Source: Clostridiales bacterium
GTDB taxonomy: Bacteria > Bacillota > Clostridia > Lachnospirales > Lachnospiraceae
Assembly (NCBI GenBank): GCA_021204025.1
Contig: JAJQAC010000004.1
Location: 1-40,857, forward strand
Reading direction: 5' to 3'
DNA: 40,857 bases
Shown here: in pieces, positions 1 to 40,857 of the stretch
Numbering within the stretch: the stretch's first letter is position 1
How the letters are laid out: each line of letters starts with the position of its first letter
Position numbers and translations under genes: made by a program
Notes under the pieces: generated by a model
The model's database searches: none
Seen by the model: the letters and a program-made list of their open reading frames with translations, nothing else
Told to the model about the DNA's origin: nothing

Positions 1-46
1 CAATTTCCTGGTCTGCTGGCATTGTTTTGTCTCAGATTGGCCGTGA

Positions 47-526
47 ATAGTAACAATTAAAGGAAATAGGACGAGAAGCGATCTTGACATTGAACTTTTA
101 GAACGTTTGGAGATGGCCGGTGCGATAGGGATTTCGAATTTGCAGCTTGCCGGTGCCGGAGAGAGCCCCCACAATATTGCCGGAGAGGCGTTATTGAAGT
201 CGTTGGATGAGAGATTTCAATGTCCGGAAGATATTTCGTCAATCGTAGGAGGCCATCACGGGCGTCCGGCGAGCTGGAATACCATCGAAAAACAGCTTAT
301 TGCATATAGGATAAATTATTATCAGACGGAGCATAAGTCAGATTCCCTGTGGCAATTATGGGAGAAGAGCCAGAGGCATATTCTGAACTTGGCACTTGTC
401 CGAGCCGGATTTGAATCAGCCTCAGAGATACCGGTGTTTTCGGTCCCGGGACAGGTACAGGCGCTCGGGTTGCTGACTATGGCAGATTGGATTGCCAGCA
501 ATACGAACTATCATCTACTTGATTAA
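47..526 (+). pseudogene. Cas3 HD-nuclease domain remnant
   Basis: The frame opens after a TGA at 44-46 and ends at a TAA at 524-526; the first usual start is TTG at 107. The translation resembles the second half of the HD nuclease domain of CRISPR-associated Cas3: it has the GGHHGRP histidine pair near residue 48 (counted from TTG) and the late MADWIASN motif near residue 126, which in the family contributes a metal-binding Asp. The first HD motif is absent and no DEAD-box helicase follows, whereas full Cas3 proteins are several times longer. No other cas gene and no repeat-spacer array are visible in the window. I infer a broken type I CRISPR remnant, unlikely to be active. The left window edge is close, but the in-frame stop at 44 argues that the 5' part is lost rather than just cut off. 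A stand-alone Cas3'' of unusual form is less likely. Confidence 0.7.
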
Positions 527-574
527 AGCACCTGAGAAGCACCGGAGCAGACGAAGAACCCGCTCCACATTTAA

Positions 575-709
575 CCTATAGCATTTCCCAAACCAAAAAG
601 CAAGGCTAAGGATATAATTTTAGGAGTAGGAATTTTCCTGATCACGGCAGGAGCCATAAAGCTGATAATTGCACTTATCTTAAGAGCTAGGGGAAGGAAG
701 AACAAATGA
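575..709 (+). pseudogene. Small hydrophobic ORF tail, start codon missing
   Basis: This is an open frame of 44 codons between a TAA at 572-574 and a TGA at 707-709. The translation ends in a single predicted membrane segment (ILGVGIFLITAGAIKLIIAL) followed by a basic tail RARGRKNK. No ATG, GTG or TTG was found in it. Its stop overlaps the ATG of the next gene as ATGA, the arrangement usual for translationally coupled genes, which suggests this was the 3' end of a real gene upstream of the XRE regulator. It may also be chance. No function is assigned. Confidence 0.3.
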
Positions 710-903
710 ACTTTGGAGAAAATTTAAAAAAAGCACGAAAAGCTGCAGGAATACGGCAAGAAGATCTTGCGAAAGAACTAGGGGTTTACGCAAAAGACAT
801 CAGTAGATGGGAGACAGGAGACCGGACGCCGAGTGCTGTGACATTTGGGAAGATATGTCAAATACTCGGAGCATCGGCTGATGAAATACTTGAATTGAAA
901 TGA
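706..903 (+). CDS. XRE-family HTH regulator
   Basis: A 65-aa protein made almost entirely of one Cro/CI-type (HTH_3) DNA-binding domain. Residues 4-60 show the usual pattern: LKKARKAAGIRQEDLAKELG, then the recognition helix region with SRWETGDRTPS, then FGKICQILGASADEIL. The start ATG follows a GGAAGGA ribosome site. Such single-domain proteins usually repress their own or neighbouring genes of mobile elements or toxin systems. Both neighbours are decayed, so its target is unknown. Its stop overlaps the next open frame. Confidence 0.8.
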   Translation: MNFGENLKKARKAAGIRQEDLAKELGVYAKDISRWETGDRTPSAVTFGKICQILGASADEILELK

Positions 904-1196
904 ACATCCGATATGATGGACCGCAGAAAAGGATATTGCGGCCCATCATTGTTTATACACTGTACGGGGGAGAAGGAAAATGTCAGGAGCAGGGTTTGCG
1001 GACGGTGACGCTTTCATTGGGGCGTGAGAAATTTTCCAGTTATCTCTGCAGTGACCGCAGTGCGGTTTCCCGTGAATTGGGGCGCATGAAAAAAGAAAGC
1101 GTGATCTTCCGTTCTCTGTGTTTTGGACGCAATTCTATATGGATTCTTTGTCACGTGCTTTGGATTCTGTTTCAGGGATATAGTATTCCTCAATAA
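900..1196 (+). pseudogene. Crp/Fnr-family HTH remnant
   Basis: This 98-codon frame overlaps the end of the XRE gene. Only about residues 36-70 look like protein: the stretch with LGREKFSSYLCSDRSAVSRE and LGRMKKESVI matches the C-terminal winged helix of Crp/Fnr regulators, which typically reads LADYLxVxRSAxSRELxRMxxEGxI. The cyclic-nucleotide-binding domain that should precede it is absent, and the C-terminal end after residue 70 is unlike the family. I read it as a decayed end of a Crp/Fnr gene joined by chance to an upstream open frame. From 1197 to 1332 I see nothing. Confidence 0.55.
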
Positions 1197-1332
1197 TATG
1201 TTTCATATATCTCCTGATTTTTTGATCTGGGAAACGGCATAATGAATGGCGCGCTGATGTCTGGAAGATATGGTTTGCTGACATTTTGAACCGATCAACA
1301 TAATAATGGTCCTCCGAATGAAATATTTTTAT

Positions 1333-1845
1333 TTATGAATCTTCTTCCGGCCCCGCAAACATATCATCCAGAATCCGCAGCCCTGTACCTGTGCGGAAGA
1401 TCCGCTCCCGTGCGGCCAGGATCGCGCTGCGGGGAGAAGAATCCTCATAAAGATTAACAAGAAAATCTGCTTCCACCAGGATCTGATAGTCCATTCCCTC
1501 AATCTCGGTATAGGTATGGTGATGTCCGATCAGATACTGGATGCGGTTGATTTCCTCATCGGAATATCCGCCGAGTGTGCGAAGAATCTTTTCCGCTTCG
1601 GCAGGTCCTTCAATTTCCTGATAGTGTCCCGCGCTGGATCCGTATTTCTTTTCACTGATGTGGATCCCGATATCATGCAGGATTGCAGCAGATTCAAGGA
1701 TCCGCTGTGTCTGCTGATCGAGCCCCTCCATCTCGCCGATGACCGCGGCCAGGTCATGCACCTTCATAAAATGCTGGATGCGCCGTGTGTCTCCGCAGTC
1801 ATAGTGAATCATTGCTGCCATTAATTTCGCTGTCTGTATATTCAT
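1333..1845 (-). CDS. HD-domain phosphohydrolase
   Basis: A 170-aa protein with an HD metal-dependent phosphohydrolase domain. HDLAAVIGEM near residue 35, the diagnostic AAILHDIGIHISEKKYG near residue 60, GHHHTYTEIEGMDYQILVEA near residue 110 and the Asp of EADFLVN are the likely metal ligands. Family members act on phosphoester or nucleotide substrates; the substrate here is unknown. The ATG at 1845 was chosen because CAGGAGA lies just upstream (1853-1859); the longer frame upstream has no ribosome site. It lies 144 bp downstream of the permease on the same strand and has a plausible promoter of its own in that gap. Confidence 0.85.
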   Translation of the reverse strand: MNIQTAKLMAAMIHYDCGDTRRIQHFMKVHDLAAVIGEMEGLDQQTQRILESAAILHDIGIHISEKKYGSSAGHYQEIEGPAEAEKILRTLGGYSDEEINRIQYLIGHHHTYTEIEGMDYQILVEADFLVNLYEDSSPRSAILAARERIFRTGTGLRILDDMFAGPEEDS

Positions 1846-1902
1846 ACAAATCTCTCCTGAAATATTCTGGTATATTTGATGGAAACGGTTACTTTGCAAA
1901 TC

Positions 1903-1932
1903 AGTATAGCATGATTTGAATGGATCATACAA
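1903..1932 (-). promoter_or_regulatory. Candidate sigma-A promoter for the HD gene
   Basis: Reading leftward, TTGTAT (1927-1932) and TATACT (1903-1908) are separated by 18 bp. The -10 is good, the -35 is partial. It lies about 60 bp before the HD gene start and would let that gene be expressed apart from the permease. Confidence 0.45.
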
Positions 1933-1989
1933 CAGCAAATTTGAATATGAAATTATAAATGATAAAAGAAACGGTGCGTTCCGACGATT

Positions 1990-3375
1990 TTAAATAAACA
2001 GAAAGATCAGCCCCAATCCTGCCAGCACCATACAATAAGGCACGGTCAGCAGCATGGAGCGCATGGGGTTTACTTTTTTGTGAAGCAGGGAAGACACCAG
2101 TCCGGCGATTACAAATGTGTTCAGATCCGCAGGCGGAAGCCCCTGTCCGGCGGCGGCCAGATGTGCGCTGGCAACAGCCGCATGGATATCGCTGACGCCA
2201 ATCGCCGTCCATGCCGGTCCCAGGATCGGCAGCAGGGTTGTCTGGGTGGTACTCTGCGCGCCCATCAGCATGCCGCCCAGTAAAAGAGCGATTGAGCCGC
2301 CAAATTTCAGCGCAAGTGCGCTCAGACCGGACGCCCAGGCGGCAATCGCTTCCATCTGTCCGCCTGCTCGGAAAGCACCGAGGAAGAATCCGGCAAAAAT
2401 CTGAATGATGACGCTGGCCCGGATATTGTAGAGCGAGTTTTTTATCAGAGTTCCGGAATCTGTGCGCAGTTCCTTTGTACAGAGAAAAGCGACAATAATT
2501 GCCACAATCAGCGACAATACGATATTGTTTGTGATTTTTCCCAGAACCGGTATTGCGCTTATCTTTGTATACAAATTGGCATCACCGGCCGGGATTGCTT
2601 TCAGCAGGCTGCCGGTCACGTCGAATTTGATCGCCGGTATACTGTTGAGGGCAACTAACAGAATCAGGATCAGGAGCGGGATCAATCGCGGCCATTCCCG
2701 CTTCAGGATGGTAAACGGCCCCTCTTTGGGAATGAGATGCTGTGGCATCTGGTATTTCTTTCCGATATAAACCTTACACACGAAGGTACTGACCAGTACG
2801 ATCGCGATTGCGACCGTCACATAGCTGATCTGGAGTACCTGATCGGTTGGGATATCTATAATCGAACAGGCCACGTTGACCGCGTTTGAGATAGGAGGCA
2901 TGATAGCGCCGAGTGATCCGCCCGTTACAATAATGGCACAGATCAGATCCGGATCCAGTCCCATATCATCCAGAGCCGGGACAACCAGAAGGCCGATTAC
3001 CGCGCCGACCGCTGCTACTGTGCCAACCAGAGAACCGCCCAGATACATGGCAATCAGAATCGCCAGCACCAGGCCCTGCGGGGTGTGTCCGAATATCGCC
3101 CGCAGCGTATTTAATACCGTATCCATCGCTCCGGATTTGACCTGCAGCGCTGAGAAGACAGAGCCAAAGATCACGATGAATACAATATAAGCCACCTGGT
3201 CCAGACCTTTCAGCCATGCGCTTCCCCAGACAGCCGGCTGATATACGCCGCCTAAGAGCATGGCCAGGATGCCGGAACCGGCAAACGCTACGACAAGATT
3301 TCCCCCGATTACCGGGATCCTTTTTACCGCGCTTACAAGCATTAAAAATAAAACCGGAATAATTACAATTAACAT
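1990..3375 (-). CDS. Multi-TM permease, TRAP large-subunit/ion-transporter type
   Basis: A 461-aa very hydrophobic protein with roughly 11-12 membrane segments. Two internally similar halves carry loop motifs of the ion-transporter superfamily: GGSLGAIMPPISNAVN near residue 155 and the AGQGLPPADLNTFVIAG region near residue 415, resembling the PP-containing re-entrant loops of DctM-type TRAP permeases. No TRAP small subunit or periplasmic binding protein is adjacent, so a stand-alone secondary transporter is more likely. Organic anions are the usual substrates of the superfamily; the one here is unknown. The ATG at 3375 follows an AGGAGG site (3383-3388). It begins 47 bp after the DUF3604 gene and is probably cotranscribed with it. 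Confidence 0.7.
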   Translation of the reverse strand: MLIVIIPVLFLMLVSAVKRIPVIGGNLVVAFAGSGILAMLLGGVYQPAVWGSAWLKGLDQVAYIVFIVIFGSVFSALQVKSGAMDTVLNTLRAIFGHTPQGLVLAILIAMYLGGSLVGTVAAVGAVIGLLVVPALDDMGLDPDLICAIIVTGGSLGAIMPPISNAVNVACSIIDIPTDQVLQISYVTVAIAIVLVSTFVCKVYIGKKYQMPQHLIPKEGPFTILKREWPRLIPLLILILLVALNSIPAIKFDVTGSLLKAIPAGDANLYTKISAIPVLGKITNNIVLSLIVAIIVAFLCTKELRTDSGTLIKNSLYNIRASVIIQIFAGFFLGAFRAGGQMEAIAAWASGLSALALKFGGSIALLLGGMLMGAQSTTQTTLLPILGPAWTAIGVSDIHAAVASAHLAAAGQGLPPADLNTFVIAGLVSSLLHKKVNPMRSMLLTVPYCMVLAGLGLIFLFI

Positions 3376-3422
3376 ATAGATTTCCTCCTGTTCCTCTTTT
3401 GTGATCCGTGTATCGGAACCCT

Positions 3423-5618
3423 TTATCTGCGTGTGAGAAATACCGGCGATGACCAGGCCGCGTTGCCGTTTGCCTGTGTTACTTTCACCCAATAGGCGTG
3501 TTCTCCCACAGCGTCAGGCAATACCAGTTCGCAGTGTGCCTGACAGGCTGCAAGATAATCCTTCTCGCAGATGTCGTCATTATCAAGGGCAAATTCTACC
3601 TTCAGGTTCAGTCCGCCCATTTCCTGTGTGACGGTCTCCCCTGCCAGCAGCCGGGCAAACGGAACTTCGATGGCGCCCCGCAGACTGGAAAATCTCAGTA
3701 TGGTTTCTTCGTTTCCGTCGATATCCAGAATCAGCCCGTCATAGTCGCCGGAAGTGGAGGATGTCCATTTTACATACCGGTCAGAGCAGATCAGGATACC
3801 CTGATCGATCCGGTCAAAGGCGTAGGTTTTTGCGCCGCGGATACATCCCTGATCCACATAGAGCATACCATCCCATTTCGCTGATTTTCCGCGTCCGCGG
3901 TAAACGACGCCGCTCCAGCGCACGCGGATGCGCTTTTTACTTTTGACAAGCAGATCCTGGCGAATGATCGGGTTTTCCCAGTCAAATACGTCTACACTTT
4001 CGATCGGGCTGATGCCCGCAGTCAGGAGATGTAAGGTCTGAGTCCCTTCGACTTCTGCTTCCTGCCCCATCTCCATGCCATTGATATCCAGCTTCAGGAG
4101 AATACGGTCAAACGTTGACGCGTAACAGCGTCGGGCACGAATCGCATCCCAGACTGCCTGTTTTGTCAGACTCTCTGCAAATACACCCGTAAAACCGCTG
4201 CGTACATCAAAAGCGCCGGAAGCGGATTTTCCATGACCGCTGAGCGCATAGGAAAGACCGGGGCGGCAGGTATGATCGTCGCTGGCCGCGATAAAGCCGA
4301 CCTTCAGCCGCTTTTTCATCGCGTCCATGGCAAACCATTCAAAGGTGCCGTGATGGGAGTGGATCTCAATTACCGACGAAAATTCCGGATTCCAATGATC
4401 CAGATTCGCATAGCGTCCGCCGATATGGGGAATTAAAATCACGTCCTTCCGGCCTTTCAGCCATTGATGAAGCTCGGTAACCGGATTTGCGTTGTATTCG
4501 TTGGATACTTCGGTCGCGGTCCAGTTGCTGCTCGGATAATAATGTTCCGTATCTCCGAGGAAAAAGACATTGTGATCGCCGCCCTGAGGCGTTGTCCCGG
4601 ACCATTCATATCCCAGGAAAGCAAGAAATTTTCCCTCTTTGGTATATTCTTTTGATTTTTTCCTGACATTCTGCCAGGTTTCTTCCGAGATTTCAAAATC
4701 ATTTCCCTGCCAGCCGGTAAAGCTGACCGCAGCCTTATCGCGCGCAAAGGTATAATAATCGTCCAGATAGCCAGTGCCCACAGTTTCCCGGGTCTGTCCG
4801 TGCATATCGCCCCAGAATAATGTTTGATACCTTTCTGACTCTGCCAGAGAGGCGTTGCTGAATGCGTGAAAATGGTTTGATTCGTCGGTAAGTTCCAGGT
4901 GCCACACGCCTGCGTTATCGATGCGGCAGCCGTCGATCCGTACCGCTCCGCCATCTTCCTTTTTAAATGTCACAGCTTCTGGGAAACCGCTTCCGGCCAG
5001 TTCCGGAAGATTTAACTTTACGGTACCGTTATATTTGTCTGTGGGATTACCGAATTCGTCCAACGCGCGTACTGTAACGCTGAATTCCTCGCCGCAGTGG
5101 ACGGAACCGGGGACAATCGCCTGGATTTCATGTGGATAACCGGGCACCACCCGTATTTTCAGGCGCTGAGGCATTTCTTCATAGCGGTAGGTTCCGCAGG
5201 GATCCAGAAAGAATCGAAACTCGTGTTCCCGTTCGCAGAAGGACTGAGCCCGCATTCCCAGGCTGCCGTGGCTTCGATCTCCCATAACGATAGTGATGAT
5301 ATCCCCTTTTTTGATGTAGCCGCCGGTGATATCCATACAGATACTGTTGCCGAAAGACCGTTGAAACTTGGCATAGCGAGCTTTGATCACGCAGCTGCCT
5401 GTCGTAGATACTGTGGTATAACCCGGTTCGCCGGGTTCATCAAACTGGGGAGAGTCCCAGTCACTGACGCTTTTCCATGCGAGTACAAGGGAACCCCCAT
5501 CATCGATTCCATACTCTCCGGCTGTAAAAGTAAATGTCCAGGTGGAAAATTCTCCGGCGGTTACATCACATGTCGGCGTCATCCGGACGGTTCCCATGTA
5601 TTCCTGATTTTTTCTCAT
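3423..5618 (-). CDS. DUF3604 PHP-like metallohydrolase
   Basis: A 731-aa cytoplasmic-looking protein without a signal peptide. The N-terminal 250 residues are beta-rich, with an Ig-like segment (VRALDEFGNPTDKYNGTVKL). The core begins at FWGDMHGQT near residue 270, the histidine motif that starts PHP-like domains, and continues with LGYEWSG, LIPHIGGRYAN, IEIHSHHGTFEW and AASDDHTCRPG, all likely metal ligands. DUF3604 proteins have this PHP-like fold, and their substrates are mostly unknown. It lies upstream of a permease on the same strand and is divergent from a LysR regulator, so a regulated uptake-and-hydrolysis unit for a phosphoester or organic compound is an inference. The ATG at 5618 has an AAAGGGA site just upstream. 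Confidence 0.8.
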   Translation of the reverse strand: MRKNQEYMGTVRMTPTCDVTAGEFSTWTFTFTAGEYGIDDGGSLVLAWKSVSDWDSPQFDEPGEPGYTTVSTTGSCVIKARYAKFQRSFGNSICMDITGGYIKKGDIITIVMGDRSHGSLGMRAQSFCEREHEFRFFLDPCGTYRYEEMPQRLKIRVVPGYPHEIQAIVPGSVHCGEEFSVTVRALDEFGNPTDKYNGTVKLNLPELAGSGFPEAVTFKKEDGGAVRIDGCRIDNAGVWHLELTDESNHFHAFSNASLAESERYQTLFWGDMHGQTRETVGTGYLDDYYTFARDKAAVSFTGWQGNDFEISEETWQNVRKKSKEYTKEGKFLAFLGYEWSGTTPQGGDHNVFFLGDTEHYYPSSNWTATEVSNEYNANPVTELHQWLKGRKDVILIPHIGGRYANLDHWNPEFSSVIEIHSHHGTFEWFAMDAMKKRLKVGFIAASDDHTCRPGLSYALSGHGKSASGAFDVRSGFTGVFAESLTKQAVWDAIRARRCYASTFDRILLKLDINGMEMGQEAEVEGTQTLHLLTAGISPIESVDVFDWENPIIRQDLLVKSKKRIRVRWSGVVYRGRGKSAKWDGMLYVDQGCIRGAKTYAFDRIDQGILICSDRYVKWTSSTSGDYDGLILDIDGNEETILRFSSLRGAIEVPFARLLAGETVTQEMGGLNLKVEFALDNDDICEKDYLAACQAHCELVLPDAVGEHAYWVKVTQANGNAAWSSPVFLTRR

Positions 5619-5653
5619 GCTGTTATCCCTTTCTTTTCTTTTTTTGTCATGTT

Positions 5654-5699
5654 ATGATAAAGTTAAATGTGTTGAAATGCCAGAATCCCCTCTTATCAT
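5654..5699. promoter_or_regulatory. Inverted repeat between divergent DUF3604 and lysR
   Basis: ATGATAA (5654-5660) and TTATCAT (5693-5699) are 7-bp inverted arms spaced 32 bp apart in the 100-bp divergent region. A LysR dimer-of-dimers commonly binds such a region and controls both its own gene and the divergent target. The arms do not clearly match T-N11-A, so this is only a candidate operator. Confidence 0.3.
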
Positions 5700-5718
5700 T
5701 CAAAAGGAGAATGTTACA

Positions 5719-6600
5719 ATGAATCTGGAAACATTATATGCTTTTCAAAAAACCGCCTGTCTCGGGCATCTCACCGAAGCGGCGGCACAGCTTAATATTT
5801 CTCAGCCGGCGCTCTCCCGCAGTATTCACGCCCTGGAAAATGAGATCGGCGCACCGCTGTTTGATCGGATCGGCAACCGGATTATCCTGAATGAGAATGG
5901 CAGTGTATTGCTGAAAACGGTAAATAAGATGCTGTCGGATTATGAACAGACGATCGAATCTATCCGTGAGCAAAATCATATGGAAAATAACAGCATCCGG
6001 CTTTGCATCACTTCGGCAGGAGTCCATGTCCCGGAATTAATTCGCGGTTTTAAACAGAGTTTCCCGGATACCATTTTTTATATCTGTTCCGATCTGAAAG
6101 AATTTTCGCGGGAATATCACTTTATGATCGGCTATACCATTGGAAATGCTCTTCCGGAAGGAGCGATCCCTCTGGCTGAGGAGCCTCTTTATTTTTCTGT
6201 CAGTCCCGACAGTCCGTTTGCGGCGAAAACCTCCATCAGGCTGGCCGATACCAGGGACTGTAATTTCCTTTTTACAGCCAGGTCTAACAGCATGTATGAT
6301 ATTCAGCTTTATTATTGTCGCAAGGCCGGTTTTGAGCCGGATATCCGTATGATTTCAGAAAAGACTAATATCATTGAGTCACTGGTTCATATCGACGAGG
6401 GTGTCTGCCTTTTCCCAAAACTGAGTCTGCGCGATGAGGATCTGTACTGTGTCCAGATCCCTGTCTCTGATATGGACTACCGCCGGCTTATTTATATCCA
6501 GCCGAATCGCGTTGTATATCAGACGAATCTTGCCAAGGAGTTTGAGCATTTCTGTATTCGCTTTTTTCGGAACAAAATGGAAACAGGCGATGAGACTTAG
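5719..6600 (+). CDS. LysR-family transcriptional regulator
   Basis: A 293-aa LysR regulator. Residues 1-60 form the winged helix-turn-helix, with FQKTACLGHLTEAAAQLNIS, QPALSRSIHALENEIGAPLF and DRIGNRIILNENG. Residues 90-290 form the periplasmic-binding-like effector domain. The start ATG at 5719 follows AAAGGAGA; a longer frame upstream is ignored because it has no ribosome site and would add residues before a canonical MNLETLYAF start. It is divergent from the DUF3604-permease unit and most likely activates it in response to a small molecule, as is usual for LysR pairs. The effector is unknown. Confidence 0.9.
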   Translation: MNLETLYAFQKTACLGHLTEAAAQLNISQPALSRSIHALENEIGAPLFDRIGNRIILNENGSVLLKTVNKMLSDYEQTIESIREQNHMENNSIRLCITSAGVHVPELIRGFKQSFPDTIFYICSDLKEFSREYHFMIGYTIGNALPEGAIPLAEEPLYFSVSPDSPFAAKTSIRLADTRDCNFLFTARSNSMYDIQLYYCRKAGFEPDIRMISEKTNIIESLVHIDEGVCLFPKLSLRDEDLYCVQIPVSDMDYRRLIYIQPNRVVYQTNLAKEFEHFCIRFFRNKMETGDET

Positions 6601-6616
6601 ACCTCATCGCCTTTAT
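6586..6616 (+). terminator. Terminator overlapping the lysR stop codon
   Basis: GGCGATGAG (6586-6594) pairs perfectly with CTCATCGCC (6603-6611), followed by a short TTTAT. The stem spans the stop codon. The weak T-tract makes termination likely incomplete. Confidence 0.6.
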
Positions 6617-6914
6617 CATCGCTTCACCACTTTATAGTCTTAAATTATTTTAGTCTGATTTGACAGAAATGTAAAATGCAAAAATCGGTGGCAGTATATC
6701 ATTTTTGTTATGAGCGATCATAGACGTCAGTTCTGATATATGGACGGTTTTCTGTCATGATCCTGAGGGAAAGGAAGCCGGAGTAAATCTCGGGAAATGC
6801 TTGAATTCAAAGTGGTTTGATAGTACAATAACATTATCTGACGATATTTGAGCAGAAGAGTTGAGCGTTGATCAAATATCTCAACAAATCAACACCATCA
6901 AGGAGGGTTACAAC
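6601..6914. other. Intergenic region lysR-pgi
   Basis: This 314-bp gap holds the 3' half of the lysR terminator, the pgi promoter at 6801-6829 and an approximately 80-nt leader. The leader contains several short GTTGA/TCAAC complementary runs near 6860-6895, which could form a weak hairpin before the ribosome site. I saw no small gene here. Confidence 0.5.
6801..6829 (+). promoter_or_regulatory. Sigma-A promoter of pgi
   Basis: TTGAAT (6801-6806) and TACAAT (6824-6829) are separated by 17 bp, about 85 bp before the pgi start. Confidence 0.65.
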
Positions 6915-8495
6915 ATGGTTAACTGGAATAATCTGGATACGCTTGCGTCTTATCAGGAGCTTAAACAGGCAAAGCGTGTCAATCTCGTGGAAGCGATGTC
7001 CGGAGAGAGCGGAGCGGAACGGGTAAAGAAGTACAGCGTACCGATGGCTGAGGGGCTTGTCTATAATTACGCTGCGAAGCAGGTGGACGATGAGATTCTG
7101 GCGGATCTGGTAAAGCTGGCCGATGAGGCGCAGCTCGCGGAGAAGTTTGAGGTTCTTTATAATGGGGAAATGGTCAATACCGGTGAGAAACGTCTCGTAC
7201 TGCATCACATGACGCGCGGACAGCTGGGCGAGCCGGTTGAGGCGGACGGTGTGGATAAACGCACGTTCTATACGACTCAGCAGCAGAAGATCGCAGAGTT
7301 TGCCAATAAGGTCCATGCAGGTGAGATTACCAACGCGGCGGGCGAGAAGTTTACAACCGTTGTCCAGATCGGGATCGGGGGAAGCGATCTGGGACCGCGT
7401 GCCATCTATCTGGCTCTGGAGAACTGGGCAAAGAAGCATGATACACTTAAGATGGAAGCAAAGTTTATCAGCAATGTCGATCCGGATGACGCAGCTGCAG
7501 TTCTAAACTCGATCGACGTGGCGCATTCGATCTTCGTGCTGGTATCCAAGTCCGGCACCACGCTGGAGACTCTGACCAATGAATCCTTTGTCAAGGATGC
7601 TCTGAAGAACGCAGGTCTGGACGCGTCTAAGCACATGATCGCGGTTACAAGCGAGACCTCTCCTCTGGCGAAGAGCGCGGATTATCTGGCAGCGTTCTTT
7701 ATGGATGATTATATCGGCGGACGTTATTCATCAAGTTCTGCAGTCGGCGGAGCAGTGCTGTCGCTGGCATTCGGACCGGAGGTATTTGCGGCGTTCCTTG
7801 ACGGTATGGCTGAGGAGGATAAGCTGTGCAAAAATAAAAATGTGCTGGAGAATCCGTCCATGCTGGACGCGCTGATCGGCGTATATGAGCGTAACGTGCT
7901 CGGATATCTGTGTACCGCAGTTCTGCCGTATTCGCAGGCACTCAGCCGTTTCCCGGCTCATTTACAGCAGCTGGATATGGAATCCAACGGCAAGAGCGTG
8001 AACCGCTTTGGCGAGAGAGTCAGCTACGAGACGGGTCCGGTGATCTTCGGCGAGCCGGGGACGAACGGACAGCACTCCTTCTATCAGCTCCTGCATCAGG
8101 GAACCTCGATTGTGCCGCTGCAGTTCATCGGATACCGCAATAACCAGATGGAGACAGATGTTGTGATCCAGGGCAGCACAAGCCAGCAGAAGCTGTGCGC
8201 GAATGTGGCGGCTCAGATCGTAGCATTTGCCTGCGGCAAAGAAGATGAGAACCGCAATAAAAACTTCGAGGGCGGACGTCCTTCCAGTATCATCATCGGC
8301 GACCAGGTCAATCCGCGGACCGTCGGTGCGCTGCTGGCTCACTTTGAGAATAAAGTGATGTTCCAGGGATTTGTCTGGAATGTCAACAGCTTTGACCAGG
8401 AAGGCGTACAGCTGGGCAAACTGCTTGCGAAACGTGTGCTGGCGCATGATACGGACGGAGCGCTGAAGGAGTACAGCGATCTGCTGAATATTTAA
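6915..8495 (+). CDS. pgi: Glucose-6-phosphate isomerase
   Basis: A 526-aa phosphoglucose isomerase, which interconverts glucose 6-phosphate and fructose 6-phosphate in glycolysis and gluconeogenesis. Clear motifs are IGIGGSDLGPRAIYLALENW near residue 155, VLVSKSGTTLETLTNES near residue 212 (the phosphate-binding SIS motif), GGRYSSSSAVGGAVL near residue 270, and the family signature region with QQLDMESNGKS near residue 350 and GEPGTNGQHSFYQLLHQG near residue 375, holding the active-site Glu and His. The length is that of the long form of the enzyme, not the approximately 450-aa form common in Firmicutes. The ATG at 6915 follows AAGGAGGG. It is monocistronic, with its own promoter. Confidence 0.96.
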   Translation: MVNWNNLDTLASYQELKQAKRVNLVEAMSGESGAERVKKYSVPMAEGLVYNYAAKQVDDEILADLVKLADEAQLAEKFEVLYNGEMVNTGEKRLVLHHMTRGQLGEPVEADGVDKRTFYTTQQQKIAEFANKVHAGEITNAAGEKFTTVVQIGIGGSDLGPRAIYLALENWAKKHDTLKMEAKFISNVDPDDAAAVLNSIDVAHSIFVLVSKSGTTLETLTNESFVKDALKNAGLDASKHMIAVTSETSPLAKSADYLAAFFMDDYIGGRYSSSSAVGGAVLSLAFGPEVFAAFLDGMAEEDKLCKNKNVLENPSMLDALIGVYERNVLGYLCTAVLPYSQALSRFPAHLQQLDMESNGKSVNRFGERVSYETGPVIFGEPGTNGQHSFYQLLHQGTSIVPLQFIGYRNNQMETDVVIQGSTSQQKLCANVAAQIVAFACGKEDENRNKNFEGGRPSSIIIGDQVNPRTVGALLAHFENKVMFQGFVWNVNSFDQEGVQLGKLLAKRVLAHDTDGALKEYSDLLNI

Positions 8496-8553
8496 AATAT
8501 GGAAACAGCGGGCTTTTAAAATTAATCCGGAGAAAATCCGTGAAAGGAACGCG

Positions 8554-8585
8554 AAAAAACAGGACTGCCGGTTATCCGGCGGTCC
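8554..8585 (-). terminator. Terminator of the 41-aa membrane protein gene
   Basis: The inverted repeat GGACtGCCGG / CCGGCgGTCC (8562-8585, loop TTAT) is flanked on its left by AAAAAA (8554-8559), so in the leftward transcript it is a GC stem followed by a T-run. Rightward, no T-run follows directly, though it may still slow transcription from pgi. Confidence 0.75.
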
Positions 8586-8634
8586 TGAAATTATGCCCGG
8601 TTTTCTATTTTCTATACAGAAAAACTGAATCAGC

Positions 8635-8760
8635 TTAATCTTCCTCGTCTTCTTCCTCAGAGACGATCGCGCCTATGGTAGAGAGCATGGTTACAACCAC
8701 CGATACGACCGTAAAGAGGATAACTGCCAGTATAATTGCGAGAAACAGGATAATTTCCAT
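8635..8760 (-). CDS. 41-aa single-pass membrane protein
   Basis: A short gene with a complete set of signals: promoter at 8798-8826, GGAGG ribosome site (8767-8771) seven bases before ATG, and a terminator at 8554-8585. The protein begins MEIILFLAIILAVILFTVVS, forms one membrane helix to about residue 30, and ends in a strongly acidic tail, EEEDEED. No family is recognised. Small single-pass proteins of this sort may modulate a membrane complex, but nothing here shows a partner. The neighbouring leftward MFS gene is upstream and has no sign of sharing the transcript. Confidence 0.7.
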   Translation of the reverse strand: MEIILFLAIILAVILFTVVSVVVTMLSTIGAIVSEEEDEED

Positions 8761-8797
8761 CTTCAACCTCCAATCCATTCACGAAACATCTGGTAAA

Positions 8798-8826
8798 AGT
8801 ATAACATTTCAAAGTCTTTTTTTCAA
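8798..8826 (-). promoter_or_regulatory. Strong sigma-A promoter of the 41-aa protein gene
   Basis: Leftward TTGAAA (8821-8826) and TATACT (8798-8803) are spaced by exactly 17 bp, with the start predicted about 30 bp before the ATG. Confidence 0.75.
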
Positions 8827-8899
8827 GTATATCTGTAAAATCCGGTTTTATCAAATCTGGTTTTGTCATTTCGAGATTCAGATAACCAGGCGGACAGTC

Positions 8900-10108
8900 T
8901 CAGGTCCGTGCCTTCTGCTTCTGTTCCAGCCGCCAGTAAATCAATGACATCAGCGTAGCCAGCGCAAAAGCGACAAAGCCGAACACGAACGGCAGCTTGG
9001 CATTGATGCTATAGATGAGACCGGCAAAGAGCGAGCCAAAGATGCTGCCAAAGGATTTCGTAGAATTGAAAGCGCCCATGATCAGGTTGCTCCCGTCTCC
9101 GCGCCCGAGTTCAGCTATCATGTTCTGTAATAGCGGCAGGCTGATGAAATAAAAGGCAAAGAACAGTACGTTTACCAGCACGAAGGGGATGATACGGTCC
9201 AGCAGAATTACCCCTACAGTAGAAAGCGAGCAGATGGTCATGATTTTCACCATAGACCGGCTGACCTGATTTTTCCGCAGAATCTGCATGCAGATGGTGC
9301 TGTTGGCTATCAGTGAAATCACGCCAAGCCCGGCTTTGATGACTCCGTTATAACCGGACGTAAAACCAAACTGATCGCGGATATAGTAATTGAAGCACTG
9401 TTCAAAAGCCATATACCCCAGATTGCAGAATCCATATACCAAAAACAGTAAAACCATCAGCTGTGTCATAAAACGCCGGCAGTTCCAGAACGCCGCAAAC
9501 GGATTGCATTCTTTTGCCAGTACAGATCCTTTCAGCTGACAGATGTCCTCTGTGGAATCGTCCGCCATAATCAAAAAGAAGCAAACAGCGGTGACGGCCA
9601 GCGTAGCTGCCTGTACCCATACAGACAGGAATACGTTAAATTCACCGATCATTCCGCCCACAAAATAGCCGAAAGAACTCGCCACGCTTTGCACCGTGGC
9701 ATTAATAGCCATGTTGCGCCCCCGTACATTTACATCAGAGCAATTGACCACATAGGTAAGAAAGCTGACATAAGCGCCGCCGACAAACACACCGGCAAAC
9801 ATGCGCGCGAGTACAAACTGAAGCTCGGTACGCGCCACGCCGAAAAACACCTGTCCTATCGCATAACCAATCCCACAGATCAACATCGTACGTCGGCTGG
9901 ATATGTAATCGTTCAGCTTCCCCCAGAACGGAGAAAACAGAAAGTTGGCTGTCATCATGGCCGCCATCGCAACTCCGAACATATAATCACTCAGATGCAG
10001 GGTCTGAATGATCGTTGGCGTCACCGGATGTACAAAACTCGCCGCCATGTTGAACACAAACATCACGGCAAAAAATAAGGTCATATGTGGATTCCCGGAA
10101 TGATTCAC
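8900..10108 (-). CDS. MFS transporter
   Basis: A 402-aa protein with about 12 membrane segments and major facilitator features: FWGKLNDYISSRRTMLICG near residue 60 is the loop 2-3 motif of the family, and RMFAGVFVGGAYVSFLTYVV near residue 107 is the motif of helix 4. A central hydrophilic loop lies near residues 190-215. The fold is that of sugar or drug MFS carriers; the substrate cannot be told. The start is GTG at 10108, chosen for its CAGGAG site (10116-10121). It stands alone, with a GH25 gene upstream on the same strand but 257 bp away. Confidence 0.88.
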   Translation of the reverse strand: MNHSGNPHMTLFFAVMFVFNMAASFVHPVTPTIIQTLHLSDYMFGVAMAAMMTANFLFSPFWGKLNDYISSRRTMLICGIGYAIGQVFFGVARTELQFVLARMFAGVFVGGAYVSFLTYVVNCSDVNVRGRNMAINATVQSVASSFGYFVGGMIGEFNVFLSVWVQAATLAVTAVCFFLIMADDSTEDICQLKGSVLAKECNPFAAFWNCRRFMTQLMVLLFLVYGFCNLGYMAFEQCFNYYIRDQFGFTSGYNGVIKAGLGVISLIANSTICMQILRKNQVSRSMVKIMTICSLSTVGVILLDRIIPFVLVNVLFFAFYFISLPLLQNMIAELGRGDGSNLIMGAFNSTKSFGSIFGSLFAGLIYSINAKLPFVFGFVAFALATLMSLIYWRLEQKQKART

Positions 10109-10196
10109 GAAATTATCTCCTGTAACGTATATTTTTCTCCTTAAATTGCGACAGCCGGATATGAGCGCGGGGCATCTCGCTGCTGAGCCGTCAGAA

Positions 10197-10221
10197 CGGG
10201 AGATCTGTTGGAGATATCCCG
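10197..10221. repeat. Short inverted repeat between GH25 and MFS genes
   Basis: CGGGAGATCT (10197-10206) pairs with AGATATCCCG (10212-10221) with one mismatch and a 5-base loop. There is no T-run on either side, so it may be an operator or a weak RNA hairpin after the GH25 gene. Confidence 0.3.
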
Positions 10222-10365
10222 CTTCCCTTGCAGAGTATACGCATCTTTGGGCAGAAAATCAATGCTAAATTTTAATATCAGCGGTATCAAATATTAATAC
10301 GGCAGGCAGAAATCATTGTGAGACAGGAATCATTGGAATCCATTTGTAATTTCGTGACCATTCTG

Positions 10366-11265
10366 TTATTTCGTGATCATCTGTATATTCAGATCCACAT
10401 CGCCGGTGATCCCATCCACCCGCCCGCTCTCAGTATATTGCCAGAAAGAAAAATCATAAGGCGTCTGTGGGAGCGGCTGATAGTCGGCGTACCAGATCGG
10501 ATAGTCCGCCAGTTCTTTTAAGTCAAGCCAGTATGCCTGCCAGATCATATTGCAGTAAATCATGGCGTCGTATCCGGCGTCCCGGACGGTATCGCAGAAC
10601 GCGGTGGCGTTTAGGGTAAACTGTTCGCGGGTTACGGTATTGACACGCGATTCCACGCCGGTCACATGCTCCGGATCAAAGACGATCGGCAGCTGCAGGT
10701 TATAACCGTCCAGACAACTCAGGGCAAACTGTGCTTCTTCGATGGCTTCTTCCTCATTGATTGCCTGGGAGAAGAAATATACGCCGACATCCAGTCCGGC
10801 CTGCTGCGCGCCTCTGATATTCTCAAAAAATGCGGAATCAACATTCAGGCTTCCCGCTGTGCCATATCCGCGGTATCCGAGTCTCAGGATGACAAACTCG
10901 ATTCCGGCATCCTTTACCCGCTTCCAGTCAACATCCCCCTGATAATAGGAAACGTCAACACCGACACGGGAAGCAGTGTGCTCATCCTCATAGGAGAGCC
11001 GGTCTCCGTTGCGGACAAAGCCGTCAGGATCATAAGGATTGGGAGCAACATCCGGGTCAATCTCCATCTGATAGGTATTATCGTGGGTATCGACAAAGGT
11101 CATCGTCAGCGGGTCGTCTACGGTGATGGTAATCTCTGCGGTTTCCTGCGTGGCACTGCTGCCGGTTTCTGTTGAAGTGCAGGCGGCAAGAGTAAGCATC
11201 ACGGTCAGGATAACAGACAGAACTATGACGGATGATGGTTTTTGTATGAACAAATGAATTTTCAT
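10366..11265 (-). CDS. GH25 lysozyme-like lipoprotein
   Basis: A 299-aa exported protein. Residues 10-28 are a signal peptide ending in the lipobox LAAC (Cys29), so it is predicted to be lipid-anchored at the outer face of the membrane. A linker to residue 100 is followed by a glycosyl hydrolase 25 domain: VGVDVSYYQGDVDW (Asp104), FVILRLGYRGYG, GVYFFSQAIN, and the catalytic-type pair in LPIVFDPEH (Asp197, Glu199), ending with FWQYTESGRVDGITGDVDLN. GH25 enzymes cleave the N-acetylmuramic acid-beta-1,4-GlcNAc bond of peptidoglycan. The ATG at 11265 begins MKIHLFI; GAGGTG (11281-11286) is 15 bases away, which is long, and GTG at 11283 in frame is an alternative start. Confidence 0.9.
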   Translation of the reverse strand: MKIHLFIQKPSSVIVLSVILTVMLTLAACTSTETGSSATQETAEITITVDDPLTMTFVDTHDNTYQMEIDPDVAPNPYDPDGFVRNGDRLSYEDEHTASRVGVDVSYYQGDVDWKRVKDAGIEFVILRLGYRGYGTAGSLNVDSAFFENIRGAQQAGLDVGVYFFSQAINEEEAIEEAQFALSCLDGYNLQLPIVFDPEHVTGVESRVNTVTREQFTLNATAFCDTVRDAGYDAMIYCNMIWQAYWLDLKELADYPIWYADYQPLPQTPYDFSFWQYTESGRVDGITGDVDLNIQMITK

Positions 11266-11292
11266 GAAGTCTATTTTTATCACCTCATGTCT

Positions 11293-11321
11293 ATCATACG
11301 ATAAAAAATGGGAAAGTACAA
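11293..11321 (-). promoter_or_regulatory. Sigma-A promoter of the GH25 gene
   Basis: Leftward TTGTAC (11316-11321) and TATGAT (11293-11298), spacer 17 bp. The predicted start (about 11286) coincides with the GAGGTG ribosome site, so the leader would be only about 20 nt. Confidence 0.6.
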
Positions 11322-11404
11322 ATGGAAATATAGAGGGAATGTTCATAGAGGCAGGAAAGAGACGGGAGGATGGTATTGAAAGCAGATAAAGAGTGCAACA
11401 TGTC

Positions 11405-11433
11405 TTGACAAGTGTGTAAATAATGCGCATAAT
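11405..11433 (+). promoter_or_regulatory. Sigma-A promoter of hicAB
   Basis: TTGACA (11405-11410) and CATAAT (11428-11433), spacer 17 bp, about 20 bp before hicA. HicB typically binds such a site and represses the pair. Confidence 0.65.
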
Positions 11434-11454
11434 ATACCTGGAAAGGGGAGTTGG

Positions 11455-11625
11455 ATGAAGCAGCGGGATTTGATTGGAAAACTTCAGAGTATAGGATTTG
11501 AATTTTATCGGCATGGCGGAAATCATGATATATACAAAAGAGGGAAGGATGAAGAGAAGATACCCAGACACAAGGAAATAAATGAAAGACTGGCAAAAGC
11601 AATATTAAGAAAATGGGGATTGTGA
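11455..11625 (+). CDS. hicA: HicA-family mRNA interferase toxin
   Basis: A 56-aa protein with the HicA double-stranded-RNA-binding-like fold signature: RDLIGKLQSIGFEFYRHGGN followed by HDIYKR, then IPRHKEINERLAKAILRKWG. The His in GGNHDIY matches the catalytic histidine of HicA toxins, which cut mRNA and arrest growth. The ATG follows AAAGGGGAG. The gene lies 35 bp before hicB, the usual toxin-first order. Confidence 0.9.
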   Translation: MKQRDLIGKLQSIGFEFYRHGGNHDIYKRGKDEEKIPRHKEINERLAKAILRKWGL

Positions 11626-11660
11626 AGCCATGTGTCGCGAAGTGATGGAGGAGAAAGATA

Positions 11661-12095
11661 ATGAAAGTAGCTTATCCGGTAATATTTACGGAGGTAGATA
11701 CAAATATTCTGATAGAGGTTCCGGATCTGGATATTTTGACGGAATCTAACGAAGAAGGAAAGGAAAAAGGAACTTTAGCGGATGCCATTATGATGGCAAG
11801 AGATGCGATTGGAATTGCCTGTATTTCCGCGGAGGATCAGGGAAAATCATTTGTAAATCCATCTGTCATTACGGATATTGATGTGAGTAAAGGTGCTTTT
11901 GCCAGTGATGGGAAAGGTGTTGTTTCGCTGGTTGATGTAGACCTGGCAGAATATCGCAGACGGATGGATAATCGTATGGTTCGGAGAAACGTTACACTTC
12001 CGAACTGGTTGAATGCAGAAGCAGACAGATTACATCTGAATGTCTCCAGAGTACTGCAGGAAGCGTTGGCGGATAAGGTGACTGGTTTGAAGTAA
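11661..12095 (+). CDS. hicB: HicB-family antitoxin
   Basis: A 144-aa antitoxin. The N-terminal part (YPVIFTEVDTNILIEVPDLD ... LADAIMMARDAIGIACISAE) is the partially degraded RNase H fold that binds and blocks HicA. The C-terminal part (RNVTLPNWLNAEADRLHLNV then SRVLQEAL) is a ribbon-helix-helix DNA-binding domain, which would repress the operon. The ATG follows GGAGGAG. No terminator is obvious after it. Confidence 0.9.
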   Translation: MKVAYPVIFTEVDTNILIEVPDLDILTESNEEGKEKGTLADAIMMARDAIGIACISAEDQGKSFVNPSVITDIDVSKGAFASDGKGVVSLVDVDLAEYRRRMDNRMVRRNVTLPNWLNAEADRLHLNVSRVLQEALADKVTGLK

Positions 12096-12210
12096 CCGCT
12101 TTGGATCGGATACGATACGAAACTGGCGGGTTAGTTGTGATAGACAGGAGTATAAATAAACAGGGCATCTGCGCTGGGGTGTAGTAAATAAGCCGTGAAT
12201 CAGAAGAACC

Positions 12211-12224
12211 GATAACCGGTTATC
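12211..12224. promoter_or_regulatory. Perfect palindrome, candidate operator
   Basis: GATAACCGGTTATC is a perfect 14-bp palindrome about 110 bp before the candidate promoter. A related sequence lies at 12351-12363 just after it. Confidence 0.35.
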
Positions 12225-12302
12225 ACAAATCAGAAATTGACAGTTGTCATGAGTGGTGATAATATCTGTAATAATATTAACATAATATTGAAGATTAAAA
12301 AG

Positions 12303-12331
12303 TTCCATGTCCGAAATTTTTTTGTTATAAT
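12303..12331 (+). promoter_or_regulatory. Candidate promoter of the ABC transporter operon
   Basis: TATAAT (12326-12331) is a perfect -10; TTCCAT (12303-12308) at 17 bp is a poor -35, which suggests help from an activator. Confidence 0.5.
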
Positions 12332-12350
12332 GAACATGTTATTCTGATAA

Positions 12351-12363
12351 GATAACGGTTGTC
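12351..12363. promoter_or_regulatory. Second GATAAC-type motif after the promoter
   Basis: GATAACGGTTGTC closely resembles the palindrome at 12211-12224 (GATAACCGGTTATC) with one base fewer. It lies about 20 bp after the -10, where a repressor could block transcription. The two sites are 140 bp apart. Confidence 0.3.
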
Positions 12364-12600
12364 AGACAGGAGGAAAAGAAGGTTGAAAAGGGAACTTGAG
12401 GACAGCTGAGCGTCCGCAGTTTATGATTGAAGAAAAATAAAAATATATTAAGTTATGTACGCGTTCCAAGGCGTCGCTGGCAGTAAGTTACCTGAATGAA
12501 TTTTCACGGAGGTGAAGGAAAACCGACCGGATCAGGAGCGTTCAGGAACCAATAAAAAATGTAACTGTTGACACAATCAAATTCATATGAGGAGGAATTT

Positions 12601-14190
12601 ATGATGAAAAAATCAAAGAGATTGGCGTCTTTGCTTTTAGCGTCCATGATGCTTCTGACGGCATGTGGCGGGGGAAGCGGGACAACAGCGGCAACGGAAA
12701 CTACTGCCGCGGCAGCAGAATCCGCTGCGGACACAGCTTCGGCGGAGACTGCGGAAGGCGAAAGGGAGTATGCGGACACGGTCCGGGTAGTTCTGAACAG
12801 CGAGCCATCCAACATTGATCCGCACAATAATACGAGACTCACATCGTGGGCTGTGCAGGAAGAAGTGTTTGATAAGCTGGTGACAAAGGTTGATGGAGAG
12901 ATCGTTGCGGATCTGGCGACGGACTGGGAGCAGATTGATGACCGGACTACCCGTTTTTATCTGAGAGATGATGTTACTTTTCATGACGGAAGTAAACTGA
13001 CAGCGGAAGATGTGGCGTTTTCTCTGAAACGCGCCTGTGAGTCATCGGGATCGCAGACATTTTTTATCGCGTTTGATGCTGGAAATATCAATGTTGTAGA
13101 TGAGTATACCGTGGATGTGGCGACAAAGGAACCTTTTGCGGCAGTGCTGAATTATCTTGCAAGCGCCAGAGGCGCAATTCTGTGCAAGAGCGCGGTAGAA
13201 AGCATGGGTGATGAGGAGTATGGCCGCAACCCGGTTGGTTCCGGTCCGTTTAAATTCGTTTCGTGGACGACAGGGAGCGAGATTGTACTGGAAAGAAATG
13301 AAGATTACTGGGGAGAGAAGCCGGCTTATCAGAATCTGCAGTTCCGGTTTGTGACGGAAGCCTCTAACCGTGCGATTGAACTGGAAACCGGTGGCACGGA
13401 TATTGTTTACAGTATCGTGGCCAATGACGCGGAGCGACTCAAATCGAATCCGGATGTACAGATTATTTCCGGGCCGGCGTATCAGTTTATCTATGTTTCC
13501 TTTAATATGAGTGACGAGACTCTGAAAAACGAGAAACTTCGTCAGGCTTTGGTACAGGCAATCGATATCCCGTCCCTGGTAGATGCCGTGTATGGAGAGA
13601 GCGCACAGGTGGCAGACAGTTATATGTCTCCGAATGTTGCCTATCATGCGTCAATGGAGGCAAAGACCTATGATCCGGAAGCAGCTAAGGCATTGCTTGA
13701 AGAGGCCGGCTACGGAGATGGACTGGAACTTACCATTAAGATGGCAGATGATACGACTTTCAGCACGATGGCTGAGATCGTGCAGGGCATGTGGGCTGAG
13801 ATTGGCGTAACGGCTAATATTGAGATTATGGAACAGGCCACTTATCTGGAGCAGGCTAATGTCGGAGAGGTTCAGATTGCAATGGCTTCTACCAATGCAG
13901 TCAGCGGCGATCCGGATAACGCGCTTATGATCTGGAGAACGACAGCGGTGAATGCGATTCAGGCGTGCGATCCGCAGATCGATGCTTATCTGGATGAAGG
14001 CGCAAAGGAATTTGACAGTGTGAAGCGTGCTGAGATTTACGAAGAAGCGCAGCAGTATTTGTGGGATAAGGATTATTGTGTCCCGATCGCGTTCCCGAAT
14101 GTGACTTATGGCTGCAGCAATCAGGTGGAAAATCTTGAGTGCAGTCCGGGCAGCACACCGGATCTGGCAAAGGTTGTCATTTACCAGTAA
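12601..14190 (+). CDS. Family-5 ABC transporter substrate-binding lipoprotein
   Basis: A 529-aa extracellular solute-binding protein of family 5 (oligopeptide, dipeptide or nickel type). A signal peptide ends in the lipobox LTAC (Cys22), followed by a Thr/Ala-rich linker to about residue 50. The mature part starts VRVVLNSEPSNIDPHNN and has the family stretches FYLRDDVTFHDGSKLTAEDV and NPVGSGPFKFVSW, and DPEAAKALLEEAGY. It delivers its ligand to the permeases encoded next. ATG 12601 is 5 bases after GGAGG; the following ATG at 12604 is equally possible. A terminator-like hairpin follows the gene, so it is probably made in excess over the permeases. Confidence 0.95.
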   Translation: MMKKSKRLASLLLASMMLLTACGGGSGTTAATETTAAAAESAADTASAETAEGEREYADTVRVVLNSEPSNIDPHNNTRLTSWAVQEEVFDKLVTKVDGEIVADLATDWEQIDDRTTRFYLRDDVTFHDGSKLTAEDVAFSLKRACESSGSQTFFIAFDAGNINVVDEYTVDVATKEPFAAVLNYLASARGAILCKSAVESMGDEEYGRNPVGSGPFKFVSWTTGSEIVLERNEDYWGEKPAYQNLQFRFVTEASNRAIELETGGTDIVYSIVANDAERLKSNPDVQIISGPAYQFIYVSFNMSDETLKNEKLRQALVQAIDIPSLVDAVYGESAQVADSYMSPNVAYHASMEAKTYDPEAAKALLEEAGYGDGLELTIKMADDTTFSTMAEIVQGMWAEIGVTANIEIMEQATYLEQANVGEVQIAMASTNAVSGDPDNALMIWRTTAVNAIQACDPQIDAYLDEGAKEFDSVKRAEIYEEAQQYLWDKDYCVPIAFPNVTYGCSNQVENLECSPGSTPDLAKVVIYQ

Positions 14191-14203
14191 AAGATAAAAT
14201 CGT

Positions 14204-14248
14204 GCCAGCTGCAGGGAAGCAATTTGTTCTGCAGCTGGCTTTCTGTTT
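14204..14248 (+). terminator. Intra-operon terminator after the binding-protein gene
   Basis: GCCAGCTGCAG (14204-14214) and CTGCAGCTGGC (14229-14239) are perfect 11-bp arms with a 14-base loop, followed by TTTCTGTTTT. It sits between the binding-protein gene and the first permease with no new promoter seen, so partial read-through is likely. Confidence 0.8.
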
Positions 14249-14266
14249 TCAAAGGAGTACGAAATT

Positions 14267-15235
14267 ATGTTGCGATATGTGGGCAAACGTCTGCTTATGA
14301 TGATACCGGTTCTGCTCGGCGTGTCTTTTGTGGTATTTACGATGCTGTATTTTACACCGGGAGATCCGGCAGTGCAGATACTGGGAGACGGAGCCAGTAC
14401 GGAGGCGATTGAGGCACTTCGGGAAGAAATGGGGCTCAACAATCCGTTCTGGATACGATTTCTGACATATGTGAAGGATCTGGTCATCGATCATGACATG
14501 GGCATATCCTATTCGACGAACCGGCCGGTTCTGGATGAGATTCTGTCCAGATTTCCGACAACGATCGAACTGGCGGCGCTCAGTGTGCTGATTGCTACCT
14601 GCATTGGTATATTTTGCGGAATTGTTGCTTCCGTGCGTCAATATTCGATTTTTGATCATCTGGCAACGGTAGCTTCTATGATTGGCGTCTCGATGCCGAA
14701 TTTCTGGCAGGGGCTGATGATGATTCTGTTATTTTCTGTTTATCTGGGATGGCTTCCGGCTTCTGGTTTTGATAGAGCGATCTGCTGGATTATGCCATCG
14801 TTAACCATCGGAACTAGTACGGCAGCCAGTATCATGCGTATGACACGTTCCAGCATGCTGGAGGTAATCCGCCAGGATTATATCCGTACGGCAAGGGCAA
14901 AGGGTCAGAGCGAGCTGGTAGTGATTATGCATCATGCACTGAAAAATGCGATTATTCCCGTATTGACAACGATTGGAATTTCTTTTGGACGGATGCTGGG
15001 CGGAGCTGTGCTGACCGAATCGATTTTCGCGATTCCGGGACTGGGAAGTCTGATTGTAAATGCAATTAAGGCCAGGGATTATCCGGTCGTTCAGGGAGGC
15101 GTTCTGTTTATCGCGTTTGTGTTTGGCTTTGTTAATCTGGCTGTAGATATTCTTTATGCATATTGTGACCCGAGAATCAAGTCTCAGTATGCCGGAGGAA
15201 GAAAGAAGAAATGGAAGGGAGGCGAGCAGGCATGA
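14267..15235 (+). CDS. ABC transporter permease, DppB/OppB type
   Basis: A 322-aa inner membrane permease with about six membrane helices. The N-terminus MLRYVGKRLLMMIPVLLGVS and the DPAVQILG segment are typical of DppB/OppB proteins. The cytoplasmic EAA loop is RTARAKGQSELVVIMHHALK near residue 205, which contacts the ATPases. The start follows AAAGGAG. It is coupled by ATGA to the second permease. Confidence 0.95.
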   Translation: MLRYVGKRLLMMIPVLLGVSFVVFTMLYFTPGDPAVQILGDGASTEAIEALREEMGLNNPFWIRFLTYVKDLVIDHDMGISYSTNRPVLDEILSRFPTTIELAALSVLIATCIGIFCGIVASVRQYSIFDHLATVASMIGVSMPNFWQGLMMILLFSVYLGWLPASGFDRAICWIMPSLTIGTSTAASIMRMTRSSMLEVIRQDYIRTARAKGQSELVVIMHHALKNAIIPVLTTIGISFGRMLGGAVLTESIFAIPGLGSLIVNAIKARDYPVVQGGVLFIAFVFGFVNLAVDILYAYCDPRIKSQYAGGRKKKWKGGEQA

Positions 15236-16104
15236 ACAGAGAAGGGCAGGACAATGACAGGAAATCCGGTCAGTTTATGGAATTGTTGAGCCGCCTTCTG
15301 ATGAATAAAGCGGCTGTGATCGGTCTGATAATTCTGCTGGTACTGATTTTCTGCGCGGTGTTTGCGGATGTCATTACTCCGTATGATTATGCGGCCCAGG
15401 ATCTGAAAAATCGCTTTGTCAGTCCCTGTTATGCGCATCCGTTTGGAACGGATAACCTTGGGAGAGATATCCTGAGCAGGGTGATCTACGGCGCAAGAAT
15501 TTCTCTTTCCGTAGGAGTCCTGAGCGTCTGCCTGTCGGCAGTTGTAGGGATTATACTCGGGGCAATAGCGGGATTTTATGGAGGCGCACCGGATAATCTG
15601 ATTATGCGGGTTATGGATATTTTTCTGGCGATCCCGAATCTTCTTCTGGCTATTTCCATTGCGGCGACCCTGGGGAATGGGATTCCGAATCTGATTATGG
15701 CTATCGGCATCGGCGCGGCGCCAACCTATGCACGGATTGTAAGAGCTTCGGTCCTCTCTCTGAAGGAACAGGAATTTGTGGAAGCGGCGCGTGCGGTAGG
15801 TGCAAGTGATGCCCAGATCATAGCGTCTCATATTATTCCAAATTGTCTGGCTCCGATTATTGTTCAGATGACACTTGGCGTGGCGTCAGCGATTTTGTCG
15901 ACGGCAAGTCTGAGTTTTATCGGTCTGGGGATTGCTCCGCCAACTTCGGAGTGGGGTTCTATGCTGTCAGCGGGGCGGCAGTATATCCGGGACGCATGGT
16001 ATATCGTAACTTTTCCGGGGCTGGCGATCATGGTAACAATTTTCGGGTTAAATCTGTTTGGGGACGGCCTGCGTGATGCGTTGGATCCGAAACTTAAGAA
16101 TTAA
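15232..16104 (+). CDS. ABC transporter permease, DppC/OppC type
   Basis: A 290-aa partner permease. HPFGTDNLGRDILSRVIYGA near residue 72 is the family signature, and the EAA loop is VEAARAVGASDAQIIASHII near residue 183. Six membrane helices are likely. I start it at ATG 15232, which overlaps the previous stop (ATGA) and has GGGAGG nine bases before; the in-frame ATG at 15211 would lack a good site. Confidence 0.95.
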   Translation: MNREGQDNDRKSGQFMELLSRLLMNKAAVIGLIILLVLIFCAVFADVITPYDYAAQDLKNRFVSPCYAHPFGTDNLGRDILSRVIYGARISLSVGVLSVCLSAVVGIILGAIAGFYGGAPDNLIMRVMDIFLAIPNLLLAISIAATLGNGIPNLIMAIGIGAAPTYARIVRASVLSLKEQEFVEAARAVGASDAQIIASHIIPNCLAPIIVQMTLGVASAILSTASLSFIGLGIAPPTSEWGSMLSAGRQYIRDAWYIVTFPGLAIMVTIFGLNLFGDGLRDALDPKLKN

Positions 16105-16115
16105 GGCGGTGTGAT

Positions 16116-17093
16116 ATGAGCAGAATTCTGGATATAAAAGACCTATCGATACATTTTTTGCTGAAAAGCGGAACGGTGAAGGCGGTTAACCGGCTCTCTC
16201 TTTCTCTGGATGAGGGAGAGACTCTGGGACTGGTGGGTGAGACGGGGGCCGGAAAGACGACGACTGCTCTTGGCATTATGGGGCTGGTACAGTCCCCGCC
16301 GGGCAAAACACTGGGAGGGGAAATCCTTTTTGATGGCCGGGATCTTCTGAAGCTGCCAACAAGGGAAATGCGCAAAATCCGTGGAAATGACATTTCCATG
16401 ATTTTTCAGGATCCCATGACGAGTTTAAACCCGATTGACACGGTGGGGGAGCAGATTGCGGAAGTGATTAAACTTCACAACAAGGTCTCTCCGGCAGAGG
16501 CGGCGAAAGAAGCGCAGAAAATGCTGGAGATGGTGGGAATTGATGGTTCCCGGTATAATGACTATCCGCATCAGTTTTCCGGAGGTATGAAGCAAAGAGT
16601 GGTAATTGCCATTGCTTTGGCCTGCCATCCGAGGCTGCTGATCGCCGATGAGCCGACAACCGCGCTGGATGTGACCATCCAGGCACAGGTACTGGATCTG
16701 ATGCGCGATTTAAGAGATCAGATGAATACCTCCATGATTCTGATCACCCATGATCTTGGGGTTGTAGCGGAGGTCTGTGATAAGGTGGCAATCATGTATG
16801 CGGGCGAGATCGTAGAATACGGGACGCTTCGGCAGGTGTATAAGAATCCATGTCATTATTATACGAAGGGCCTGTTTGCCTCTATTCCAAATATGAATGA
16901 AAAGGTCCGCCGCCTGACGCCGATTAAAGGAATGATGCCGGATCCGGCAGCTTTGCCCGCCGGATGCAAATTTGCGGAGCGGTGCGAATATGCCGGAGAA
17001 GGATGTGGCGCGGAGCAGGAACTGAGAGATGTGGGAGAAGGGCATCTGGTCAGATGCTTTCAGTGCCGGAAGCAGACGGGGGTGAGCAGATGA
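16116..17093 (+). CDS. ABC transporter ATPase, DppD/OppD type
   Basis: A 325-aa ATPase that powers the transporter from the cytoplasmic side. Walker A GETGAGKT (residues 41-48), Q-loop near [12 protein letters not shown], signature FSGGMKQRV, Walker [13 protein letters not shown] and the switch [11 protein letters not shown] are all intact. The C-terminal extension has the oligopeptide-transporter cysteine cluster ([15 protein letters not shown], then HLVRCF), which in the family binds an iron-sulfur cluster. Its stop overlaps the start of the next ATPase. Confidence 0.95.
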
Positions 17094-18037
17094 AAACGAT
17101 ACTTGAAGTACAGGATTTAAAAAAGTATTTTAAGACATCCAGGGGAATCCTGCATGCGGTGGACGGCGTATCTTTTAAGCTGAATGTCGGCGAGACGCTC
17201 GGCGTGGTTGGTGAAAGCGGATGTGGAAAATCTACACTGGGGCGGACGGTGCTTCACCTGACAGAACCGACCGATGGAAGGATTCTGTTTGATGGTGAGG
17301 ACATTACGGATTGTTCGAAACAGCACTTAAAGGAGCTTCGCAGACGGATGCAGATTATCTTTCAGGATCCGTTCGCGTCGCTGGATCCACGCAAATCCGT
17401 CAGGGAGATTATCGAGGAACCCCTGAAGATTTATCATATGTTTCCGGACAGAGAAGAAAAACGACGTTATGTCAATCAACTGATGGATACGGTAGGTCTG
17501 GCGCAGAGATTTGGTTCTTTGTATCCGCATGAACTGGACGGAGGACGGCGTCAGCGGGTGGGAATTGCGAGGGCTCTGGCATTGGAACCGGATTTTATTG
17601 TGTGTGACGAGCCGGTTTCGGCGCTCGATGTCTCGATCCAGGCTCAGGTTTTAAATCTGCTGCAGGATCTGCAGGAGGAAAGAGGACTGACGTATATGTT
17701 TGTGACGCATGATCTGTCAGTCGTAAAACATATTGCCACTCACATTATGGTTATGTATCTGGGACAGATGGTAGAATACGCGGATGCTGATGAATTGTTT
17801 GAAAATCCGCTCCATCCGTACACACAGGCATTACTTTCGGCTGTGCCGGTTCCGGATGTGGACAGGAAGCGCGAGAGGATTATCCTTCGTGGGGAAATCT
17901 CTTCGCCGGTAGATCCGAAGCCGGGGTGCCGTTTTTCTCCGAGATGTATCCGATGTACAGAAAAATGCAGCAATACGGGGATCCATCTGGAGGAAGTAAA
18001 ACCGGGACATTTTGTGAGTTGTATGGAGTTTGAATGA
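17090..18037 (+). CDS. ABC transporter ATPase, DppF/OppF type
   Basis: A 315-aa second ATPase. Walker A is GESGCGKS (41-48), Walker B FIVCDEPVSALD, switch HDLSVVKHIA. The signature reads LDGGRRQRV in place of the standard LSGGQ, a variant I recall from other Clostridial members of the family, so not evidence of inactivity. The C-terminal cysteines (GCRFSPRCIRCTEKC) match the family. ATG 17090 overlaps the previous stop and follows GGGGGTGAG; a longer upstream frame is not used. Its stop overlaps the creatininase start. Confidence 0.95.
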   Translation: MKTILEVQDLKKYFKTSRGILHAVDGVSFKLNVGETLGVVGESGCGKSTLGRTVLHLTEPTDGRILFDGEDITDCSKQHLKELRRRMQIIFQDPFASLDPRKSVREIIEEPLKIYHMFPDREEKRRYVNQLMDTVGLAQRFGSLYPHELDGGRRQRVGIARALALEPDFIVCDEPVSALDVSIQAQVLNLLQDLQEERGLTYMFVTHDLSVVKHIATHIMVMYLGQMVEYADADELFENPLHPYTQALLSAVPVPDVDRKRERIILRGEISSPVDPKPGCRFSPRCIRCTEKCSNTGIHLEEVKPGHFVSCMEFE

Positions 18038-18798
18038 TGAAGAAAGAAGAAAAATATAAAATCAGTGAAATGACATGGATGGAGTTCCGGGAAAAAGCCG
18101 GAACCGTTCACACGGTGATTCTCCCCACGGGGGCTACGGAGGCTTATGGTCCGCATTTGCCGTTGGGAACCGACGGCAAGGTGGCAGAGGCGGTTGCTCT
18201 GTTGGTGGCAGAACGCACAGGAGCTTTTGTAGGACCGCTTTTGCCGGTGGGAGATTCTTTGTCACTGTCGCAGTTTCCGGGAACGCTTTGCGTCCGGCCG
18301 GAGAGTTTCAAGGAATATCTTCGCGATATTATGGATTCTCTGTATGGCTGGGGAATGAAGAATTTCCTTTTTATCAATGGTCATGCGGGAAATACGCCGA
18401 TGATCGCACAGCTGGGTACCGAGTATGTGATGAAGGATTCGTCGGTCAGGGTAGCGCAGATCGACTGGTGGAGATATGTTCAGCCTTACAGCAGGGAAAT
18501 CCTTGATCATACCGGGTATATGGCTCAGGGGCATGCCAGTGAGTGTGGAACCAGTATTATGAAATATCTGTTCCCGGAGAGCGTGCGTGAGGATAAAATT
18601 CAGAGATACGAGCCGAAGGTGGTAAATGGAAAACGTTTCCCGAACATTAATCGATATACACCGTTCGCAGAATTTTCGGATCTGGCGACAATTGGCGATG
18701 GAACGGCCGCTTCATCGGACAAGGGCAAAGCGATTGTCATGGAGTGTGTGGATCGGATTGTAGAATATATGGAAAAAGACTTTGGCGGAACCAGATAA
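18034..18798 (+). CDS. Creatininase-family amidohydrolase
   Basis: A 254-aa protein of the creatinine amidohydrolase family, two-metal enzymes that open cyclic or linear amides. The metal-binding residues are visible: Glu36, His41 and Asp47 in LPTGATEAYGPHLPLGTD, the NGHAGN loop near residue 115, and Glu in HASECGTS near residue 171. The true substrate is not clear; family members act on creatinine, on riboflavin-pathway formamides and on mycofactocin-precursor peptides. The ATG overlaps the stop of the last transporter gene, so the enzyme is made with the transporter and probably acts on what it imports. ATG 18037 is an alternative start. Confidence 0.88.
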   Translation: MMKKEEKYKISEMTWMEFREKAGTVHTVILPTGATEAYGPHLPLGTDGKVAEAVALLVAERTGAFVGPLLPVGDSLSLSQFPGTLCVRPESFKEYLRDIMDSLYGWGMKNFLFINGHAGNTPMIAQLGTEYVMKDSSVRVAQIDWWRYVQPYSREILDHTGYMAQGHASECGTSIMKYLFPESVREDKIQRYEPKVVNGKRFPNINRYTPFAEFSDLATIGDGTAASSDKGKAIVMECVDRIVEYMEKDFGGTR

Positions 18799-18861
18799 TA
18801 TGTGAAGTTAAAAAATGATATAGTTGTGACCTGTAACGTATGTTTCAAAAAGACAAAGAAT

Positions 18862-18888
18862 TTGGCACTCACCGCTTGACAGTGCTGA
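18862..18888. promoter_or_regulatory. CIRCE element (HrcA operator)
   Basis: TTGGCACTC, a 9-base spacer and CAGTGCTGA match the consensus TTAGCACTC-N9-GAGTGCTAA at 8 of 9 and 7 of 9 bases. It overlaps the -35 box of the clpB promoter, where HrcA repressor would block transcription until heat stress. Confidence 0.8.
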
Positions 18889-18904
18889 CAACATGTGTTA
18901 TAGT
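18876..18904 (+). promoter_or_regulatory. Sigma-A promoter of clpB
   Basis: TTGACA (18876-18881) and TATAGT (18899-18904), spacer 17 bp, about 38 bp before the ATG. Confidence 0.8.
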
Positions 18905-18918
18905 TCAGTTATAACACA
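18894..18918. repeat. 9-bp palindrome over the clpB start region
   Basis: TGTGTTATA (18894-18902) and TATAACACA (18910-18918) are perfect inverted arms with a 7-base spacer. They cover the -10 and the likely start site. This is either a second operator or a short 5' hairpin in the RNA; it is separate from CIRCE. Confidence 0.6.
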
Positions 18919-18941
18919 GGAATAACAGGAGGCACAGTCTT

Positions 18942-21530
18942 ATGAACATACAGAAATTTACACAGAAGTCCATGGAAGCAGTGCAGAACTGTGAGAAGCT
19001 GGCGTATGAATACGGAAACCAGCAGATCGAACAGGAACACCTTTTCTACAGTCTGTTGACGCTGGAAGAGAGTCTGATCTTAAAACTGCTGACCAAGATG
19101 GGCATTACAAAGGAACTGATTACGAATGAGGCAGAGCAGAAACTCGCTGCGCTGCCAAAAGTGAGCGGAGGTCAGGTCTATATCAGCAATGACCTGAATA
19201 AGGTCCTGATTAATGCGGAGGATGAGTCCCGGGCAATGGGAGATGAATACGTCTCTGTGGAGCATATCTTCCTCTCGATGATCAAACATGCTGACCGGAC
19301 GATGCGGGAGTTATTCCGTCAGTACGGCATTACACGGGACACCTTTTTGCAGGCACTCTCAACGGTCCGCGGCAACCAGCGGGTAACAAGCGATAACCCG
19401 GAGGCAACCTATGATACTCTGGAGAAATACGGTCAGGATCTGGTGGAGAGGGCGCGTAGCCAGAAGCTCGATCCGGTCATCGGACGTGACAGTGAGATCC
19501 GTAATGTGATCCGGATCCTTTCCCGCAAGACCAAGAATAATCCGGTCCTGATCGGGGAACCCGGCGTCGGCAAGACCGCCGTCGTGGAAGGTCTGGCACA
19601 GCGGATCGTGCGCGGAGATGTGCCGGAGGGGCTGAAGAACCGCAAACTTTTCTCCCTGGATATGGGCGCTCTGATCGCGGGCGCAAAGTATCGCGGAGAG
19701 TTTGAAGAGCGGCTGAAAGCAGTTCTTGAGGAAGTAAAAAAGAGCGAAGGGGAGATCATCCTCTTTATCGATGAGCTGCATACCATTGTCGGAGCCGGCA
19801 AGACGGAGGGCTCGATGGATGCCGGAAATCTGCTCAAGCCGATGCTTGCGCGTGGCGAGCTGCACTGTATTGGTGCGACGACACTGGATGAATATCGCAA
19901 ATACATTGAGAAAGACGCAGCTCTGGAACGCCGGTTCCAGCCAGTTATGGTCGATCAGCCGAGCGTGGAGGACACGATCTCGATCCTGCGTGGCATCAAG
20001 GACCGCTACGAGGTTTTCCATGGGGTAAAGATTACCGATTCGGCGCTGGTCGCGGCGGCGACACTCTCAGATCGATATATCAGTGACCGTTTCCTGCCAG
20101 ATAAGGCTATCGATCTGGTGGATGAGGCGTGCGCGCTGATCAAGACGGAGCTGGATTCCATGCCGACAGAACTGGACGAGTTGTCCCGGCGAATCATGCA
20201 GATGGAGATCGAGGAGACCGCCCTCAAGAAAGAAACCGATCATCTGAGTCAGGAGCGTCTGGCGGAACTGCAGAAAAATCTGGCGGAACTGCATGACGAG
20301 TTTGCGTCACGCAAGGCTCAGTGGGAAAATGAAAAGGCCAGTGTGGATCGTCTGTCATCGCTCCGTGAGGAGATCGAGCAGGTCAACCGCGATATCGCTC
20401 AGGCACAGCAGTCCTATGACTTGAACAAGGCTGCAGAACTCCAGTATGGCAAGCTGCCACAGCTGCAGAAGGATCTGGAGCAGGAGGAAGAAAAAGTCCG
20501 CAATCAGGATCTGAGCCTGGTGCATGAAAGCGTCACAGAGGATGAGATCGCGCGGATCATTTCCCGCTGGACCGGTATCCCGGTGAGTAAGCTGAACGAG
20601 TCGGAGCGGAGCAAGATTCTGCATCTGGATGAACAGCTGCACAAACGGGTCGTCGGTCAGGATGAAGGCGTCCAGAAGGTGACGGAGGCGATCCTGCGTT
20701 CCAAGGCGGGCATCAAGGATCCGAGCAAGCCGATCGGTTCCTTCTTATTTCTCGGTCCGACCGGTGTCGGCAAGACCGAGCTGGCCAAGGCGCTCGCGGA
20801 GGTCCTTTTTGATGATGAAAATAACATCGTGCGCATTGATATGAGCGAGTATATGGAGAAGCATTCCGTTGCACGTCTGATCGGAGCGCCTCCAGGATAT
20901 GTCGGATATGAAGAGGGCGGTCAGCTGACCGAGGCGGTACGCAGAAAGCCTTATTCCGTAGTGCTGTTTGATGAAGTAGAAAAAGCACATCCGGATGTAT
21001 TCAACGTGCTGCTGCAGGTACTGGATGATGGGCGGATTACGGATTCCACCGGCAAGACCGTTGATTTCAAGAATACGATCCTGATCATGACGTCAAATAT
21101 CGGTTCCCAGTATCTGCTGGATGGAATCGACGCAGACGGAACGATCCGACCGGAGGCAGAAGAGATGGTACTGGGCGAACTGAGAGAACATTTCCGCCCG
21201 GAATTTCTCAATCGTCTGGACGAGACCATCCTCTTTAAGCCGCTGACGAAAGATGACATTTCACACATCATTGACCTGATGGTGGCAGATATCAACCGTC
21301 GTCTGGCGGATAAAGAACTGACGGTAGAGCTTACCGATGATGCGAAAAACTTTACCGCGGAGAATGCCTATGATCCGACCTACGGCGCACGGCCGCTCAG
21401 ACGTTATCTGCAGAAAAATGTCGAAACCTTAGCCGCAAGGATTATTCTGCAGGGCAATATCCACCAGGGACAGGTGATTGTGATCGACACTTCGGCGAAC
21501 CATGATAAGCTGATTGCGTATGTGGAGTAA
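18942..21530 (+). CDS. clpB: ClpB disaggregase chaperone
   Basis: An 862-aa Hsp100 ATPase that, with DnaK, pulls apart protein aggregates after stress. The order is: two Clp-N repeats (1-145), first AAA+ module with Walker A GEPGVGKT (205-212) and Walker [10 protein letters not shown], a long coiled-coil middle domain (about 400-525) that separates ClpB from ClpA/ClpX, and a second AAA+ module with GPTGVGKT near 605 and [14 protein letters not shown]. The length is that of standard ClpB. AGGAGG precedes the ATG. It is controlled by CIRCE and stands alone, with a terminator after it. Confidence 0.97.
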
Positions 21531-21539
21531 CGTAAAAAC

Positions 21540-21578
21540 AACAGCCCAGAGGGAGACATTCCCAATGGGCTGTTCTTT
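21540..21578. terminator. Bidirectional terminator between clpB and cotJC
   Basis: AACAGCCCA (21540-21548) pairs with TGGGCTGTT (21566-21574), with an inner GGGA/TCCC pair. TTTT follows on the plus side and, read leftward, GTTTTT follows, so it can end both convergent transcripts. Confidence 0.8.
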
Positions 21579-21595
21579 TGCTGTCGTTCGTCCTC

Positions 21596-22207
21596 TTAAT
21601 TCAGCACAAACTGCTTATCAAACTCCGGATTAAAGTAATAGAAATTTCTCTCATCCAGCTGTGATTTGATTTTCTCCATCGCCTCTCCAAATCTCTGGAA
21701 GTGCACGATCTCCCTCTCCCGCAGGAATTTAAGCGGAGCCAGAATATCCGGGTCGTCGATAATGCGGATCAGGTTTTCATACGTGGAGCGTGCCTTCTGC
21801 TCAGCTGCCATATCCTCATATAAATCGGTAATGGCGTCGCCCTTAGACTGGAACTCACAGGCGTTGAAGGGAATGCCGGCTGCCGCAGTGGGCCAGACGC
21901 CGGCGGTATGGTCGATATAATAGGCGTCAAATCCGGCGGCTTTCGCGTCCTCCGGTTTCATATTTTTCGTGAGCTGGTAGATGATGGTGCCAATCATTTC
22001 CAGGTGCGCCAGTTCCTCAGTACCGATATCGGTCAGAAGTCCGGCACATTCCTTGCATGGCATGGTAAAGCGCTGGGAAAGATAACGCATGGAAGCAGCC
22101 ATCTCTCCGTCCGGACCGCCAAACTGACTGATGATCAGAGACGCGGTTTTCGGACAGGTTTTCCGGATGTTGACCGGGAACTGGAGTCTTTTCTCATAAG
22201 TCCACAT
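21596..22207 (-). CDS. cotJC: CotJC spore coat protein, manganese-catalase family
   Basis: A 203-aa protein of the manganese catalase family within the CotJ operon. Ferritin-like helices carry Glu/His metal ligands: GPDGEMAASMRYLSQRF near residue 31, DIGTEELAHLEMIGT near residue 62, YEDMAAEQKARSTYE near residue 130 and EREIVHFQRFGE near residue 165. In Bacillus CotJC is a component of the inner spore coat. It is the last gene of the operon, two bases after cotJB. Confidence 0.95.
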   Translation of the reverse strand: MWTYEKRLQFPVNIRKTCPKTASLIISQFGGPDGEMAASMRYLSQRFTMPCKECAGLLTDIGTEELAHLEMIGTIIYQLTKNMKPEDAKAAGFDAYYIDHTAGVWPTAAAGIPFNACEFQSKGDAITDLYEDMAAEQKARSTYENLIRIIDDPDILAPLKFLREREIVHFQRFGEAMEKIKSQLDERNFYYFNPEFDKQFVLN

Positions 22208-22209
22208 AA

Positions 22210-22509
22210 TTAAACACCTCCCTGATTGTCCCAGGGCAGAGGTCCGTCTGTCCAGGTGAAATGTTCTTTGCCGAGATACTTGCTGTAACTCTCCGTTTCG
22301 TTGTTGTTTGCCGGATCCACGAGGTAGAGATTGAGCGGTTCATAGTCTCTGGCATAATTTTTCAGAAGTTCGTAACGTCGCTCGCGGGCCTTATTGAAGG
22401 ACTCGAGCGCGGTGGTATCCAAAGGATGGGTGTCCAGATAGAGGGTCAGATCATCGATCTCAAATCCGGCTTCCTGGATATTCTGTAAGCATTGAACGCG
22501 GTTAGACAT
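22210..22509 (-). CDS. cotJB: CotJB spore coat protein
   Basis: A 99-aa protein matching CotJB by LQNIQEAGFEIDDLTLYLDT and HPLDTTALESFNKARERRYE near the middle, and the C-terminal GKEHFTWTDGPLPWDNQGGV. It is made with CotJA and CotJC in the sporulating mother cell. ATG 22509 was chosen over the upstream ATG because GGAGGTGATC lies directly before it. The gene overlaps the end of cotJA by 8 bp. Confidence 0.95.
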   Translation of the reverse strand: MSNRVQCLQNIQEAGFEIDDLTLYLDTHPLDTTALESFNKARERRYELLKNYARDYEPLNLYLVDPANNNETESYSKYLGKEHFTWTDGPLPWDNQGGV

Positions 22510-22729
22510 GACGATCACCTCCAATTTTAAAAAATGGCTTGTCCAGAGAGGGAAAGATCGTTCCCTGGTTCAGCGCGCAGGCACAGTCGTAGGGAGTCTC
22601 CCAGAACTGCATTGGGACGGTTGCGATCGTGAGATACAGACCGGCGCTTTCTGATACGCCGGGCAGTTTCTCGTCACAGCCGCAGGATGCGTGGGCGGCG
22701 CTGCATTCGCAGGTTGAAGTTGAAGTCAT
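22502..22729 (-). CDS. cotJA: CotJA spore coat-associated protein
   Basis: A 75-aa protein. The core LTIATVPMQFWETPYDCACA followed by LNQGTIFPSLDKPFF is the CotJA signature. The N-terminus is Cys-rich (CECSAAHASCGCDEKLPG), longer than in some homologues. The ATG at 22729 follows AAGGAGAA; an upstream in-frame ATG lacks a site. First gene of the operon, behind a sigma-E-like promoter. Confidence 0.93.
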   Translation of the reverse strand: MTSTSTCECSAAHASCGCDEKLPGVSESAGLYLTIATVPMQFWETPYDCACALNQGTIFPSLDKPFFKIGGDRHV

Positions 22730-22831
22730 AGCGGTTCTCCTTTCTTTGCAGGGTTGCAATTGCCGGGAAATTGTCGGTTACGTGAGTAAAAGATCGTCAG
22801 GAGACTATTCTCCTGCTCGACGTTTACAATG

Positions 22832-22861
22832 GTAGTATGCTCGCTGACGTGAAAAATTTAC
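22832..22861 (-). promoter_or_regulatory. Sigma-E-type sporulation promoter of cotJABC
   Basis: Leftward GTAAATTT (22854-22861) and CATACTAC (22832-22839) are 14 bp apart. The Bacillus sigma-E consensus is KMATATTT-N14-CATACAMT; each box matches at 6 of 8 bases with the right spacing. The start would be about 95 bp before cotJA. Confidence 0.6.
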
Positions 22862-22982
22862 TGATGGATAACTGGATGACACGTAAGAAAATGCCAGATC
22901 AGGTGCTTCGTAATTTTTCATTTGATTCCTGTCCTGCATGATGATGGTTCTGGATTTTTGCAGGAAAAATGTCAGGTTATTC

Positions 22983-23011
22983 TTGACTTGAGGAAAAAAA
23001 CAGGGTAGTAT
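22983..23011 (+). promoter_or_regulatory. Sigma-A promoter of the lysine riboswitch transcript
   Basis: TTGACT (22983-22988) and TAGTAT (23006-23011) with a 17-bp spacer, about 20 bp before the aptamer. Confidence 0.7.
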
Positions 23012-23037
23012 TAGACCCATAATAAAAATTACGACTG

Positions 23038-23201
23038 GCAATAGAGGCGCGATGATCAAAAGTATCTGTCCGGAGGCGCGGAGCCGTAGATGGACAGCGA
23101 AAGGGTGATTCGCCGAAACCGATTATTCGTCCGCAGAATATCGAAGTTGGGGTGCAGCTTAAGAGGCTGTACACTCTCACCAAAGGTGGAGGAGCTATTG
23201 C
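23038..23201 (+). ncRNA. Lysine riboswitch (L box)
   Basis: The P1 stem GCAATAG (23038-23044) / CTATTGC (23195-23201) encloses the conserved core of lysine riboswitches: AGAGGCGCGATGATCAAAAG at the start, the P2 stem CTGTCC/GGACAG, CGAAAGGGTGATTCGCCGAA, GTTGGGGTGCAGC, ACTCTCACCAAAGG and TGGAGGAGCTAT at the end. These occur in the order and at about the spacing of the known family. Binding of lysine to such aptamers generally turns downstream genes off by favouring the terminator that follows. Here it lies before an amino-acid symporter and an amidohydrolase. Confidence 0.93.
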
Positions 23202-23226
23202 TTCATTTTTATGATTATGAGATGAG

Positions 23227-23256
23227 GCAATGGCACGAAAGTACCATCGCTTTTTT
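23227..23256 (+). terminator. Riboswitch expression-platform terminator
   Basis: GCAATGGCAC (23227-23236) pairs with GTACCATCGC (23241-23250) with two mismatches and a GAAA loop, followed by TTTTTT. In this family the stem forms when lysine is bound. Confidence 0.8.
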
Positions 23257-23290
23257 ATTTCATAGGAAGGTGCGTCCTATGAAATAAAAA
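23252..23290. repeat. 16-bp perfect inverted repeat after the riboswitch terminator
   Basis: TTTTTATTTCATAGGA (23252-23267) and its exact reverse complement (23275-23290), loop of 7. The left arm overlaps the terminator T-run, so this hairpin forms only in read-through RNA. It ends in AAAAA and could act as a leftward terminator. Confidence 0.75.
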
Positions 23291-23307
23291 GTCTCTGACG
23301 GATCGCA

Positions 23308-23383
23308 CTGCGGCGGAGTGGAATTATGTCGCTAAAGCGACACGCCGCAGGCGGAGAATCCTGCTTTGCAGGATTCTCTTTTT
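23308..23383 (+). terminator. Second structured segment and terminator before the symporter
   Basis: CTGCGGCG (23308-23315) pairs with CGCCGCAG (23343-23350) around an inner GTCGC/GCGAC hairpin (23328-23341). It is directly followed by GAGAATCCTGC (23354-23364) / GCAGGATTCTC (23368-23378), loop TTT, and TTTTT (23379-23383), a textbook strong terminator 41 bp before the symporter start. Its purpose is unexplained. Confidence 0.75.
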
Positions 23384-23424
23384 CACAATCCTTTTCTGCT
23401 GGTCGGGAACTAAGGAGGAAAGGT

Positions 23425-24918
23425 ATGATAGGCTTTTTGGAATGGCTGGACGGGGTTTTATGGGGACTCCCGCTGATTGTGCTGATACTCGGCACGGGCA
23501 TTTATTTCACGATTCGGTCCGGCTTTTTTCAGTTCCGGCATTTCGGGTATGTGATGAAACGTACCGCGGGGCGTATTTTTGAAAAGAAGGAGGCTAAGCA
23601 GGAAAGCGATAAGAATAGCAAGGGTATGCTCAGCGCTTTCCAGGCAATCGCGGTTGCTGTCGGAGGAACTGTGGGATTTGGCAATATCGCCGGCGTGGCT
23701 ACAGCAGTTGTAGCGGGCGGTCCCGGCGCAATCTTCTGGATGTGGATTGCGGCCAGCCTCGGACTCATTATTAAGCAGGTTGAGGTTACGCTGGGCTGTT
23801 ATTATCGTCGCAGCAATGAGAGCGGAGATTATTATGGCGGACCTACTTATTATATGGAAAAGGGACTGGGGGAGGAGCGTCACTGGGGGAAACTGTGGCT
23901 GATCCCTGCGATCATCTTTGCGGTGGGTATCTTCTCAACCTATTTTGTATCATCGTCAACCCTTACGGCTGCGCAGGTGATGACCGGGGTGTTTGGCGTC
24001 GGTACGGCAGCGGTTGGCGGATTTGAGATTGAGGGAGAAATCATCTGCGGCGTAGCGCTCTGTATCGTTACCTATCTGGTTTCGATTGGCGGGACAAAGA
24101 GCATTGCAAATGTATTTACAAAGCTGGTTCCGATCATGAGTATTCTTTATATGATTATGGGTATCGCTATGATCGTGGTACATCTGCCAAGCGTGCCTGC
24201 GGCGGTCATATCCATCTTTACGAGTGCTTTTACCGGAGAGGCGGCAATCGGCGGGTTTGCCGGGGCGACGGTGTCTCAGATGATCCGGGTAGGTATGGCG
24301 AGGTCGGTATATTCGAACGAAGCCGGCTGGGGTACTTCCCCCATGATTCACGGTTCCGCCAGAACACGTCATCCGGTCGAACAGGGACTGTGGGGAACGT
24401 TTGAGGTGTTTTTTGATACATTTATTGTCTGTACGATAACCGGTTTGTCTGTAATTCTCAGTGGCACCTGGACGGATGGGACTACTGGCGGCACTCAGGC
24501 AATCGGCGCTTTTACAACCAGTTTTGGTTCGTTCGGAGGAGTATTGCTGGCGATTATCATGGTTGTATTTACGGTCACAACCTCCGGCGGCTGGTTTACC
24601 TATTATCTGGCCATTCTGGAGCATATGTATAAAAAGGATGGTCCGGTGAAAAGGATTGTCATGAAAGTATTTTACGCCTGTCGCTGCCTGCCTGCCCTGA
24701 TCTGGCTCATCTATCTGGTGAAGACAAATAATCAGGGATTTATCTGGACACTGGTAGATATCACATCGGCAGTACCTACCTTTATCAATGTAGCAGTGAT
24801 TCTGATTTTATCGAATCAGTATTTCCGGCTGCTCAGGGATTACAAAGGCCGTTATATGGGGATCGGTAAGGCAGATCCGTCTGAGGCTATTTTCTATGAG
24901 GATAAGGTGAGATCATGA
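23425..24918 (+). CDS. AGCS-family sodium/amino-acid symporter
   Basis: A 497-aa membrane protein of the alanine/glycine:cation symporter family, with about 10-11 membrane helices. MIGFLEWLDGVLWGLPLIVL at the N-terminus, GNIAGVATAVVAGGPGAIFW near residue 90, and RSVYSNEAGWGTSPMIHGSA near residue 295 are family marks. Known members move alanine or glycine with Na+; the lysine riboswitch upstream suggests that this one carries lysine or a related compound. The ATG at 23425 follows AAGGAGG; a longer frame upstream runs into the leader terminator and is rejected. Its stop overlaps the amidohydrolase start. Confidence 0.93.
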   Translation: MIGFLEWLDGVLWGLPLIVLILGTGIYFTIRSGFFQFRHFGYVMKRTAGRIFEKKEAKQESDKNSKGMLSAFQAIAVAVGGTVGFGNIAGVATAVVAGGPGAIFWMWIAASLGLIIKQVEVTLGCYYRRSNESGDYYGGPTYYMEKGLGEERHWGKLWLIPAIIFAVGIFSTYFVSSSTLTAAQVMTGVFGVGTAAVGGFEIEGEIICGVALCIVTYLVSIGGTKSIANVFTKLVPIMSILYMIMGIAMIVVHLPSVPAAVISIFTSAFTGEAAIGGFAGATVSQMIRVGMARSVYSNEAGWGTSPMIHGSARTRHPVEQGLWGTFEVFFDTFIVCTITGLSVILSGTWTDGTTGGTQAIGAFTTSFGSFGGVLLAIIMVVFTVTTSGGWFTYYLAILEHMYKKDGPVKRIVMKVFYACRCLPALIWLIYLVKTNNQGFIWTLVDITSAVPTFINVAVILILSNQYFRLLRDYKGRYMGIGKADPSEAIFYEDKVRS

Positions 24919-26531
24919 AAACAGTTTATATCAATGGAATCGTTTATACCGGAAGTTTACCGCTTGTGGAGGCTTTTGCTGTAGAAGAAGGAAGATTTGT
25001 TTTTAGCGGCAGTAATGATGAGGCGGAAGCGCTGGTCAGTTCCGGTGATGAGATCTGTGACCTGGAGGGACATTTTGTGTGCAGCGGTTTTAATGACAGC
25101 CATATGCATCTGCTGGCTCTGGGTAACGCGCTCAGCGCGGCGCAGCTGGCGAAACATACAGAGAGTCTGTCCGACATGATCCTTTGTTTAAAAGCGTTCA
25201 GTGAAGAACGTCCCGTCCGGGAAGGCGGCTGGATTCTGGGCCGTGGATGGAATCAGGATTACTTTGCGGATGAGCAGAGGATCCCGAACCGCTATGACCT
25301 GGATCGGGTTTCAACGCAGATTCCGGTCTGTGCGGTCAGAGCCTGCGGGCATTGTCTGGTAGTAAACAGCAAAGCCATAGAACTGCTGGGAGTGACGGCG
25401 GAGACGCCGCAGCCGGACGGCGGACAGATTGGCATGGAAAACGGCGAACCAAACGGACAATTCTTTGATAACGCGATGGGACCGGTTTACGACGCAATGC
25501 CGTCGCCGGATAAAGAGACGATCAAGGATATGATGAGATTGGCCTGCAGGGCGCTCAACAGCTATGGAGTGACCAGCAGCCAGACCGATGATTACTGCGT
25601 ATTTCCCAATGTGAACTGGGAGACGGTCAACGCAGCTTACCGGGAGCTGGAAGCTGCCGGGGAACTGACGGTGCGAGTTTATGAACAGAGCAATTTTACA
25701 GAACTTGCAGAGTTTCAGCGCTTTGTGGAAGCTGGAAATAAAACCGGAAGCGGCACGGATCTTTTCCGGATCGGACCGTTGAAAATGCTGGGAGACGGCG
25801 CGCTGGGACCGCGGACAGCTTATCTCAGCCGCCCCTATGCAGATGATCCGTCCACCTGCGGGATTCCGGTCGTTTCCGGGGAAACGATGGACGCGATGGT
25901 GGATTATGCCAATGCCAATGGCATGCAGGTGGCGATCCACGCGATCGGCGACGCCTGTCTGGACAACGTCCTCCATGCCGTCGAAAATGCGCTCAAAAAC
26001 AATCCCAGAGAGGATCACCGCCATGGCGTCGTTCATTGCCAGATCAGCCGGGCGGACCAGTTAAAGAAGATGCAGGAGCTGAAGATGCACATCTATGCGC
26101 AGAGTATCTTCCTCGACTATGATATTAATATCGTAGAAGCGCGCGTCGGCAAAGAACTGGCGTCCACCAGTTACAGCTGGAAGACGTTGAAAAACGGCGG
26201 TCTGTCGGTGAGCAACGGTTCCGACTGTCCGGTCGAACTGCCGGATGTGATGCGTGGTATCCAGTGCGCGGTTACCAGAAAGACCGTGCGCGACGGTATC
26301 GGCCCTTATTTGCCTCATGAGGCGTTTACCGTACAGGAGGCGATTGACAGTTTTACGATCCACGGAGCGGAGAGTAGCTTTGAAGAAAAAGAAAAGGGAC
26401 AGATATTGCCCGGAATGTTGGCGGACTTTGTTGTACTGGAGGCAAATCCTTTAGAAACAGATGGTAATGCGATCAGCGATATCAGGATACTGTCTACATA
26501 TCTTGGCGGACAGAAAGTTTACGGAGTGTAA
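24915..26531 (+). CDS. YtcJ-like amidohydrolase
   Basis: A 538-aa metal-dependent hydrolase of the amidohydrolase-3/YtcJ type. The metal motif DSHMH lies at residues 61-65, a likely metal ligand loop is in AIHAIGDACLDN near residue 345, HGVVHCQIS follows, and SNGSDCPVELPDVM near residue 435 carries the late Asp. The C-terminal GMLADFVVLEANPL is the usual beta sandwich of the family. Members hydrolyse amide or carbamate bonds of various substrates; this one's is unknown. The ATG overlaps the symporter stop (ATGA), so the two are made together under the lysine riboswitch, which suggests it works on an imported lysine amide or derivative (inference). Confidence 0.88.
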   Translation: MKTVYINGIVYTGSLPLVEAFAVEEGRFVFSGSNDEAEALVSSGDEICDLEGHFVCSGFNDSHMHLLALGNALSAAQLAKHTESLSDMILCLKAFSEERPVREGGWILGRGWNQDYFADEQRIPNRYDLDRVSTQIPVCAVRACGHCLVVNSKAIELLGVTAETPQPDGGQIGMENGEPNGQFFDNAMGPVYDAMPSPDKETIKDMMRLACRALNSYGVTSSQTDDYCVFPNVNWETVNAAYRELEAAGELTVRVYEQSNFTELAEFQRFVEAGNKTGSGTDLFRIGPLKMLGDGALGPRTAYLSRPYADDPSTCGIPVVSGETMDAMVDYANANGMQVAIHAIGDACLDNVLHAVENALKNNPREDHRHGVVHCQISRADQLKKMQELKMHIYAQSIFLDYDINIVEARVGKELASTSYSWKTLKNGGLSVSNGSDCPVELPDVMRGIQCAVTRKTVRDGIGPYLPHEAFTVQEAIDSFTIHGAESSFEEKEKGQILPGMLADFVVLEANPLETDGNAISDIRILSTYLGGQKVYGV

Positions 26532-26552
26532 AGACGATATTGATAAAAATGG

Positions 26553-26591
26553 TGCTAAGTCTCAGAGTAAAACCTGTGGCTTAGCATTTTT
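26553..26591 (+). terminator. Terminator of the symporter-amidohydrolase operon
   Basis: TGCTAAG (26553-26559) pairs with CTTAGCA (26580-26586), followed by TTTTT (26587-26591). AAAAA upstream can extend the stem with a bulge. It directly adjoins the repeat element that starts at 26591. Confidence 0.75.
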
Positions 26592-26683
26592 ATGCGCAGG
26601 GCCGGGTAAGGAATTTTTGCGGTTGATGCCGCACCCGGCCCGCGCGGAGAGTAGGATGCGAAAAAGCTGCCTCCTACTCGATT
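26591..26683 (+). repeat. 93-bp structured element, copy A
   Basis: This copy aligns without gaps to 29467-29559 at 72 of 93 bases. Hairpin 1: GGGCCGGGT (26599-26607) pairs with ACCCGGCCC (26633-26641), enclosing a conserved TTTTGC loop and a small GCGG/CCGC stem. Hairpin 2: GAGTAGGA (26649-26656) pairs with TCCTACTC (26672-26679), enclosing a conserved GCGAAAAAGC loop, followed by conserved CGATT. It starts right after the terminator of the amidohydrolase gene, and the kinase promoter follows at 26733. I know no family name for it. The strand is arbitrary. Confidence 0.75.
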
Positions 26684-26732
26684 GGTTGGTGCAGGGAGTG
26701 TCAGGGAAAGGATTAGATCTTCCGATGTGGGA

Positions 26733-26761
26733 TTGCGTGAAATTCGAAAATTATGTATACT
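26733..26761 (+). promoter_or_regulatory. Sigma-A promoter of the histidine kinase
   Basis: TTGCGT (26733-26738) and TATACT (26756-26761), spacer 17 bp. The leader would be about 140 nt, holding a GTTACtgGTAAC hairpin near 26855. Confidence 0.6.
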
Positions 26762-26906
26762 ATAGGAATCAGAGTCAGTATTAAATTTGGTATCAGTTTC
26801 TAATTGGTATTATGAAGCGTATGCCGGTACAAGAGTTCCTGAGAGGGAGGGACACGGGTTACTGGTAACGCGGCTTTTTCTAAATCGGACACAGGCATGG
26901 TGACTT

Positions 26907-28313
26907 ATGAAACATTCTCTTTACATAAAATTCCTTTTGGGATATCTCATTTTCGGTCTTCTGGGATTTGCCGTGATCTCAACCGTTTTCGCACAGGTTC
27001 TGCAGGATCAGGAGGTAAGCGTGCAGGCGGAGTCTCTGTATGATGAGGCCAATATCATCGCCTCGGAGTTCAGCAGCCTGTACCAGGGAAAACGCCAGGA
27101 TTCCACTATGGTATATTCCGGGATTGAAGCGATTGCGGAGTGTCTGAACGCGGATATCTGGATCGTCAACCGTTACGGCGTGATTGTAACCAAAAGCAGT
27201 TCGCCCGGCGAGACCGGGATTGAGATTGAAAATTTCGATCCTGCGGCGATGGGAAATCAGCATTATATGATCGGAGATTATTTTGGTCAGTTTCAGGAAG
27301 AGGTGATCAGCGCGTCCGCGCCGATTACCGGCAATTATAATACGTATGGCTACGTCGTGATTCACCTGCCGATGTCAGAGGCAGTTACAAGAGGTTATCA
27401 CAATCTGAACCTTTTTTATATCTGCGGGCTGGTGATCTTTATTTTGTCGCTGATTATTTTGATCATTTTTACAACGACGGTTTATCTGCCGCTGCTGCGG
27501 ATCACAGAAGGAGCAAAGCAGTACGCGGCCGGTAATCTGGATTATCAGATTAAAGCAGATACCCACGATGAGATGGGATATCTGGCAGCGACGTTAAATT
27601 ATATGTCGGATGAACTGAATAAGATGGAGGAATATCAGCGCGCGTTTGTGGCGAATGTTTCCCATGATTTCCGGTCGCCGCTCACATCGATCAAAGGGTA
27701 TCTGGAAGCCATTCTGGATGGTACGATCGCACCTGAGATGCAGGAAAAATATCTGCGCCGGGTTATTTCCGAGACAGAGCGGCTGAATAAACTGACGCAG
27801 GATCTGCTGACGCTCAATTCGATGGAGAGTAAGGGTTATCTGAACCGGAGCAATTTTGATATTAACCGCGTCATCAAGGATACAGCGGCTTCCTTTGAGG
27901 TCACCTGCATGGAGAAAGATATTACGTTTGACTTAACATTTTCTGACAATATTGAAATGGTTTATGCAGATCTTGGAAAAATTCAGCAGGTGTTGTATAA
28001 TCTAATTGACAATGCAATTAAATTCAGTCACCAGGGAGCGACTATATTTATTCAGTCTTATATGAGATCCGGAAAGATTTATATCTCGGTGAAAGATACC
28101 GGAATCGGTATTCCCAAAGAAAGTATTAAGAAAATATGGGATCGTTTTTATAAGACGGACAGCTCCCGGGGAAAGGATAAAAAAGGAACGGGACTGGGTC
28201 TGGCGATTGTAAAGGAGATTATTCAGGCACATGAAGAGACGATCGATGTGATCAGCACAAAAGACGTGGGAACAGAATTTATCTTTACACTGCCGCGTGC
28301 AGTTGAGCGATAG
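26907..28313 (+). CDS. HAMP sensor histidine kinase
   Basis: A 468-aa membrane sensor kinase. One helix (about 7-29), an extracytoplasmic sensing domain (30-165), a second helix (about 168-192), a HAMP linker (192-245), the dimerisation domain with the phosphorylated His253 in FVANVSHDFRSPLTSIKGYL, and an ATPase domain with NLIDNAIKFS (N box), DTGIGIPKE (G1) and GTGLGLAIVKEI (G2). It phosphorylates a response regulator upon an unknown envelope signal. No regulator gene adjoins it; the nearest is the OmpR-type gene at 29597-30313, facing it from beyond one secreted-protein gene, and it is the likely partner. The start follows a weak GGTGA site. Confidence 0.92.
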   Translation: MKHSLYIKFLLGYLIFGLLGFAVISTVFAQVLQDQEVSVQAESLYDEANIIASEFSSLYQGKRQDSTMVYSGIEAIAECLNADIWIVNRYGVIVTKSSSPGETGIEIENFDPAAMGNQHYMIGDYFGQFQEEVISASAPITGNYNTYGYVVIHLPMSEAVTRGYHNLNLFYICGLVIFILSLIILIIFTTTVYLPLLRITEGAKQYAAGNLDYQIKADTHDEMGYLAATLNYMSDELNKMEEYQRAFVANVSHDFRSPLTSIKGYLEAILDGTIAPEMQEKYLRRVISETERLNKLTQDLLTLNSMESKGYLNRSNFDINRVIKDTAASFEVTCMEKDITFDLTFSDNIEMVYADLGKIQQVLYNLIDNAIKFSHQGATIFIQSYMRSGKIYISVKDTGIGIPKESIKKIWDRFYKTDSSRGKDKKGTGLGLAIVKEIIQAHEETIDVISTKDVGTEFIFTLPRAVER

Positions 28314-28443
28314 CAGGAAGTGTGGATCGGGAAGAGAGGATGGAAGAATGTGAATCGCAGCAAGTTGGGCAGGAGGCAGCTTTTTGCGTCATAGCCGAAA
28401 AACATTTTACCCGGCTCTGCGCATGAGAGGAAAGGAGTGGGAT

Positions 28444-29358
28444 ATGATGAGGTACGCAGAGATCATGACGGAAATAAAAGAACGTAAAAATCATAAAAGA
28501 ATGTGCCAGGGTGCGGCAGTGAGACTGATAGCTGCATCTGTCATTGCAGTGGTATTGTCTCTGGCTCAGGCAGGGCCGCTGCCGGTTACGGCGTGGGCGG
28601 CGACGGATTCCTCAGATGTGACAGAGGCAGATCTGGAGATGACCGGCCTGCGATGGAATGAATCCAGTGGAACTGCCCGTTGGGATAAGAACGCATACGC
28701 ATATAAATACGAAGTCAAGCTGTATCGTGGCAGCAGCTGTAAAGCGACAAAGACGACAAAGGAAACCTATTATGAGTTTGGCAATTATTTTACGACTTCC
28801 GGGGATTATCATTTTGAAGTGAGGGGAGTTGGACAGAATTCCGTTGTCGGCGAGTGGGTGAGTTCGGATCTGTGGTATGTGTCGTCATCGGAAGCGAGAG
28901 ATATCCGGGATGATTATGACGATGATGATGACGATTACAGCAGCGGCACGGCAGACGTCAATCACGGACCGGGAGTGACAGGAACTTATTCGTATAGTTA
29001 TTCTTATGGACCCGGCGGAGCGAGCTCATCGACATCGACCAGCGGTGTCGTCGAGCAGGGCGTAGGAGTCGTGACATACGGCAGTTCCACGGTCGGAGCG
29101 GCGACTTACGGTGGGAATCACTGGTGCCAGGACGGGTATGGCTGGTGGTATCAATACGCGGATGGGACCTATCCGAAAAACTGCTGGCAGTGTATCGATG
29201 GAAAATATTACTGTTTTAATTCGGATGGATACCGGCGCTATGGCTGGATCTACTGGGATAATAAATGGTATTATTGCGGAGAAGATGGTGCGTTGCTGGG
29301 CGATACCTATACACCGGACGGATATTATGTCGGTTCGGACGGAGTGTGGGTGCAGTAA
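28444..29358 (+). CDS. Secreted choline-binding-repeat protein
   Basis: A 304-aa exported protein. A long N-terminal region (25 basic residues, then a hydrophobic stretch AAVRLIAASVIAVVLSLAQA) acts as a signal peptide, with a likely cut after AWA. Residues 60-155 form a fibronectin-like beta domain (KYEVKLYRGSSCKATKTTKE then YYEF). A low-complexity linker follows (DDYDDDDDDY; TYSYSYSYGPGG; Ser-rich). The C-terminus carries aromatic cell-wall-binding repeats (GYGWWYQYADGTYPKN, CIDGKYYCFNSDGYR, GWIYWDNKWYYCGEDG) of the choline-binding type. Start at ATG 28444 or 28447 after AAAGGAG. It follows the kinase by 130 bp on the same strand and may report its regulon; the function is unknown. Confidence 0.85.
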   Translation: MMRYAEIMTEIKERKNHKRMCQGAAVRLIAASVIAVVLSLAQAGPLPVTAWAATDSSDVTEADLEMTGLRWNESSGTARWDKNAYAYKYEVKLYRGSSCKATKTTKETYYEFGNYFTTSGDYHFEVRGVGQNSVVGEWVSSDLWYVSSSEARDIRDDYDDDDDDYSSGTADVNHGPGVTGTYSYSYSYGPGGASSSTSTSGVVEQGVGVVTYGSSTVGAATYGGNHWCQDGYGWWYQYADGTYPKNCWQCIDGKYYCFNSDGYRRYGWIYWDNKWYYCGEDGALLGDTYTPDGYYVGSDGVWVQ

Positions 29359-29415
29359 GGAGATTATAACTGATGGTGAAAATTCAGAGGGTCAGGTAAA
29401 AGTGATACAGGGTTG

Positions 29416-29464
29416 AAAATGGCATCTTTCAATGGTGGATGAATGCGTTGGAAGATGCCATTTT
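29416..29464 (+). terminator. Terminator of the choline-binding-repeat gene
   Basis: AAAATGGCATCTT (29416-29428) and AAGATGCCATTTT (29452-29464) are perfect 13-bp arms with a T-run in the right arm. The palindrome could also serve leftward for the response regulator gene. The repeat element begins 3 bp later. Confidence 0.8.
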
Positions 29465-29466
29465 AT

Positions 29467-29559
29467 TATGCACACGGGCGGATCTGGAAATTTTGCAGTT
29501 AACGCTGCATCCGCCCGGCGCAGCGATTATGAGGCGAAAAAGCCGCCTCTTACTCGATT
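29467..29559 (+). repeat. 93-bp structured element, copy B
   Basis: This is the partner of 26591-26683. Hairpin 1: CGGGCGGAT (29475-29483) pairs with ATCCGCCCG (29509-29517), enclosing TTTTGC and a GCAG/CTGC stem. Hairpin 2: the perfect inner stem GAGGCG (29531-29536) / CGCCTC (29544-29549) with loop AAAAAGC, a less regular outer stem, then ACTCGATT. Compared with copy A, the paired positions 9/51, 12/48, 16/44 and 31/40 of the element all change together and remain paired. It sits between convergent genes, right after a terminator, as does copy A. The strand is arbitrary. Confidence 0.75.
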
Positions 29560-29596
29560 ATATGCCAATAAAGTAGTCTCTGCGCATACAATGCAG

Positions 29597-30313
29597 CTAC
29601 CGCACTTCAAATTTATACCCGATGCCCCAGACCGTACTGATGGCCCAGTGCTCATGATCCTTGATTTTCTCGCGCAGGCGCTTAATATGTACGTCAACTG
29701 TGCGTGTATCGCCGATATATTCATAGCCCCAGATATGGTCGAGAAGCTGTTCCCTGGTAAAAACCTGGTTGGGTGAGGATGCCAGAAAATAAAGGAGTTC
29801 CAGTTCCTTCGGAGGCATATCGACCGTGCGGCCCTTGTAAGTGACGGAGTAGTTCGTCAGATTGACGATCAGATCCGGATACTTGACATATTTGCCCTGC
29901 GGTTCGAGGCTGGCGGCAGCGCCGGAAGCAGCGGCAGGTTGCTGCTGATAGCGGCGCAGTACCGCCTTGACACGAGCGACAAGCTCCTTAGAATCAAAAG
30001 GCTTGATAACATAGTCATCTGCGCCGAGTTCCAGTCCAAGTACCTTGTCAAAGACCTCGCCTTTGGCGGACAGCATGATAATCGGCGTCTGAGAATTCTT
30101 GCGAACCTCGCGGCAGACCTGGTAGCCATCCATTCCTGGCAGCATCAGATCCAGCAGGATCAGGTGCGGATGAAAGGAGGGAATCGCATTTAAAGCGGCT
30201 TCCCCATCATATTCGATTCTGGTTTCATAGCATTCTTTTGTCAGATAGAGAGAAATCAGTTCCGCGATATTCTCATCATCATCTACAATTAAAATTCTCT
30301 GTTTTTCTGCCAT
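29597..30313 (-). CDS. OmpR/PhoB-type response regulator
   Basis: A 238-aa regulator. The receiver domain has the acidic pocket DDD (residues 11-13), phospho-acceptor Asp55 in LILLDLMLPGMDGYQV, and the conserved Lys104 in YVIKPFD. An Ala/Gln linker near 125-140 leads to the winged helix, with ELELLYFLASSPNQVFTREQ and RTVDVHIKRLREKIKDHE. It binds DNA when phosphorylated, probably by the kinase at 26907-28313. The ATG follows AGGAGAAGG. It lies 65 bp downstream of mutS2 on the same strand and may be cotranscribed with it. Confidence 0.93.
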   Translation of the reverse strand: MAEKQRILIVDDDENIAELISLYLTKECYETRIEYDGEAALNAIPSFHPHLILLDLMLPGMDGYQVCREVRKNSQTPIIMLSAKGEVFDKVLGLELGADDYVIKPFDSKELVARVKAVLRRYQQQPAAASGAAASLEPQGKYVKYPDLIVNLTNYSVTYKGRTVDMPPKELELLYFLASSPNQVFTREQLLDHIWGYEYIGDTRTVDVHIKRLREKIKDHEHWAISTVWGIGYKFEVR

Positions 30314-30378
30314 ATCCTTCTCCTGATTTATGAAATCGAATGTCAGGTCACATTTGACCAGCTGTAAAACTGCTGTGT

Positions 30379-32769
30379 TTACTTAAATACAACAATGGTG
30401 ACACCTGCGTCGCCGTCGCCGTATTCAGCCAGGTGAAACTCTTTTACATGTTTACATTTTTTCAGATGCTTATGGATACCCGCGCGCAGCGCTCCGGTGC
30501 CTTTGCCGTGTACAACCCGGACCTGTCCGAGATGAGCGATAATGGCATCGTCCATATATTTGTCCAGCACGGGAACTGCCTCGTCGACAGTCATGCCGAG
30601 CAGGTTGATCTCGGGTGAAATGCCGGCGGATTTGGACATCTTGATGCCGCTGCTTTCGCTGCCCTTGCGTCGTTTGTCGAGGCCGGGGCCGCTGACAGAG
30701 TTTTCCGGAATCAGTTCCAGATCGCTGATATTGACCTGAGAACGGAGAATCCCCATCTGGACAAACAAGTTTCCTTTGGCATCCGGGAGGGAGCTTACGG
30801 TGCCGTTGAGGTTCAGCGACAGTACGCGGACCGCGGTGCCCAGTCTCAGTGTTTTCGGATTAATCGCTTTGTGCGGGCGGGTATCCTGTTTGACAGCCAG
30901 GTTATTGTCAACTTTTTTGAGGTTTTCCCGCAGTCGGGTGCGTTCTGCTTCCAGCGCTTTGGTGTTGACGCCGGAGGAGGAAGCGAGCTTATTGATATTT
31001 TTGATCGTCTGGTCGGCAGTTTCCTTTGCTTCTCGCAGGATGCTCTGCGCTTCCTCATTGGCTTTGCGGATAATCTTATCCTTATGCTCATCGAAGCGTT
31101 CTTCCTTCTGTTCGAGGCGCTTTTTCAGGCGGGCGATCTCCTGGCGGTAGGATTGAATTTCCGTTTGCTCCCGTTCGATCGTCAGGCGGCTTTCTTCCAG
31201 ATGACTGATGATGTCTTCAAAGGTCTCGTCCTGGGATTCGATGCGGCTCTTCGCGTCTTCGATAATATAATCCGGCAGTCCGAGCTTCTGAGAGATGGCG
31301 AAAGCGTTGCTTTTGCCAGGCAGTCCGATCAGCAGACGGTAGGTCGGCTGGAGCGTCTGTACGTTAAATTCACAGCTCGCGTTCTGCACTCCCTGGGTAC
31401 TCAGCGCGTAGAGCTTCAGTTCGCTGTAATGAGTCGTCGCCATAACCCGGCACTGCAGATTGTGCAGGAAGTTTAAGATGGCGATGGCTAAGGCCGCGCC
31501 CTCGGTAGGGTCCGTGCCGGAACAAAGCTCGTCAAACAGGCACAGCGAATGGGAATCCGCTTTGCCGAGAATGTGGATGATATTGGTCATATGAGCGGAG
31601 AAGGTACTGAGACTCTGCTCGATGCTCTGTTCGTCGCCGATATCCGCAAAAACTTCGTTAAATACGGCGAGTTTCGATCCTTCAAACGCGGGAATATGCA
31701 GGCCGGCCTGCCCCATCAGTGTAAGGAGACCGACGGTTTTTAAGGAAACCGTCTTGCCGCCGGTGTTGGGTCCCGTGATAATCAAGAGGTTAAAATCGGT
31801 TCCCAGCCATACGGTGATCGGGACGACAGTCCGCGGATCAAGCAGCGGATGGCGGGCGTCCTTGATGTGGATGATCCCATCTTCATTAAACTCCGGTTCA
31901 CTGCCTTTGTAGTGCCGGGAAAACGCGGCTTTGGCAAAGACAAAATCCAGATGGGAGAGGAGCGAGAGGTCAGAGATCAGAGCCTCCGTATAGGGAATGA
32001 GCTGGCAGCTCAGATCCGTGAGGACAAATTCAATTTCCTTCTGCTCCTGAAGCTCCAGCTGACGGAGTTCATTGTTCAGCTGGACGACGGACATGGGCTC
32101 AATAAAGAGCGTGGATCCGGTTGAGGATTGGTCATGAACCATGCCGGGTACCTGATTCTTGTATTCGGCCTTGACCGGCAGACAGTAACGTCCGTCGCGC
32201 ATCGTGATCACGCCGTCCTGCAGATAACTCCGGCAGGAATTTAATACGCTGTTCAGCTGGGTGTGGACACGCCCCTGGATGGTTTTCATGGAGCGGCGTA
32301 CTTTTTGCAGGCCGGGACTTGCGGCGTCGGCGATCTCATCCTCGGAGAGAATACAGCGTTTGATCTCGTTATTGACCGGGGTGAGCGGTTCGAGACCGCG
32401 GAACATCTCATCCAGGGAATCGTCCGGGACGGCGTCAGTCTCCTCCCTGCGCCCGTAGGCTTTGACTCTGGCAGCGGCTGTAAGCAGTCCGCTGACGGAC
32501 AGAAGCTCGGTAATACTGAGAGAACTTCCGATCTCGAGACGTTTGGCCGAATCACGGATATCGCGCACTCCGGCGAAAGAGATCCCGCCTTTCATGCGGA
32601 CACGGGATGCGGCGTCACTGGTCTGCGCCTGTGCGAGGCGAATCGCGGCAAGGTCAGTTTCCGGTTCCAGCTCACGGCAGAGCTTCTTGCCGGGCTCTGA
32701 CGCGGCATAATCCGTGAGACGGGCGATGATTTTATCATATTCTAAGATAGTCAGTGATTTTTGATTCAT
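30379..32769 (-). CDS. mutS2: MutS2 endonuclease/ribosome rescue ATPase
   Basis: A 796-aa MutS2 protein. It lacks the mismatch-recognition domain of MutS and has the core and lever helices (1-310), the ATPase with Walker A GPNTGGKTVSLKT near residue 340 and Walker B LFDELCSGTDPTEGAALAIA near 415, a charged coiled coil (about 510-640), and a C-terminal Smr domain (VRVVHGKGTGALRAGIHKHL near 750). MutS2 limits recombination in some bacteria and rescues collided ribosomes in Bacillus. The ATG at 32769 follows CAGGAG; the longer frame has no ribosome site. Confidence 0.95.
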   Translation of the reverse strand: MNQKSLTILEYDKIIARLTDYAASEPGKKLCRELEPETDLAAIRLAQAQTSDAASRVRMKGGISFAGVRDIRDSAKRLEIGSSLSITELLSVSGLLTAAARVKAYGRREETDAVPDDSLDEMFRGLEPLTPVNNEIKRCILSEDEIADAASPGLQKVRRSMKTIQGRVHTQLNSVLNSCRSYLQDGVITMRDGRYCLPVKAEYKNQVPGMVHDQSSTGSTLFIEPMSVVQLNNELRQLELQEQKEIEFVLTDLSCQLIPYTEALISDLSLLSHLDFVFAKAAFSRHYKGSEPEFNEDGIIHIKDARHPLLDPRTVVPITVWLGTDFNLLIITGPNTGGKTVSLKTVGLLTLMGQAGLHIPAFEGSKLAVFNEVFADIGDEQSIEQSLSTFSAHMTNIIHILGKADSHSLCLFDELCSGTDPTEGAALAIAILNFLHNLQCRVMATTHYSELKLYALSTQGVQNASCEFNVQTLQPTYRLLIGLPGKSNAFAISQKLGLPDYIIEDAKSRIESQDETFEDIISHLEESRLTIEREQTEIQSYRQEIARLKKRLEQKEERFDEHKDKIIRKANEEAQSILREAKETADQTIKNINKLASSSGVNTKALEAERTRLRENLKKVDNNLAVKQDTRPHKAINPKTLRLGTAVRVLSLNLNGTVSSLPDAKGNLFVQMGILRSQVNISDLELIPENSVSGPGLDKRRKGSESSGIKMSKSAGISPEINLLGMTVDEAVPVLDKYMDDAIIAHLGQVRVVHGKGTGALRAGIHKHLKKCKHVKEFHLAEYGDGDAGVTIVVFK

Positions 32770-32928
32770 GGCAACTCCTGTACATCGGATACGCACGATC
32801 GCGGGAAACTTATGTTTTCTGCTGTCCGTGGTAGCGATATGCGAAATAATAGCGAGTTATTACAATAAAAAACAGATCCTTTTTTGTCTGCGCTCATTGT
32901 AACATATTTTTAAGAGGGAGGAAAGGAG

Positions 32929-33042
32929 TTGATTGACGAAGATTTGATTTCGTGGTATGGTTCGTTACAGACATTAGATAGCTACCATATGCCGGTGGTG
33001 ATGCATGTAGAGAGGGAAGAGGCAGCAGACAGGAAAAGATGA
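32929..33042 (+). CDS. Possible 37-aa ORF with TTG start
   Basis: TTG at 32929 lies 7 bases after GGAGG, and the frame encodes a water-soluble, plausible peptide starting IDEDLISWYGSLQTLDSYHM and ending EEAADRKR. Its stop at 33040-33042 overlaps an ATG that is in frame with the FliB-like gene. The promoter at 32933-32961, if real, would lie inside it, so only one of the two can be right. I recognise no family. Confidence 0.25.
   Translation: MIDEDLISWYGSLQTLDSYHMPVVMHVEREEAADRKR
32933..32961 (+). promoter_or_regulatory. Candidate promoter of the FliB-like gene
   Basis: TTGACG (32933-32938) and TATGGT (32956-32961), spacer 17 bp, about 165 bp before the ATG. It overlaps the possible small ORF. 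Confidence 0.4.
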
Positions 33043-33125
33043 CAAAGTATGGTTTACTGTCTACTGTCTGCTCTTGTACGGGCGTGGAAATGGAAATCAT
33101 TACAAACGGTAAAGGAGAGAATGGT

Positions 33126-34277
33126 ATGTTGTATGTATATCCTCATTATTATAAAAAGTTTCACTGTATCGCGTCGGGCTGTCCGGATACCTGCTGCGCG
33201 GGCTGGGAGATTATGATCGACCGGAAATCTCTGGAACGGTACAAAAATGTTTCCGGGTCGCTCGGCAACCGTCTGCACAATTCGGTTGACTGGAGACGGC
33301 ACGCGTTTCGCCAGTATGAGGGGCGCTGTGAGTTCCTGAATGAAGAGGGACTTTGCGATCTGTATACGGAACTGGGAGAAGACGGTTTTTGCCGGACATG
33401 CCGGGTATATCCGAGACATATCGAAGAGTTTGAAGGCGTCCGGGAGGTATCGCTGTGTCTCTCCTGCATCGAGGCGGCACGGATTATCCTGGGAACCAAA
33501 AAACCGGTTCGTTTTCTGTCAAAGGAGACAGACCGGGAAGAGGAATATGAGGATTTTGACTTCTTTCTTTATACTAAACTGGCGGATGCGCGGGATCTGA
33601 TTATGGAGATCCTGCAGGATCGGACGGCTGACGATCAGGTGCGGATGGGATTATGCCTTTCTCTGGCCCATGACCTGCAGAGGCGGATCCGGGAAGAGAA
33701 ACTGTATGAGACAGACGAACTCCTGAAACGTTACCGCAGGCCGGATCGGGAGGAGCGTTTTGCAGAAAAGATGGCCCGCTGCGGATGGGAGCGTGAGAGC
33801 CGTTATGAGACAATGAAAGCGCTGTATGCGGTGATGGAACGGATGGCGGAATTAAAGCCGGAGTGGCCCGCGGAGCGGAGTCAGATGCGTGAGATGCTGT
33901 ATGAGAACGGAGCGAGGGACTACGGGGAAGAACGGCAGCGGTTTTTACAGAGCAGAGTCGGAGCGGAGCTGCCGCTTCTTCGGGAACAGCTGATGGTGTA
34001 CTGGGTGTTCGCGTATTTTAATGGAGCCGTATACGATGAGAACCCTTATGGGAAAATGAAACTGGCGGTTGCCTGTACCCTGCTGATCGAGGACATGTGT
34101 CAGGCCGTGTGGCAGGAACAGGGAGGTATGCTTTCCCATGAGAAGATCGTCGATATCGCGCATAAATTTTCCCGGGAGGTCGAGCATGCCGATGAGAATC
34201 GCGGGATGCTGGAAGAGGCTCTGATGCGCGATGCCCGGTTCTCTCTGCGGTCACTTCTGGGAGCGATTGCAGGATAA
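33126..34277 (+). CDS. FliB-like flagellin lysine-N-methylase family protein
   Basis: A 383-aa cysteine-rich protein. The N-terminus has the FliB/YkgJ-type cluster FHCIASGCPDTCCAGW (Cys14, 19, 23, 24), followed by CEFLNEEGLCDLYTELGEDG, FCRTCRVYPRH and SLCLSC, which together probably hold a metal or iron-sulfur centre. FliB adds methyl groups to flagellin lysines in Salmonella, but homologues are common in Clostridia without obvious flagellar context. No flagellar gene lies here, so the target is open. ATG 33126 was chosen for AAAGGAG (33111-33117); a longer frame starts at 33039. Confidence 0.8.
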   Translation: MLYVYPHYYKKFHCIASGCPDTCCAGWEIMIDRKSLERYKNVSGSLGNRLHNSVDWRRHAFRQYEGRCEFLNEEGLCDLYTELGEDGFCRTCRVYPRHIEEFEGVREVSLCLSCIEAARIILGTKKPVRFLSKETDREEEYEDFDFFLYTKLADARDLIMEILQDRTADDQVRMGLCLSLAHDLQRRIREEKLYETDELLKRYRRPDREERFAEKMARCGWERESRYETMKALYAVMERMAELKPEWPAERSQMREMLYENGARDYGEERQRFLQSRVGAELPLLREQLMVYWVFAYFNGAVYDENPYGKMKLAVACTLLIEDMCQAVWQEQGGMLSHEKIVDIAHKFSREVEHADENRGMLEEALMRDARFSLRSLLGAIAG

Positions 34278-34596
34278 GATGATTACCGGTGCATATAGTT
34301 AACGACATGCTATAGGCGGAGATTACTTTATTGGTGTATATAAAGTCGTTTACTATCATTCTGCTCAGCAAAACAGTGTAGGTATTGTAGCGGAATCAGT
34401 AAAAATGATGATGGTAATTTTGGTTTGACAGCGTTATAGTTAGACTGACAGGGACGGAAAGCCCTTGCCGGATTTTACATACAGGGTAACAATGATGTTA
34501 CAGCGGACACAGACGAATCAGGCTGATGTGGTTAAGCAAGCGCCATTCAGAATCTTTTGTTTGTGTAATTGTTGTGCATAAAAAGGAGATGATGAG
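34278..34596. other. Intergenic region before the YitT gene
   Basis: A 319-bp gap. I see TTGACA (34425-34430) and TATAGT (34435-34440), but too close to form one promoter. A small hairpin GTAACA/TGTTAC (34486-34501) lies in the presumed leader. No terminator after the FliB-like gene and no small gene were found. Confidence 0.4.
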
Positions 34597-35466
34597 ATGG
34601 CAGTCAGACAAATTAAGGATCCGATTATGAGAAAGACTGCGGAATTTGCGCTGATTACAGCCGGAATCCTGATTATGGTGATCGGCGTTCACTTTTTCAA
34701 GTTTCCGAATAACTTTGCATTTGGCGGCGTAACGGGTCTGTCAACCGTTGTGAGCGCGGTGTTTCCGATTGACGCCGGCGATTTTACGACCGTTGTCAAT
34801 GTCCTGCTTTTAGTCATTGGTTTTATTTTTTTAGGGACGGATGTGGGAATTAAGACGGTTTACAGCAGTCTGCTGTTTTCCTTTTGCCTGTCAGTGCTGG
34901 GACGCGTTTGCCCGATGAGCAGGCCGATCACAGATGAGCCGTTGCTGGAGTTGTTTTTTGCGGTTTTCCTGCCGGCGGTGGGTTCCGCTTTGCTGTTCAA
35001 TATTGGCGCATCGAGTGGCGGAACCGATATTATTGCCATGATACTGAAAAAACACACCAGCATGAACATTGGAACAGCACTGATGGTTGTGGATGTCTTT
35101 TCTGTGATATGTTCCTGGTTCGTGCTCGGATCGACCACAGGACTTTATTCGACCCTGGGTCTGATGGCAAAATCACTGGCGGTCGACGGCGTCATTGAAA
35201 GTATCAATATGTGTAAGTGTTTCAATATCGTATGCGACGACGCGGAACCGATCTGTCATTTTATTATTCACGATCTGAAGCGCGACGCGACCGTCTATGA
35301 GGCGCAGGGAGCATTTACCCACAATCAGAAGAAGGTAATTATGACGACGATGAAACGCAGCCAGGCAGTGCGCCTGCGCAATTTTATCCGGCGCAGAGAA
35401 CCTTCGGCTTTCATGCTGATTACTAATTCCAGTGAGATTATCGGAAAGGGCTTCCTGACAAATTAA
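34597..35466 (+). CDS. YitT-family membrane protein
   Basis: A 289-aa protein with five or six membrane helices in residues 10-175 (the YitT/DUF161 domain, with FKFPNNFAFGGVTGLSTVVS and NIGASSGGTDIIAMILKKHT) and a soluble C-terminal DUF2179 domain (HDLKRDATVYEAQGAFTHNQ then KKVIMTTM). Families of this type are widespread in Firmicutes and probably transport a small molecule, but the function is unknown. The ATG follows AAAGGAG. It is single, ended by a terminator. Confidence 0.92.
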   Translation: MAVRQIKDPIMRKTAEFALITAGILIMVIGVHFFKFPNNFAFGGVTGLSTVVSAVFPIDAGDFTTVVNVLLLVIGFIFLGTDVGIKTVYSSLLFSFCLSVLGRVCPMSRPITDEPLLELFFAVFLPAVGSALLFNIGASSGGTDIIAMILKKHTSMNIGTALMVVDVFSVICSWFVLGSTTGLYSTLGLMAKSLAVDGVIESINMCKCFNIVCDDAEPICHFIIHDLKRDATVYEAQGAFTHNQKKVIMTTMKRSQAVRLRNFIRRREPSAFMLITNSSEIIGKGFLTN

Positions 35467-35581
35467 TTGGGCCTGTTTCCAGATTTGGATTGTGTAGAAA
35501 AGGGCTTTTCGTGTTCCGTTCGCTGCGCCGTTGCCGGGTGCCGGTGGTGTCTGCACTTTGTTTCGCGTCCATGTATATAAT

Positions 35582-35630
35582 AATCAGCCGGTATCAGTTC
35601 CTGACAGGAGGAGACTGACGTCGGCTGATT
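35582..35630. terminator. Bidirectional terminator between yitT and the SH3 gene
   Basis: AATCAGCCG (35582-35590) pairs with CGGCTGATT (35622-35630), with inner CAGT/ACTG pairing. TTTGTTT follows on the plus side; on the minus side the arm is followed by weaker T/A sequence. Confidence 0.7.
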
Positions 35631-35640
35631 TTGTTTGTGA

Positions 35641-36456
35641 TTATTCCGTTGTCAGATACTGGCTGGCGACATAGGCTTCCTGTCCGTTATAGAGGATCTT
35701 TGCCCAGTCGGCATCTGCGCTTTCGATATATTCGACGACGGCGCCGGAACTCAGTTTGCCGAGGACGGTGCTGTCAGTAGAGGGCTCGCTGCGCACATTT
35801 AATACGGTTGTTGTCTTGTAGACAGTGGCTGTTTCCTGCGGAGCCGGTTCGGCCGCCTGTGTCTCCTCATAGGTTTCCGTCGGAGCCGGAGCCAGGGTGC
35901 TGTCTGCCGTATCCGGCGCGGGTTTGATCATCCGGATAATGAGAATCAGAAGGATCACGCACAGAACCGGTATCAGGAGCTTTAAAATCGTGGCGGCTCC
36001 GATATTTTTCTGTTGCTTGCCGGAAGTACGTTTACGGCTGCGTGAGGTATTTCCGGAGGAGGAAGATTTCCGTGAGCGGACGCCCTTTAAGGCATTGCTG
36101 TAATCATTAGAAAAGGAATAGACTTCCTGCGACAGCATATGATGCGCCTGCGTCGCGTCGTAGGCGTTATTATACCCTTCGTGGACTGCTTTATTGCCGG
36201 CCATACGGATCGTGTGGTAATGTTCACAGGTCGTTTTGCTGATCCAGCGGTTTTGATAAAGTTCATCGATCATGGACTTCAGATCGCCGTCCTCCTGAAT
36301 GTGGGCGCGGGCGGCAAGCTGCTTTACCATAAATTCCAGAGTCTGGCGGCATTTGATCAGGGCGCTGTTGTAATCGCGCTGAGTGATCAGCTTCTCAGCT
36401 TCCTTTACGCCTGACTGAATCCGTTCCCAGCTGGTATCTTTATTCTGAGTTGGCAT
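35641..36456 (-). CDS. DUF4145 (HEPN-like) membrane protein with SH3 domain
   Basis: A 271-aa protein. Residues 10-115 are DUF4145-like, helical, with the family motif IRMAGNKAVHEG. A basic Ser/Arg linker is followed by one membrane helix (ATILKLLIPVLCVILLILII, about 155-175), a Pro/Thr/Glu-rich linker, and a bacterial SH3 domain at the C-terminus (TTTVLNVRSEPSTDSTVLGK, then YVASQYL) that would face outside the cell if the N-terminus is inside. DUF4145 belongs to the HEPN superfamily, where some members are RNases; the R-x7-H spacing here differs from the Rx4-6H RNase motif. ATG 36456 follows AAGGAGG; TATAAT at 36491-36496 is a likely -10. Confidence 0.75.
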   Translation of the reverse strand: MPTQNKDTSWERIQSGVKEAEKLITQRDYNSALIKCRQTLEFMVKQLAARAHIQEDGDLKSMIDELYQNRWISKTTCEHYHTIRMAGNKAVHEGYNNAYDATQAHHMLSQEVYSFSNDYSNALKGVRSRKSSSSGNTSRSRKRTSGKQQKNIGAATILKLLIPVLCVILLILIIRMIKPAPDTADSTLAPAPTETYEETQAAEPAPQETATVYKTTTVLNVRSEPSTDSTVLGKLSSGAVVEYIESADADWAKILYNGQEAYVASQYLTTE

Positions 36457-36556
36457 GGCGTCCTCCTTGTGTTTCGGTTTTGTTGATTCGATTATACTAC
36501 GTTTTTGCAGATTATGCACGAAAAAATAACGGAAAGAGAAATGCGTGAAATCCCAT

Positions 36557-39500
36557 TTAACTGAGCAATTCAAGCAGTTCCTCCTGCGACAGGCTCGCAA
36601 GCGATGCACTTTCTCCGGAAAGGACCTGATCTGCGAGACTCCTTTTCTCTTCCTGTAGCCTTAAAATCCGTTCTTCAATCGTCCCTTTCAGGATAAGGCG
36701 GTACACGGTGACCTGTCTGTTCTGCCCAATCCGGTGTGCGCGGTCTGTCGCCTGGTTCTGTGCGGCAAGGTTCCACCACGGGTCGTAGTGGATGACGATA
36801 TCCGCTCCTGTCAGATTCAGTCCGTTGCCTCCTGCCTTGAGCGAGATCAAAAATACCGGGACGTCTCCCTCGTTGAACTGATGGACCAGCCGGATGCGTT
36901 TCTCCTTGGGTGTGGAACCGGTGAGGATATAGCAGGGGATCCCTTCCGCCCTGAGATCTTCTTCAAGAAGTGCGAGCATGGAAGTAAACTGCGAGAAAAG
37001 AAGCATCCGGTGTCCGCCGTCTATCGCCTGTCGGATCAGACCTATTGCTGCTTCCCGTTTTGCGCTCTCTTCGTGATAATTTTCATAGAGAAGCGACGGA
37101 TCGCAGCAGATCTGACGGATCTTTGTGAGTTCCGCAAGCACTTTCACTTTTCCTGTTCCCGTCGATTCGTCCAGGATCGTATGTTTCAGGTTGATCACCT
37201 GTGCGTCATAGAGTTTCTGCTGTTCTCCGGAGATCGGCACATAACGCACCTCCTCGAGTTTTGCGGGAAGATCCTTTAAAACGTCCTCCTTCAGCCTTCT
37301 CATGAGGAAAGGCGAAGTGATTTTCTTTAATTTTTCCATTGCCTCCTGATCTTTGTTCTTCGTGACGGGAATGGCAAATCTCTGCTCAAATTCTTTCTGA
37401 GAATACAAAAACCCCGGCATCAGGAAATCAAAAATACTCCATAACTCAGACAGGCGGTTTTCGATCGGCGTTCCGGTCAGCGCGAGGCGGTGCGCGGCGT
37501 TCAGTGTCTTTACGGCCTTTGAGACCGTTGCGCCCGAGTTCTTGATATACTGCGCTTCATCGAGAATTACATAAAAGAAATTTTTCTCTGAGAGTTCTGC
37601 GATATTACGCTTCAGCAGATCATAGGAGATGATATACACCTGGGTGGTCTCCCATATCGCGAGGGCTTTTCGCCTTGCCGTCACACCACCGGAGATCGGC
37701 ATGACCCGGATGTTCGGCGCAAATTTTGTAAATTCCTCCTGCCAGTTATAGACAAGGGAAGCGGGGCAGACCACGAGGGACGGATGTTCGGTTCCCGGCT
37801 TCTTTCCGGTATAATCGCAGGAAAGAACGGAGATCATCTGCAAGGTTTTGCCCAGGCCCATCTCATCTGCGAGGATCCCGCCGAACCCAGCTTCCTCCAG
37901 AGTCCGGATCCATTTGAAGCCCAATGTCTGGTAAGGTCTCAGGATTCCGGCAAGATCAGCCGGAGGTTCGTTTTCTGAATCCCGGATCGTTTTAAAATTG
38001 CGGATAATGCTGCGATATATCCGGTCTCTTGTCGAATACAGCGCGTCATGTTCCTCAAGGAGGTTGTCGATATACAGTGCGCGGTAAAGCGGTATTTTCG
38101 CACTCTTTTTGATCACATCTTCCGGGTTCAGATCCAGCTGCTGCATAAAATCACTGATCTGGGAAAGCTGATCATCGCCTGCCAGATCCAGAAAATCACC
38201 AGACGAAAGCACATGAAACCGTTTTTTCCGGCGATAGCTCTGCAGCACGTCCAGCAGTTCCTTTTCTGAAATTCCGGAGGATGTCAGTGACAGGTCGAGG
38301 ATGCCGCTCTCTACGGAAACGCCGACTTTCACTTTCGGAACCGGTGTGACGGTAAACTTTCGGAACGCTTCGGAGCCATGTACTGTGCCATACTGTTGAA
38401 GGAGAGCAATGCCGGACTGCAAAAACTCAAAAAGCTGCTCATCATTGAGAACATCAGTAAAGACTCCGTTATTGTCAGCTTTTGTACGCATAAGACTCCT
38501 GAGTGCGCTGGCGACCCGCTTTTCCTGTTCGACGTCCCGGTAGCCGTCCCCCGGATCGGAAACACAAAGCGTGTAGAACTTTTCTGTATCTTCCGGTTCC
38601 TGATGTTTGTTTCCGCTGTAACGAATCTTTCCCACGCACTGCAGGAAATAAATCGCTTCCTCCATCTTTTCTTTACTTTTTTTCGTGCGGGATCCGGTGA
38701 TTTCCGAAGAATTCGGCGTCTCACAGTCAAGATAAAAATCAAAATGCGGCTCGGGAGGCAGGTAACTTTCCGCTTCCTTTTCGCAATGATCCGTAAATTC
38801 AACCGACGGGTTCTCTAAAAAAGCCGGTACGACGCGATAGTAGAATTCCTGCAGGTTCGGGAGACCTACCTGAAACCGAAAGCATCCGGACGGATCTGCG
38901 ACAGTGTCAAACGGCCTTATGACCTCCTGTTCCTTCGTGGTGATCCGGGAAAGGCCGTCCGCATTCAAAGTATAGCAGTGAGAGCCACTGCCATGGAGCA
39001 GCACAGGGATCAGGCCGTGTACGGCGATACCGGCGAAGACACCTTTCGCGTCTGTCAGGCGGTCGCAGGTCAGGGAAAGACGGACGTCCCTGTGAGCTAC
39101 CGGGATCTCTTTGCTTGCCACTCCGTTTGTTTTATCCTGATATTCTGCGTTCTGTCCCTCCCAGGCGTCATAAAAATTGTCCAGAACCGCGCCCTTAAGG
39201 TCCAGGTTAGATGTGACATTGATTGTCCTGACGCTAAGCCTGGAGCGCATATTCTTCGCCTGAATCTGTAGATTGATGTCGGAGACGTCTCCGACCTTCC
39301 TTTGCAGGAAATCATACAGTCCGGTCGAGCGATCAGTAAAGTCATATACCCCAAAGTCAATACTTTCCGTTTTGGAAAGGGTAAGCTCAGATCGGCCGAC
39401 GCATGCCGCGATCAGTTCTCTGACGTTACGAACAACGATGGTCTTTCCTCCGATTTTCTGTATCCGGAAACTGAGTTTTGCTTTGCCGGCTTCTATGATG

Positions 39501-40693
39501 ATGCGAGGATACAGTTCAACGATCTTCTTTCTCTGCGATTCGGGAGGCTCTGTCTGCTGGGTTCGGGCATAGTTCGCTTTTTCCAGGCTGCTGAAAAATT
39601 TTTTTGCCTGTTCATCCGTGAGGTCAGCGGTTTCCTCGGCCAGTTGATCGGTCTCATCCCAAAGCATTTTACACAGGATCAGACCGTTGATGTTAAGGAA
39701 GTTTTTTGCCTGGGATCGGTCGCCGGGATAGTCTCCGGCTCCATCCGGCCATTCTTCATCGAAATATTCGTCCAACTCCGTCTCTGACTCGTCCTCGCTG
39801 TCCAGATATCCGTCGCGAGTTTCCAGATACAGTTTATTGCCTGTAAGGCGGGCATGCCCAGCTGTAAAAGTATAGCGGAACAGGGAGTCGTTTTCATGGA
39901 GCGACGCATGAAATGTCCGTGTGCCGTCACGGCCTTTTTCTTCATGTGAATGAAGGGAAACGGAGTCTGAATGATTTTGCAAAATTTCTTTTGCCATATG
40001 CATCGAATACGGATCTGTCACATAATCCTTCAGGGCGGTTCTCATGTCGTAAACAGCAATGCCGACGGGATCCTTACGTTTCGGAAAGAAATCAAGCGCG
40101 GGGCACGGTGTAATGCCATATTTTTCACGCAGACGCGCCTGCTCGTTCCGTTTCTTCTTTCTCATGACAGCGTGGATCCGTTCTCTGCTGTCATAGCTTC
40201 TCTCCTCCACGACGATAAGACCGCCGCCCTGTTGTTCCAGGTGATAGAAAACGGCGGCTTCGTGACAACATAGTTCTCCTTTCTTTCCTGCCGGACAGCC
40301 GCAGGTGAGGAATGATGGTTCCAGCTTCGTTTTGATATTGAGTGGCCATTTACGAATAGAAACCGGAAAACATGGCTGATTCGAATAGCGGGAATAATAA
40401 GGACTGTTATACGGCAGGCGGGACTTTGACGATATTCCCGCTTCCTTTTTCTCTTTCATATCCGGATAATACTCAGCAGTCAGGCCATTCCAGTCATAAG
40501 CAATCCGGATTCTTGACTGTACGGCATTGCCTGAGGCCTGTTTAATCACAGAGGCGGGAAACAAATGCCGCCATTGAACCGGTATGCGGAGAGGTTCCTC
40601 GGATTCCGGATCCTCATTCAGGCGGAATTTTTCACGCATTTCATCTGTAATATCCAAATCTTTACCCATCGGAATTTCAGTACCCATTATCAT
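36557..40693 (-). CDS. SWIM zinc-finger SNF2-family helicase
   Basis: A 1378-aa protein. The SWIM zinc finger CGCPAGKKGELCCHEA lies near residues 131-144 (C-x-C...C-x-H). A large middle region (200-860) matches the bacterial SNF2-associated part. The SNF2 ATPase begins with ILRPYQTLGFKWI, then Walker A ADEMGLGKTLQMISVL near 920, the DEAQ box in YVILDEAQYIKN and the TGTPIENR motif. The helicase C-terminal domain ends with the RAHRIGQNRQV motif. Such proteins are translocases that remodel nucleic-acid-protein complexes; the role in bacteria is unclear. ATG 40693 is five bases after GGAGG; 40687 is an alternative, and the ATG at 40735 has no site. Confidence 0.92.
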   Translation of the reverse strand: MIMGTEIPMGKDLDITDEMREKFRLNEDPESEEPLRIPVQWRHLFPASVIKQASGNAVQSRIRIAYDWNGLTAEYYPDMKEKKEAGISSKSRLPYNSPYYSRYSNQPCFPVSIRKWPLNIKTKLEPSFLTCGCPAGKKGELCCHEAAVFYHLEQQGGGLIVVEERSYDSRERIHAVMRKKKRNEQARLREKYGITPCPALDFFPKRKDPVGIAVYDMRTALKDYVTDPYSMHMAKEILQNHSDSVSLHSHEEKGRDGTRTFHASLHENDSLFRYTFTAGHARLTGNKLYLETRDGYLDSEDESETELDEYFDEEWPDGAGDYPGDRSQAKNFLNINGLILCKMLWDETDQLAEETADLTDEQAKKFFSSLEKANYARTQQTEPPESQRKKIVELYPRIIIEAGKAKLSFRIQKIGGKTIVVRNVRELIAACVGRSELTLSKTESIDFGVYDFTDRSTGLYDFLQRKVGDVSDINLQIQAKNMRSRLSVRTINVTSNLDLKGAVLDNFYDAWEGQNAEYQDKTNGVASKEIPVAHRDVRLSLTCDRLTDAKGVFAGIAVHGLIPVLLHGSGSHCYTLNADGLSRITTKEQEVIRPFDTVADPSGCFRFQVGLPNLQEFYYRVVPAFLENPSVEFTDHCEKEAESYLPPEPHFDFYLDCETPNSSEITGSRTKKSKEKMEEAIYFLQCVGKIRYSGNKHQEPEDTEKFYTLCVSDPGDGYRDVEQEKRVASALRSLMRTKADNNGVFTDVLNDEQLFEFLQSGIALLQQYGTVHGSEAFRKFTVTPVPKVKVGVSVESGILDLSLTSSGISEKELLDVLQSYRRKKRFHVLSSGDFLDLAGDDQLSQISDFMQQLDLNPEDVIKKSAKIPLYRALYIDNLLEEHDALYSTRDRIYRSIIRNFKTIRDSENEPPADLAGILRPYQTLGFKWIRTLEEAGFGGILADEMGLGKTLQMISVLSCDYTGKKPGTEHPSLVVCPASLVYNWQEEFTKFAPNIRVMPISGGVTARRKALAIWETTQVYIISYDLLKRNIAELSEKNFFYVILDEAQYIKNSGATVSKAVKTLNAAHRLALTGTPIENRLSELWSIFDFLMPGFLYSQKEFEQRFAIPVTKNKDQEAMEKLKKITSPFLMRRLKEDVLKDLPAKLEEVRYVPISGEQQKLYDAQVINLKHTILDESTGTGKVKVLAELTKIRQICCDPSLLYENYHEESAKREAAIGLIRQAIDGGHRMLLFSQFTSMLALLEEDLRAEGIPCYILTGSTPKEKRIRLVHQFNEGDVPVFLISLKAGGNGLNLTGADIVIHYDPWWNLAAQNQATDRAHRIGQNRQVTVYRLILKGTIEERILRLQEEKRSLADQVLSGESASLASLSQEELLELLS

Positions 40694-40766
40694 CATTTCC
40701 TCCGTTTTTACCGCACATATCTCATTTTTTAACAATAGTTATGGAACTATTTTATGTCTTCGAATC

Positions 40767-40795
40767 ATGATACCATAATTCACACGCCCATTCAA
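40767..40795 (-). promoter_or_regulatory. Promoter of the SNF2 helicase gene
   Basis: Leftward TTGAAT (40790-40795) and TATCAT (40767-40772), spacer 17 bp, about 75 bp before the chosen ATG. Confidence 0.6.
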
Positions 40796-40857
40796 TCGAT
40801 ACTGTTAGCCCGCAAATTAGATTTCCCATCTCCCGCAGTACAACTGCGAATTAAAAT

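Follow-up and report, generated by a model that had tools for sequence, protein, structure and literature searches.

A folded repeat family following intrinsic terminators in Lachnospiraceae, probably a non-autonomous mobile element

Results

Two copies of a folded element follow terminators in the window

The window, a 40,857-nucleotide stretch of a Clostridiales bacterium of the Lachnospiraceae that was analysed as a whole, carries two copies of a folded element, each of which sits directly 3' of a long stem and T-run (Table 1). The original prediction had paired positions 26591-26683 with 29467-29559, placed both copies after intrinsic terminators and read four compensated base pairs from their alignment. 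Each of these points was borne out on recomputation: the copies align without a gap at 72/93 identical positions, and the changes at element positions 9/51 (GC to CG), 12/48 (CG to GC), 16/44 (GC to AT) and 31/40 (GC to AT) all preserve pairing. When both strands of the window were compared, the runner-up ungapped 93-mer reached 45/93 identities. Against dinucleotide shuffles, the plus-strand RNA fold scored z -6.2 for copy 1 and -4.9 for copy 2, and the minus-strand fold scored -5.9 and -4.8, respectively. The two terminator stems had been missed by a simple terminator scan owing to one mismatch and one 11-nt loop that lie outside its rules.

Table 1. Features at the two element copies in the window
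Feature	Position	Strand	Remarks
Terminator stem-loop, amidohydrolase gene (PF07969)	26551..26588	+	fold z -5.0; copy 1 adjoins T-run
Element copy 1, TATGCGCA ... CTCGATT	26591..26683	+	114.2 bits, covariance model
Copy 1 hairpin 1, 11-nt 5' bulge at 26608-26618	26594..26645	+	fold
Copy 1 hairpin 2, GAGTAGGA ... TCCTACTC	26649..26679	+	fold
Terminator stem-loop, choline-binding-repeat protein gene (Pfam Choline_bind)	29416..29464	+	fold z -6.8; copy 2 adjoins T-run
Element copy 2	29467..29559	+	102.2 bits; orthologous G006 site empty
Copy 2 hairpin 1 with 11-nt 5' bulge	29469..29522	+	fold
Copy 2 hairpin 2	29524..29556	+	fold

Searching the whole window against Rfam 15 at gathering score returned a lysine riboswitch alone and nothing on the element, and no match overlapped an element at this score in 17 loci. 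Permissive scans of copy 1 gave two matches below threshold: naRNA4 scored 20.1 bits (E 1.9), its gathering score being 59.5, and AS-pc02 scored 14.4 bits (E 2.4), its gathering score being 40. Further permissive scans of loci gave nothing on any element. In the literature searched, mostly at title and abstract level, we recognised no published description or name for the family.

The fold covaries across a family of elements

The element begins with TATGCRCA, continues with a hairpin that carries a bulge of ~11 nt containing GGAA, followed by a second hairpin, and ends in CTACTCGAT(T). Its length is ~81-94 bp, and longer forms of ~140-190 bp are also present. Among 66 sequences, two-sided changes occur at 8/8 outer pairs of hairpin 1. 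Similarly, two-sided changes were found at 20/25 pairs in alignment A3, which holds 97 rows fitted to model R1, and at 16/22 pairs in A4, a MAFFT alignment in which every row was located by R1; every shuffle gave a lower value, these controls preserving base content and not kinship among sequences. The source loci were picked via a pattern inside hairpin 2, which partly builds in the constancy seen at the foot of that hairpin in A3 and A4; hairpin 1 is unaffected by this choice. Model matches were obtained at 78/80 listed loci, the exceptions being L207 and L257. The idea that the A-rich loop pairs with the T-run or the bulge was dropped, as by eye such pairing is not conserved. The covariation across species supports selection on the fold, which had been proposed from the window pair, and the outcome of the check proposed at that time, namely many copies elsewhere that covary and match no known family, was as predicted.

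Copy number varies widely among related genomes

The home genome holds 51 covariance-model matches at >=75 bits and 126 at E<=1, and BLAST returns 53 pieces from it at E<=10; a sister species, G006, has 65 element matches. Across the Lachnospiraceae, sampled at almost one genome per genus, we found matches in 67/299 genomes at E<=1e-5, home included, and in a set comprising the home genome and 60 relatives, 14/61 genomes have matches at E<=0.001; the model E-values are rough, and the weakest matches (E near 1e-5 among the 299 and near 1e-4 among the 61) may include chance hits. By the latter threshold with stricter filters, 14/24 genomes of the same genus have no match. The element is high-copy in some genomes and was not found in many close relatives. 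Genome G344 has at least 14 copies, closely similar except for a more divergent one at C139:5741, and G027 has near-identical copies at five different terminators, which suggests recent activity in these two genomes. Truncated and degraded copies occur as well. Different subfamilies often occupy orthologous sites of G000 and G006, a pattern for which gene conversion could also account. Plasmids and phages gave no match by blastn with copy 1 as the sole query (E<=1e-5). Seven pattern matches in viral contigs were dropped as chance, because by eye the stretches printed contain the short motif without the element.

Most first units follow intrinsic terminators, and two junctions are clean

Most first units lie after intrinsic terminators, in sense orientation. 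A strong hairpin precedes 145/168 first units compared to 6/168 shuffled controls and 102/2000 other T-runs, and 152/168 have at least three T among the last four bases upstream; the 168 were defined by a T[AG]TG start motif together with the end motif, a definition that omits starts in GATG, AATG, CATG and TATCGCAG as well as second units. The remaining 23/168 lack a strong hairpin under the score used, and among the copies listed some sites are T-rich yet hairpin-less. In at least two loci (L203 and L256), copies separate a T-box leader from the gene that follows it.

Two pairs of filled and empty sites define the junction precisely. The G006 site orthologous to window copy 2 reads CATTTTAT/ATATGCC when empty, and in G344 an empty paralogue reading CCTTTT/AAAATG corresponds to a filled site reading CCTTTT/AAGATG. 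Both comparisons indicate that the element was inserted cleanly where the T-run ends on its 3' side, with no target duplication beyond one ambiguous T. Three more element-less sites in G006 have blurred junctions, leaving two precise ones. We rejected a target duplication of 2 bp (TA), given that few right flanks start with TA by eye and that its absence gives the better fit at both precise empty sites.

Units also stand in head-to-tail arrays. In at least 28 adjacent pairs, hand-picked from the match tables, the first unit scores more bits, and in at least four loci (C77, C26:59718, G013 C32 and G008 C22) an upstream unit remnant precedes a fuller unit. With the first five columns removed, identity to the consensus is higher in the first unit in 10/14 pairs, equal in 1 and lower in 3. 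Because the extra TATG of the first unit inflates its score and the trimmed comparison gives 10/14, we do not rely on an array polarity in which the newest unit lies by the T-run.

Discussion

In our judgment, these sequences are probably a family of non-autonomous mobile elements that recognise terminator DNA and are mobilised in trans. The original prediction had listed a dispersed mobile palindrome among its candidates, and it is this one that the empty and filled sites and the closely similar copies at unrelated terminators favour. A trans-acting enzyme or ribonucleoprotein would read the terminator as structured target DNA consisting of a stem-loop and a short T-rich spacer, in a manner that may be much like recognition by group IIC intron particles. 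The element would be joined in as a folded single strand, either RNA or single-stranded DNA, without target duplication, and repeated hits on sites already occupied would give rise to head-to-tail arrays. A folded single strand should leave an asymmetry between the strands, and this is weak here, with GU:AC counts of 24:13 in hairpin 1 of A4 and 20:14 in A2. We propose that copies pile up at terminators because terminators are safe sites. No partner gene emerged; in the draft genomes compared, 61 of them for Y1_Tnp, neither Y1_Tnp nor RVT_1 matches track with copy number. A broader version, in which a family-wide class of minimal retroelements or single-stranded DNA elements rides on terminator-recognising machinery and inserts repeatedly at the same terminators, is tentative and in our view doubtful.

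Group IIC introns prefer transcription terminators and start with GUGYG, and one candidate for the mobilising machinery is the reverse transcriptase/maturase of such an intron acting in trans, which would make the element a parasite of group IIC introns. Both share one kind of target, a stem-loop with a T-rich spacer entered in sense orientation. In the group IIC intron complex whose structure has been solved, the target DNA is recognised through a stem-loop, a short spacer, the IBS1 CTTT and a T right after the insertion point; the word terminator is absent from that paper (PMC10190682). The home genome has one RVT_1 match, inside a group II intron remnant (L059) in whose 5' flank TTTTTTATG, the four-letter leader that the element also has, comes after a terminator hairpin, provided that the intron starts at GTGCG. 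The remnant reverse transcriptase matches NCBIfam group_II_RT_mat, its best PDB match is the GsI-IIC RT (6ar1) and its fourth is 7uim, which we take to be the Eubacterium rectale maturase. We nonetheless consider this source unlikely, since carriers G034 (86% complete), G036, G043 and G020 (with weak element matches) have no RVT_1 match, although drafts may miss a reverse transcriptase, and by eye the family conserves no stretch able to pair with the T-run. The scanned elements gave no group II Rfam match, the sole matches lying in the separate L059 remnant. Rather less probable is a REP-like or IS200/IS605-derived element whose single-stranded DNA is moved by a hairpin-recognising HUH (Y1) transposase such as TnpA-REP. 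Hairpins near both ends, a T-rich target, fixed orientation, head-to-tail arrays and the lack of target duplication are all traits of this kind, the minus-strand reading of hairpin 2 opens with GAGTAGGAGGC, reminiscent of GTAG-tagged REPs, and naRNA4, presumably a REP-derived RNA, ranks first among the permissive Rfam matches on copy 1, albeit far below its gathering score. IS200/IS605 and TnpA-REP are described as working on folded single strands (PMC8266576). However, Y1_Tnp matches in the home genome occur at two places alone, each spread over two frames with stops; in G006 there are a Y1 fragment and a single weak reverse transcriptase match, and G034 and G036 have neither domain, all being draft genomes in which absence is no proof. 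Conversely, G001, G002, G011 and G016, genomes of the genus in which no element matched at E<=0.001, carry open Y1 frames. The GTAG is paired inside the stem of a ~90-bp two-hairpin unit, as opposed to the REPs of a GTAG/CGTC REP survey, which are palindromes of 20-40 bp with a terminal GTAG; the words Firmicutes and Clostridi are absent from that paper (PMC3733652).

That the family is instead an immobile cellular RNA element, such as a 3' UTR processing signal, a small RNA or a terminator accessory that selection maintains at 3' ends, would accord with its strongly conserved fold and constant position after terminators, and the copies at L203 and L256 would ride the read-through transcript. 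The empty sites in G006 and in a G344 paralogue, the many congeneric genomes that gave no match under the filters given above, the differing subfamilies at orthologous sites and the truncated and degraded copies make this very improbable. A classical MITE, whose terminal inverted repeats would be acted on by a DDE transposase, would likewise be short, palindromic and multicopy, but the ends TATGCRCAG and CTACTCGAT are by eye not mutual inverted repeats and target duplication is at most one base at both precise junctions, such that we give this reading hardly any credence.

Terminator-directed mobility in trans remains our preferred reading, and what makes the family of interest is that a covariation-supported fold is tied to one landing place, the T-run end of terminators, in 67/299 genomes. 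This raises a testable question, namely what enzyme uses a terminator as its DNA target and whether RNA or single-stranded DNA is moved. Since structured sequence is added after many terminators and, in at least two loci, downstream of a T-box leader, the family may also matter for annotation and for the reading of RNA-seq data in gut bacteria.

Dispersed folded repeats are known from many bacteria. Pneumococcal BOX, RUP and SPRITE are likewise small interspersed repeats with folded transcripts, and SPRITE sits near gene 3' ends; however, SPRITE is itself terminator-like, whereas the present element follows a separate terminator, and the inverted ends and target duplications that mark BOX and RUP are not seen at the two junctions here (PMC3049150). 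REP/BIME sequences with TnpA-REP (RAYT) resemble the family in being short, palindromic, extragenic and multicopy, either single or in tandem. They differ from it in that each ~90-bp unit here has two distinct hairpins and a conserved GGAA bulge, targets terminators and does not track with Y1. Group IIC introns, for example the Eubacterium rectale intron with MarathonRT, also insert in fixed orientation after a stem-loop and T-rich stretch, but the element is ~90 bp, ORF-less and different at its ends, and by eye has no intron-like catalytic parts. If group IIC intron machinery were responsible, the two would form a bacterial SINE/LINE-like pair, and minimal elements riding on terminator recognition may be likened more generally to a bacterial counterpart of a SINE on a terminator-specific retroelement.

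Covariation and fold of the element

The two 93-bp copies proposed in the original prediction align without a gap at 72 identities, no other ungapped match within the window exceeding 45 of 93, and the features described for them hold: all four stem pairs claimed to change together between the copies do so, and a long stem and T-run precede each copy. Copies 1 and 2 are folded far more stably than shuffled sequences on the plus strand (z -6.2 and -4.9), and their minus strands fold similarly (z -5.9 and -4.8).

Selection on the fold had been argued from these paired changes, and across genomes we found two-sided changes to be widespread. In an alignment of 97 covariance-model matches from 78 of 80 listed loci (A3), 94.5% of cells are paired and 20 of 25 pairs have two-sided changes, amounting to 377 cells, whereas shuffles average 104 and all 500 fell below the observed value. 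Alignment A4, made with MAFFT from 66 sequences (63 of named loci, one of the related genome G027 and the two window copies), folds into the same two hairpins; with the structure that we named for it, 91.6% of cells pair and two-sided changes occur in 16 of 22 pairs and in all eight outer pairs of hairpin 1, while the named pair at columns 31/47 lacks support, 52 of 66 rows being unpaired there. Sliding the partners in A4 lowers pairing to 36-50%. Among home-genome copies only, two-sided changes are found in 10 of 27 pairs. Outside the stems, conserved sequence consists of the leader TATGCRCA, an approximately 11-nt bulge (with GGAA in most rows) and the tail GAT. Part of the invariance at the foot of hairpin 2 comes from the selection of loci by that foot.

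GU pairs exceed AC mismatches in A4 (24:13 in hairpin 1 and 37:12 in hairpin 2), with hardly any excess in a further alignment, A2 (20:14), and the excess is not significant when counted by column within a hairpin. Because it is uneven and non-significant by column, a single functional strand is weakly supported, and the folded strand may be either RNA or single-stranded DNA. Rfam searches for a known RNA family gave no match at or above the gathering score on any element scanned; copy 1 has sub-threshold matches to naRNA4 (20.1 bits, gathering 59.5) and AS-pc02 (14.4 bits, gathering 40), and permissive scans gave no match on the other elements scanned.

Distribution across Lachnospiraceae

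The covariance-model search proposed for further copies returned many, both in the home genome (G000; 3.04 Mb, 91 contigs) and in related Lachnospiraceae. BLAST with copy 1 recovered 53 pieces from the home genome at E<=10, and model R1, built on 40 home-genome copies, gave 126 matches there at E<=1, 51 of them of at least 75 bits. At E<=0.001, R1 matched 14 of 61 genomes (the home genome and 60 relatives), with at least 70 matches in G000, 65 each in the sister species G006 and in G013, and 1 to 18 each in G008, G010, G012, G020-G023, G027, G034, G036 and G043, those in G012, G020, G021 and G034 being weak (best E above 1e-4); no match at this threshold was found in 47 of the 61, including 14 of 24 of the same genus. 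Model R2, made from copies outside the home genome and with 14 candidates scored per genome, placed the element in 67 of 299 family genomes, the home genome included, at E<=1e-5. A pattern scan of named genomes yielded at least 114 stretches. The titles of 80 listed stretches are mostly Lachnospiraceae or its genera Butyrivibrio, Roseburia, Dorea, Hungatella, Lachnotalea and Agathobacter, the remainder being labelled Eubacterium, Clostridium, Clostridiales, Bacillus, Ruminococcus, Clostridiaceae or uncultured bacterium.

Insertion behind terminators

From all collected loci, start (T[AG]TG...) and end motifs picked out 168 distinct first units. A hairpin of score at least 18 ends within 16 nt upstream of 145 of these, compared with 6 of 168 for shuffled upstream sequence and 102 of 2000 control T-runs (a sample of the 27169 present in these loci, which partly overlap). 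The last four bases before the element are T in 80, 92, 89 and 82% of units, and CTCGAT is followed by T in 126 of 168. By eye, each of 14 closely similar copies scored in G344, at 14 places, adjoins a hairpin-like T-rich end, the hairpin score reaching 18 at 11; among ten copies listed from G027, near-identical ones lie at five different terminators, and two pairs have identical flanks and are possible assembly duplicates. Some sites appear by eye to be T-rich without a hairpin, for example upstream of minus-strand genes. Two named copies lie directly 3' of T-box leaders (L203:1367-1703 and L256:2871-3229), so conditional terminators are used too.

Two sites give precise junctions. That of window copy 2 is empty in G006, where CATTTTAT is joined directly to ATATGCC rather than separated from it by 93 bp. 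Within a duplicated region of G344 (94% identity over 187 bases), one paralogue is empty, with CCTTTT joined to AAAATG, whereas the other reads CCTTTT, element, AAGATG. At both, the insertion consists of TATG...CTCGAT and one additional T, which is ambiguous. Six other home sites were compared with G006: three are element-free there, with blurred junctions (C66:82748, C66:90721 and C66:99286), C61:31595 has a counterpart holding a different, longer relative, and two were not judgeable. G006 also has many matches to a second dispersed repeat, about 165 bp long (L309:10097-10265), and one of them (C116:55393-55554) lies just past the empty counterpart of window copy 2.

Five sites judged by eye from their flanks to be the same place in both species carry another subfamily in G006 (Table). 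Such differences fit repeated insertion at one terminator, but gene conversion fits them too.

Arrays and inserted modules

Many copies are trailed head to tail by further units, often truncated, with the junction reading CTCGAT-TGCACAGG in most other genomes listed versus CTCGAT-CRCAGG in the home genome. Several home arrays mix subfamilies among neighbouring units (e.g. C15:40169, C27:144987 and C73:3277), and simple tandem duplication therefore does not account for them. In hand-picked array pairs the first unit scores higher, an effect that is weaker without the leader and reversed at some loci.

In at least six home copies, the 3' arm of hairpin 1 contains a GC-rich module, its position almost constant and its longest version about 100 bp (Table). 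Split R1 matches suggest that more home copies may bear it, and related inserts occur at C51:105384 and C83:10685. L041, L078, L145, L147, L150, L161 and L313 contain a third family of repeats, marked by the palindrome CATAGGAAAGTGCGTCCTATG; in G013 several elements lie directly 5' of this repeat and behind a recurrent terminator-like stretch resembling AGAATCCTGCAAAGCAGGATTCTTT, present at several sites. A further repeat, about 104 bp long, occurs more than 20 times in G344 (C98:3559 and others) and lies upstream of one element copy.

Table. Positions of element copies and associated features (C, contig; L, collected locus)
Feature	Sequence	Position	Strand	Remarks
Copy 1	window	26591-26683		3' of amidohydrolase gene
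Copy 2	window	29467-29559		3' of gene with choline-binding repeats
Lysine riboswitch RF00168	window	23034-23205	+	87.9 bits
Module-bearing copy	G000 C30 (L046)	12464-12566
Module-bearing copy	G000 C27 (L048)	120981
Module-bearing copy	G000 C39 (L050)	73630
Module-bearing copy	G000 C66 (L308:749-939)	82748-82938
Module-bearing copy	G000 C66 (L120)	70023
Module-bearing copy	G000 C15	40169		second unit
Other subfamily in G006	C27	115163
Other subfamily in G006	C38	17091
Other subfamily in G006	C41	36077
Other subfamily in G006	C26	15464
Other subfamily in G006	C45	44884
Group II intron remnant	G000 C23 (L059)	about 1-1297	minus	RVT_1 match
Repeat of about 104 bp	query of G344 search	3301-3404

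Candidate machinery

A REP-like element is expected to depend on a Y1 transposase and a retro-element on a reverse transcriptase. Over 61 genomes, neither enzyme tracks with the element; these genomes are drafts, so a missing Y1 or reverse transcriptase is no proof of absence. The single reverse transcriptase (RVT_1) match in the home genome lies inside the remnant of a group II intron at the end of a contig, and its closest PDB match is the GsI-IIC reverse transcriptase. If the intron starts at GTGCG, its 5' flank is a terminator-like hairpin followed by TTTTTTATG, the same letters as in the element's leader. These resemblances are no more than suggestive.

Taken together, the element is very probably a real, mobile and folded family that targets terminators. 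The full reading, in which a terminator-recognising enzyme would act in trans on the folded strand, we regard as reasonably probable. That this enzyme is that of a group IIC intron in particular seems unlikely. For a group IIC intron, the described target comprises a DNA stem-loop, then a spacer, CTTT as IBS1 and, beyond the insertion point, a T (PMC10190682); the landing site of the element fits this description.
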